DNA from: Clostridiales bacterium
Lineage (GTDB): Bacteria > Bacillota > Clostridia > Christensenellales > CAG-138
Assembly (NCBI GenBank): GCA_024691085.1
Contig: JAILNX010000022.1
Coordinates: 1-42,241 of the forward strand
Reading direction: 5' to 3'
Length of the DNA: 42,241 nucleotides
The position numbers were made by a program, and so were the translations under genes. Position 1 is the stretch's first letter, and every line of letters begins with the position of its first letter. The notes under the pieces are model-generated. The model did no database searches. It saw only the letters and a list, made by a program, of their open reading frames with translations, and had not been told where the DNA came from. Shown here piece by piece: positions 1 to 42,241 of the stretch.

Positions 1-2
1 GA

Positions 3-776
3 TGGAAGTCCTACCATATGTTCACGATCCTGGCAAATATGTTCGCAGGCATCGCTGCGGCGCTGTGTATCCCGTACGCCGTCGACGGACTGCGCTATGA
101 CAACTATCATCTGCCGCGCTGGGTCGTAAACGTGCTGTACATGGCGACAACCGGTGTGGCTCTGACGTTCCTCATTGCGGTCACGGTCCTTTCTCCGATG
201 ACCAGTTACTACCGCATGATGCTGTATTCGAACAATATCCTCTTCCATACGATCAACCCGATCCTTGCGATCCTGCTGTTCATTTTCATCAATTCGGACC
301 ACAAGGTCAGCTTCCGCTCGACGTTTCTTGCGATCGCGCCGGTCGTCCTGTACGCAGCCCTCTATTTCGTGCTGGTTTTCGTGATCGGGGAGAAGAACGG
401 GGGCTGGAGAGACCACTACCAGATCCGGGATATTACGCAGTATGTACCGCTGCCGCTTGTTGTGCTTGGCATAGTCCTGATTGCGTTCGCTGTGGCGCTG
501 CTGCTGCGCGCCGCGCATAACAGTGTTCATAAAAAGAGGAAAAAACAGACCGTATCCTATTACCAATCAGCGGGCGAGTTCGACTGCCCCAGCATCGATT
601 CCGCGATCGAGGTTCTTGCTGCCAGGAACCGCAGCAGAGACCCGGGCGGAGAACTGACCGTGCCGCGCAGGATCCTCGGGATGATGGAAGAGAAGTACAA
701 AAGCGGTCTTCCGCTCAGGGAACTCTGCAGGATGTACATCGATGCCTACTATGAAAAAGGGGAAAAAGAGCAGTGA
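3..776 (+). CDS. Membrane protein of unknown function, 5' end outside the window
   Basis: The frame is open to the left edge of the window. The first ATG is at 18 but has no ribosome site before it, so the true start probably lies outside and the gene is partial. The visible 250 or so residues hold about five hydrophobic segments (roughly residues 1-20, 35-60, 73-92, 100-124 and 140-165, counted from position 18). A basic stretch follows, then a hydrophilic tail of about 80 residues that should be cytoplasmic. I do not recognise the family. The stop codon overlaps the start of the next membrane protein gene (GTGA), so the two are translationally coupled and probably work together. Confidence 0.7.
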   Translation, partial: WKSYHMFTILANMFAGIAAALCIPYAVDGLRYDNYHLPRWVVNVLYMATTGVALTFLIAVTVLSPMTSYYRMMLYSNNILFHTINPILAILLFIFINSDHKVSFRSTFLAIAPVVLYAALYFVLVFVIGEKNGGWRDHYQIRDITQYVPLPLVVLGIVLIAFAVALLLRAAHNSVHKKRKKQTVSYYQSAGEFDCPSIDSAIEVLAARNRSRDPGGELTVPRRILGMMEEKYKSGLPLRELCRMYIDAYYEKGEKEQ

Positions 777-1552
777 GCGGCGATTACACCTACTATTCCG
801 ACGGGTTCTTCGGCTTTGGCAGCCCCGGTGCGTTCCGCGCCTACAGCCTCATGCATTTGATCCCTGTCCTTCTGTGTGCCGCCGCGCTGATCTTCGTCTG
901 GAGGAAAAGGGAGAGCCTCCGTGCGTGGAAACAGGAAGAGACCCTGCGCCGATGGCTGTCCTTTTCGATGTTCCTCATGGAGTTCAGCTTCTTCGTCTGG
1001 CTGCTGTATGTCGGGGACACCAGCGGGCAGTACCTGATGATGTCGAAACTGCCGCTGCATCTTTGCGACGTCGGCCTCATCTGCTGCATGTATATGGTCA
1101 TCAGCAAAAATCGTACGCTGTTCGGCTTCAACTTTTTCGTGACTCTGCTTGGCGCAACGATCGCCTGTATCGTTCCGCAGACAGTGCTGAACGATGTTGA
1201 CCCCTCGTATTACCGCTATTACCAGTACTTCGGCGAGCACCTGATTCCGATCTTCTGCACGGCCTATATGATGATCGTGCACGGGATGCGGCCGCGCTAC
1301 AGGGATATCTGGGTCAGCACGGGCGCGATAACGCTGATGCTGATCCCTGCATTTTTTCTGAACGAGGCGTTCCCGGGGTCCGATTACCTGTTCCTGCGGC
1401 TGGACATGCCCGTATTCCCGAAGAACCAGTATCTGCGCGCCGGAATCTACGCGGTCCTGCTGATCCTGGCCTTTCATGCGATGTGGTTTGCGTACGCAGC
1501 GCTGAGGAAACGATCCGCAAAGAAGATCAAAGAAAAAGAGCAGGCGCTTTGA
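773..1552 (+). CDS. YwaF/TIGR02206-type integral membrane protein
   Basis: This 259-residue protein has about six to seven hydrophobic segments and the short motif LPLHLCD near residue 97, which is characteristic of the YwaF (TIGR02206) family of Firmicutes. The family's biochemical function is not known. The start is a GTG that overlaps the stop of the upstream gene by four bases; a purine-rich GGGGAAAAAGAG lies just before it. The protein ends in a lysine-rich cytoplasmic tail. Length is close to the family norm. Coupling to the preceding membrane protein is seen directly; any joint function is inference. Confidence 0.85.
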   Translation: MSGDYTYYSDGFFGFGSPGAFRAYSLMHLIPVLLCAAALIFVWRKRESLRAWKQEETLRRWLSFSMFLMEFSFFVWLLYVGDTSGQYLMMSKLPLHLCDVGLICCMYMVISKNRTLFGFNFFVTLLGATIACIVPQTVLNDVDPSYYRYYQYFGEHLIPIFCTAYMMIVHGMRPRYRDIWVSTGAITLMLIPAFFLNEAFPGSDYLFLRLDMPVFPKNQYLRAGIYAVLLILAFHAMWFAYAALRKRSAKKIKEKEQAL

Positions 1553-1725
1553 CAGCCTTAGATCAAATGTCGGGCGAAGCGCTGCGGAGAAAAAAGAAAT
1601 GGCGGAGAAGCAGGCATGACTCATATGTACACTCACAGGTAAAACCTTGTTTTTCGAACAGGTCTTCTGCTGTCCGCAGTTGTAACGAGCATCGGATTTT
1701 GCGTCCCAAGATCCAAACAGATCAG
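1553..1725. other. Intergenic stretch, no gene seen
   Basis: About 170 bases after the YwaF-like gene with no supported reading frame and no clear promoter. The purine-rich first half contains CTGCGGA and the second half TCCGCAG, which could pair at long distance, but nothing else supports an RNA gene. The convergent terminators of the flanking genes follow it. Confidence 0.4.
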
Positions 1726-1760
1726 AAAAAACCGGCGCGGCCATCATGGTCACGCCGGTT
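1726..1760 (-). terminator. Intrinsic terminator for the minus-strand CPBP gene
   Basis: CCGGCG at 1732-1737 pairs with CGCCGG at 1753-1758, with further pairing of GGCCAT against ATGGTC inside. On the minus strand the hairpin is followed by six T residues (A run 1726-1731). It lies about 90 bases after the stop codon of the CPBP protease gene. Confidence 0.6.
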
Positions 1761-1787
1761 TCATGTCCTTTTGGGCCGGTAATTGCC

Positions 1788-1836
1788 GCCTCAAAGCACC
1801 TTCCTTGCGGAGGGTGCCGCGAGGGGAGGCTTTTTT
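1788..1836 (+). terminator. Intrinsic terminator for the plus-strand membrane gene pair
   Basis: A long imperfect hairpin: outer arms GCCTC (1788) and GAGGC (ending 1830), inner arms CACCTTCC and GGAGGGTG around a TTGC loop, followed by TTTTTT at 1831-1836. Orientation fits the end of the YwaF-like transcript, although it sits 240 bases downstream. Confidence 0.55.
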
Positions 1837-1847
1837 ATTATCCCGTA

Positions 1848-2840
1848 TTACGCTTCGCCCGGTTCTTTTTTCGGTTTGACGACGAAAATGAGTATGAGGA
1901 GCGCCGCCGCCATAACGACCGTGCACCAGACGCTGCCCTCGATGCCGAAAGTGCCGCCGGTCAGGAGCTTCGATCCCTTAAGCGCCTCGGCGCTGAACAC
2001 GGATACGGCGTCCGAGCCTCCCGTGCCGCTGACGCTTATGCCGTAGAAATTGCCCTGGAAGAAGTTCCAGAAGGAATGGATCGCGCACGCGCCCCATATG
2101 CTCCCGCGCTTAAGGAAGTATGTCGCGAAGAACGCGCCGCTGAGCAGTATGTTGACGAAAGGTATGACGCCGAAGCCCGGATTGAAAACGTGGAGAAGCG
2201 CGAACATCGAGGAGCTTACCGCGATCGCGAGCCACACGTTGTTCCGCCTCGAAAGCGATACCAGAAAGCAGCTGCGGCAGAGGACTTCCTCGCTCATGCC
2301 CTGGAAGAAATAACCCAGAAGGAACAGCAGGACGATACCCCAGTTCGGCTTTGCGGGAGTGAACCTATACGCGCCGAAAGCCAAACCGAGGAGCGCTGTC
2401 GCCGATATCATAACGACGCCGACGAGCGCGCCGAGGAGGTATTCCCTTACTGCGTGACGGCGGACGAAGCCCATCGACGAAAGGCCGCGCTTCTGGATGA
2501 CGCGGCAGAACAGGATGCAGACCGCTGTCGCAAGCACCGTTGCGAAGAGGGTCACGAGCGTGAGCCACACGGGCATTCCCTTCATGAACGCCTCAACGAA
2601 GTTCATTATGCCGGTGAAATCGCCGTTCCCGATGAGCGGCCTTATGCCGTCGATAAACGACTTATCGTTCGCGACCCATATGCCCGTCGACAGGGCCGTG
2701 GGCAGACTCTCGACCGCGGACGCGACGGAGAAGAGCGCGAAGAATATAAGTATCTCAAGACCCACTCTGAGCCCCGGCTTTTTGGCTCGGGCGGCTGCAA
2801 GAGGGGGAAGATCGTTTCTTATGCCGAAATCGTTTTTCAT
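1848..2840 (-). CDS. CPBP family intramembrane metalloprotease
   Basis: A 330-residue membrane protein with about eight hydrophobic segments. It has the three CPBP (CAAX protease/bacteriocin-processing, ABI) motifs in order: EEVLCR (the EExxxR glutamates and arginine), FALLH (FxxxH) and HSFWN (HxxxN/D). These residues form the intramembrane glutamic-type active site. Substrate is unknown; family members process prenylated peptides, bacteriocins or regulators. I chose the ATG at 2840 rather than the one at 2852 because GAGGT (2846-2850) is placed five bases before it, whereas nothing precedes the earlier ATG. The gene follows the M16C peptidase gene on the same strand after about 56 bases. Confidence 0.88.
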   Translation of the reverse strand: MKNDFGIRNDLPPLAAARAKKPGLRVGLEILIFFALFSVASAVESLPTALSTGIWVANDKSFIDGIRPLIGNGDFTGIMNFVEAFMKGMPVWLTLVTLFATVLATAVCILFCRVIQKRGLSSMGFVRRHAVREYLLGALVGVVMISATALLGLAFGAYRFTPAKPNWGIVLLFLLGYFFQGMSEEVLCRSCFLVSLSRRNNVWLAIAVSSSMFALLHVFNPGFGVIPFVNILLSGAFFATYFLKRGSIWGACAIHSFWNFFQGNFYGISVSGTGGSDAVSVFSAEALKGSKLLTGGTFGIEGSVWCTVVMAAALLILIFVVKPKKEPGEA

Positions 2841-2856
2841 AAAATACCTCATAAAG

Positions 2857-2884
2857 ATGGGGAAACGGGTTGCCGTTTCCCCGA
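2857..2884 (-). terminator. Hairpin between the M16C and CPBP genes
   Basis: GGGGAAACGG at 2859-2868 pairs perfectly with CCGTTTCCCC at 2873-2882. The T tract after it on the minus strand is short (ATCTTT), so it may act as a partial terminator or an mRNA-processing or stability element between the two genes. Confidence 0.45.
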
Positions 2885-2896
2885 AAACCGACTGTC

Positions 2897-5752
2897 TTAC
2901 AGATCGAATACGGTGATGCCTTCGATCTCCTTAAGTGCTGAATCGCAGCCGACTACGCAGACGGCACCGTTTGCAGCGCAGTTAGAAAGCTCCTTCGCGA
3001 ACGCCATGAGCTTTTCCTTGTCGGTCGCGAGCATCTGGGCGCGGACCTTCCTGCGCTTTTCGTAGGTAACGCCGTCGAAATAGTTCATATCGGCCTCGGC
3101 ACCCTGCTCCGCGGGGGAACGAAGGGGCTCGGTGTTGCCGACGGTCGAGATAATGAACTTCGTGATATCCTCGCTGCCGCCGCAGAAGGATTTGACGAAG
3201 TCGGCCTCCTCGCCGAACACGTCAAGGCTCCTTGCGGGGGAGGGATCGCGGTAGGTGTAGTGGCAGAGGACGCCGCGGTCGGAGACGCGCATGCCCGCGC
3301 CGTAGGCGCCGCCCTGTACGCGTACGCGGTTCCACAGATGACTTAAGCTGATGATGCTCGCCGCTACCTTCATGGAGCCGTCGTTCCCGGACACGAGCAC
3401 GCCCTTTTCGGCGAAGCTGACCTGCGCGGGGATGCGGACGCCCATCTTATCGGGAAGGGGAGAATCGTAATGCACTTCGGCGGGAGCGGGAAGTCCTTCG
3501 GGCAGGGCCTCGACGAGGGGCTTGACGCAGTGCTTCTCGTTGGCGGTCTGGCTGACGGTAAGGCGGCTCCTTACGATCGAATTGTCGCGGATGGATTCGA
3601 GCTTTTTGACGAGCTCCGCCTTCTTTGCCTCGAAGTCGGCCGCAAGCTCCTTGATGAAGCTGCGGAAGGTGTAGCCGCTCGCGGCCTCGTTTACGACGCC
3701 GGAGGAGAGGTAATGCGAGGTGACCGCGTACATGCCGAGCATATGGCCGGCCATTATCGCCCTCTGCTTGGTCATTTCGTCAAGCTGAGCGACGATCTCC
3801 ATAATGCGGTCGGTCTCGTCGAAGACGGTCTCGGTGATTATCTCGACAACGAGATCCATCGCCTTGCCGAGGTTTTCGTCCAGCACGTCGCAGAATACCG
3901 CGAGGTACGGCGTGCACGCCTCGGGCTTCCTCATGGAGGCGTTGATCTCGAACTTGAGTCGGCCGATATTGGTCTTGATCTCGGTCTGAAGCTCGGAGAC
4001 GCTGTGACGCTTCGTGGGCAGCTTGGTGTAGAGCTGGCACAGGAGGCTCGCCGCAGAAAGCGAGGGAACGTCGAGATCGGTGAGCGTGAAGTAAAGATTG
4101 AGGTGCGTGATGCCCTGCGAGGGGATCGCGTGATAGATCACGGGCAGGCCGTTTTTAAGGCATACGTCGGTCGGCTCGTCAAGGGGATCGGGGCTGACCT
4201 CGTCAAGGGGCAGCACGGGGATCGTCGCGGTATCCTCCTCGGAATCGGGCGCCTCCTGCCACGCGTGCAGACGGTCGTTGAGCTCATTAAGTTCCGCGAT
4301 ATCCGCTTCGCTCATCGCCTTGTACATCTTCTCGGCGCGCTCGGCTTCCTCCTTGCGAAGCTTGTCGCCGTGCTCCTTCGAGGGCAGCACGACGAGCTTC
4401 GACATCATGCCGAAATCGAACATCTCTTTGAGGGCGGCGTCGAAATTGCCGTTCTCGATATCCTCACGCAGCTCCTTTATGGTCTCGTCGTACTCGAGCC
4501 AGAGCATCGGATCTCCGCCGTAGAGGGAGCCCTGATAGCTCATGATGCAGCGGAAGAGTCCCGCGGGCTCCTGCATATCCTTCACGCGGAAGGCGTAGCG
4601 GTTGAGCTGTGCGGTAAGGAGAGTCTTGTCAAGTCCCTTTTCAAGGAGCGAGGAGACGACCTCCTCGGCGACCTCGCGGATCCTCGCCGCCTTGTCGGCC
4701 TCGGTATTCCTTACGACCAGCGAGATCACGCCCTGCTGGATATCCGGCTCGAAGGAAAGATCGACGTCGGTGCCGAGACCTTCCTTGAGGATAGCCCTCG
4801 TCAGGGGAGCCTCGTTGGTGTCTGCAAGGAGGGAGCAGAGGATCTGCGCCATCATGCAGCGCTTAATGTCGGAATAGTCGCTGTAAATGCGGGCGTATGC
4901 CACAACGGAGCGGTTTAAAGGATCCTCGTCGGGACCGATCTCAAAGGTGAGGGTGTTCTCGCGGGGGACCATCGCCTGCATCGGGATCTCGTGCGCGGAA
5001 TCGAACCTCTCTGATCCTAGATACTCGTTGATAAGATCGAGCGTCTTCTCAAGAGGCACGGAGCCGTCCAGATAGATCCTCGCGTTGGAGGGGTTGTAGT
5101 ACTTCCTGTACATCGCCCTGTACATATCGTACGTAAGGTCGGGGATGTTGACGGGATCGCCGCCCGAATTGAAGCCGTAGCAGTTGTCGGGGAAGAGGAG
5201 CGCGGTAATGCCCTCCTGAATGATCTCGTCGATGCCGCTCGTGGCGCCCTTCATCTCGTTGTAGACGACGCCGTTGAAGAAAGGCTTGCCGTCCTCGCCG
5301 ACCTCAAGATGCCAGCCCTCCTGACGGAAGGCGTTCGGATCGACCACGCAGCGCGGCGCGAACACGGCGTCGAGATAGACCTCGGTCAGATTGAGGAAGT
5401 CCCTCTCGTTGCGGCTCGACACGGGATAGATGGTCTTGTCGGGGAAGGTCATCGCGTTTAAGAAGGTCTGCATCGAGCTCTTCATCAAATCGACGAACGG
5501 CTCTTTGACGGGGTACTTCTTTGATCCGCAGAGGACGGAATGCTCCAGAATGTGGAACACGCCGGTGGAGTCCTCGGGCAGGGTCTTGAAGCCCACGCAG
5601 AAGAGCTTGTTCGCGTCGCCGTTGTCCAGCCAGTTAAGCTCGGTGCCGACTTTTTCATGGCGCATCTCGATGAATCTGCCGCCGAGCTCCTTCGACTCGC
5701 GAATGCGCTCGACCTTAAATCCTTTGATCACGGAACCGGTTTCAAGTTTCAT
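2897..5752 (-). CDS. M16C (presequence protease-like) zinc metallopeptidase
   Basis: This 951-residue protein has the length and two-half organisation of the M16C group (PreP/CymI1-like), which degrades short peptides inside a closed chamber. The inverted zinc motif HILEH is at residues 67-71. The third zinc ligand is the glutamate of NEMKG at 166, matching the family. The C-terminal half is the inactive partner domain, with the usual glycine-rich and basic substrate-binding region near residues 830-860. The start is supported by GGAGG six bases upstream and by a perfect promoter further up. No signal peptide, so the enzyme is cytoplasmic. The job is probably peptide turnover; the natural substrate cannot be read from the sequence. 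Confidence 0.93.
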
Positions 5753-5787
5753 TTTGTTTCCTCCGAAAAGAAAAAATTATTGTATAC

Positions 5788-5816
5788 ATTATATCCGTTC
5801 GGCTTATGGGTGTCAA
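5788..5816 (-). promoter_or_regulatory. Consensus sigma-A promoter of the M16C gene
   Basis: On the minus strand TTGACA (5816-5811), exactly 17 bases, then TATAAT (5793-5788): a full match to both consensus boxes. It is divergent from the promoter of the zinc-ribbon gene. Confidence 0.85.
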
Positions 5817-5827
5817 TGTTTTTGATG

Positions 5828-5856
5828 TAGACAACCGGTTTACGATATGCTATAAT
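5828..5856 (+). promoter_or_regulatory. Promoter of the zinc-ribbon repeat gene
   Basis: TAGACA (5828-5833), 17-base spacer, TATAAT (5851-5856), with the extended -10 TGC just before it. Start of transcription should be near 5863, giving a leader of about 30 bases. Confidence 0.75.
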
Positions 5857-5895
5857 ATATTCGAAAATATATGCCTGCCAAAAGGAGGTCAAGAT

Positions 5896-7716
5896 ATGGC
5901 TAATTTCTGTAAAAAATGCGGTAGCCCGCTGACGCCCGGCATGAAGTTCTGCAAAAACTGCGGCAATCCTGTCGAGGTGCCCGCAGCGGGTCTCAAGACC
6001 TGCCCGGTTTGCGGCGCGTACGTGCCGCCGGAGGACATGTTCTGCAAGCGCTGCGGAAGCAGGATGCCCGAAGAGGCCCCCGTTCCCGCTGAGTCCGTGA
6101 ACGAGCCCGCTCCCGCCGCGGAGCCCATACCCGCCCCCGTTCCCGAGAAGAAGTTTTGCCGCGGCTGCGGAGCGGAGCTTTTAGAAGGCAGGAAGTTCTG
6201 CCCGAGGTGCGGAACGCCCGTCAATCCGCCCGAACCCGCTCCCGTTCCCGCGCCCGCTCCCGTAGTTGAGGAGAAGAAGATCATCTGCCGCGGCTGCGGA
6301 GCCGAGCTTGCGGAGGGCAAGAAGTTCTGCCCGAAATGCGGAACGCCCGTCAATCCGCCGGAACCCGCTCCCGAACCCGTTTCCGCGCCCGAACCCGCGC
6401 CTGCTCCCGTCGTTGAGGAGAAGAAGATCATCTGCCGCGGCTGCGGAGCCGAGCTTGCGGAGGGCAAGAAGTTCTGCCCGAGGTGCGGAACGCCCGTCAA
6501 TGCTCCCGCTCCCGAACCCGTTCCCGCGCCCGAACCCGCGCCTGCTCCCGTCGTTGAGGAGAAAAAGATCATCTGCCGCGGCTGCGGAGCCGAGCTTGCG
6601 GAAGGCAAAAAGTTCTGCCCGAGGTGCGGAACGCCCGTCAATGCTCCCGCTACCGAACCCGAGCCTGTAGCCGAGCCGGAGCCCGCTGCAGAGCCGGAGC
6701 CCGAACCCGAGCTCATTCCCGAACCCGAGTACGTTCCCGAGAGGCCAATGCCCATGGGCGACGTTGCCTGCGACGACAGGACCGAACCCGAGCATATGAT
6801 CAACCCCGAAGAGATGCCCGAGGTCTGCGGAAAGATCTCCTGCGATCCCGCGGTCATCCCCGAATACGTCGATGAGCCTGAACCCGAACCCGTTGCCGAG
6901 CCGGAGCCCGTAGTCGAGTTGGAGCCCGCTGCAGAGCCGGAGCCCGAACCCGCTGCCGAGCCTGAACCCGACCCAGCCATGTATTCGGAGCCCGCGGTCT
7001 GCGGAAGCGTCATGTGCGACAATCCCGATCCTTCGTTTATGGGTATGGGCGCTGTGACCGCCGAGCCGGAGCCCGTCGTCGAGGTCAAAAAGAGGTTCTG
7101 CCGCGGCTGCGGAGCCGAGATCGCCGAGGGCAAGAAGTTCTGCCCGAAGTGCGGCACGCCCGTGAATCCGCCGGAGCCCGCACCCGCGCCTGCGCCGGTC
7201 AATACGGTCATCTGCCGCGGCTGCGGCGCCGAGATCGCCGAGGGCAAGAAGTTCTGCCCGAAGTGCGGCACGCCCGTAAATCCGCCGGAGCCCGCACCCG
7301 CTCCCGCGCCGGTCAATACGATAATCTGCCGCGGCTGCGGAGCCGAGATCGCCGAGGGCAAGAAGTTCTGCCCGAAGTGCGGCACGCCCGTCAATCCGCC
7401 CGCTCCCGCACCCACACCCGCGCCCGCGCCGGTCAATACGATAATCTGCCGCGGCTGCGGAGCCGAGATCGCCGAGGGCAAGAAGTTCTGCCCGAAGTGC
7501 GGCACGCCCGTCAATCCGCCGGAGCCCGCACCCGCTCCCGCCGAGAAGAAGGAGCTTTGCAGGAACTGCGGCTATGAGCTCGTGCCCGGCAAGAAGTTCT
7601 GCACCAACTGCGGCACGCCGGTCGCTCCGCCCGAGCCCCCGAAGTGCGCCTACTGCGGCGCCGAGCTTTTGGGCTCCAAGAAGTTCTGCGCCGAGTGCGG
7701 CAAGCCCGTCGAATAA
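5896..7716 (+). CDS. Protein of twelve tandem zinc ribbons joined by Pro/Glu/Ala linkers
   Basis: The 606-residue product has twelve CxxCG...CxxCG zinc ribbons, beginning near residues 4, 38, 86, 129, 178, 225, 400, 438, 476, 516, 554 and 583. The commonest unit begins CRGCGAE and ends [10 protein letters not shown]. Linkers are runs of Pro-Ala-Glu. A 150-residue acidic linker separates ribbons 6 and 7 and contains three copies of a G-x-[VI]-x-C-D motif (near residues 288, 312 and 369). There is no signal peptide or membrane segment. The start at 5896 is set by AAAGGAGG seven bases upstream. Zinc ribbons of this class usually bind zinc and mediate protein or nucleic acid contacts; this protein's partner is unknown. 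It is flanked by a divergent peptidase gene and a convergent sodC-like gene, which give no functional hint. Confidence 0.85.
6283..6640 (+). repeat. Three near-identical zinc-ribbon DNA units (first block)
   Basis: Units beginning at 6283, 6430 and 6571 (spacing 147 and 141 bases) are almost identical in DNA, including linker segments coding for VVEEKK and the ribbon core. Such identity in synonymous positions points to recent duplication or gene conversion. Confidence 0.85.
7096..7518 (+). repeat. Four near-identical zinc-ribbon DNA units (second block)
   Basis: Units begin at 7096, 7210, 7324 and 7444 (spacing 114, 114, 120 bases). The ribbon core is nearly base-for-base identical in all four. 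The 6-base length step sits in the Pro/Ala linker. Linker sequence (PVNT) and ribbon wording (AEIAEG) differ from the first block, so the two blocks expanded separately. Confidence 0.85.
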
Positions 7717-7732
7717 AGCGTAAAACTATAGT

Positions 7733-8176
7733 TCAGTTCATCGCCTGCCCGTCCGAAATGACGCCGCAGGCGATCTTTTTTCCCGCGTTTCCGGAGGGCT
7801 GCGACGTGAAATCGTCCGTTCCGCCGTGTATGACTATCGTCCTTCCGATCACTTCGCTTACGGTGAACCTGTCCGTGAGCACCTGCGAATACGCCCTGCC
7901 GCCGCAGTAAAGAAGCGGCGGAAGATCGCCCGCGTGCTCCGGATGGGGACGCGCTCCGGGATCGAAATGCCCGCCTGTTTCGGGATATCCCGCGCCTGAA
8001 CAGCTCTTTCCCTCGTGGATATGGAACGCGAAGAACCCCGAAGGGTTATCGCTCGGGAGTCCGTTTACCCACGCCGTTACGAGAACCCCGTCGTGTCTTT
8101 GAATGAACGAGACCTCGCCCGAAAGCCCGGGCGAGTCCGCTCCGCCCCTTATAAGGGCGACTGCGTTATCGAACAA
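7733..8176 (-). CDS. sodC: Cu/Zn superoxide dismutase family protein
   Basis: A 147-residue SodC-fold protein. Copper ligands are H52 and H54 (FHIHEG), bridging H70 (GGHFDP) and H117; zinc ligands are H70, H78, H81 and D84. C59 and C137 can form the conserved disulfide. The usual active-site arginine before IACG is a lysine here (GKKIACG). No signal peptide or lipobox is present, unlike most bacterial SodC, so it may be cytoplasmic. The start is a TTG at 8176: the in-frame codons just before it are preceded by a stop, and GGAGGTGATC, an almost complete anti-16S match, lies nine bases upstream. It converges with the zinc-ribbon gene, only 16 bases away. Confidence 0.85.
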   Translation of the reverse strand: MFDNAVALIRGGADSPGLSGEVSFIQRHDGVLVTAWVNGLPSDNPSGFFAFHIHEGKSCSGAGYPETGGHFDPGARPHPEHAGDLPPLLYCGGRAYSQVLTDRFTVSEVIGRTIVIHGGTDDFTSQPSGNAGKKIACGVISDGQAMN

Positions 8177-8224
8177 AAACGATCACCTCCATGTACGAAT
8201 TATTCCGATTGGGGCGATAATGTG

Positions 8225-8256
8225 AAAAAAGCCCGCTGTTGTGAGCAGGCTCTTTT
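8225..8256 (-). terminator. Duplicate terminator downstream of rplL
   Basis: On the minus strand GAGCCTGCT, loop CACAAC, AGCGGGCT and six T residues. It is an exact copy of the terminator that directly follows rplL, giving two terminators in series before the sodC-like gene. Confidence 0.7.
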
Positions 8257-8300
8257 GTGACTGTAACTTAAAATTACTTGATCTCGATCTCGGCACCGGG
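8225..8300 (-). repeat. Second copy of the rplL tail and terminator
   Basis: The 37 bases at 8231-8267 are identical to 8358-8394, and the identity resumes through the last codons of rplL (first copy 8271-8300, original 8396-8424) with one or two changes. The duplicated unit contains the rplL terminator hairpin and its last six or so codons. Confidence 0.9.
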
Positions 8301-8349
8301 GCCGTGAGGCCGGCCGATCATTCCCGGCTTCTTCCCGAAGGAAGCGGTC
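8274..8349 (-). pseudogene. Fragment resembling the 3' end of rplL
   Basis: Reading on the minus strand, an open stretch ends in GAEIEIK and stop at 8276-8274, the same ending as rplL, but the preceding residues (KKPGMIGRPHGP) are not from L7/L12. It has no start or ribosome site of its own. It is best explained as debris of a tandem duplication or of gene conversion at the end of the rplJ-rplL operon. Confidence 0.6.
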
Positions 8350-8383
8350 AAAAAAAAGCCCGCTGTTGTGAGCAGGCTCTTTT
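8350..8383 (-). terminator. Terminator of the rplJ-rplL operon
   Basis: On the minus strand GAGCCTGCT, loop, AGCGGGCT, then eight T residues (A run 8350-8357), about 20 bases after the rplL stop. Confidence 0.85.
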
Positions 8384-8398
8384 GTGACTGTAACGAAA

Positions 8399-8770
8399 TT
8401 ACTTGATCTCGATCTCGGCGCCGGCAGCCTTGAAAGCCTCGGCGATCTTCTCGGCTTCTTCCTTGGAAACGCCCTCTTTGAGGGTGGAGGGAGCGCCGTC
8501 AACGATGTCCTTAGCCTCTTTGAGGCCGAGACCCAGCTGCTCACGGGCAACCTTGATGACCTTGATCTTCTCAGCACCGAAGCTCTTGAGAACTACGTCG
8601 AACTCGGTCTTCTCTTCAACTTCAGCCTCAGCGGCGGCGGGGCCGGCGACTGCAACGGCGGTGGCGGCGGCGGATACGCCGAACTCTTCCTCGAGGGCCT
8701 TAACGAGCTCAGCAAGCTCGAGAACGGTCATGGCCTTGACGTCAGCAATAAACTGCTCTTTGTTAAACAT
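8399..8770 (-). CDS. rplL: 50S ribosomal protein L7/L12
   Basis: A 123-residue L7/L12 of normal length. The N-terminal dimerisation part ([14 protein letters not shown]) is followed by the alanine-rich hinge near residues 36-52 and the C-terminal factor-binding domain with EKTEFDVVL and [13 protein letters not shown]7/L12 forms the stalk that recruits translation GTPases. I chose the ATG at 8770 because AGGAGG lies nine bases before it; an in-frame codon at 8824 lies in the intergenic region after rplJ. It is the second gene of the rplJ-rplL operon, 75 bases after rplJ. Confidence 0.97.
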
Positions 8771-8845
8771 GATGATTTCCTCCTGAATAGAATGAGATAA
8801 TTTTTGATTTTTGTCCGGGATCATATGCCCGGGGTCATGCCGATC

Positions 8846-9364
8846 TTACTCGGCCTGGGCGGTTTCTCCGCCGTTCTTCTTCGCGATCTGATCGAGAACG
8901 ATAGCAAGACCGCTGATGGGGCTCATCATGCTGCCGAGCATACGGGCGATGAGAACCTCCTTGGGGGGCAGCTCTGCGAGGGCGTCGATCGCGGCCGCAT
9001 CGGAAACCTTACCGTTTACGATACCACCCTTGATCTCGCACTTCTTGAGCTTCTTGACGGTGTCCTTCAGAACCTTGGCGGGGGAGACGGCGTCCTCGTA
9101 ACCGATGGCGAAAGCGGACGGACCTTTGAGCATAGCCTTGACGGACTCGTCAATGCCGATCTCTTCGCATGCGCGCTCGACCATGGAGTTCTTGACAACG
9201 ACGTACTCGTTGCCGGCCTTGCGCATATCGGCGCGGAGAGCGGTGACCTCGGAAACGGTGAGTCCGCGATAATCGAATACGATGACGGACTGGGCGCGCT
9301 TTAACTTGTCAGCGATCTCTTTTACCAGCTGTTCCTTCTGGGCAATGATGGAAGCGTTTGCCAT
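8846..9364 (-). CDS. rplJ: 50S ribosomal protein L10
   Basis: A 172-residue L10 that anchors L7/L12 dimers to the ribosome. The N-terminal domain contains the typical VFDYRGLTV segment near residues 29-37 and KNSMVERA; the C-terminal helix binds L7/L12. AAGGAGG precedes the start, with a longer than usual spacer of about 12 bases. The gene lies behind an L10 leader, so the L10-(L12)n complex should repress its own operon by binding the leader. rplK and rplA are not in the window. Confidence 0.97.
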   Translation of the reverse strand: MANASIIAQKEQLVKEIADKLKRAQSVIVFDYRGLTVSEVTALRADMRKAGNEYVVVKNSMVERACEEIGIDESVKAMLKGPSAFAIGYEDAVSPAKVLKDTVKKLKKCEIKGGIVNGKVSDAAAIDALAELPPKEVLIARMLGSMMSPISGLAIVLDQIAKKNGGETAQAE

Positions 9365-9399
9365 TTTTAATGGATTCCTCCTTGTTACAGTCTAACAAT

Positions 9400-9545
9400 A
9401 AAATATCCCCGTGCCGATTTACGACAGGGGAAATGAAGAAGTCTGTACCCCGAGGATGATCCTCGGTCTATATGAATCTTCACCTCGGCAGGATATTAAG
9501 TTCCGGTCGCCCGGAACACCGGCTGTCTACGGCGGATATTTGATT
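9400..9545 (-). promoter_or_regulatory. L10 leader (autoregulatory 5' UTR of rplJ-rplL)
   Basis: The transcribed strand shows the conserved CCTGCCGAGGTG element, a CCGAGGATCATCCTCGG hairpin (9449-9465), a CCGGTGTTCCGGGCGACCGG-type helix upstream, and a pairing of CCCCTG/CGGGG-type arms near 9406-9436 before the gene. This order matches the known L10 leader of Firmicutes. The identification is by motif, not by a covariance search. Confidence 0.8.
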
Positions 9546-9555
9546 GCCGAAGCGT

Positions 9556-9584
9556 AGAATATCATAACCGTCCCCTTATGTCAA
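9556..9584 (-). promoter_or_regulatory. Promoter of the rplJ-rplL operon
   Basis: Minus strand TTGACA (9584-9579), 17 bases, TATTCT (9561-9556). Predicted start near 9549, just before the L10 leader. Confidence 0.7.
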
Positions 9585-9641
9585 GCGATTTTTTAAAGAT
9601 TTTCCGATATATTTTTAAGCGTCGGCCGAAGGCGGGCGCAC

Positions 9642-9670
9642 TTGACATGCGCGTGAGAAGACGGTAAAAT
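9642..9670 (+). promoter_or_regulatory. Promoter of the secreted/anchored protein gene
   Basis: TTGACA (9642-9647), 17-base spacer, TAAAAT (9665-9670), divergent from the ribosomal protein promoter. Confidence 0.8.
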
Positions 9671-9707
9671 ATATAAAAATGCCGTATGGCAGTTCAGGGA
9701 GGGAAAC

Positions 9708-10268
9708 ATGAATACGGGATCGAAGAAGAGGCTTTGTTCGGTCATCTGCGCCGCCCTGTGCGCCGCGCTGTTCATTTCTTCCGCGGCGGCCGCGCTCGGG
9801 CTCATAACCGGCGTCAAGATCAGCCCCAAGGGAAGGATCACCTGGGACGATTTTCCCGGAGCGGTGATGTATTGGCTTGGCGTGGACGGGGGCTATACCC
9901 CGATCATGAACGGCGGAACTATTTCGGACAGGATCGAAGAGCCCGGAACGTACGATCTGGAGATCGACGCCTACACCGAGAACAGTGAGAAGCTGCTCGC
10001 TGTGTGGACGGGCACGGTCGTGTATGACGGCATCACATTCACGCTTGCCGAATCCGAGGAAGGGCCCATAGATACCACGGACGAATCGCCCGCACCCGTG
10101 ATTGCCGCTCCTGATACGACCCGCGTCCCGGAAAAGGATCGGGATACCTCGTCGGGAATTGCATCGGGCCCCATCATTATCACCGCCATCATCGCCGCTG
10201 CGGTCATCGTTACGGCAGTTGCGGCCGTGATAATCGTGCTTGCCATCGTCAAACGCAAAAAGCAGTAA
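9708..10268 (+). CDS. Secreted protein with a C-terminal membrane anchor, unknown function
   Basis: The 186-residue product has an N-terminal signal peptide (basic start, hydrophobic core to about residue 29), an extracellular part of about 120 residues, and a C-terminal transmembrane helix (about 152-180) ending in a basic RKKQ tail. The middle part begins with a short segment that resembles a fibronectin-like strand pattern (ISPKGRITWDDF), followed by an acidic, Thr/Pro-rich linker. AGGGAGGG lies just upstream of the ATG. No known family is recognised. It is monocistronic: its own promoter precedes it and a terminator follows. Confidence 0.8.
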   Translation: MNTGSKKRLCSVICAALCAALFISSAAAALGLITGVKISPKGRITWDDFPGAVMYWLGVDGGYTPIMNGGTISDRIEEPGTYDLEIDAYTENSEKLLAVWTGTVVYDGITFTLAESEEGPIDTTDESPAPVIAAPDTTRVPEKDRDTSSGIASGPIIITAIIAAAVIVTAVAAVIIVLAIVKRKKQ

Positions 10269-10285
10269 CAGCCTTAAAGGGTTCA

Positions 10286-10320
10286 GGGAAAGGCTGGGCG
10301 CCGCTCCGCCTTTCCCTTAT
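10286..10320 (+). terminator. Intrinsic terminator
   Basis: GGGAAAGGC (10286-10294) pairs with GCCTTTCCC (10308-10316), followed by TTATTTC. It separates the anchored protein gene from the QueG-like gene, whose ribosome site starts only some ten bases later. Confidence 0.7.
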
Positions 10321-10340
10321 TTCATAAAGAGGTAAAGGGC

Positions 10341-11153
10341 ATGGACAACGCGAAACTTAAAACTCTCGCGGCGGCGCTCGGATTCCGGGCGGCGTACTTT
10401 TTGCCTCTGCCCGACTATCCGAAAAACGAGGACGAGCCGCACATCGTGTGGAGCGCGGAGGCCTTCCCGTGGGCGCGCGCGTCGCTCCTCCTCGTGTGGG
10501 TGTACACCCCCTATGACAAGGACGGGCGCATACCCGCCTATTACGTAAACAGCAACGAGTCGTATCACGCAAGCGTCGCGCTCGCAAAAAGCCTCGAGGC
10601 CGAGGGCTTCGCGTGCTTTAGGTGCGAGATCCCGATAAAGCAGATGGCTGCGCGGTACGGCGTAGCGAGGAGCCTTAAAAACTCACTCGTCGAGATACCG
10701 CCCTTCGGGACGCGGACGGTGATACAGACAATGCTCCTCGGGGAGCCGTTCAGACCTGAAACCTATTCGATCGAAGAGGACAGCCTCTGTTTAACCTGCC
10801 GCGCCTGCGAAAAGGCGTGCCCCGCGCACGCCATAGGCGAGAACGGCTACGAAGTTAAAAAGTGCATGCGCTTCTATATGGACGGCGCGGACTATCCCGA
10901 ATGGGTGTACGGAATGCAGAAGACGCATCTCGGCTGCGAGATCTGCCAGGAGGTCTGTCCCAGGAACGCCGCGATAGGGTTTGTTAAGCCGCCGCCCGAG
11001 GTAACGGAGGCGTTCGACTTAAAAAGGCTCGCCGCGGGTGATACCGCCGCCGCGAGAAGGCTCGTCGGGAAGAACATAACGGGTCACGGGAAGCTGACCA
11101 AGGAAGCGGAGCATTTTTTGAAAAAAGCCTCCCCGGAGCAAAATATACCTTGA
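10341..11153 (+). CDS. Epoxyqueuosine reductase (QueG)-like double 4Fe-4S protein
   Basis: A 270-residue protein with two 4Fe-4S motifs. The first is CxxCxxCxxxCP at residues 150-161. The second is C175 plus the GCEICQEVCPRN block at 198-209, which is the signature seen at the end of the ferredoxin part of QueG. QueG proper is about 100 residues longer, with a C-terminal HEAT-like part and a fuller B12-binding N-terminal domain, so this is a short relative rather than a sure QueG. A reducing enzyme role is inferred from family only. GAGG lies upstream of the ATG at 10341. The last codon and stop overlap the -35 box of the pyr operon. Confidence 0.75.
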   Translation: MDNAKLKTLAAALGFRAAYFLPLPDYPKNEDEPHIVWSAEAFPWARASLLLVWVYTPYDKDGRIPAYYVNSNESYHASVALAKSLEAEGFACFRCEIPIKQMAARYGVARSLKNSLVEIPPFGTRTVIQTMLLGEPFRPETYSIEEDSLCLTCRACEKACPAHAIGENGYEVKKCMRFYMDGADYPEWVYGMQKTHLGCEICQEVCPRNAAIGFVKPPPEVTEAFDLKRLAAGDTAAARRLVGKNITGHGKLTKEAEHFLKKASPEQNIP

Positions 11154-11178
11154 CATGATGGCGCCTTTAATGTACAAT
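11150..11178 (+). promoter_or_regulatory. Promoter of the pyr operon
   Basis: TTGACA (11150-11155), 17 bases, TACAAT (11173-11178). The -35 box overlaps the TGA stop (11151-11153) of the upstream gene. Transcription should start near 11185, right at the PyrR-binding loop. Confidence 0.85.
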
Positions 11179-11185
11179 ACTTTAG

Positions 11186-11290
11186 GTCTTTAAGGCGATA
11201 CGGAGATATCGGCAAGACGGGAACGGTACTTAAAAATCGGTACCGTCTGATTGTGAAACCGGAGCTCCGCCTTTAAAGCGGAGCTTTTTT
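11186..11290 (+). promoter_or_regulatory. PyrR-type attenuation leader of the pyr operon
   Basis: GTCTT (11186-11190) pairs with AAGAC (11214-11218). Inside, CGATA (11196-11200) pairs with TATCG (11207-11211) around the hexaloop CGGAGA, which fits the CNGNGA loop known from PyrR-binding sites; the purine-rich internal bulge (TAAGG) also fits. The leader ends in a terminator at 11263-11290. Part of the loop, CTTTAAGGCG (11188-11197), can instead pair with CGCCTTTAAAG (11268-11278) of the terminator, giving an antiterminator. So UMP-loaded PyrR binding should favour termination. pyrR itself is not in the window. Confidence 0.82.
11263..11290 (+). terminator. Attenuator terminator of the pyr leader
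   Basis: AGCTCCGC (11263-11270), loop CTTTAAA, GCGGAGCT (11278-11285), then T residues to 11290. It ends 20 bases before the pyrC start codon, so it acts within the leader. Confidence 0.9.
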
Positions 11291-11310
11291 CAAAGCAAAC
11301 GGAGGAAAAT

Positions 11311-12498
11311 ATGCGCGCGAAGGTATTGGTTTCAAAGGCGGTGCCGGATTTCGCTCCCCGGCTTACGGAGGATATTTTCCTTTCCGACGAATCGAATACG
11401 GTCATTCTTCCCGGCTTCTCGGACGTGCATGTGCATTTCCGTGAGCCGGGTTTTTCTTATAAAGAAACGGTAAGATCGGGCTCTCTCGCCGCGGCGCGCG
11501 GAGGCTATACGGCGGTCTGCGCCATGCCGAATCTTAACCCCGTTCCGGACTCCGCGGAGAGCCTCGAACGCGAACTTGAGATAATAAGGCGCGGCGCCGT
11601 GATAAACGTGTACCCCTACGGCGCGCTGACGGTCGGCGAGAAGGGCAGGGAGAAAGCTGATCTTCGCGGCATGGCGAAGCTCGTCGCCGCCTTTTCGGAC
11701 GACGGGAAGGGCGTGCAGGACGAAGGGATGATGCGCGAGGTAATGCTCGAATGCGCGCGCCTGAACAAGGTGCTCGCAGCGCACTGCGAGGACGAAAGCC
11801 TGCTCTTTGGCGGCTACATCCACGCGGGCGGGTACGCGGCTGAACACGGGCACCGGGGTATCAGCTCCGAATCCGAATGGCGCCCGATCGAAAGGGACGT
11901 GCGCCTTGCCGCGGAAACGGGCGTCAGGTATCACGTCTGCCATGTCTCCTGCCGCGAAAGCGTTGAGATAATAAGAGACGCCAAAAAGTCCGGCGTTGAC
12001 GTCACCTGCGAGACCGCGCCGCACTACCTCCTGCTCGACGAGAGCGACCTAAATGAGGACGGCCGCTTCAAGATGAACCCGCCCCTTCGGGGAAGGCTCG
12101 ACCGCGAGGCGCTCCTTAACGCCGTGATCGACGGGACGGTCGATATGATCGCGACCGATCACGCGCCGCATTCCGCCGAGGAAAAGTCCCGCGGACTCGA
12201 GAAAAGCCCGTTCGGGATCGTGGGGCTTGAGACCGCGTTCCCGCTCCTCTACACCTATCTTGTGAAAAAAGGCGTCATCACGATGGACAGGCTCATGGAG
12301 CTCATCGTGACGAAGCCTCGCGAAAGGTTCTCGCTTCCGCTCTCGAACGGCGACTGGTCGGCGTGGGATCTTGGCGCCGAATACGCGATAGATCCCGATG
12401 AGTTCCTCTCAATGGGCAGGGCGACGCCCTTTACGGGGTGGAAGGTGAACGGAAAATGCCTTATGACCGTATGTAACGTAAAGGTCGTTTACAGATGA
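11311..12498 (+). CDS. pyrC: Dihydroorotase
   Basis: Closes N-carbamoyl-aspartate to dihydroorotate, third step of pyrimidine synthesis. The 395-residue enzyme is of the type I (Bacillus PyrC) amidohydrolase group: DVHVHFREPG at 38-47 gives metal ligands H40 and H42, followed by KETVRSG, an AMPNLNP substrate motif near 74, CHVSC near 211, and the catalytic aspartate in TDHAPH near 286. It is some 25-30 residues shorter than typical, mainly because the N-terminal beta-sandwich is reduced. GGAGG sits five bases before the ATG. It is first in the pyr operon and overlaps pyrK by four bases (ATGA). Confidence 0.95.
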   Translation: MRAKVLVSKAVPDFAPRLTEDIFLSDESNTVILPGFSDVHVHFREPGFSYKETVRSGSLAAARGGYTAVCAMPNLNPVPDSAESLERELEIIRRGAVINVYPYGALTVGEKGREKADLRGMAKLVAAFSDDGKGVQDEGMMREVMLECARLNKVLAAHCEDESLLFGGYIHAGGYAAEHGHRGISSESEWRPIERDVRLAAETGVRYHVCHVSCRESVEIIRDAKKSGVDVTCETAPHYLLLDESDLNEDGRFKMNPPLRGRLDREALLNAVIDGTVDMIATDHAPHSAEEKSRGLEKSPFGIVGLETAFPLLYTYLVKKGVITMDRLMELIVTKPRERFSLPLSNGDWSAWDLGAEYAIDPDEFLSMGRATPFTGWKVNGKCLMTVCNVKVVYR

Positions 12499-13220
12499 AA
12501 CAAACGGTTCTGACAGTAAAAGAAAACAGGGCGCTTGCAAAGAGCGTTTACATAATGACTCTCGGGGGCGATACCGGCGCGAATAAGCCCGGGCAGTTCG
12601 TTGAAATAAAGCTCGACGGCCTCTATCTAAGGCGCCCGATCTCCGTGTGCGACTGCGAAAACGGTTATCTCACGATCATCTACAAGGTCGTCGGCAGCGG
12701 CACGGAGCAGATGACAGGGCTGAAAGAAGGGGACAGGCTCGACGTCCTGACCTGCCTCGGAAACGGCTATGACCTTGCCGCCGCGGGCGACAGGCCGCTT
12801 CTTATAGGCGGCGGCGTGGGCGTACCGCCGATGTATCTTCTCGCGAAAGAACTCATAAAGCAGGGGAAAGAAGTTTCTGTTATTCTCGGCTTCAATACGC
12901 GTGACGAGGTCTTCTTCGAGGACGAGTTCGCTTCTCTCGGATGCTCCGTCACGGTCACGACCGCCGACGGCTCTTACGGCGTGAGGGGCTTCGTCACCGA
13001 CGCGCTTCCGGATAACGCCTCGTACTTCTACGCGTGCGGCCCCAAACCCATGCTCAGGGCGCTCTCGGAAAGGACGGATATCCCCGGCGAGTTCAGCCTC
13101 GAGGAGCGCATGGGCTGCGGCTTCGGCGCGTGCATGGGCTGCTCCGTCATGACGAAAAGCGGCGCGAAGCGCGTCTGCAAGGACGGCCCCGTCTTCAAAA
13201 AGGAGGAGCTAATATGGTGA
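12495..13220 (+). CDS. pyrK: Dihydroorotate dehydrogenase electron transfer subunit
   Basis: This 241-residue flavoprotein passes electrons from dihydroorotate dehydrogenase 1B to NAD. It has the FAD-binding RRPIS motif (46-50), a GGGVGVPP nucleotide-binding loop (105-112), CGPKPML near 181, and a 2Fe-2S site at C208, C213, C216 and C228. Length is normal for PyrK (PyrDII). It overlaps pyrC at its start and pyrD at its end, so the three are translationally coupled, which helps equal production of the PyrD-PyrK complex. Confidence 0.95.
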   Translation: MKQTVLTVKENRALAKSVYIMTLGGDTGANKPGQFVEIKLDGLYLRRPISVCDCENGYLTIIYKVVGSGTEQMTGLKEGDRLDVLTCLGNGYDLAAAGDRPLLIGGGVGVPPMYLLAKELIKQGKEVSVILGFNTRDEVFFEDEFASLGCSVTVTTADGSYGVRGFVTDALPDNASYFYACGPKPMLRALSERTDIPGEFSLEERMGCGFGACMGCSVMTKSGAKRVCKDGPVFKKEELIW

Positions 13221-14110
13221 ACACCAAGGTCAGCCTCTTGGGTATAACGCTCGATAATCCCGTCATACCCGCCTCCGGCACTTTCGGCTACGGCTATGAA
13301 TTCGCGGAGCTTTACGATATAAACGCACTCGGCACGTTCTCGTTCAAGGGGACTACGCGCGAACCGCGCTTCGGCAATCCCACGCCGCGCATCGCGGAAT
13401 GCACGGCCGGCATGATAAACGCCGTCGGGCTGCAGAATCCCGGCGTCGAAAAGGTGATTTCGGAGGAGCTTCCGAAGCTCAGGAAGGTTTTTCACAAGCC
13501 CGTCATGGCGAACGTTTCGGGCTTTTCGGTCGAGGACTACGCCTGCACCGCCGCTCTTCTCGATAAGGAGGAGCAAGTTGGCTGGATCGAGATCAACGTA
13601 AGCTGCCCCAACGTCCACGGGGGCGGCATGAGCTTCGGCACGGAGCCAAAGGCCGCCGCTGAGGTCACGACGGCGGTAAAGAAGGTCACGACAAAGCCGA
13701 TAATCCTAAAGCTCTCGCCCAACGTCACCGATATCACCGCGATCGCGAAGGCGTGCGAGGATGCGGGCGCGGACGGCATAAGCCTTATAAACACCCTACT
13801 AGGCATGAGGATCGACCTTAAGACCAGGAAGCCCGTCATAGCGAACACAATGGGCGGCTTCTCCGGCCCCGCGGTGTTCCCCGTGGCGCTCCGCATGGTC
13901 TACCAGACCGCCCGCGCGGTAAAGATCCCGGTAATCGGCATGGGCGGAGTCACGAGCGCGGAGGACGTCCTCGAGATGATGATGGCGGGAGCCAAAGCGG
14001 TCGAAGTCGGAGCCGCGAACCTTATCGATCCCTTCGCCTCGAAGAAGATAGTCGAAAACCTTCCGCGGGCGATGGAGAAATACGGCATAAAGGATCTTAA
14101 CGAACTTTAA
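13214..14110 (+). CDS. pyrD: Dihydroorotate dehydrogenase, class 1B catalytic subunit
   Basis: Oxidises dihydroorotate to orotate with FMN, then passes electrons to PyrK. The 298-residue protein is a TIM barrel with the 1B motif NVSCPN at 128-133, whose C131 is the catalytic base, and the phosphate-binding region GMGGV near 240. The start at 13214 is supported by AGGAGGAG just upstream and by the usual N-terminus; an open frame continues upstream only because it lies over pyrK. It overlaps pyrK by seven bases. Confidence 0.96.
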   Translation: MVNTKVSLLGITLDNPVIPASGTFGYGYEFAELYDINALGTFSFKGTTREPRFGNPTPRIAECTAGMINAVGLQNPGVEKVISEELPKLRKVFHKPVMANVSGFSVEDYACTAALLDKEEQVGWIEINVSCPNVHGGGMSFGTEPKAAAEVTTAVKKVTTKPIILKLSPNVTDITAIAKACEDAGADGISLINTLLGMRIDLKTRKPVIANTMGGFSGPAVFPVALRMVYQTARAVKIPVIGMGGVTSAEDVLEMMMAGAKAVEVGAANLIDPFASKKIVENLPRAMEKYGIKDLNEL

Positions 14111-14124
14111 AGGAGTCAGATGAT

Positions 14125-14829
14125 ATGGGTAAGGACGTTATAGTCGCGTGCGACTTCGCGAGCGCGGAGGCGACGCGGGCATTCCTCGACAGGTTCAAGG
14201 GCGAATCGAGGAAGCCTTTTCTGAAGATCGGCATGGAGCTTTACTACGCGGAAGGACCGGCGATCGTCCGCGAGATAAAGGAGAGGGGACACAGGATATT
14301 CCTCGATCTAAAGCTCCACGACATTCCCAACACGGTCAAGAAGGCGATGGCGGTACTCTCGCGCCTCGACGTCGACATAACGAACCTCCACGCCGCGGGA
14401 ACGCGCGCGATGATGGAGGCGGCGCTCGAGGGGCTGACGAGGCCGGACGGCACAAGGCCGAAGCTCATCGCCGTGACGATGCTCACCAGCACGAGCCAGG
14501 AGAGCATGGAAAGGGATATCCTCGTTCACGAGCCCATCGACGAGGTCGTCATGCGCTACGCTGAGAGCGCGAAGGCGGCGGGGCTCGACGGCGTGGTCTG
14601 CTCGCCGCTCGAGGCGGGCAAGGTGCATTTTAGGTGCGGCGCTGAGTTTCTTACCGTGACCCCGGGCGTTCGCTTTGCTGGCGGCGACGTCGGCGATCAG
14701 CAGCGCGTCACGACCCCCGCGAGGGCGAGGGAGCTCGGCTCGGACTTTATCGTCGTAGGCCGTCCCATCACCGCCGCGGAGGATCCGGTCGGGGCGTACT
14801 TAAAGTGTGTTAACGAATTTGTTGACTGA
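14125..14829 (+). CDS. pyrF: Orotidine 5'-phosphate decarboxylase
   Basis: Decarboxylates OMP to UMP, last step of the pathway. The 234-residue protein is a type 1 PyrF: K34 in FLKIGMELY, the catalytic tetrad segment DLKLHDIPNT (61-70, with D61, K63 and D66) and the phosphate-binding GRPIT near 212. AAGGAG is placed before the ATG. It follows pyrD after 14 bases and precedes pyrE by 13. Confidence 0.96.
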   Translation: MGKDVIVACDFASAEATRAFLDRFKGESRKPFLKIGMELYYAEGPAIVREIKERGHRIFLDLKLHDIPNTVKKAMAVLSRLDVDITNLHAAGTRAMMEAALEGLTRPDGTRPKLIAVTMLTSTSQESMERDILVHEPIDEVVMRYAESAKAAGLDGVVCSPLEAGKVHFRCGAEFLTVTPGVRFAGGDVGDQQRVTTPARARELGSDFIVVGRPITAAEDPVGAYLKCVNEFVD

Positions 14830-14842
14830 AAGGAATAATGGT

Positions 14843-15478
14843 ATGAACAGACAGGAACTTATCGCAAAAGACCTTCTTAAGATCAAGGCCGTATTCTTCC
14901 GTCCGGACGAGCCGTTCATCTGGGCGAGCGGCATCAAAAGCCCCGTCTACTGCGACAACAGGCTCACGCTGACCGCGCCCGGGGTGAGGAACGACGTCGA
15001 GAACTCGCTCGCCGAGGTCATAAGGGAGAAATATCCCGACGCCGAGGTGCTCATGGGCACGAGCACCGCGGGTATCGCGCACGCCGCGATAGTCGGGCAC
15101 ATAATGGGCCTGCCCATGGGCTACGTCCGCTCGGGCGCCAAGGATCATGGCAGGCAGAACCAGATCGAGGGCCGCCTTGAAAAAGGTCAGAAGGTCGTCG
15201 TGGTCGAGGATCTCATCTCGACGGGCGGCAGCGTCATCGAGGTCGTGAACGTCCTGCGCGAGGCGGGAGCGAACGTCCTGGGCGTGGTCTCGATATTCAC
15301 CTACGGCATGAAGAAGGGCCTTGTGCGCCTTTCGGAGGCGAACGTCGAAAACACGAGCCTTACGAACTTCGACGTGATCGCGCGCGTCGCTGCGGACGAG
15401 GGCTATATCGCCCCCAAAGACGTTGAAAGACTTCTCGCGTTCAGGGACAACCCCTCGGACGAGAGCTGGATAAAGTGA
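14843..15478 (+). CDS. pyrE: Orotate phosphoribosyltransferase
   Basis: Joins orotate to PRPP to make OMP. The 211-residue protein has an N-terminal [21 protein letters not shown] segment, the orotate-binding TSTAG near residue 73, and the PRPP loop [13 protein letters not shown] near 115-127. I chose the ATG at 14843, which follows AAAGGA by eight bases, over an in-frame codon at 14807 that lies inside pyrF. Length matches the family. Confidence 0.96.
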
Positions 15479-15504
15479 TAATTATACAGAAAGGTAATGA
15501 TAAA

Positions 15505-16431
15505 ATGAAAAGCCTGATCGACATTCTGGACTTAACCACGGATGAGCTTGACGAGCTCATCGCCTGCGCCGAAGACATTATCGCGAACCCCGACAAATAC
15601 GCCGAGGCCTGCCGCGGCAAGAAGCTCGCGACGCTCTTCTTCGAGCCGTCCACGAGGACGCGCATGAGCTTCGAGGCCGCGATGTACGAGCTCGGCGGCA
15701 ACGTCATCTCCGTCACCGGCGCGGCGTCGTCCTCCGCCGCCAAGGGCGAGAGCGTAGCGGACACCGCGAAGACCGTCTCCTGCTATACCGACATCATCGC
15801 GATCCGCCACCCGAAGGAGGGCGCGGCGCTCGTCACGGCGAACAACGCGAGCGTCCCTGTCATCAACGCGGGCGACGGCGGCCACTGCCACCCCACGCAG
15901 ACCCTGGCCGACCTTCTCACCATCTGGCGCGAGAAGGGCAGGTTCACGAACCTCACCATCGGCGTCTGCGGCGACCTTAAGTTCGGACGCACCGTCCACT
16001 CCCTCATCAACGCCATGAGCCGCTACGAGGGCAACAACTTCGTGCTCATCTCCCCCGAGGAGCTCAAGGTCCCCTCCTACGTCAAGAAGGACGTCCTCCA
16101 GCAGAAGGGCATCCCCTACGAGCAGACCACCGACCTCATGGCGGTCATGCCCAAGCTCGACATACTCTATATGACCCGCGTCCAGCGCGAAAGGTTCTTC
16201 AACGAGGAGGACTATTTAAGGCTGAAGGACAGCTACATCCTCACCACGGACAAGCTGAAGGCCGCGAAGCCCGACCTCGCGGTGATGCATCCCCTGCCCC
16301 GCGTGAACGAGATCTCCGTCGCCGTCGACGACGATCCCAGGGCGTGCTACTTCAAGCAGGTGCTCAACGGCAAATATATGCGTATGGCGCTCATCCTCAA
16401 GCTCTTGAGGGAAGCCGGAAAGATCAAATAA
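15505..16431 (+). CDS. pyrB: Aspartate carbamoyltransferase catalytic subunit
   Basis: Makes carbamoyl-aspartate from carbamoyl phosphate and aspartate, the committed step. The 308-residue protein has the carbamoyl phosphate loop FEPSTRTR (46-53), the neighbour-subunit loop with K80 (SSSAAKGES), R101-H102-P103, and HPTQ near 134. It is close in length to the E. coli catalytic chain, and pyrI follows directly, so a dodecameric allosteric enzyme is expected. The start at 15505 is preceded by GAAAGG at ten bases; an in-frame codon at 15475 overlaps the end of pyrE. Confidence 0.96.
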
Positions 16432-16446
16432 GAAGGAGAAAATGAC

Positions 16447-16863
16447 ATGAACATCGATTCCATTCATAACGGCGTCGTAATCGACCACATCACCGCCGGC
16501 AGCGGCATGAAGCTCTATGAACTCCTCGGTCTCGGCGAACTCGACTGCTCCGTCGCGATAATCAAGAACGCCGTGAGCCGGAAGAAGGGCAGGAAGGACA
16601 TCATCAAGATCGACGCGGAGATCCCCGTGAACCTCGATATCATCGGCTACGTCGATCCCGGCGCGACCGTCAATATCATAAAGGACGGCAGACTCGTCGA
16701 AAAGCGCGAGCTCACCCTTCCCGACAAGCTCGTCAACGTCCTGAAGTGCAAGAACCCCCGCTGCATCACCTCCTGCGAGCAGGAGCTCGATCACGTATTC
16801 AAGCTCACCGACAAGGAGCACAAGGTCTACCGCTGCATCTACTGCGAGACCAAGGCGAATTAA
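16447..16863 (+). CDS. pyrI: Aspartate carbamoyltransferase regulatory subunit
   Basis: Binds CTP/UTP or ATP and tunes PyrB. The 138-residue protein has an N-terminal allosteric domain (MKLYELLGL near 21-29) and a C-terminal zinc domain with C101, C106, C130 and C133 that contacts the catalytic chain. AAGGAG lies just before the ATG; the gene starts 15 bases after pyrB and is the last of the operon. Its presence means the pathway has feedback at the enzyme as well as at transcription. Confidence 0.95.
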   Translation: MNIDSIHNGVVIDHITAGSGMKLYELLGLGELDCSVAIIKNAVSRKKGRKDIIKIDAEIPVNLDIIGYVDPGATVNIIKDGRLVEKRELTLPDKLVNVLKCKNPRCITSCEQELDHVFKLTDKEHKVYRCIYCETKAN

Positions 16864-16902
16864 TTAAACCCGAGACCGGCGAACGAACGGTTTATAATTG
16901 TG

Positions 16903-16932
16903 AAAAAACTCCGCCAAAGGCGGAGTTTTTCG
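16903..16932. terminator. Bidirectional terminator between pyrI and the DUF2500 gene
   Basis: AACTCCGCC (16907-16915), AAA loop, GGCGGAGTT (16919-16927) with A residues before and T residues after, so it can end both the pyr operon and the convergent DUF2500 gene. Confidence 0.88.
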
Positions 16933-16939
16933 TTATTTC

Positions 16940-17419
16940 TTAAGCCTTCATTTTTCTTTCGAAGGGAGTTCCGCAGTAGGGGCAGGTGCGGCCGGTATAG
17001 GGCGCGCCGCAGGCGGGGCACTTGTGCTCGCGCTCGGCCGCTCCGCGCGCGTCGAACCTGTCGTCCGTCCTTCTGAAGCATACGAACCGACCGCCGCGTA
17101 TTACAAGGAGCCCCCTGTCGCCCTCGGCCAGATAACCGTAATCGGTGCCCGAGACGCGGAACTCCTCACGCCGGTCGTTGGTGTACTGGAACGTCGCGTA
17201 ATAGGAGGTGGAGCCGTATTCGCCGCTCGTGACGTGCGTCCTCTTCGACACGACCACCGCCTCAAACTGTTCGTCCGGGACGGAGATCCTTCTGCTGCCG
17301 GAGCTGCGCGCGTTCCTTATGATTTTCGGGAGGAAAAAGCCCATGAAGATTATGCCCCCGATGACGACGAGGCCTTCGGCCACGAAAATAAAAATACCTA
17401 AAAATGTGTAAGCGGACAT
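16940..17419 (-). CDS. DUF2500 membrane protein with C-terminal zinc ribbon (copy 1)
   Basis: The 159-residue protein starts with one membrane helix (about 5-32), then a DUF2500 beta-rich domain (EAVVVSKRTHVT to LLVIRGGRF, roughly 50-115) and ends in a CPACGAPYTGRTCPYCG zinc ribbon. The function of DUF2500 is unknown; topology suggests a cytoplasmic domain tethered to the membrane. GGAGG precedes the ATG. It is a paralogue of the gene just upstream; the last 35 or so codons are nearly identical in DNA. Confidence 0.85.
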   Translation of the reverse strand: MSAYTFLGIFIFVAEGLVVIGGIIFMGFFLPKIIRNARSSGSRRISVPDEQFEAVVVSKRTHVTSGEYGSTSYYATFQYTNDRREEFRVSGTDYGYLAEGDRGLLVIRGGRFVCFRRTDDRFDARGAAEREHKCPACGAPYTGRTCPYCGTPFERKMKA

Positions 17420-17458
17420 ATGATCTCCTCCGCGGCGGCTTCTGTCGCCCGCAACAGT

Positions 17459-17487
17459 ATAATACCCCCGGGAGGGGAGAAAAACAA
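17459..17487 (-). promoter_or_regulatory. Possible promoter of the DUF2500 copy 1 gene
   Basis: Minus strand TTGTTT (17487-17482), 17 bases, TATTAT (17464-17459). It is weaker than the promoter of copy 2, and readthrough from copy 2 is also possible since no terminator is visible between them. Confidence 0.45.
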
Positions 17488-17527
17488 TACCGACGTTGAG
17501 ACTCCGCCGGAGCGGAGCCGCGGCGGT

Positions 17528-17953
17528 TCACTCCCTCCCGAAGGGAGTTCCGCAGTAGGGGCAGACGCGGCCGGTATAGGGCGCGCCGCAGGCGGAGCAT
17601 TTGTGCTCCCTTTGCGCAGCGCCGCGGGCGTCGAAGCGGTCTTCCGTCCTCCTGAAGGAGACGAAGCGGGTCCCCTTCTTTACGAGCACGCCCCTGTCGC
17701 CCTCTGCGAGGGCGCCGTACTGGGAGCCGTTCATGACGAGCTCCATGCGGCGGTCGTCGGTGAATTCGAAGGTCGCATAGTAGAAGGTGGCGGCATGCTC
17801 GCCGCCGGTCATATGCATCCTCTTCGCGACGACGACAGCTTCGAGCTGTTCCTCGGGAAGGGAAGAGTTGTTGACCTCCTGAACGATCTTCCTTATGATA
17901 AAAGCGATACCCGAACCGAAAATCATCATTGCCGCTGCGATGAAGAACTCCAT
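17528..17953 (-). CDS. DUF2500 membrane protein with C-terminal zinc ribbon (copy 2)
   Basis: A 141-residue paralogue of the preceding entry: one N-terminal membrane helix (about 3-24), the DUF2500 domain (EAVVVAKRMHMT to VLVKKGTRF), then a CSACGAPYTGRVCPYCG ribbon. The ATG at 17953 is chosen because AAAGGAGG lies before it; the frame upstream is not typical coding sequence. Both copies share FDARGAA-REHKC, which is nearly identical in DNA and marks a tandem duplication. Function unknown. Confidence 0.85.
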   Translation of the reverse strand: MEFFIAAAMMIFGSGIAFIIRKIVQEVNNSSLPEEQLEAVVVAKRMHMTGGEHAATFYYATFEFTDDRRMELVMNGSQYGALAEGDRGVLVKKGTRFVSFRRTEDRFDARGAAQREHKCSACGAPYTGRVCPYCGTPFGRE

Positions 17954-17995
17954 CGTCTTCCTCCTTTCCCGGCCGTGTCCTCCGACCGTGAGATC

Positions 17996-18024
17996 ATTAT
18001 ACGCGTTTTCCGGCGCGGAATCAA
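17996..18024 (-). promoter_or_regulatory. Promoter of the DUF2500 pair
   Basis: Minus strand TTGATT (18024-18019), 17 bases, TATAAT (18001-17996). Confidence 0.75.
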
Positions 18025-18077
18025 TCAAGGAAATGTAAAAAAAGGTAAAGACCGGGTAAAATCGGGCGCTTGTTTTA

Positions 18078-18106
18078 TTGATAAAGGGGCGGAACTGTTT
18101 TAGACT
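18078..18106 (+). promoter_or_regulatory. Possible promoter of the STAS-phosphotransferase gene
   Basis: TTGATA (18078-18083), 17 bases, TAGACT (18101-18106), about 30 bases before the start codon. The -10 box is a weak match. Confidence 0.5.
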
Positions 18107-18135
18107 TTAACCATAAAGCAAGGGGGACGCCGCCA

Positions 18136-19314
18136 ATGAAAGAACTTGAATTCAAAACTGTGAACGGTACCGTCACGGTCATCCCCGCGGGGCGCATCGA
18201 CTCCGCGAATGCCGGAAGGATCGCAGGGGAGATCGACGGGGAACTCGAAAAGAGCGGTCTTCCGCTCGGAGAGATCGACTGCTCGCGCCTTATGTACATT
18301 TCGAGCGCGGGCCTCAGGATGATACTGAAGCTCAGAAAAAGATTCCCCGCGCTCGTGATAAGCGAGGCTTCAAGCGAGGTCTACGACGTTTTCGAGATGA
18401 CGGGCTTCACCGAGATGATGACCGCAAAGAAAGCCTGCCGCAGGATCGACGTGAGCGGCTGCAGCGTGATAGGCGAGGGCGCGAACGGTACGGTCTACCG
18501 CCTCGATCCCGAGACGATAGTCAAGGTCTACAAGAACGCCGACGCGCTCGACGATATCAAGCGCGAGCGCGAGCTTGCGAGGAAGGCGTTCGTGCTCGGC
18601 ATACCCACCGCGATACCCTACGACATCGTGCGCGCGGGCGGGAGCTGGGGCTCCGTGTTCGAGCTTCTGTCGGCGGAATCGTTCGCGTCGATACTCGCGA
18701 AGCAGCCGGAAAGGGTGACGGAGCTTGCGAAGATGAGCGTATCGGTTTTGAAGAAGCTCCACTCGGTCAAGCTCGAGCCGGGCGAGATACCGACGATAAA
18801 GTCGAAGATCTTCAAGCGCGTCGGGCTTCTTAAAAAAGCTCTGCCCGAAGAGCTCGCCGACAAGCTCGTCCGTATGATCGAAGCCGTTCCCGACACGTAC
18901 CGCATGATCCACGGCGACTTCCACGTGAAGAACATAATGCTCATGGACGGAGAGCCTCTGCTCATCGACATGGATACGCTCTCGACCGGGCATCCCGTGT
19001 TCGAGTTCGGCAATATCTACTGTGCGTACTGCGCCTTTAACGAGGCGGAACCGACGCTGAACGACGCATTTTTCGGCATACCGCACGAGCTCGGCGTGAG
19101 GTTCATGAACGAGACGATAGAGGACTATTTCCGCGGGCTTACCGCCGGGGAGCTCGTCAACGTCAGGGAGAGGATCATGATCGCGGGCTATACCCGCGCG
19201 CTGACGCACTCGCTCGCGCATCCCTCGGAAGGTGATTTCCACGCGAAGACCGTAAGGATCTGCACGGAGCGGCTAGCGGAGCTTCTCGGAAGACAGGACA
19301 GGCTCGATTTCTGA
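18136..19314 (+). CDS. STAS domain fused to a kinase-fold phosphotransferase (TIGR02172-like)
   Basis: The 392-residue protein has two parts. Residues 1-100 are a STAS (anti-sigma factor antagonist) domain with the conserved ISSAGLRMIL helix start; S57 is in the place of the serine phosphorylated in SpoIIAA-like proteins. Residues 108-392 are an aminoglycoside-phosphotransferase-like kinase fold: glycine loop GEGANGTVY (113-121), lysine K130, catalytic HGDFHVKN (259-266, D261 and N266) and metal site IDMD (277-280). The kinase part resembles the TIGR02172 family, whose substrate is unknown. A tie between stress signalling and small-molecule or self phosphorylation is only inference. Start supported by AAGGGGG upstream; single gene with its own terminator. 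Confidence 0.85.
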   Translation: MKELEFKTVNGTVTVIPAGRIDSANAGRIAGEIDGELEKSGLPLGEIDCSRLMYISSAGLRMILKLRKRFPALVISEASSEVYDVFEMTGFTEMMTAKKACRRIDVSGCSVIGEGANGTVYRLDPETIVKVYKNADALDDIKRERELARKAFVLGIPTAIPYDIVRAGGSWGSVFELLSAESFASILAKQPERVTELAKMSVSVLKKLHSVKLEPGEIPTIKSKIFKRVGLLKKALPEELADKLVRMIEAVPDTYRMIHGDFHVKNIMLMDGEPLLIDMDTLSTGHPVFEFGNIYCAYCAFNEAEPTLNDAFFGIPHELGVRFMNETIEDYFRGLTAGELVNVRERIMIAGYTRALTHSLAHPSEGDFHAKTVRICTERLAELLGRQDRLDF

Positions 19315-19315
19315 C

Positions 19316-19353
19316 AAAAAAACAGCCGGAGCGATCGCCCCGGGCTGTTTTTT
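19316..19353. terminator. Bidirectional terminator
   Basis: AACAGCC (19321-19327) pairs with GGGCTGTT (19342-19349) with A residues on the left and T residues on the right, ending both the STAS fusion gene and the convergent DUF308 gene. Confidence 0.85.
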
Positions 19354-19361
19354 ATGCGGCT

Positions 19362-19904
19362 TTACCTTTCGAGCTTGAGCTTGAACACCAGCATCACGAC
19401 GTCGAGCGCCGCCTGCACGATGAGCACTATGCCCGTGAAGATCCAGAGGACTTCGACGGTCTTGAAGGGATTGATTATTATGAGCGCTCCCAATACGAAC
19501 GCGATCACTGCGCTCAAAAGCGTGAAGGGCGAGGGCTTGAGCCCCATGCGGCTGACGTCGATGTACGCCTTGACCTTGAATATCGCGGAGATCACGAGTA
19601 TCACTCCGTAGATCACCGCGATCACGGCGAATACGCTGATAAGCGCGCCGGAGAAGAACGTGCACAGCACGCCCGCGACGAACGCCACGACCGACACGGC
19701 GAGAGCTATCCAGCTCATCGCGCCGCTGTCCGCGTCCGAGAACGAGCGGATGAGGTAGAGCACGCCGACCGCCATCAGCGCGACGCCGAAGACTATCAGT
19801 ATCACCCTTGTGAACAGCTCCGCGTTTATAAGAAGGAGTATGCCGACGGCAAGCTCGAGCACGATGAGTATTATCAATGGGAGATTTTTCTTCAGCTTAT
19901 CCAT
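19362..19904 (-). CDS. DUF308 (HdeD-like) membrane protein
   Basis: A 180-residue, almost wholly hydrophobic protein with six predicted membrane helices in three hairpin pairs, as in the DUF308/HdeD family. Each pair carries the small-residue pattern typical of the family (for example VLGALIIINPF near residue 140). HdeD has been tied to acid resistance in enterobacteria; the role in Firmicutes is not established. GGAGG is six bases before the ATG at 19904; a codon further upstream lacks support. Confidence 0.85.
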   Translation of the reverse strand: MDKLKKNLPLIILIVLELAVGILLLINAELFTRVILIVFGVALMAVGVLYLIRSFSDADSGAMSWIALAVSVVAFVAGVLCTFFSGALISVFAVIAVIYGVILVISAIFKVKAYIDVSRMGLKPSPFTLLSAVIAFVLGALIIINPFKTVEVLWIFTGIVLIVQAALDVVMLVFKLKLER

Positions 19905-19937
19905 ATTGGACCTCCGTTTCCGCAAATGTTATATATT

Positions 19938-19966
19938 ATTATATACCGTTTTCCCGCGTATGTCAA
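19938..19966 (-). promoter_or_regulatory. Consensus promoter of the DUF308 gene
   Basis: Minus strand TTGACA (19966-19961), 17 bases, TATAAT (19943-19938): complete consensus match. Confidence 0.88.
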
Positions 19967-19985
19967 TCCCGGCCTGCAGGACGGG

Positions 19986-20014
19986 TTGATTTCGGCGGGG
20001 AATGAGTTTATAAT
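19986..20014 (+). promoter_or_regulatory. Promoter of the rhodanese lipoprotein gene
   Basis: TTGATT (19986-19991), 17 bases, TATAAT (20009-20014). Confidence 0.75.
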
Positions 20015-20052
20015 TGACGGGCAAACCCGATCGAAAGGAGCAGCAAAAGGGA

Positions 20053-20454
20053 ATGAAAAGGTTCGCGGTATTATTGACAGCTCTTGCCGTGCTGCTTTCC
20101 GGCTGCGTGTTCGTCCCTGACGGGGACGGCATGGAAAGAAGCTTCACAATTATCTCTCAGGAAGAGGCGAAGGAGATGATGAAGAGGGACGACGGGCACG
20201 TCGTACTCGACGTAAGGCGTCCGGACGAGTTCGAGTCCGGGCATATTCCCGGCGCGATCTGCCTCCCGAACGAGGATATCGGTACGGAGCCTCCCGAGGA
20301 GCTTCCCGACCTTGATCAGATCATCCTCATCTACTGCAGGAGCGGCAACCGCTCGAAACAGGCGGCGCGGAAGCTCGCCGAAATGGGCTACACCAAGGTC
20401 TTCGAGTTCGGCGGCATAATCGACTGGACGGGCGAGATCGTAACGGGAAGCTGA
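20053..20454 (+). CDS. Rhodanese-domain lipoprotein
   Basis: The 133-residue protein has a signal peptide ending in the lipobox LLSGC (C18), so it should be lipid-anchored outside the membrane. The rest is one rhodanese domain with LDVRRPDEFESGHIPGA near 52-68 and the active-site loop CRSGNRS (C95). Rhodaneses of this kind move sulfane sulfur or act as thiol-redox partners; the substrate is unknown. The ATG at 20053 is chosen because it starts the signal peptide; AAAGGAG lies about 12 bases before it, a rather long spacer. Confidence 0.88.
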   Translation: MKRFAVLLTALAVLLSGCVFVPDGDGMERSFTIISQEEAKEMMKRDDGHVVLDVRRPDEFESGHIPGAICLPNEDIGTEPPEELPDLDQIILIYCRSGNRSKQAARKLAEMGYTKVFEFGGIIDWTGEIVTGS

Positions 20455-20463
20455 CGGGACCCG

Positions 20464-20492
20464 TTGACAAGCCCGCGTGACTGTGTTATAAT
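20464..20492 (+). promoter_or_regulatory. Consensus promoter of pfkA
   Basis: TTGACA (20464-20469), 17 bases, TATAAT (20487-20492): complete consensus match, as expected for a glycolytic gene. Confidence 0.88.
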
Positions 20493-20530
20493 TTATATAT
20501 TATATAGCTTTTAACAATGGAGGGATTTCC

Positions 20531-21523
20531 ATGGGCAGCATTAAAAGAATAGGCGTGCTGACGAGCGGCGGCGACGCTCCCGGCATGAACGCCGCGATCC
20601 GCGCGGTCGTAAGAACTGCCATGTATTTGGGCGTCGAGTGCGTCGGCATCAGGCGCGGCTGGCAGGGACTCATAACGGGCGACATCGTCATGCTTAACGG
20701 CGGCAGCGTATCGCATCTTCTGTCGAAGGGCGGCACGATGCTCTACACGGCGCGCAGCGAGGAGTTCATGACCGACGCGGGCAGGAGAAAGGCGGCCGGC
20801 ACCTGCAAGCTCCTGGGCCTCGACGGAGTGGTCGCGATAGGCGGCGACGGCACGTTCCGCGGCGCGCTCGAGCTTTCGAGGCTGGGAGTGCCCGTGGTGG
20901 GCGTTCCCGCTACGATCGACAACGATATCGGGTGCACCAATTATACGATCGGCTTCGACTCCGCCTGCAACACGGCGATCGAGTGCATAGACAAACTCCG
21001 CGACACCATGCAGGCGCACGAGCGCTGCTCCGTGGTCGAGGTCATGGGCAGGAACGCGGGCTTCCTCGCGCTGTACGTCGGCATTGCCGTCGGCGCGACC
21101 GCGGTGCTCGTTCCCGAGCAGCAGCTTGATTTCGAGAGGGACGTCGTCGAGAGGATAAGGCGCGCCCGACTCGCGGGGAACACGCATTTCATGATCGTCG
21201 TGGCGGAGGGCGTGGGCAGCGCGGTCGATATCGGTCACCGCATACAGGACGCGCTCGGCATCGAGCCGCGCGTGACCGTGCTCGGACATATCCAGCGCGG
21301 CGGCTCCCCCAACGCGCGCGACCGCGAGACCGCGACGCGCATGGGCTACTGCGCCGTCAACGCGCTCTACGAGGGGCGCGGCAACAGCATCATCGCGACG
21401 CAGGAGGGCGGCATCGTCGAGATCCCCATCGAGGAAGCGCTCGCGATGAAGAAGCACCTCCAGATGGACCGCTACCGCATAATGGAAGTCATGCAGTACG
21501 GCAGCCGTCCGACGGATCATTGA
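20531..21523 (+). CDS. pfkA: ATP-dependent 6-phosphofructokinase
   Basis: Phosphorylates fructose 6-phosphate, the control step of glycolysis. The 330-residue protein has the group I PfkA signatures: GGDAPGMNAAIR (14-25), GGDGTFRG near 99-106 with the glycine-aspartate pattern of the ATP-dependent type, the catalytic TIDND near 128-132, and MGRNAG near 172. GGAGG sits seven bases before the ATG. The gene has its own strong promoter and terminator. Length is normal. Confidence 0.96.
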   Translation: MGSIKRIGVLTSGGDAPGMNAAIRAVVRTAMYLGVECVGIRRGWQGLITGDIVMLNGGSVSHLLSKGGTMLYTARSEEFMTDAGRRKAAGTCKLLGLDGVVAIGGDGTFRGALELSRLGVPVVGVPATIDNDIGCTNYTIGFDSACNTAIECIDKLRDTMQAHERCSVVEVMGRNAGFLALYVGIAVGATAVLVPEQQLDFERDVVERIRRARLAGNTHFMIVVAEGVGSAVDIGHRIQDALGIEPRVTVLGHIQRGGSPNARDRETATRMGYCAVNALYEGRGNSIIATQEGGIVEIPIEEALAMKKHLQMDRYRIMEVMQYGSRPTDH

Positions 21524-21534
21524 TTTTTATGCAA

Positions 21535-21562
21535 AAAAGCTCCGGTTGCTCCGGAGCTTTTT
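21535..21562. terminator. Bidirectional terminator between pfkA and the MFS gene
   Basis: AAAGCTCCGG and CCGGAGCTTT arms around TTGCT, with an A run on the left and TTTTT on the right. Confidence 0.88.
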
Positions 21563-21571
21563 GTTTTGAGT

Positions 21572-22855
21572 TCAGATCTCCCGCACCTTTTTGTTCAAAA
21601 GCATGAACACGCTCGCGCAGATGAAGCCGATCGAGCAGAAGATGAGGAGCGCCGTCGAGCCCATGCCCTGGATTATCGCGCCGGCAAGCACCGAGGCGAT
21701 GGGGACGAGCCCCTGCGAGGCGACGCTGATTATCGACGAGACCTTGCTCAGCATCTCCTTGTCGACGATCCGCATGATCGAGGTGTTGATGGGAATGTTC
21801 ACCCATACGACCAGGAAGGCGACTACAAGAGAGCCGACCGCGAGCGAGATGAGGAAGCCGTCCATCGAAACGCCCCTGTGGACGAAGAACCAGTAGCCCG
21901 CCGTCAGCGCGATCAGAACGAGCGCCATACCTCCTATTCTCCTTGCGACCTTGCCGCCGCATTTCTCCTCCTGCTTTTTCGCGCTGAGGATCGCGGCGCC
22001 TACGAGCGAGCTTATGCCGATCAGTACCTCGAGCACAGACATCCACAGCTCTGGGGTGAGGAAGCTCTTGAACAGGTATTTTTCCGCCGTCCCGAGGTCG
22101 GTCTTGATGAAGTAGGGTATGAAGTTACTCATGACGGGGGAGAAGAAGAAATTGATGAACAGTATCGCGATCATGAGCGCGGTGATCGCCTTCTGCGTCT
22201 TCATGTACTTAAGGCCGTCCTTCATATCGGAAAGAGCGGTCCTGAGCGTCAGCTTCGTCGCGGGCTTCACGTGCTCGTATTTTATGAACATCTCCGATAC
22301 GCCGGAGGCGACGTAGCACGCGCCGACGATGAAGAACAGCGTGGTCACGGGGAGCAGCGCGTAGAGCACTCCCGCGAGCACGACGCCCAGTATGCTCTGG
22401 AACGACTGCCTTATGGAGTTATAGGAGTTCGCCTGCTGGAGCTTATCCTCGGGCAGTATATGGGGCAGTATTGCTCCGCCTGCCGGGGAGAATATGCCGC
22501 CGACCGCGCTGCCGAGCACGCCTATCGCGAACAGTATCGCGATGTGCGCCTCGTGGGTGTTGAACATAAGCATCAGCACTGTTGCCGCGATAATGCCCGC
22601 GCCCCTTATATAGTCGCAGACGAACATGATCTTTCCCTTGTTGAAACGGTCGCCCAGCACGCCGCCGATCGGCGTCATTATAAGCGTCACCGCTCCGCAC
22701 ACGGCAAGGTAGAGCCCCTGCAGGAAGGCGTTGTTGCCGCTGATCTCCAATATGTAGAAGCTGACCGCGAAGCTGTAAAGCAGCGCGCCCATCTCGGACA
22801 CGAGCGCTCCCAGGAAGACCAGGAGGTAGTTTCGGCTTTGAAATACGTTTTTCAT
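21572..22855 (-). CDS. MFS transporter (macrolide efflux/EntS-like group)
   Basis: A 427-residue major facilitator protein with about twelve membrane helices. Motif A is seen after helix 2 (GGVLGDRFNKGKIM, near residues 64-77). Sequence style (SEMGALLYSFAVSFYIL start, PEDKLQQANS near 139) matches the MefA/EntS-like efflux group of Firmicutes, which export drugs or siderophores. The substrate cannot be told. AAGGGAT precedes the ATG. An activator-like direct repeat lies just upstream of its promoter, so expression is probably inducible. Confidence 0.88.
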   Translation of the reverse strand: MKNVFQSRNYLLVFLGALVSEMGALLYSFAVSFYILEISGNNAFLQGLYLAVCGAVTLIMTPIGGVLGDRFNKGKIMFVCDYIRGAGIIAATVLMLMFNTHEAHIAILFAIGVLGSAVGGIFSPAGGAILPHILPEDKLQQANSYNSIRQSFQSILGVVLAGVLYALLPVTTLFFIVGACYVASGVSEMFIKYEHVKPATKLTLRTALSDMKDGLKYMKTQKAITALMIAILFINFFFSPVMSNFIPYFIKTDLGTAEKYLFKSFLTPELWMSVLEVLIGISSLVGAAILSAKKQEEKCGGKVARRIGGMALVLIALTAGYWFFVHRGVSMDGFLISLAVGSLVVAFLVVWVNIPINTSIMRIVDKEMLSKVSSIISVASQGLVPIASVLAGAIIQGMGSTALLIFCSIGFICASVFMLLNKKVREI

Positions 22856-22887
22856 ATTGATGTATCCCTTTCGGTTTTCTCGCGTTC

Positions 22888-22916
22888 ATCATACAATGCG
22901 AAGAAAACCCGTTCAA
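22888..22916 (-). promoter_or_regulatory. Promoter of the MFS gene
   Basis: Minus strand TTGAAC (22916-22911), 17 bases, TATGAT (22893-22888), about 33 bases before the start codon. Confidence 0.7.
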
Positions 22917-22921
22917 GCAAT

Positions 22922-22955
22922 TCCGGTTTGCAATTAGGTATAATCCGGTTTGCAA
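22922..22955. promoter_or_regulatory. Direct repeat, probable regulator-binding site upstream of the MFS promoter
   Basis: TCCGGTTTGCAA occurs at 22922-22933 and again, unchanged, at 22944-22955. The spacing is 22 bases, two helical turns, so both copies face the same side of DNA. They lie directly upstream of the MFS -35 box, at about -41 to -74, where activators bind. No regulator gene is next to it. Confidence 0.6.
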
Positions 22956-23022
22956 ATGACGGATTTACACGTCAACCGGCGGTTGCGCAGGGAAAAACAC
23001 GCCCTGACAGCGGCTTTTTTCG

Positions 23023-23706
23023 TCACACACCGCTGTTGACGATCGAAGCGTATACCTCCTCCGGAATCATGGGGGAGCAGATCGCTTCCATGAGCGCTTC
23101 GTCTATCGTTCGCGCCGCGGCGTACTGCCTGCCCGCTTCCTTTACGAGCTGAAGCCTCGGCTCCGTGACGGGCGCAGCCTCGGGAGCGGAGAACATCGGG
23201 CTTTCGGGAACGGTGATGCAGGTATGCTCAACGGGGAACATCAGCTTGAACTGCTCGACGGCGGGCTCGAAATTATGCCTGCTGTTCGGGAAGCCACAGC
23301 CCGATATCATAAGGTAGCTCAGCCGCGAAAAATCCGCCTGCGCGACGTGATCGTAGCGATCGCCGACCTTGGTCATGGCCATGCTCGAAAGCGGGAGCAC
23401 GCGGTCGATGACGGCCTTCAACGGCGCGGGCATGCCGTAGCAGTAAAGGGGGAAGCTAAGAAGGAGCAGATCGCTTTCGAGTATTTTCTCGAGGACCTCC
23501 TTCATGTCGTCTTCAATGAAACACGTCCCGCCGTTGTGCATGCAGGAAAAGCAGCCGGTGCAGTATTCTATGTGCCTGTCGATGACGTTTATGATCTCGA
23601 TCTCCTGCGTTCCCGCTTCTTTCATGCCCTCGAGGAACGCGCTGGTCACGTGCATGACGTCGCTCTTATCCCTCTTGGGACTTCCGTTAAGAACAAGTAT
23701 CCTCAT
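23023..23706 (-). CDS. NAD(P)H-dependent FMN reductase/flavodoxin-fold protein
   Basis: A 227-residue flavodoxin-fold oxidoreductase of the NADPH-dependent FMN reductase (iron-sulfur flavoprotein-like) group. LVLNGSPKRDKSDV near residues 4-17 is the FMN phosphate loop; the cysteine cluster CTGCFSC..GTC near 49-64 is typical of the group; PLYCYGMPAPLK near 90 lines the flavin. The substrate is unknown. I chose the ATG at 23706 because GGAGG sits eight bases upstream and the domain begins there; an in-frame start further up would add a non-conserved segment. Confidence 0.88.
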   Translation of the reverse strand: MRILVLNGSPKRDKSDVMHVTSAFLEGMKEAGTQEIEIINVIDRHIEYCTGCFSCMHNGGTCFIEDDMKEVLEKILESDLLLLSFPLYCYGMPAPLKAVIDRVLPLSSMAMTKVGDRYDHVAQADFSRLSYLMISGCGFPNSRHNFEPAVEQFKLMFPVEHTCITVPESPMFSAPEAAPVTEPRLQLVKEAGRQYAAARTIDEALMEAICSPMIPEEVYASIVNSGV

Positions 23707-23736
23707 AGCCTTTACCTCCGGATGATGATCTTGATA

Positions 23737-23765
23737 ATAGTAACACAAATCCCTCCTCCGCACAA
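23737..23765 (-). promoter_or_regulatory. Possible promoter of the FMN reductase gene
   Basis: Minus strand TTGTGC (23765-23760), 17 bases, TACTAT (23742-23737). The TTGTGCGGAGGA start is shared with the promoter proposed for the DUF5714 gene. Confidence 0.5.
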
Positions 23766-23778
23766 GACCGCATTTAGG

Positions 23779-23807
23779 TTGAATCGCGGGGCGCGTTATG
23801 GTAAACT
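23779..23807 (+). promoter_or_regulatory. Promoter of the GNAT gene, extended -10 type
   Basis: TTGAAT (23779-23784), 17 bases, TAAACT (23802-23807), preceded by TATGG (TGn extended -10). The same TATGGTAAACT wording occurs at several other accessory genes in the window. Confidence 0.7.
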
Positions 23808-23840
23808 GTCGGAAAAGACCCGAAAGGACGGAGGAACCGA

Positions 23841-24344
23841 ATGGGCGTCGGCATGGAAACGGAAAGACTCATCATCGACGGGATCACGGAAGAAGATCGC
23901 TTCGATTATTTTATCAACATCTCCCACGATAAGAAGGTGCTCGAGACCTTCATCTGCCGCTGGGCCGAGACGCCCGAGGAGGTCGACGTATCAAGATACG
24001 CTGCGATGGACAGCATTTTCGCGATCAGGCTCAAGGAGACGGGACGGCTCATCGGGATAATACTTTACTTCGACGAGACGGAGGACTCCTGCGAGATAGG
24101 CTACGGTATAGGCTCCCGCTTCTGGAACCGCGGCTATACCACCGAAGCGGTGAAACGGTTCATAGACTACTGCTTTTTCGATAAGGGCTTTAGGACTGTG
24201 TACGCCTCCTTCTTCACGGGCAACGACGCCTCGAGACGCGTTATGGAAAAGTCCGGCATGATAATCAGCCGCGTCTCGGAAAAGGAACTCGAATACCTGG
24301 GCGAATGGCGCGATCTCGTCTATTACTCGATCACAAGACCTTAA
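23841..24344 (+). CDS. GNAT acetyltransferase, RimJ/RimL type
   Basis: A 167-residue N-acetyltransferase. It opens with METERLIIDGITEEDR, the usual first strand of RimJ/RimL-like GNATs, and has IGYGIGSRFWNRGYTTEAVKRF near 94-115, the acetyl-CoA loop, and a VMEKSGM segment near 139. The substrate is unknown (protein N-terminus, small amine or antibiotic). CGGAGG lies before the ATG. Own promoter and terminator. Confidence 0.88.
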   Translation: MGVGMETERLIIDGITEEDRFDYFINISHDKKVLETFICRWAETPEEVDVSRYAAMDSIFAIRLKETGRLIGIILYFDETEDSCEIGYGIGSRFWNRGYTTEAVKRFIDYCFFDKGFRTVYASFFTGNDASRRVMEKSGMIISRVSEKELEYLGEWRDLVYYSITRP

Positions 24345-24348
24345 GGCA

Positions 24349-24381
24349 TAAAAAAAGGAGCTGACTGCCAGCTCCTTTTTA
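24349..24381. terminator. Bidirectional terminator between the GNAT gene and hup
   Basis: AAAAAGGAGCTG and CAGCTCCTTTTT arms around ACTGC, with A and T runs on either side. Confidence 0.9.
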
Positions 24382-24391
24382 TTATTATCGC

Positions 24392-24679
24392 TTATTTCTT
24401 TTTCTTCTTGTTGACGAGTTCCTTCATCGCCTTGCCGGGCTTGAAAGCGGGAACGCGGGCGGCCTTGATCTTGATCTGCTCACCGGTGCGGGGATTCCTG
24501 CCGACGCGGGCGGTGCGGTTCCTCACCTCGAAGGAGCCGAAGCCGGGGATCACGACCTTACCGTCTGAGGCAAGACCTTCGTTGATGGACGCGAGGACGG
24601 CGTCAACGAGCTTGTGAGCTTCGGCCTTGGTGATCTCGGCTTTGGCGGAAACGGAGTTAACTAATTCCAACTTGGTCAT
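24392..24679 (-). CDS. hup: HU family DNA-binding protein
   Basis: A 95-residue HU/IHF protein that bends DNA and compacts the nucleoid. It has MTKLELV at its start, GFGSFEVR near 46-53, the DNA-arm GRNPRTGE near 60-67 and a lysine-rich tail. The ATG at 24679 is preceded by AAAGGAAG and by its own promoter at 24716-24744. The reading frame does not stop upstream but runs on into the DUF5714 gene, so the same stop codon closes both. HU from its own start is clearly the normal product. Confidence 0.95.
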   Translation of the reverse strand: MTKLELVNSVSAKAEITKAEAHKLVDAVLASINEGLASDGKVVIPGFGSFEVRNRTARVGRNPRTGEQIKIKAARVPAFKPGKAMKELVNKKKKK

Positions 24680-25477
24680 ATTATAGGACTTCCTTTCTTT
24701 TTTGGAACAAAAAACAGTATAATATGATTCTTCCCCGAATTCAATAGCCGATGCGCTGTTTTTTAAGAGGATCCGCTGTTTTTTCGGGCGGTCAGCCGCC
24801 GAGAACGGACAGCGCTTTCTTATGCACTGATTGTTCTTTGCAGAATACCGGCAGACAGTGACAGGCTTCTCCATCTCGATACCGAAGTGCTCCTTAACAA
24901 AATCGACCGCCGTAAGTATCGATATGAACGAGTCGCGCTTGCAGCACCTCGGGCCGCCGATCTCGCCGATTCGGGCGAGCGCCGCCGCCGTCATTTTGTG
25001 GCAGAGTCCGAAGGCCTCCTTCGCGAGCGGGGTGGAGCCGGTTATGATCGATACGAACATTCCCGTGCTGACGCCCGCGCCGCACGCGCCCCAGAAACCG
25101 CAGGCGCCGCCGGGAACGGACCTGCCTCTGTTCATCATCTCCGAAAGTGCCCTTTCAAGGTCGATGCTTCCGCCCGCGTTCTTATAAGCGGTCAAAAGCG
25201 CCGCGCCGACCATAACGTGATGCTCCGGCCCGTGCATGTGGCAGAAGGGCATATCCATCATCTTTTCGACTATCGCGATCGGGTCCTTCGAGGTCTCCTT
25301 CATGCAAAGACCGACGATGGAATCGAGGCCGCGCATATGGCATTCGCTGCAGACGTAGTGACCGTTCACGCATCTCGTTTTGCTGTTCTCTTTTTTGTGG
25401 CAGATCGCGCACTCCATGACCGTATCCGTCTCAAGATACTCGAGAGGCGCTTTGCAGATAAGGCATTCGTCCTTCAT
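24392..25477 (-). CDS. DUF5714 cysteine-rich protein, open in frame into hup
   Basis: Residues 1-225 form a DUF5714 domain: two CxxC pairs at the start (CLIC, CAIC), then CVNGHYVCSECH, HGPEHHVMVGAALL, GGACGFWGACGAG, GGPRCCKRDS and a closing CRYSAKNNQC..CPF. Many of its cysteines probably bind metal. Function unknown. GGAG is placed nine bases before the ATG at 25477. After CPF (about 24803) no stop occurs: the frame passes through 41 codons of what looks like intergenic DNA, including the hup promoter, and enters hup in frame. Either the product is a 361-residue DUF5714-HU fusion, or a small frameshift removed the original stop. The fused product is unproven. Confidence 0.7.
   Translation of the reverse strand: MKDECLICKAPLEYLETDTVMECAICHKKENSKTRCVNGHYVCSECHMRGLDSIVGLCMKETSKDPIAIVEKMMDMPFCHMHGPEHHVMVGAALLTAYKNAGGSIDLERALSEMMNRGRSVPGGACGFWGACGAGVSTGMFVSIITGSTPLAKEAFGLCHKMTAAALARIGEIGGPRCCKRDSFISILTAVDFVKEHFGIEMEKPVTVCRYSAKNNQCIRKRCPFSAADRPKKQRILLKNSASAIEFGEESYYTVFCSKKERKSYNMTKLELVNSVSAKAEITKAEAHKLVDAVLASINEGLASDGKVVIPGFGSFEVRNRTARVGRNPRTGEQIKIKAARVPAFKPGKAMKELVNKKKKK
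24716..24744 (-). promoter_or_regulatory. Promoter of hup
   Basis: Minus strand TTGAAT (24744-24739), 17 bases, TATACT (24721-24716), inside the open frame that joins DUF5714 to hup. Confidence 0.75.
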
Positions 25478-25512
25478 TTTATTAAACTCCGAAGGTTTGG
25501 ATCGATACGGGA

Positions 25513-25541
25513 AGTCTACCACATTTTTTTCCTCCGCACAA
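25513..25541 (-). promoter_or_regulatory. Possible promoter of the DUF5714 gene
   Basis: Minus strand TTGTGC (25541-25536), 17 bases, TAGACT (25518-25513). Its first twelve bases, TTGTGCGGAGGA, match the promoter of the FMN reductase gene. Confidence 0.5.
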
Positions 25542-25580
25542 GCACGAAAACCGGGCGCGGGCGGCGCTTAAAAAATCAGC

Positions 25581-25609
25581 TTGAAAAAGGAGAAAAACCG
25601 TGTTAGAAT
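25581..25609 (+). promoter_or_regulatory. Promoter of the long-leader GNAT gene
   Basis: TTGAAA (25581-25586), 17 bases, TAGAAT (25604-25609). Transcription should start near 25616, leaving about 170 bases of leader before the GNAT start codon. Confidence 0.7.
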
Positions 25610-25615
25610 AGACTC

Positions 25616-25775
25616 GGACCAAAAAAGAATATCGGTCATCGGAGGACAGTACGCCGTAGCGTAGGGGATCGTAAGGCTAAATGCTTTGCAGGCCGCCTGT
25701 CGGATAAGATGCCGGGTGAGCTCGGAACAATCGGCTTAAAAAGCCTGTTGCTGCCGGGTTATTTTGTTTTAAGGA
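25616..25775 (+). ncRNA. Structured 5' leader of unknown class
   Basis: A non-coding leader between a good promoter and a GNAT gene. Visible helices: GACAG (25645-25649) with CTGTC (25697-25701), enclosing ACGC/GCGT (25651-25662) and TGC/GCA (25682-25690); GCCG (25711-25714) with CGGC (25732-25735); and GGCTT/AAGCC (25733-25745), which competes with the last one. GCCGGGT occurs twice (25711, 25753). No terminator with a clear T run is seen; TTATTTTGTTTT follows just before the ribosome site. It resembles a riboswitch or protein-binding leader in size, but I could not match it to a known class. Confidence 0.45.
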
Positions 25776-25785
25776 GGAAGAAAAC

Positions 25786-26334
25786 ATGGGCGTTATCACG
25801 CTTACGCCGCTCACCGAAGACGACAGGGAGCAGTTCATTCTCGACAATCAGTACGCTTTCCGCTTCGGAGCGATGGAGGAGTTCGGCAAAAGGGACGACC
25901 ACTTCGAGGAGGAGGGAGAGATAATCTCCCGCAAAACTATCGAGGAGAGCATAGACAACGGAGAAGCGTACCGCATAAGGGACGACGGCAGGATCGTCGG
26001 CGGGCTCGTTTTGATGATAGACGCGGAGACAAAGCATAACCATCTGGATCTTCTGTTCGTCGATCCGGCCGCGCACAGCAGGGGCATAGGTTACGCGGCG
26101 TGGCAGGAGGTCGAAAAGCTCCATCCCGAGACGGAGGCGTGGGAGACCTGCACGCCCTATTTCGAGACGAGGAACATTCATTTCTACGTAAATAAACTGG
26201 GTTTCCATATCGTCGAGTTCTTTAACCGCAGGCATCCCGATCCTCACGATCCCGAGACCGGAGAGGAAAACGATTATTCGTCGGACGAAGGATCCGACGG
26301 CATGTTTCGCTTTGAAAAGCGTATGAAGCCGTAA
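25786..26334 (+). CDS. GNAT acetyltransferase with acidic C-terminal extension
   Basis: A 182-residue GNAT-fold protein. The acetyl-CoA region LLFVDPAAHSRGIGYAAWQEVE (near 89-110) and FYVNKLGFHIVEFF (near 132-145) are typical. The last 35 residues are acidic (PETGEENDYSSDEGSD). AAGGAGG lies eight bases before the ATG. Substrate unknown. It stands behind a long structured leader, so its expression may respond to a signal. Confidence 0.85.
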   Translation: MGVITLTPLTEDDREQFILDNQYAFRFGAMEEFGKRDDHFEEEGEIISRKTIEESIDNGEAYRIRDDGRIVGGLVLMIDAETKHNHLDLLFVDPAAHSRGIGYAAWQEVEKLHPETEAWETCTPYFETRNIHFYVNKLGFHIVEFFNRRHPDPHDPETGEENDYSSDEGSDGMFRFEKRMKP

Positions 26335-26355
26335 CCTCAAAACGTATCCCGAATA

Positions 26356-26386
26356 CAAAAAGCGCCGCTTTCGCGGCGCTTTTATT
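26356..26386. terminator. Bidirectional terminator
   Basis: AAAGCGCCGC and GCGGCGCTTTT arms around TTTC. It ends the plus-strand GNAT gene and the minus-strand four-gene operon. Confidence 0.9.
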
Positions 26387-26400
26387 GAACTTTATGCGCG

Positions 26401-26856
26401 TTAAGCCCGAGGCGGGCGAAGCACGAGCACCTGGTTGGGATATCCGAACTCCTCGGTAAGCTCGCCCTCGGTAAAGCCGAAGCTAAAGTAGAGCGCGCGC
26501 GGGGCGGCGCCCTTCTCGTCGTCCGCGCGGAAGGTCGAGACCGTGATATCGCGGCTCCTGTCAAGCTCGTCGAGAGCTCTTTTCACAAGTATCGTCCCCG
26601 CGCCCTGTCTGCGGAATTCGGGATCGACCGCGAGGAAGCAGAGCTTATTCCTTGCGCGTGAGAACAGGAGCACGCCGACGATGCTGCCGCCGCTCTTTAC
26701 GCAAAGAGCGCCGTTCTTGTTCATGAAGCCGAGCACGGTCTTTTCGTGCTCAAGTATGCTCTCCCCGGCCTCAAGTCCCGGGAACTCCGGGCTGACCTTC
26801 TTTACGAGCCGCATCCACGGCACGATGTCCGCGGGTTTTCCGAACGATATCTCCAT
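26401..26856 (-). CDS. GNAT acetyltransferase
   Basis: A 151-residue GNAT-fold protein with FLAVDPEFRRQGAGTILVKRALDEL near 71-95 (acetyl-CoA loop RRQGAG) and ALYFSFGF near 124. The ATG at 26856 lies seven bases after the stop of the glutaredoxin-like gene, so the two are translationally coupled; its own ribosome site is weak (AAAGGG, distant). Last gene of the AAA-TfoX-Grx-GNAT operon. Substrate unknown. Confidence 0.85.
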   Translation of the reverse strand: MEISFGKPADIVPWMRLVKKVSPEFPGLEAGESILEHEKTVLGFMNKNGALCVKSGGSIVGVLLFSRARNKLCFLAVDPEFRRQGAGTILVKRALDELDRSRDITVSTFRADDEKGAAPRALYFSFGFTEGELTEEFGYPNQVLVLRPPRA

Positions 26857-26863
26857 CGCTTTT

Positions 26864-27178
26864 TCAGCACCCTTTTCCGTCGATGCCGCAGGCGGGCCCG
26901 TTCTCCTTATAGACGACGGGCAGACCGCGCTTTGCAAGATACCCCTCCCAGTCGAGCGTCACCGCGCCGTCCTCCGTGAATATCGCGGGGATGCCGACGG
27001 CGCCAATTGCCTTCGCTGGCGCGAACTCGCTCCTTGCGTCCCTTTCTGCAAGGAACGCCTTCAGGTTCCTCATGGACGCGGTGACGTCGACGTATTCATA
27101 CTCAACGCCGTTCGCGTCGAAATTGACTCTCAGCTCCCTGCAGTCGGGGCAGAGCGGACTTCCGTAGACCTTAAGCAT
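26864..27178 (-). CDS. Glutaredoxin-related protein
   Basis: A 104-residue thioredoxin-fold protein. It starts MLKVYGSPLCPDCREL, with the redox motif CPDC at about residues 10-13, and has the cis-proline loop VGIPAIF near 73-79. Glutaredoxin-like proteins reduce disulfides or carry iron-sulfur clusters; the partner is unknown. AAAGGAG precedes the ATG at 27178; an in-frame codon at 27250 overlaps the TfoX gene and is not supported. Third gene of the operon. Confidence 0.85.
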   Translation of the reverse strand: MLKVYGSPLCPDCRELRVNFDANGVEYEYVDVTASMRNLKAFLAERDARSEFAPAKAIGAVGIPAIFTEDGAVTLDWEGYLAKRGLPVVYKENGPACGIDGKGC

Positions 27179-27221
27179 GTAAAGCTCCTTTCGGTTATCA
27201 ACCTTTTTTATGATCCCGCCG

Positions 27222-27530
27222 TCACCGTTTGGGCGGGGGAAGTTCGTCAAGCATTGCGTTAAGAAGCTCTTTAAGGAACGCCCTGTCGTCCATCCTCTCG
27301 ACGGGGAGCATAGGCTTCGCGCCGGGATACGGCGCTTCGGGACGCGCTTCGGGCATGAGCCGCTTCGCGGAGCTTACAGGTTTCACAAGAAGCCTGTCGT
27401 CATATATGCCGCCGAAGATCCTGCCCTTATAATAGAGAATGTATTCGCCCATCATCTTCCGGTACGTGACGCCGTCAAGCGACGAAAGCTGATCGAGAAC
27501 GTGATCAAGATACTCCCTGCTCGAAGCCAT
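27222..27530 (-). CDS. TfoX/Sxy N-terminal domain protein
   Basis: A 102-residue protein consisting of the TfoX N-terminal domain alone: MMGEYILYYKGRIFGGIYDDRLLVKP near 26-51 is the family core. Full-length TfoX/Sxy controls competence in gamma-proteobacteria; single-domain forms in Firmicutes have no known role. GGAG precedes the ATG. It follows the ATPase gene by 29 bases. Confidence 0.88.
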   Translation of the reverse strand: MASSREYLDHVLDQLSSLDGVTYRKMMGEYILYYKGRIFGGIYDDRLLVKPVSSAKRLMPEARPEAPYPGAKPMLPVERMDDRAFLKELLNAMLDELPPPKR

Positions 27531-27559
27531 CTGTTTCTCCTTTCAGAATTACGGCACGG

Positions 27560-28477
27560 CTATTCGTTCTGGTTTTCGAAAAGCCTTCTGTGCCTGTTGA
27601 AAAAATCGAAGTAGATCCTTGTGTTTTCAAGCTCCCACCAGTTCTTTACCGAAACGGGGCGGGAGTCGAGGTCGTATATGCGCGCGCCGCCGAGCGAGAG
27701 CAGGAACGGCGAATGCGTTGCGATGATGAGCTGACAGCCGCAGTAGCGGGCGAGCTGCTCAAGCCGCTCCGCAAGCTCGAGCTGCATGCCGGGAGCCATA
27801 CTGTTCTCGGGCTCGTCAAGGCAGTAAAGCGTATCGTTCTTCAGCTTTTCCTCAAAATAGTTGAGCGCGGTCTCGCCGTTGGAGTATAATCGCGCCTCCG
27901 TGCCGACGTTCCTTCTTAAAAACTTCCGCCTTGAAAGCGTTTTCGATCTCGACTGCACCTGCAGCCTCACCGCCTCGTAGTCCTCAATGCCGGAAAGCCG
28001 AATGGTGTCGCCGAATTTAAGGGCGGCGTAGTCCGCTTTCCCGCGCTCGACGGCCTCGCCGATCTCGGCGTTGTTGGTCCTCACCGCCAGCATGTAGTCG
28101 AAGATATCGTCGCTCGTGATTATCCTGCTGCCGTTCGGCACCCTGTACGTGCTGCCCTCGTCGTCGCAGCCCATGGAGTACCCGCAGTTTTCGGCGTAGA
28201 CGTCGAAAAGCTCGCCGGAATTGGGGGGAGAGCTACGTAAAAGCTCCAGCCGCTTGGAGATAAGATTCAGAAGCGTGCTCTTGCCCGAGCCGTTTCCGCC
28301 GTAGAATATCGTGATCCTCGAAAATCTTATGTCGTATAGCTCCATACCGCCGAATATGCAGCAGGGGTAATAGTTGTCGATATAGCCGAAATCGCCGCCG
28401 TTTTCCCGCATGCGGTCCGTTACCATGCGATCTTCCTGCTCGACCGGCAGCGTGAATGATTCAAGATATACGGGCAT
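27560..28477 (-). CDS. AAA family ATPase (ABC/SMC-like head, single protein)
   Basis: The 305-residue protein has Walker A GGNGSGKST (60-68), Walker B LYCLDEPEN near residue 225, and a switch histidine in IATHSPFLL near 257. This is the AAA_15/AAA_21 layout of ABC-type ATPases found alone or with nuclease partners. There is no nuclease domain in it and no neighbouring nuclease gene, so a defence role is not supported by the context. The gene leads a four-gene operon. GGGAGG precedes the ATG; the promoter is unclear, but an extended -10 (TGCTATCAT) lies at 28508-28513. Confidence 0.85.
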   Translation of the reverse strand: MPVYLESFTLPVEQEDRMVTDRMRENGGDFGYIDNYYPCCIFGGMELYDIRFSRITIFYGGNGSGKSTLLNLISKRLELLRSSPPNSGELFDVYAENCGYSMGCDDEGSTYRVPNGSRIITSDDIFDYMLAVRTNNAEIGEAVERGKADYAALKFGDTIRLSGIEDYEAVRLQVQSRSKTLSRRKFLRRNVGTEARLYSNGETALNYFEEKLKNDTLYCLDEPENSMAPGMQLELAERLEQLARYCGCQLIIATHSPFLLSLGGARIYDLDSRPVSVKNWWELENTRIYFDFFNRHRRLFENQNE

Positions 28478-28507
28478 AGCGTATTCCTCCCGCGCTTATT
28501 CTCCTAT

Positions 28508-28513
28508 ATGATA
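28508..28513 (-). promoter_or_regulatory. Possible extended -10 of the AAA ATPase operon
   Basis: Minus strand TGC followed by TATCAT, about 30 bases before the start codon. No good -35 box is seen at 17 bases. Confidence 0.35.
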
Positions 28514-28662
28514 GCATATTTTCAGCGCCGGTTAAATACCCGATCCCAACTTGTCGGACACTCTTTTCAGCTATAGCGCGGGCAAAAGAAAAGCGTCCCC
28601 TCGCTGAGATACGCATAAGGAAACAATAGGACACTCCTTTACAATAATAGTATCAACAGTAA

Positions 28663-28700
28663 TAAAAAAACAGAGCGAAGACGTCGTGTCTCTGCTCCGT
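28663..28700 (-). terminator. Intrinsic terminator downstream of the metallo-beta-lactamase gene
   Basis: On the minus strand GAGC-AG-AGAC, loop ACGAC, GTCT-TC-GCTC then seven T residues (A run 28664-28670). It lies about 290 bases after the stop of the metallo-beta-lactamase gene, so the whole structured stretch 28700-28992 would be transcribed as its 3' tail. Confidence 0.7.
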
Positions 28701-28714
28701 GTTTGTTTGTGCAA

Positions 28715-28739
28715 TTACGGCGGATATGTCTCGCAGGAG
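28715..28739. repeat. Direct repeat, first copy
   Basis: TTACGGCGGATATGTCTCGC and the following AGGAG match 28836-28860 in 24 of 25 bases. Start-to-start distance is 121 bases. Confidence 0.85.
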
Positions 28740-28800
28740 GTTCGATAACGGTCGCGGAGCGATTTCAAACATCCGGTGAATGTTTGAAAAGGTATCGAAC
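28740..28800. repeat. Nested inverted repeat in non-coding DNA
   Basis: Outer arms GTTCGATA (28740-28747) and TATCGAAC (28793-28800). Inner arms TTTCAAACAT (28763-28772) and ATGTTTGAAA (28780-28789), a perfect 10-base pair around CCGGTGA. The first direct repeat copy abuts it. Confidence 0.85.
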
Positions 28801-28835
28801 GGGCGGCAGGGCCCGCCCCGTGCTGAACGCAGCTC

Positions 28836-28860
28836 TTACCGCGGATATGTCTCGCAGGAG
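28836..28860. repeat. Direct repeat, second copy
   Basis: Matches 28715-28739 in 24 of 25 bases (C instead of G at the fifth position). Confidence 0.85.
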
Positions 28861-28992
28861 CATCCGAACTTTCTTGGCTCATCGCGTTCTGCGGCTATCG
28901 GGGCGCGTACGCGCTGGCCCGCGCGGCTCGCTCAGCTCGCACGGGACTTCCTTACCAGGAAGCCCCGTTGCGGAGACGCGGTCAGGAACCGG

Positions 28993-30228
28993 TCACGGAT
29001 TGCACCTTTGGCACGGATGATAGCCCATATCAATTGCCTCATCCCTGGTTCCTGTAAAGCAGATCTTGTTTGACTCCCTCATCTGTCCGACGCTGGAGCA
29101 CCAGGGATAATGGAAAATGTGCGAGTTTTTATTAAGGATGTAAGTGACTTCGTCCTCTCCCGGCGAAGTCGTCGGATCCGTTTCGGTGCCGGACCTTGTG
29201 CCGACCGTATCAGCGTCCCGGTTCCTCTCCACCGAGAACTCAACGGTTCGGCCGTTGCTTAAGCAGGTGATATTCCCCTGCAGATCCGTTCTGAATACTT
29301 CGACGTCGGCGTCCCTTAGTTTCGTCAGCACGTCCTCGGTCGGATGTCCGTATGGATTGCTTCCCACCGAGATCACGGCGAAGTCCGGAGAAACCTCTCT
29401 CAAGAAAGGATACGACGTTGAGTTCCTGCTTCCGTGATGTCCGACTTTTAAGACGGTGCTTTTTAGCGTGCATCCGCTGTCGAGCAGATCCTGCTCTTCC
29501 TCGCGCTGCATATCTCCGGTGAACAGGAACGAGGTTTCGTTATATTCGGCGCGAAGGACCAGCGAGTTGTTGTTGTCCTCATCGGAGCGGTTGATCGGCC
29601 CCAGGATCTGTATTTTCACGGGACCGAGATCGAGGACATCTCCTTTAGAGGGAACGATTATGGAATTGCCCTGCTTTTCGACGTACTTCTTGAAGCTCGA
29701 GAAGGCTTTTGTATCGCCGCTGTCAACGGAACAGTAGACCTTGCCCGCGGTGGCATAGTTTAACGCGCCCGCAAGCCCGCCGATATGATCTTCGTCGGAG
29801 TGCGTCGCAAAAACATAGTCCAAATGATCGAGGGACCGATTCTTAAGATATGAGTAAATGAAGGAGGACTTGCCGGCAGAGCCTCCGTCGATAAGCGCCG
29901 CGTGCCCGTCGCAAATCAGTAACGCGGCGTCGCCTTCTCCGACGTCAAGAAACACGATCTCAAGGATCGGTCCGGCTTCGGGTTCAACGGTCGAGGTGGG
30001 ATCGGGAGCCGATGTATTTAAGGAGGAAGGCGAAGGGGCGATCGGGTCGTGACCGGAAGGCTCGGAACTGCTTCCGGCGCTTTGCGGAATTGAGGTCGGA
30101 TCCGATGAAGCCGTTCCCGAATTGGCAGAACAGCCGTCCGCGGGCATTCCTGCAGCACACGACGAAACAAGAACCAGCGCCGCTAACGCGATCAGCAGGA
30201 CGGTGATCAAAGGCCGTTTCTTCCGCAT
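28993..30228 (-). CDS. ComEC-like metallo-beta-lactamase lipoprotein with Ada-type C-terminal motif
   Basis: The 411-residue protein has a signal peptide with lipobox VSSC (C24), a Ser/Pro/Thr-rich linker to about residue 86, and a metallo-beta-lactamase domain of the ComEC/Rec2 C-terminal type: FLDVGEGDA (93-101), the metal motif THSDEDH (142-148), GDMQREEE, and GHHGSRNS. The last 50 residues (HYPWC .. GYHPCQRCNP) look like the cysteine-containing metal-binding module of Ada-type proteins. In ComEC this MBL domain is thought to degrade the non-transported DNA strand; here it is lipid-anchored outside with no channel part. GGAGG lies before the ATG at 30228; the upstream extension is not coding. 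Confidence 0.88.
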   Translation of the reverse strand: MRKKRPLITVLLIALAALVLVSSCAAGMPADGCSANSGTASSDPTSIPQSAGSSSEPSGHDPIAPSPSSLNTSAPDPTSTVEPEAGPILEIVFLDVGEGDAALLICDGHAALIDGGSAGKSSFIYSYLKNRSLDHLDYVFATHSDEDHIGGLAGALNYATAGKVYCSVDSGDTKAFSSFKKYVEKQGNSIIVPSKGDVLDLGPVKIQILGPINRSDEDNNNSLVLRAEYNETSFLFTGDMQREEEQDLLDSGCTLKSTVLKVGHHGSRNSTSYPFLREVSPDFAVISVGSNPYGHPTEDVLTKLRDADVEVFRTDLQGNITCLSNGRTVEFSVERNRDADTVGTRSGTETDPTTSPGEDEVTYILNKNSHIFHYPWCSSVGQMRESNKICFTGTRDEAIDMGYHPCQRCNP

Positions 30229-30314
30229 ATAATATCTCCTCCGTAAAACTCGCCGGGATATCCGAAAATATGACTGTTCCGAACGATCGAAAGTTTCGTT
30301 TTCCCGGGGAAACA

Positions 30315-30343
30315 AGTATAACACGGCGGACGGAGAATGGCAA
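30315..30343 (-). promoter_or_regulatory. Promoter of the metallo-beta-lactamase gene
   Basis: Minus strand TTGCCA (30343-30338), 17 bases, TATACT (30320-30315). It abuts the terminator of the DUF4234 gene. Confidence 0.65.
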
Positions 30344-30372
30344 GGGAAAAACAATAAATATTACGATTTATT
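30344..30372 (-). terminator. AT-rich terminator of the methyltransferase-GNAT-DUF4234 operon
   Basis: Minus strand AATAAAT, loop, ATTTATT, then GTTTTT, beginning at the DUF4234 stop codon. Confidence 0.55.
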
Positions 30373-30784
30373 AATGAAATTGCTGCACGGTCTCACTCGC
30401 GACCGCGTTCAGCTTCTTCTCGACCGCGTTAAGCGTAATGAAAAATCTGCGCGTGGCGATCATCGGCCCGAAGCACAGGCAGCCGAGCATGTTCCACCAG
30501 AACATGTGCTTAAAAGACGTGTGCGGCCCCTCAATGCCGAGAGCCTCGGCTTTTTCCTTAAGCTCCTCCGAGATCCTCGCCATCCAGACGAGGGTGTAGA
30601 TGAACAGGGTGGGGACGCCCAGAAGGTAGGCCTGCCAGTACGGGCGGACCTTATGCCCCAGCACGTCTTCAAGCTCGTCCTGCAGACCGCCGAACGGCAT
30701 ATAGAAAAGGAAAAACAGCCCGGCCGTGAAGAAGTCTATAAAGCCGAGCCAGAAGCCCCTCCTGCCCGTATGCCTGAACCTCAT
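30371..30784 (-). CDS. DUF4234 membrane protein
   Basis: A 137-residue protein with three to four hydrophobic segments, WQAYLLG near 49, and the closing WWNMLGCLCFGPMIATRRFFITLNAVE block near 92-118 that marks DUF4234. The function is unknown. Its ATG overlaps the stop of the GNAT gene by four bases (ATGA), so it is translationally coupled. Confidence 0.82.
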   Translation of the reverse strand: MRFRHTGRRGFWLGFIDFFTAGLFFLFYMPFGGLQDELEDVLGHKVRPYWQAYLLGVPTLFIYTLVWMARISEELKEKAEALGIEGPHTSFKHMFWWNMLGCLCFGPMIATRRFFITLNAVEKKLNAVASETVQQFH

Positions 30785-31368
30785 CTGTCCTCCTCCCGAA
30801 GCGGCCGGCGGTTTATCTCCGCCCAGTCTTCCTTCGTCATAAGGTTGACGTGCCCCTTACGGATTTCGCCCATGAGCGGAACGGGAACGTCGTCCGTCGT
30901 CCATTGATACTTAAATCCGAGCTTTTCCTGCACACGCTTCGATTTCGCGTTGCCGTGGTAATAGCCGCACCAGACGCGTTCGAGCTTAAGATCCTCAAAG
31001 GCGTGACGAAGCACTTCCCTCGCCGCCTCCGGAACGATGCCTCGTCCCCAGCAGGGAACGCCGAGCCAGTAACCGAGCTCCGCCTCGTCGTCCTTCGAGG
31101 CGAGATCGTTGTGGTTAAGACCTATGCAGCCGACGGGGAGGCCCGTCTCCTTAAGCACTATAGCGTAGGTCTCGGGCACGGCAAGCACGTCCCTTATGAT
31201 CCCGCGGGTGTATTCCACGTCCGTATGCGGCGGCCAGCCGCAGATCGGACCGACGAGCGGATCCTTCGCGTATTTAAAACATTCCTCCGCGTCCGATTCC
31301 TTCCACCCGCGGAGAATAAGTCTCTCCGTTTTCAGGACCGTATCGAAACCGTTGCTTTTTTCGCTCAT
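30781..31368 (-). CDS. GNAT acetyltransferase, RimJ/RimL type
   Basis: A 195-residue acetyltransferase with LKTERLILRGWKESDAEECF near 12-31, PVGCIGLNHND near 82, and the acetyl-CoA loop LGVPCWGRGIVPEAAREVL near 105-123. QEKLGFKYQW near 152 closes the fold. GAGGT precedes the ATG. Second gene of the methyltransferase operon. Substrate unknown. Confidence 0.88.
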   Translation of the reverse strand: MSEKSNGFDTVLKTERLILRGWKESDAEECFKYAKDPLVGPICGWPPHTDVEYTRGIIRDVLAVPETYAIVLKETGLPVGCIGLNHNDLASKDDEAELGYWLGVPCWGRGIVPEAAREVLRHAFEDLKLERVWCGYYHGNAKSKRVQEKLGFKYQWTTDDVPVPLMGEIRKGHVNLMTKEDWAEINRRPLREEDR

Positions 31369-31396
31369 TTTTACCTCGTTTTCGCGGCGCGTGCCG

Positions 31397-32179
31397 TCAC
31401 TTTTTTCTTAAAATATCGAGGGTGTGATGCGACGCCCCGATCAGATCCTGCCTTTCGCAGACCGTGAAATGGTATTCCATCCACTTATTAAAGGTCGCCC
31501 TGTCCATGCCGTCGATCAGTTCCTTTAAATAATTGGTCGCGCCGTCCGTCGCCACGAGCTTGAGCCTCTCCACGGGGAACTCGGCGTCGAGCGAAGCGAT
31601 CTCCTCGGTCCTCACGAGCTCGAAAAGATCCTTCGGCTCGCTTATGCAGTGCCAGTCGGGCGTGAGCATATTCTTTTCCGTGACCTCGATTAAGTGGTTC
31701 AAGCCGAAAACGTACGATATCACCGTAGGCTCGTTCATGCAGTAGGCGACGAGTATGCGCCCGCCGGGCTTCGTCACGCGGACGGCCTCCGAAAGCGCCT
31801 TCAGCTTGTCCTCCCGCGTGTACAGGTGATACATCGGCCCGAGCAGCATGGTCAGATCGAACGACGCGTCAGGGAGAACGGAAAGATCGAGGGCGTTCCC
31901 CTTATAAACTTCGATCGGCTCCGAGCCGTCAAGCTTGCTTTTCAAAACCTCAATGTTGTGGTCGATCAGCTCGACTGCCGTAACGCGAAGGCCGCGCTTC
32001 GCGAGCGTCACGCTGTACCGCCCCGTACCCGCGCCGATCTCGAGGATGCTTGGAGCGTCGATGCCCGAAAGGCACTCCTCAACGTATTTCATGGTCGTCA
32101 GGTACTCCACCTGTCCGTGCTGAGAAAGAAGGCGGCGCTCTTCGTCGTAGCTTAAATAGTATTCTTCGAGATAGCTCAT
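31397..32179 (-). CDS. SAM-dependent methyltransferase, class I
   Basis: A 260-residue Rossmann-fold methyltransferase. Motif I is LEIGAGTGRYS near 46-56, the acidic ribose-binding residue is in VTAVELIDHN near 69-78, motif III is DASFDLTMLLGPMYHL near 102-117, and VTKPGGRILVAY near 134 is motif IV/V. The substrate is unknown; the YHLYTREDKLKAL wording is common in small-molecule methyltransferases. GGAGG precedes the ATG. First gene of an operon with a GNAT and a DUF4234 gene. Confidence 0.9.
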   Translation of the reverse strand: MSYLEEYYLSYDEERRLLSQHGQVEYLTTMKYVEECLSGIDAPSILEIGAGTGRYSVTLAKRGLRVTAVELIDHNIEVLKSKLDGSEPIEVYKGNALDLSVLPDASFDLTMLLGPMYHLYTREDKLKALSEAVRVTKPGGRILVAYCMNEPTVISYVFGLNHLIEVTEKNMLTPDWHCISEPKDLFELVRTEEIASLDAEFPVERLKLVATDGATNYLKELIDGMDRATFNKWMEYHFTVCERQDLIGASHHTLDILRKK

Positions 32180-32212
32180 TTTCTCCTCCGTTGCCGCGGG
32201 ATCTGCGAATCG

Positions 32213-32241
32213 ATTTTACCATAACCGCGTTGATCTTTCAA
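32213..32241 (-). promoter_or_regulatory. Promoter of the methyltransferase operon, extended -10 type
   Basis: Minus strand TTGAAA (32241-32236), 17 bases ending GTTATGG, TAAAAT (32218-32213). Confidence 0.7.
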
Positions 32242-32273
32242 CACGGTCCGGGCTTTAAAGAGGGGAAAAAGTA

Positions 32274-32302
32274 TTGACGCTCACGCGCTTTTCGTGTAAG
32301 AT
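32274..32302 (+). promoter_or_regulatory. Promoter of the small lipoprotein-GNAT pair
   Basis: TTGACG (32274-32279), 17 bases, TAAGAT (32297-32302). Confidence 0.65.
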
Positions 32303-32336
32303 GTCTTCGGTAATAACAATAAAAGGACGCGGCGAA

Positions 32337-32510
32337 ATGATCGGCGGACGTGAAAAAACGAATATGACAAGGAAACTCGCGGTACTCCTTCTGACCGCTT
32401 TTCTTTTCTGTGTCCCGACGGGATGCGGTACGGGGGAACCCGCTTTTCTATCCCGAAACCGTACAAAGCATGATGACGCTAATTATCCGCTTCCCGCGGG
32501 GAGAAGCTAA
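32337..32510 (+). CDS. Very small predicted lipoprotein
   Basis: A 57-residue frame with a signal peptide and lipobox-like VPTGC near residues 29-33, followed by only about 25 hydrophilic residues. Two starts are possible, 32337 and 32364; both leave the signal peptide intact. AAAGGACG lies before the first. It could be a real small lipoprotein or the truncated remains of a larger one. It sits between a promoter and a GNAT gene and would be co-transcribed with it. Confidence 0.5.
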   Translation: MIGGREKTNMTRKLAVLLLTAFLFCVPTGCGTGEPAFLSRNRTKHDDANYPLPAGRS

Positions 32511-32537
32511 AAAACAGTATTTTAAGGAGAGAACGAA

Positions 32538-32978
32538 ATGATCCGTCTTGAAAAGGTCACCCCGGACAACTGGAGGAGCGGTCTTTGCGTCCGCGAGGAT
32601 CAGCGTGAATTCGTCGCGGACAGCGCGGGGATACTCGCACGCGCGTGGGCTTACAGGGAATATCGCAGCCGCGCGTTCATCATCTATAACGACGCTGCGC
32701 CCGTCGGCATGGCGATGTACCACGACGATCCCGAGGAGGAAGGCGCGCTCGTGTTCGATCAGTTCTTCATCGACGCGCGGTACCAGGGGCGGGGCTTCGG
32801 CCTCGAGGCCGCGCGGCTCATACTCAACATGATGGAGGAGGACGAAAGCCGCACGAAGGTGTACCTCTGCTATATCGACGGCGACGCCCCGGCGAAGAAC
32901 CTCTATGAAAAGCTCGGCTTTCGCGAGAACGGCGAAGCCGATGAGGACGAGATAATAATGGAAAAGCCCCTGCGATAA
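32538..32978 (+). CDS. GNAT acetyltransferase, diamine/spermidine acetyltransferase-like
   Basis: A 146-residue GNAT. It starts IRLEKVTPDNWR, and has FFIDARYQGRGFGLEAARLIL near 75-95 and NLYEKLGFRENGE near 121-133, as in PaiA/BltD-like polyamine acetyltransferases. AAGGAGAG precedes the ATG. It resembles the minus-strand GNAT at 33033-33479 in layout and ending (DEDEI). Substrate unproven. Confidence 0.87.
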   Translation: MIRLEKVTPDNWRSGLCVREDQREFVADSAGILARAWAYREYRSRAFIIYNDAAPVGMAMYHDDPEEEGALVFDQFFIDARYQGRGFGLEAARLILNMMEEDESRTKVYLCYIDGDAPAKNLYEKLGFRENGEADEDEIIMEKPLR

Positions 32979-32997
32979 ACGCGCGGGGCTTTTTCTT
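32962..32997 (+). terminator. Terminator overlapping the end of the GNAT gene
   Basis: AAAAGCCCC (32962-32970) pairs with GGGGCTTTT (32985-32993), then CTTATT. The left arm is within the last codons of the gene. Confidence 0.75.
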
Positions 32998-33032
32998 ATT
33001 CATTGGATCCCGTTACGGTAAAAACGGGGGAG

Positions 33033-33479
33033 TTATTCAAGCATAAGCACGAGCTCGATCTCGTCCTCGTCCTCGACTCCGGTCGCGCGGAAGCCCTTTT
33101 TCTCGTAAAGCTTTCTCGCGGCGGGGTTTTCTTTGCTGCAGGTCAGGGCGATTCTGTTCGAAGACCCGAAGGGCTTCGTCCTTATATAGTCGATCACGCG
33201 GTCGAGAGCGGCGCCGCCGTAACCGCGCCCCTGCATCGACTCGTCGATCATCATGTGCCATACGTCATACTCGGGGACGTCGCAGTCGTATATCACCATG
33301 ACGTAGCCGACCATCTTCCCGTCCGAATAGATGCCGAACGGCTGACACTGCTCTCTGTAAACGTACGCCTGCGCGAGGCTGCGGATCGGATGGGACACGA
33401 AAGCCTCCTGCCCCGGCGCGAGTTTAAGATCAAAAGCGTCTAAAAAGTTATCCTCTGTAATTGCCTTGAGTTCTATCAT
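33033..33479 (-). CDS. GNAT acetyltransferase, diamine/spermidine acetyltransferase-like
   Basis: A 148-residue GNAT with IELKAITEDNFLDAF at its start, HMMIDESMQGRGYGGAALDRVI near 76-97 and KLYEKKGFRATGVEDEDEIELVL at the end, close to the gene at 32538. GGAGG lies five bases before the ATG at 33479; a longer frame upstream enters the AAC(6')-like remnant and is not supported. Substrate unknown. Confidence 0.87.
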   Translation of the reverse strand: MIELKAITEDNFLDAFDLKLAPGQEAFVSHPIRSLAQAYVYREQCQPFGIYSDGKMVGYVMVIYDCDVPEYDVWHMMIDESMQGRGYGGAALDRVIDYIRTKPFGSSNRIALTCSKENPAARKLYEKKGFRATGVEDEDEIELVLMLE

Positions 33480-33525
33480 AAATGCCTCCGCAAACGTTTT
33501 TCCGGAGTTCCGTAAAAAGGAGCCG

Positions 33526-33935
33526 TCAGAGCGATTTTTTAAAACAGATGATCCTGTTTTCTTCCCGAAAACCGACGCCAAGATGAAAATCCAATGACGC
33601 GGTGTTTTTTAGCTCGCAGTCGCTGGCGAATTCCGTACAGCCCTTTTCGCGCGCCCACTGCTCGCATTCCAACACGAGCTTTCTCGCAATTCCCCGGCGG
33701 CGGAAGCCCTCCTTGACGCCGACGCCTTCAAGGTAGCCGACGGGACTCGTTTCGCAGCCCTCCACGTAATCGCGGCGCCGACATATTCTCCGTTCTCCTC
33801 CTCGGCGAAAACGGCCGAGTCGTCCGAGTCTATGTACTCGTCGATGATGCTTATAAGCTCCTCGCGGGTGTTCCCCGGCCATACGATATCGACCAGTTCC
33901 GCGAGACGGCCAGACTCGCCCGGATTGATTCTCAT
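33526..33935 (-). pseudogene. Aminoglycoside 6'-N-acetyltransferase AAC(6')-like gene, frameshifted
   Basis: The N-terminal part reads in one frame from the ATG at 33935 (GGGAGG upstream): MRINPGESGRL .. LVDIVWPGNTREEL .. AVFAEEENGEYVGAA. The C-terminal part continues in another frame: RDYVEGCETSPVGYLEGVGV .. RRRGIARKLV .. CTEFASDCELKN .. NRIICFKKSL. Together they match the AAC(6')-I layout, where about five residues (x-x-x-L-R) should join them. So a short frame-breaking deletion lies near 33771-33782. The C-terminal half has lost its start. This is decayed, or a sequence error; no intact product can be made from one frame. Confidence 0.8.
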
Positions 33936-33994
33936 AAACAGCCTCCCTGACTTTGCAAAAAAACAGAATCGGCATTGAACGCCCGGCGAAGCGC

Positions 33995-34735
33995 TTACGG
34001 GAAAATGCTTCCGACGCTCAAAAGGACTCTGACTACGCCGATGACGAACAGGTGCAAAGGATAGTAGACGTAGAACAGCCACTTCATGCCCTTCCAGTTT
34101 CCGCGCTCGCCGTTATACTGCTTAAGGATCGGCAGCGACAGAAGGGTGAACATCTGAAGCAGACCGTACCATTTATCGATGAAAATGAAGTAGACGGCCG
34201 CGTAGATCGCGGTCCAGACAAGGAGCGCGACGGACTGCTTTTTGAAATTACCGCGGTAAAGGTAAAGATATACGGGACACATCGCCGCGACGGACGACCA
34301 GTCCGACGGGAACGTGACGGCGCATATCAATACCGTCAGCGCGATCTTTCCCCATTGCGGCAGGCGCTCCGTCGTGAAGATCACCATCAGTACCACAGAC
34401 CAGGCAAGGGACCACATCACGCTCGTCATATTGAAGAACCCGTTCGGAATAAACGGTATTCCTCCCGCGAAGCAGTAAGCGAAATGCGAGATCACGGCAA
34501 AGACAAACAGCCTGGCGGCATACTTTTTTACGTTTCGGGTGTAATGAAAGCCCTCCGCGATAAAGAACCACATGATGGGTGCCGTCAGCCTGCCTATCAC
34601 GTGCAGCAGCATAACCCACCATATCTTTTGAAGCCCGGGGAACAAAAGCCAGGTCACGTGATCGATCGTCATCGCGATAATGGCGATCAGCTTTATCTGA
34701 TTGGAATTCAATCCCCTTTTTGCCGCCGCTTCCAT
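33995..34735 (-). CDS. TraX family membrane protein
   Basis: A 246-residue membrane protein with about seven to eight hydrophobic helices and the TraX motif set: IKLIAIIAMTIDHV near 16-29, GRLTAPIMWFFIAEGF near 48-63, and a closing FYVYYPLHLFVI. TraX acetylates F pilin in E. coli; relatives in Firmicutes are chromosomal with unknown acceptor. GAGGTGA lies before the ATG at 34735. Single gene. Confidence 0.88.
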   Translation of the reverse strand: MEAAAKRGLNSNQIKLIAIIAMTIDHVTWLLFPGLQKIWWVMLLHVIGRLTAPIMWFFIAEGFHYTRNVKKYAARLFVFAVISHFAYCFAGGIPFIPNGFFNMTSVMWSLAWSVVLMVIFTTERLPQWGKIALTVLICAVTFPSDWSSVAAMCPVYLYLYRGNFKKQSVALLVWTAIYAAVYFIFIDKWYGLLQMFTLLSLPILKQYNGERGNWKGMKWLFYVYYPLHLFVIGVVRVLLSVGSIFP

Positions 34736-34772
34736 TACGGTCACCTCTTAACGATACCGGTATTGCGGGATA

Positions 34773-34801
34773 AGTTTACCATAACGGAAGGGGATAATCA
34801 A
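34773..34801 (-). promoter_or_regulatory. Promoter of the TraX gene, extended -10 type
   Basis: Minus strand TTGATT (34801-34796), 17 bases ending GTTATGG, TAAACT (34778-34773). The transcript would begin CTTATCCCG, as does that of the GNAT gene at 38044. Confidence 0.7.
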
Positions 34802-34862
34802 CGCCCGCCGCGGAATTTCGTACGAAGCCGAAGACCGCGCCGGGAGGAATTGCGAGAAAAAT

Positions 34863-34898
34863 ACGAGCAACTGTCGCGTTTATATGACAGTTGCTCGT
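34863..34898. promoter_or_regulatory. Perfect 13-base inverted repeat before the WYL regulator gene
   Basis: ACGAGCAACTGTC (34863-34875) and GACAGTTGCTCGT (34886-34898) with a 10-base gap. It lies 30 bases upstream of the -10 box of the WYL gene. It could be an operator for that regulator or a terminator blocking transcription on the minus strand (a run of five T follows on that strand). Confidence 0.6.
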
Positions 34899-34928
34899 TC
34901 GCCTCTTTCATTTTCCCGCCCTGCGTGC

Positions 34929-34934
34929 TATAAT
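34929..34934 (+). promoter_or_regulatory. -10 box of the WYL regulator gene
   Basis: TATAAT at 34929-34934. The sequence 17 bases before it (TTTCAT) is a poor -35 box, which fits a promoter that needs an activator. Confidence 0.5.
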
Positions 34935-34973
34935 TGAATCCGTCAAAATTCGACGATCCGGAGGGGAACGGCT

Positions 34974-35957
34974 ATGGCGGCCTCGAACTATCAGAAGATC
35001 AAGATGCTGAAGCTCATGGAGATGCTGCGCCGCTTTGCGGACGAGGAGCATCCCCTGACCACGGACCAGATCTGCTTAAGACTCGGCGAAATGGGCATCT
35101 CCTGCGACCGCCGGACGGTCGCGAAGGACATAGAGCTCTTCAACGATTTGGGCTATGAGGTGATGGACCGCATGGTCGGCCACAAGAAGGGCTATTACCT
35201 CGCAGACAGGAGCTTCTCCGCGTCGGAGCTCAAGATACTCATCGACGCCGTGCAGGCCGCCTCGTTCATAACCGAGAAGAAGTCCGACGAGCTCATAGGC
35301 AAGATCGCCTCCCTCGGCGGCGAATACCGCGCGGATATTCTTAAAACGAACCTCGTCAGATTCAATCCGTCCAAGCACACGAACGAACAGGTCTATTATG
35401 CCGTTCTGAATATCGAGACCGCGCTCCTTGAAAGGAAGAAGGTCTCGTTTTTCTATTACGATCTCAATGAAAACGGCGAGCGCGTGTACCGCAAGAACAA
35501 GCGCCGCTACGTCGCCGATCCCGTGTCGCTCGTCATGCACGAGGACAATTACTACCTGCTCGCGTACAGCGAAAAGTACCGCGGCCGCACGACCTACCGC
35601 ATCGACCGCATGGATACCGTGAGCATCGAAAAGGCCGGTATCTGCGAGGAAGCGATCTGCATGCAGAGCTCCGTCGACGAGCACGTGAAGCAGGCGTTCC
35701 GCATGTACGGCGGCAGGACGGCGAAGGTCACCCTGCAGTTCGACCGCCCGCTCATAGGCTGTATCTACGACAAGTTCGGTGAGGATACGAAGATCGTTCC
35801 CTTCGACGGCGACCTTTTCCGCACGACCGTCAGCGTCCAGATCGCACCGACCTTCTTCGGCTGGGTGTTCCAGTTCATGGGAAAGATGGAGATAGTGGGG
35901 CCGAAGAGCGTATGCGACAAGTACCGGGAGCTGATCGACTGCGCTAGGCGCGAATGA
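34974..35957 (+). CDS. WYL-domain transcriptional regulator
   Basis: A 327-residue regulator of the DeoR-like HTH-WYL type. The N-terminal winged helix is about 5-70 (DQICLRLGEMGISCDRRTVAKDIE), the WYL domain about 135-225 (KVSFFYYDLN, YYLLAYSEKYRGRTTYRIDRM) and a WCX domain at the end (about 235-325). WYL domains sense ligands such as nucleic acids or nucleotides. GGAGGGG lies before the ATG. The inverted repeat upstream may be its own operator. Targets are not clear; the neighbour TraX gene is divergent. Confidence 0.9.
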   Translation: MAASNYQKIKMLKLMEMLRRFADEEHPLTTDQICLRLGEMGISCDRRTVAKDIELFNDLGYEVMDRMVGHKKGYYLADRSFSASELKILIDAVQAASFITEKKSDELIGKIASLGGEYRADILKTNLVRFNPSKHTNEQVYYAVLNIETALLERKKVSFFYYDLNENGERVYRKNKRRYVADPVSLVMHEDNYYLLAYSEKYRGRTTYRIDRMDTVSIEKAGICEEAICMQSSVDEHVKQAFRMYGGRTAKVTLQFDRPLIGCIYDKFGEDTKIVPFDGDLFRTTVSVQIAPTFFGWVFQFMGKMEIVGPKSVCDKYRELIDCARRE

Positions 35958-35981
35958 CCGCGCCGCCCGGAAAAACCGGAC

Positions 35982-36014
35982 AAAAAAACCCGGAAAGCAT
36001 TTGCTTTCCGGGTA
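35982..36014 (-). terminator. Strong terminator of the Xaa-Pro aminopeptidase gene
   Basis: ACCCGGAAAGCA and TGCTTTCCGGGT, a perfect 12-base stem with a TT loop, followed on the minus strand by seven T residues. It may also serve the convergent WYL gene. Confidence 0.9.
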
Positions 36015-36024
36015 TTCTGTTCAT

Positions 36025-37254
36025 TTACGCCATAAACGCTTCGATCGCGTCCGGATCCTTGATGATATCCTTCGACAGGACTTCGCACCCGTTCTCGGTA
36101 ATCAGAAGATCGTCCTCGATGCGGATGCCGATCTCCTCCTCGTCGATGTAAAGTCCGGGCTCGTTGCTGATGACCCAGCCGGGCTTCAATACGTCGCCCA
36201 CAAGGGAGATGTCGTGAACGTCGATGCCGATGGCGTGGCTCACACCGTGCATGTAGTACTTGCCCACCTCCGAGACGTCCGCGATCATGCCCATGGCGAC
36301 CAGGCCCTCGCCGAGGACCTTGCGCGCGATATCGTTAAGATCCCTCGTGGTGACGCCCGGCTTCGCCGCCGCGGCGACCGCCTCGTTCGCCTTGAGGACC
36401 AGCTCGTAGAACTCGCGCTGCCTCGGGCTGAACTTTCCGTTCGCGGGATAAGTTCTCGTGATGTCGCTGCAGTAGTTTTCGTACTTTACGCCGAGATCCA
36501 GAAGTATCAGCGAGCCGTCCTTGACCTCGCAGTGGTTCGTGCCGTAGTGCATCATGCAGCCGTTGATGCCCGAGCCGGCGATCGTGGGGAACGACTGACG
36601 CTTCGCGCCGAGCCGCCTGCAGGTGTATTCGAAGTCCGCCTGCACCTCAAACTCCATCATGCCGGGCTTCAGGTTCTTCATCACAAATTCCAGGCCCTGC
36701 CTTGTGATATCCACCGCTTTGCGGATGCTTTCGACCTCGTCCGCGTCCTTCTGCTCCCTCAGGGGCACGCAGGCCGTATGCAGATCCTTAAGGACCGCCT
36801 GGGGATAAGCCTTCGCGAACCGTTCCGCCATAACGAGATTATAGTCGGGAAGATCGTTCATCCGGCAGCGGTACATGTCGAAGTACACCCGCTCGACGCG
36901 GAATCTGCCCATGAAGCTGCTTATCGCGCCTTCGATGCTGTCCGTATAGCGCACGTCCTCGATCGCAGAGATCTCCCGCACCTCCTCCTTGGTGGGCATC
37001 TTTCCCGTCCACCTCTCGGAGTGGGGATCCGGCTCCTCGATGAAAAGGACCTCCTGCGTCTTATCCGCCGACTTGTACGCGATGAACGCCGTGTTTTCCC
37101 GCTCAAGTCCCGTCAGATAGAAGTACTGGCTGTTGACCGCGAAATCGAAATAATCATCCTCGTTGGTGTGGATGGGGATGCCGGCATAGGCGATCACCAG
37201 GGTGTTCGCCTCTAAAGTACGATACAGTTTTTCTCTGTGCTCTTTAAATGACAT
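36025..37254 (-). CDS. pepP: Xaa-Pro aminopeptidase (M24B)
   Basis: A 409-residue M24 peptidase that removes N-terminal residues before proline. The N-terminal domain (1-170) has the AMP_N pattern with QYFYLTGL. The C-terminal pita-bread domain carries all five dimetal ligands: D253, D264, H340, E365 and E380, with NHCEVKDGSLI, HGVSHAIGIDVHD and NEPGLYI around them. It is of normal length for PepP. The ribosome site (AAAGG, then GGAAA) is modest. Cytoplasmic peptide turnover is expected. Confidence 0.93.
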   Translation of the reverse strand: MSFKEHREKLYRTLEANTLVIAYAGIPIHTNEDDYFDFAVNSQYFYLTGLERENTAFIAYKSADKTQEVLFIEEPDPHSERWTGKMPTKEEVREISAIEDVRYTDSIEGAISSFMGRFRVERVYFDMYRCRMNDLPDYNLVMAERFAKAYPQAVLKDLHTACVPLREQKDADEVESIRKAVDITRQGLEFVMKNLKPGMMEFEVQADFEYTCRRLGAKRQSFPTIAGSGINGCMMHYGTNHCEVKDGSLILLDLGVKYENYCSDITRTYPANGKFSPRQREFYELVLKANEAVAAAAKPGVTTRDLNDIARKVLGEGLVAMGMIADVSEVGKYYMHGVSHAIGIDVHDISLVGDVLKPGWVISNEPGLYIDEEEIGIRIEDDLLITENGCEVLSKDIIKDPDAIEAFMA

Positions 37255-37404
37255 AATATTTCCGACCTTTCTTTGATGCTTGGGTCATGTTTATGATGCC
37301 CGTCTGTCCCTCGTTCCCACACGGTTCAGATCAAACCGGTCTTTGGATCACCGGCCGGCCGATCCTGTGCCGCCGCGCGGAGAGCCGTTTTTCACGGCAG
37401 ATCC

Positions 37405-37432
37405 AGTATAACACTACTGCCGTAAAAAGCAA
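37405..37432 (-). promoter_or_regulatory. Possible promoter of the aminopeptidase gene
   Basis: Minus strand TTGCTT (37432-37427), 16 bases, TATACT (37410-37405). The -35 box is weak. Confidence 0.45.
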
Positions 37433-37440
37433 GTAAGCAA

Positions 37441-37464
37441 ATGAAAGACGCCGTCTTTTTTCAT
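37441..37464 (-). terminator. Weak hairpin after the GNAT gene
   Basis: ATGAAA-GAC and GTC-TTTTTTCAT arms form a small hairpin 14 bases after the GNAT stop codon. The T tract on the minus strand is short. Confidence 0.35.
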
Positions 37465-37477
37465 TAACTGTGCGTGA

Positions 37478-38044
37478 TCATTTTGTTATCCTGAAAGTCA
37501 GCCCGTCATATTTCTGCCCGTTAACCTCCCGTTCGCCCGCTTCTCTGCCGCATTCGGCAAAACCGAGCTTTTCGGCACAGCGGATCATACGGACGTTGCC
37601 CGACCAGGTTTGTGTGTAAAGCTCGTCCACACCGTTCTCGAAGAAATAGTTCATAAAGGCGCGGAGGGTTTTTGTTCCGATGCCTTTACCGCACAGCTCC
37701 GGTTCGCAGATGTCAATGCCGACGGCATTATAAACAGCCTGACAGTCCTTGCTTTTTTGGACCCATTCGTAGTTTTCGTCAATGCAGTAGGAGCTGACCC
37801 AGCCGATGTGTCTGCCGTTCCATTCGATCTCAAACTTCCACCTTTGAGCGTCATCGGAAAGATCTTTCACAGATTCATAGTATTCCGTCCATTTTTTTCG
37901 CTCGGTTTCTTCGCAAGTATCCTCTTTTTCCCAGGGAGCGTCCCAGCTTTCCCAGTCCCGTTCCACCGTGAACCAACGCACATAGTCCTCGATGTCGGAC
38001 TCGATCATATCGCGAAGAATAATGTTGTCTGACTCTATTATCAT
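37478..38044 (-). CDS. GNAT acetyltransferase, RimJ/RimL or AAC(6')-like
   Basis: A 188-residue GNAT-fold protein with IIESDNIILRDMIESDIEDYVRW at the start, the acetyl-CoA region CEPELCGKGIGTKTLRAFMNYF near 115-136, and MIRCAEKLGFAECGR near 153-167. The wide N-terminal part rich in tryptophan and acidic residues resembles aminoglycoside-type GNATs, but the substrate is not proven. GGAGG precedes the ATG at 38044. Base composition is more AT-rich than in the pyr region. Confidence 0.85.
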   Translation of the reverse strand: MIIESDNIILRDMIESDIEDYVRWFTVERDWESWDAPWEKEDTCEETERKKWTEYYESVKDLSDDAQRWKFEIEWNGRHIGWVSSYCIDENYEWVQKSKDCQAVYNAVGIDICEPELCGKGIGTKTLRAFMNYFFENGVDELYTQTWSGNVRMIRCAEKLGFAECGREAGEREVNGQKYDGLTFRITK

Positions 38045-38079
38045 AATCTGTCCTCCGTCAGATCCCGATTTTCGGGATA

Positions 38080-38108
38080 AGTTTACCATACCCGCGGTCC
38101 CGAATCAA
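38080..38108 (-). promoter_or_regulatory. Promoter of the GNAT gene, extended -10 type
   Basis: Minus strand TTGATT (38108-38103), 17 bases ending GGTATGG, TAAACT (38085-38080). A small inverted repeat, TCCCGA/TCGGGA, lies in the first transcribed bases (38063-38077). Confidence 0.7.
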
Positions 38109-38130
38109 CTGACACGCGGCGCGCGGAAAA

Positions 38131-38154
38131 GAAAAAGAGCCGCGTCGCGGCTCG
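38131..38154 (-). terminator. Terminator of the MATE/cytidylate-kinase-like locus
   Basis: GAGCCG..CGGCTC arms (38137-38153) followed on the minus strand by TTTTTC. Confidence 0.85.
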
Positions 38155-38170
38155 ATAAACGGGAAGTTGT

Positions 38171-39618
38171 CTATATGTCGGCACTGCCGGGGTCAAGATA
38201 CTGTAATATCAGATCGGCGCTTTTTTCTGTTCCGCAGGATGAGTCCACCGTCAACTCATAATTATCCGGCTTTCCCCAGCGTTTTCCGGAAATATGCCTG
38301 TAATACGACGCCCTTGCTTTATCGGAGCGCCTTATATTCCTTTTGGCTTCACGCGGCGAATCGTTATATACCTCCATAACTCTTTTGATGCGATATCGCT
38401 TTGGAGCGTGTATGAATACGCGAACGACATTGTCGTGATCCTTCAACACGTGATCGGCGGCGCGTCCGACTATTACGCAGCTGCCGTGATCCGCGATCTT
38501 GCGGATCACGTCGTTCTGCGCTTTGATGGCGTAGCGTATCACATGTGAACTCAAATACAGGTCGCGCAATACGTCCGGCGCGTTTTTGTGGATATCGGAA
38601 ATGAACTCCTTATCCAGCCCGCTCTCGTGTGCCGCCAGCGCGATCATTTCCTTGTAATAGAAAGGAATGCCGAGCTTTTCAGCCACAAGCTTTCCTATTT
38701 GTTTGCCGGAAGAGCCGTGTTCTCTCGCTATTGTTGTGATAACGCCGGGCTTTGAATCGAGCATGACTGGAGCGTTCTGCCCGTCCAAAAGCTTTTGCGG
38801 ATCGGCTTTAACATAATCCGAATAAAGGAACCCGCGATAAAACAACGTTCCGACGCCGCTGGTCAGCAGTTCCATTACGGGGAAAGTCAACCAGAACCAT
38901 TCCAGCCCGAAGCGCGAGAATAAAAAGCCGAGCGGAACGAACAGGACGACTGTGCGTATAACGGTAAGGAGCGAGCTTTTAAGGCTTGAGCCGATCGCCT
39001 GAAAGAATACAGGAAAGATCAGCGACGTCACCATCGGTATAAAGCTGACGCCGATAAAACGGAAGCCTATCCGTCCTATCTCTACAACGTTCGTATCCTA
39101 CGTAAAAACGCTCAGCATCGGGACCGGTATGGAGACAAAACAAAGTGTTCCAACCGCCATAAGGCACATTCCGAAAATGATAGAGGACAAAAGCGTTTTT
39201 TTACAGCGGTCGATACTCCTTGCGGCGTAATTGTAGCTGATGATCGGAACGATACAGGTCTGCATCGCGCCGAGCGGGATAAAGAAGAACGTCTGCCATT
39301 TGTAATACAGGCCGAGCGCCGTTACCACACCGCCGTATTCGTCCGATTCGTTCCTTTTTCCCTCACCGAGCTTTGCGGCCATAACGGTATTGATGCCGAC
39401 GCCGGTCCCGACTGCCAAGGCGATCATCAGAAGCTGTATAGGATAAATGATCGATAACGCCGTAAGCCCCGAATCGGAATATCTGCCGATAACAAACTGT
39501 CTATGATATTGTACAGTGCCTGTATAAGCTGCGCCAGCATAACGGGCGGCGCCAGCTTCAAAAGAAGCTTAAACGGCTTTTCCGTTTTGAAAGGTTCAGA
39601 TGAATTCGTCACGCGCAT
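38171..39618 (-). pseudogene. MATE transporter fused to a cytidylate-kinase-like domain, decayed
   Basis: The pieces read, in order: a MATE N-terminus from 39618 (KLAPPVMLAQLIQALYNIID), a one-base frameshift near 39508 after which the frame continues FVIGRYSDSGLTALS, then AAKLGEGKRNESDEYGG joined near 39321-39334 to VTALGLYYKWQTFFFIP, which skips about 200 residues of a normal MATE protein. An amber stop (39100-39098) interrupts VFT*DTNVVEIG. The last MATE helices follow, then an intact cytidylate-kinase-like domain (TTIAREHGSSGKQIGKLVAEKLGIPFYYKEMI, CVIVGRAADHVL) to 38171. The transporter cannot function. The kinase part could only be made from an internal start such as 39034. Confidence 0.85.
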
Positions 39619-39710
39619 ATCGTTAAGAATCTCCGAGAAGTATTATTCCCGAAAAGCGGTAAGCTGTCGGGATTGGTTTTTCGCAAAGCATCCTGTATCG
39701 ACCGATCGTC

Positions 39711-41090
39711 TCAGCCGAAATAGCGGCTCGTCAACGCGTCAAAATCGATCGTTTCATAACCGAGCATCGCTTCCGATCCGAAGTCGTAGTCCAAGGTCAG
39801 CGTCCCGCGAACGCGCTCATGCGTTTCGGGATCCGTCCATTCCGCAAACGCGCCGAGCATCAGGCGGCCGCCGCGGATAAAAGGGGTGGGCGGCAAATAC
39901 CTCAGCTCCGGCCGGAACGGGAGCTGCCCATAAAGCTTCTCAGTAAACGACTCGTACTGTGTCCAGCTGCGGAACCCGACGCCGCGCAGGAACTCGGCGT
40001 GTTCGCTTAGAAGGTAATCCTCGCCCGCGACGCCGTTCATGGCTTTCAGTATGTACAGGAAGCCTTCGTCGGTCTGCCAACCGCCGCCGAGCTTGCTTTC
40101 GTATAAGTCGATCATCATGTCCTCCGGCACTATGTAGACCGAGGGCTCGCCGTGAGAAGCCGAGTTTGTCAGAAAGCTCAGCGTTTGGTTGGCGTTATAG
40201 AACTTTTCTTTAGAATAGCCCGCTGAAAGGAAAAGCTCCGCCAGCACCACGCCTGAATCCCGGCTGAAGAAAAGCTCTTTTATCTTTTCCTCGCCGAATA
40301 TGTATTCGACTCCCGCGAGGAACTGGGCCGGAATGAAATACGCCCGCTCCGCTCCGGCAAAATACTTGGCGGTAAAATACTCCGCTCCGCCCTCGGTCAC
40401 AGCGTCCGGTTCATAGCATGCCACGGCCTGCTCCCTCTCTTCCTCGGGCAGCTCCTCCAATTCAACCGTGCTGAGCCGCCGGCCGTTCAGCACGTAGATC
40501 GCGGGGGCGTCGTTGTTCACGTTGAAGTCCACGAAATGCATCAGCTCGTGGAACACGACCTCCGGAACGTGATAGGCGTCGTAGGAATCGATCTCGGTGT
40601 TTATATCCACCACGTTCTCCCCGGCGGTGTACATGCCCGCGATGCCGGGCTCCAGCGCGCACTCATTGAAGCTGAGGCCCGCGAGCATATCGAAAAAGTG
40701 ATCGTGATCCATATAGGGCGAAGCGTCCGCGACGACGGGGAAAATCAGATACATGAATTCCTTGTATTTGCCGAGGGCGAAGTTGCCTTCGACGGTCTCG
40801 CTGAACCTCAGGAACAGTTCGTACTCGCCGTGCAGATCCTCTTCGGTCAGCCCGTGCTCCGAAGCCAACGCGACAGCCGCCGCCGGGATAGGATCCTCCG
40901 TCGGAGCGGGCGTATCTGTCGGCACAGGCGTCGGGGCTTCCGTCGGCTCCGCAGCAGGCGCCGTGGGTTGGACGGTTGCTTCCGGTGTATGAGCTGCGTC
41001 TGCGCCGCTTTCCGCGGGCTTATTTGAGCAGGACGAAAGCATCGGAAGAAGCATTAGTGTAGTCAGTATTGCGGCGATGATCCTTTTCAT
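39711..41090 (-). CDS. Lipoprotein with a zinc metalloprotease (HELMH) domain
   Basis: The 459-residue protein has a signal peptide with lipobox LSSC (C21), a Pro/Thr/Ala/Glu linker to about residue 70, then a globular domain. Its core is VVFHELMHFVDF (HExxH at 181-185) and, 48 residues on, EGGAEYFTAKYF (233-244), which fits a gluzincin-type zinc protease with a glutamate third ligand. The C-terminal 200 residues match no family I recognise. It should act outside the cell, on wall, host or own proteins; the substrate is unknown. The ribosome site is weak (GAGAGAC). The ATG at 41090 begins the signal peptide. Confidence 0.8.
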   Translation of the reverse strand: MKRIIAAILTTLMLLPMLSSCSNKPAESGADAAHTPEATVQPTAPAAEPTEAPTPVPTDTPAPTEDPIPAAAVALASEHGLTEEDLHGEYELFLRFSETVEGNFALGKYKEFMYLIFPVVADASPYMDHDHFFDMLAGLSFNECALEPGIAGMYTAGENVVDINTEIDSYDAYHVPEVVFHELMHFVDFNVNNDAPAIYVLNGRRLSTVELEELPEEEREQAVACYEPDAVTEGGAEYFTAKYFAGAERAYFIPAQFLAGVEYIFGEEKIKELFFSRDSGVVLAELFLSAGYSKEKFYNANQTLSFLTNSASHGEPSVYIVPEDMMIDLYESKLGGGWQTDEGFLYILKAMNGVAGEDYLLSEHAEFLRGVGFRSWTQYESFTEKLYGQLPFRPELRYLPPTPFIRGGRLMLGAFAEWTDPETHERVRGTLTLDYDFGSEAMLGYETIDFDALTSRYFG

Positions 41091-41200
41091 TTCAATAGTC
41101 TCTCTCAATAGTCTCTCTTTTCTGAATGAAAACGGGCTGTAGTCGGGATGAAGCTGCCCTGCGTGGGCTTAAGCCCGACAAACGGGCATTTGCCATGCCG

Positions 41201-41392
41201 TTATATCGCCCCGCAAACGACGTATTCGCGGCTGAATTCGTATCCGGGCTTTTCCGCAGACCGGAGCGACACCTTTTTCGCCGCGTCCCGTGCCCGATAC
41301 AATCCTTCATCAAGACATTCGAGGATCAGCTTTGCGGCAACGGCAAAACCCGAAACATTTAGCAGTTTGAATTTCATCTGTGGATTTGCCAT
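41201..41392 (-). CDS. Small hypothetical protein
   Basis: A 63-residue frame beginning MANPQMKFKLL, with GGAG nine bases before the ATG at 41392. It contains a short hydrophobic stretch (FAVAAKLILECL) but no recognisable domain. It ends abruptly in VVCGAI and may be a fragment. No terminator or promoter is clear on either side. Confidence 0.35.
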   Translation of the reverse strand: MANPQMKFKLLNVSGFAVAAKLILECLDEGLYRARDAAKKVSLRSAEKPGYEFSREYVVCGAI

Positions 41393-41440
41393 GCAATCGC
41401 TCTCCTTTTTGGGCAAACACAGACGGGAATAGTTTAGCAT

Positions 41441-41639
41441 AAACCAATTTGCCGGTCAAGAAAAATGCGCAATCCTATCGTTGCGTTTTGTGACTGAATC
41501 GATGATCGGATCGATTAAAGTCCTATTGCCCTGTACCTTTTTGCTCATTCTTCTTGACGCAATAAAAGAACAAAAAGCACACCTGCTTTCGCTTTTGCTT
41601 GATTATTGCTTTTTTGCCTGTGTTTCGGCCTGAAAGCAC
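41441..41639. other. AT-rich intergenic DNA, no supported gene
   Basis: About 200 bases between the small frame and the terminator of the oxidoreductase gene. Short frames run across it on both strands but are lysine- and cysteine-rich without ribosome sites. Confidence 0.4.
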
Positions 41640-41679
41640 AAAAACAACCTTTGTCGTGGTAGACAAAAGTTGTTTTCTT
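41640..41679 (-). terminator. Terminator after the Gfo/Idh/MocA oxidoreductase gene
   Basis: AACAAC-TTTGTC and GACAAA-GTTGTT arms with a small mismatch and loop GTGGTA; on the minus strand TTTTTG follows. A run of T also follows on the plus strand. Confidence 0.65.
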
Positions 41680-41691
41680 GATGTTATAAAT

Positions 41692-41748
41692 GGGCAAAAA
41701 GTGCACTTTTCAAGGGTAAAAAGGCAAAAAGTACACCATTTCAAACGC
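41692..41748. repeat. Short tandem direct repeat
   Basis: GGCAAAAAGTGCAC and GGCAAAAAGTACAC occur 30 bases apart (41693 and 41723 regions), each followed by a CATTTC/CTTTTC-like stretch. It sits between the oxidoreductase stop and its terminator. Confidence 0.55.
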
Positions 41749-41755
41749 ATACGCG

Positions 41756-42241
41756 TCATGAAATCTCAGTCATACTGGATCTGCTGTTGAAATCTTCAAT
41801 CACCTTGGTGATTGCCAAGGTAATCTCTTCGGAAACATAACCTATATTGATCTCGGATTCTATCGCCTTCGCAAAAGCAACTATTTCATAGCGGATCCCT
41901 TCACCCTCCAACTGATAGAAAAAACGTTTGTTATCTTCCTGATTTTCAAATCTGACTTCGAAATAGTCTGTTTTCCACCAAGGAGCAGGCACGTAGATGT
42001 ATCCTTTTGTACCGGAAATAACAAGTTGACCCTCCGACTTTGCTCCTTGCGCAACTGTGACCGAAGCCAATCCCGAAGCATACACAAAATTAACTCTTGT
42101 AAATGCATCTGAGTTTATTTCTTTGTTAATAAACAAAGTCGCAAATGATTTGCTGCTGTATTGCGTACCAAGTATTTGGAACACAGGGAGCATTGCTACC
42201 GGAGCCCATCCGCACATACTGTTCCATTTTTCCGAGAGGTC
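41756..42241 (-). CDS. Gfo/Idh/MocA family oxidoreductase, C-terminal part
   Basis: The frame is open to the right edge of the window, so the N-terminal part with the NAD-binding Rossmann fold is missing. The visible 161 residues form the C-terminal alpha/beta domain: VNFVYASGLASVTV, then SEGQLVISGTKGYIYVPAPWWKTDYFEVRF, a signature of this family, and EGIRYEIVAFAKAI near the end. Such enzymes oxidise or reduce sugars, inositols and UDP-sugars with NAD(P). The substrate is unknown. Codon use and GC are clearly lower than in the pyr region. Confidence 0.85.
   Translation of the reverse strand, partial: DLSEKWNSMCGWAPVAMLPVFQILGTQYSSKSFATLFINKEINSDAFTRVNFVYASGLASVTVAQGAKSEGQLVISGTKGYIYVPAPWWKTDYFEVRFENQEDNKRFFYQLEGEGIRYEIVAFAKAIESEINIGYVSEEITLAITKVIEDFNSRSSMTEIS

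Follow-up and report, generated by a model that had tools for sequence, protein, structure and literature searches.

What does a bacterial cell gain from a protein that consists of zinc ribbons and the linkers between them? The question is raised by one gene in a 42,241-nucleotide contig of a Clostridiales genome (JAILNX010000022.1, assembly GCA_024691085.1), the whole of which is called the window here. An earlier note, made from the sequence alone, described the product as twelve ribbons with two expanded repeat blocks and proposed a zinc store, a scaffold or a multivalent binder. Our comparison with related genomes leads us to favor, tentatively and at a little below even chances, a cytosolic hub that binds several partner molecules at once.

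Gene and protein anatomy

The gene is a single open frame from ATG 5896 to the stop at 7716. The frame is open as far upstream as 5806, where another in-frame ATG occurs, but position 5896 is taken as the start because AGGAGG precedes it and because the orthologue in the sister species has the same MANFC start. The features of the locus are as follows.

5788..5816, minus strand: putative promoter of the divergent M16 peptidase gene, TTGACA-17-TATAAT, read from the sequence; both hexamers identical in the sister species
5828..5833, plus strand: -35-like TAGACA, 17 bases before TATAAT, read from the sequence; hexamer identical in the sister species
5851..5856, plus strand: -10 TATAAT; 28 bases from its first base on identical in the sister species
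5883..5888, plus strand: Shine-Dalgarno AGGAGG, identical in the sister species
5896..7716, plus strand: string-of-zinc-ribbons gene, 606 residues, 12 ribbons
5908..6054, plus strand: N-terminal ribbons 1-2, double zinc ribbon, residues 5-53; dN 0.03-0.04 against the sister species
6157..6627, plus strand: block 1, ribbons 3-6, residues 88-244
6628..7098, plus strand: central acidic linker, residues 245-401, 157 residues, net charge -35
6757..6774, plus strand: motif copy 1, GDVACD, residues 288-293
6823..6846, plus strand: motif copy 2, VCGKISCD
6997..7020, plus strand: motif copy 3, VCGSVMCD
7099..7500, plus strand: block 2, ribbons 7-10, residues 402-535
7558..7698, plus strand: C-terminal ribbons 11-12, unexpanded, residues 555-601

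A near-palindrome, ATATATTCGAAAATAT, spans positions 5855-5870 over the end of the -10; it is identical in the sister species and is a possible operator.

The protein contains 53 cysteines, 48 in ribbons and five in the linker. All 24 CxxC knuckles pair as 12 whole ribbons of the pattern C-x2-C-x10-C-x2-C (first residues 5, 36, 88, 131, 180, 227, 402, 440, 478, 518, 555 and 584), leaving no lone knuckle, in the order 2 + 4 (block 1) + the 157-residue linker + 4 (block 2) + 2. The Pfam model PF13240 (Zn_Ribbon_1) matched 12 stretches (E 6.9e-80, 261 bits against a cut-off of 25) and PF12773 (DZR) matched ten (E 6.5e-70), the best of which, residues 5-54, covers profile positions 1-45 of 45. Half of the 22 models listed exceeded their own cut-offs, and all 11 of these matched ribbon stretches; no other recognised domain, SPFH (band-7) included, was found by Pfam in the window protein. 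No 19-residue stretch has a Kyte-Doolittle mean above 0.84, so a membrane segment is absent. Both the ribbon count of the earlier note and its statement that the protein has no catalytic or membrane part thus hold. The lack of a hydrophobic stretch, together with a ribbon at the very start of the chain, indicates that the string should be cytosolic, a placement read from the protein sequence.

The DNA units are spaced by 129, 147 and 141 bases in block 1 and by 114, 114 and 120 in block 2, followed by spacings of 111 and 87. The unit length of 114-120 given earlier for block 2 stands, while that of 141-147 for block 1 fails for the first spacing; the near-identity within blocks was correctly seen (tandem-repeat matches by TRF of 93% and 91%). 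Charge is segregated along the chain, with a net +24 on the ribbon residues and -47 on the linkers, and the signs are the same in all six strings of the genus described below (ribbons +18 to +32, linkers -14 to -67), so these proteins are basic beads on acidic linkers.

Residues 1-155 were modelled with AlphaFold (10 rows; mean pLDDT 65.8, pTM 0.24), and each ribbon shows short paired strands in the model. Foldseek returned no match at E <= 0.001 for this model; among the 50 matches listed, many short ones were RanBP2-type or NZF fingers and some were ribosomal chains, likenesses that may serve as a lead on shape only. A sequence search of solved structures gave no match at 0.01.

Distribution and bead number

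Strings of 7-12 ribbons were found in six of the 13 genomes of the genus (G000, which is the window genome, G003, G004, G005, G006 and G010), at E <= 1.9e-40 to an N-terminal profile that was built from the first four ribbons of these same six strings and that they therefore match by construction. The best match in the other seven genomes was 3.1e-15. For G007, G008 and G009 the top match was a protein with two ribbons behind a helical-looking start; G001, G002, G011 and G012 gave none at 1e-8. Of the eight genomes with a completeness of 90% or more and a contamination of 5% or less, five carry the string. It looks dispensable, since no copy of it turned up in G002, G007 or G008, whose completeness is 90-93%. 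All six strings share one plan: an N-terminal double ribbon, further ribbons, an acidic linker region and C-terminal ribbons. One linker of 69-250 residues dominates in five of them, while G005 has several alike (49-71 residues). The linker type is PEP in the window string and G006, VEEP in G003, AEEK plus MPEP in G004, mixed in G005 and APVEV in G010. The linkers of the G005 string (L040 4308-6179) repeat D-x-P-T-[VI]-A (DDTPTVASF, EDAPTVASF, EDMPTIAIM), which resembles phosphothreonine sites read by FHA domains.

Across the order (396 genomes, 10 candidates scored per genome), the N-terminal profile had a match at E <= 1e-12 in 63 genomes, including four of the genus; the best match outside the genus was 1.6e-19. 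From some of these genomes 27 order loci (L120-L146) were translated, and the string plan was not found in the 26 that lie outside the genus. They encode SPFH-like proteins with ribbons, helical proteins with two or three, membrane proteins, a few small two- or three-ribbon proteins and, in family f19, a soluble protein with six or seven. A search with P0001 at E <= 1e-20, three candidates scored per genome, over the order (396 genomes) and the class (391) gave one match outside the genus, an SPFH protein with ribbons (L072). The N-terminal profile is preferred for the distribution, since the P0001 threshold would miss the genus members G005 (3.2e-18) and G010 (7.1e-15). A phage origin of the string was considered and rejected, with no match among 50,697 phage records.

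The closest string, that of the sister species G006 (L037/L046), adjoins the same divergent M16 peptidase gene, whose product is 84.5% identical between the two species. This orthologue has 400 residues and nine ribbons, arranged as 2 + 3 + a 69-residue linker + 2 + 2. The two species thus differ in ribbon number (12 and 9), in block size (4 + 4 and 3 + 2) and in linker length (157 and 69 residues). The four end ribbons nevertheless pair one to one, with 92-96% amino acid identity and dN/dS values of 0.043/0.48, 0.034/1.18, 0.035/0.40 and 0.017/0.29; the neighboring M16 gene has a dN of 0.10 and a dS of 0.50. The end ribbons are under purifying selection, and non-cysteine ribbon positions are also among the conserved residues.

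The blocks have a different history. Among block 1 ribbons, the window species has a third-position identity of 0.85 and the sister species one of 0.65, against 0.61 between the two; for block 2 the values, in the same order, are 0.91, 0.96 and 0.82. When all deals of the species labels were compared, the true labelling was the best of 35 for block 1 and the best of 15 for block 2, a modest test because each ribbon offers 25 codons and the copies are few and dependent. The block copies have been homogenised inside each species. The comparison was made between species with one genome each, and it supports a change of bead number. The copy-number change that the earlier note had suggested to be ongoing is accordingly seen as a difference between species, in blocks and linker as well as in ribbon count, together with homogenisation inside each. 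Repeat number and linkers are not unvarying among related genomes, which have 7-12 ribbons and a linker sequence that differs from string to string.

Such variation could also arise if the repeats grew largely neutrally, with tandem recombination gaining and losing beads and the end ribbons alone being needed. The spread from 7 to 12 beads over six strings with a different linker sequence in each fits this explanation, as does the failure to find the string in seven of the 13 genus genomes, several of them incomplete. We consider it unlikely, however: the 24 knuckles of the window string form 12 whole ribbons, and the ribbons are complete in the other strings too, though these were found as ribbon-rich open frames. 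Far less probable still is that the repeat number is an artefact of assembly. The window makes up an entire contig, one of the 38 in its genome, and the longest exact repeat within the gene, 98 bases, exceeds some assembly word sizes; yet the reading frame is unbroken, most units differ from each other, and strings of 7-10 ribbons are also present in five more genomes of the genus. An assembly collapse, if any, would make 12 ribbons a minimum rather than an excess.

The linker motif

The earlier note had drawn attention to a motif, G-x-[VI]-x-C-D, repeated three times in the acidic linker outside any ribbon. The exact GxΦxCD does occur there three times, with its glycine at residues 288, 312 and 370 (the last had been placed at 369). 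Copies 2 and 3 extend to VCGxΦxCD, with two cysteines each. When the linker residues were shuffled, with one to three residues allowed before CD, the motif appeared on average 0.003 times and three copies were reached in none of 2000 shuffles, for a motif that had been picked after being seen. GxΦ(x1-3)CD occurs three times in the window string, once in G004 and in none of the other four. The shorter [MC]-G-x-[VI] is found outside ribbons four times in the window string, twice in G004 and once in G005, numbers matched by 0, 7 and 113 of 2000 shuffles, respectively; G006, G003 and G010 have none. In G004, FMGDVAIECD followed by LMGKVA repeats the order of MGDVACD and CGKISCD in the window string, and the G005 linker reads PDICGRIAPEPEPIPE where it was aligned against a 16-residue piece of the window linker. 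The motif is thus seen again in G004 and, lacking CD, also in G005; it is absent from G006, the closest string, as well as from G003 and G010. This pattern lends weak support to the view that the motif is meaningful; it could be an old short motif that was lost more than once.

Aligning the linkers, as the earlier note had proposed, did not single the motif out. Local alignment of a 48-residue linker piece against 1000 shuffles gave 19 for G004, 17 for G005, 16 for G006, 401 for G003 and 981 for G010; the test fails in this respect since G006 gives 16 without any CD motif, and it could not separate the motif from the PE repeats. For a second piece, holding motif 3, the figures were 209, 33, 253, 225 and 999 in the same order. 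A 47-residue linker piece searched against 103 genomes of the family reached a best E of 0.0014 apart from the window, and none of the loci fetched for it and scanned had ribbons and motif together.

The possibility that VCGxΦxCD is a genome-wide docking motif was rejected. It occurs at five places in the 13 genomes, two of them within the window gene, and the other three lie opposite long frames read by eye as a Y-family DNA polymerase (L112) and FtsZ (L113, L114), and are thus antisense. No sense-strand copy was found elsewhere in the 13 genomes, and the pattern written backwards, as a control, occurs at no place in them.

Candidate functions and relatives

Under the hub explanation, twelve small basic zinc ribbons would be strung on acidic Pro/Glu/Ala linkers and grouped in two clusters. 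Each cluster would combine a near-identical block with two unexpanded end ribbons, and a long acidic spacer would keep the clusters apart. The near-identical ribbons of one block would each bind the same partner, the two blocks might correspond to two partner types or to two faces of one partner, and the string would gather several partner molecules. Recombination between repeats would alter the bead number, and hence the valence, while selection would keep each bead intact. We infer that the ribbons bind zinc and partners and that the beads within the string are equivalent. This explanation fits best because whole ribbons are conserved and not just their cysteines, the copies are alike, their spacing is flexible and no catalytic part is recognised. 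The sister species has a different number of beads, which suggests a hub with many binding sites and a valence that can evolve freely. We count against the hub that no partner gene was found, that no string was detected in G002, G007 or G008, that the AlphaFold model is weak and that the ribbon domain of YdjG has been described as DNA-binding, as discussed below. Of the roles put forward in the earlier note, a scaffold or binder would be the best fit, and a zinc store would fit less well.

A zinc (or iron) reservoir would hold about 12 metal ions per chain and return them under starvation. The 48 ribbon and five linker cysteines in 606 residues would suit such a store, as would the finding that 12 of the 33 PF13240 matches in the genome (E <= 0.001) sit in this one gene. 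We regard it as improbable, however. Structural ribbons usually hold zinc tightly, with slow exchange. A store needs cysteines only, yet non-cysteine positions are conserved between the species (dN 0.02-0.04), and the window has no match within three mismatches to one B. subtilis Zur core (TCGTAATNATTACGA), where 1.38 would be expected by chance. A string that binds nucleic acids or ribosomes, with basic ribbons contacting RNA or DNA at several points and acidic linkers spacing the beads, has a slim chance too, marginally the better of the two. It would agree with the net charge of the ribbons, with short Foldseek matches to archaeal ribosome chains (6skf_Bj, 9e6q_Ag) and reverse gyrase (8ofb), none of them at E <= 0.001, with the nearby rplL and rplJ, and with the ribbon domain of YdjG, which one paper calls a domain known to bind DNA (PMC9239133). 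Against it, the string gene lies on the strand opposite to rplL/rplJ, other sequence is directly downstream in the sister species, and none of the six strings contains a tryptophan, so that a stacking surface would need other residues. A bolder form of the hub explanation, which we hold to be doubtful though somewhat likelier than either of these, is a soluble bacterial hub of tunable valence. Its near-identical basic ribbons, carried by acidic linkers and grouped in two blocks that expand independently, would gather partners like nuclear-pore zinc-finger strings and possibly condense them, and the short C-G/M-G linker motifs would offer a second place to dock.

The string is a variant of known, poorly characterised ribbon proteins: every bead is one ribbon of the Zn_Ribbon_1/DZR type found in Firmicutes. 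Seven other translated loci of the same genome (L002-L008, part of its ribbon genes) encode one or two ribbons with other parts, whereas the string has twelve and nothing else. A related design is seen in a soluble protein of 346 residues in Oscillospiraceae bacterium SUG1209 (L047, frame 3830-4924). Its ribbons sit on Pro/Val/Glu linkers that are 72 and 62 residues long and carry net charges of -13 and -9, and its ribbon 3 is identical to ribbon 4 except for one residue. It has five ribbons rather than 7-12 and, unlike the string, a helical-looking N-terminal part as in two-ribbon coiled-coil proteins; ribbons have thus grown on acidic linkers in another parent protein too. The acidic linkers of L047 are of the PVxEETP type, and a gene for a two-ribbon membrane protein lies directly downstream. 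A protein of family f19 in the same order (L127, L140, L142, L146) is likewise soluble and consists of many ribbons only, but has 7, 7, 7 and 6 of them by pattern in 267-291 residues. Its linkers are mixed, no near-identical blocks were seen by eye, and its neighbor is a gene for a membrane protein with two or three ribbons. This recurring pair looks like a partner system.

In B. subtilis, proteins of the interacting pspA-ydj system contain zinc ribbons (PMC11237479), which would agree with a binding role, and two-hybrid contacts among them are reported (PMC8581546); the available parts of these papers do not demonstrate the ribbons themselves as the contact-makers. Those ribbon proteins carry SPFH (band-7) or membrane parts, as the YdjG/YdjI type does, and the string has neither.

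Nup153 and Nup358 carry RanBP2-type strings, in which several like zinc fingers sit on a disordered chain, and a mark of the RanBP2-type/NZF family is a tryptophan before the first cysteine. One string bead overlays Nup153 ZnF3 (3gj4_B; rmsd 0.9 over 27 columns, E 0.47) and Trabid NZF1 (5af6_I; rmsd 0.5 over 26 columns, E 1.3) in Foldseek, but the family tryptophan is missing from a protein that has none, and the likeness is an analogy of working only.

In the available text of the literature, we found no description of bacterial strings of zinc ribbons. PF13240-type ribbons are frequent in such genomes and mostly unexplained; a protein that consists of ribbons only, in a number that differs between sister species, singles out the ribbon as the unit that does the work, and the avidity built into the string would make the partner of the ribbon findable. 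The string would also offer an example from nature of repeat recombination altering valence.

The surroundings of the gene named no partner among its neighbors, as the downstream sequence differs in the sister species, and the genes adjoining the other strings of the genus are unlike those beside the window string. Partial synteny connects G004, G005 and G010, where the genes around the strings, identified by eye, include small Cys-Gly genes as well as MATE-like and biotin-transporter-like ones. A small Cys/Gly-rich protein with MCNGNFG is encoded near the string in G004 (L039 8991-9485) and directly adjoining it in G005 (L040 3984-4304), with a MATE-like gene. In the window, the neighbors are a Cu/Zn superoxide dismutase gene and rplL/rplJ on the strand opposite to the string gene. 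The 3' end of rplL and its terminator-like hairpin are tandemly duplicated at 8225-8462 (period 127, 1.9 copies), so that the end codons and the hairpin are each present twice.
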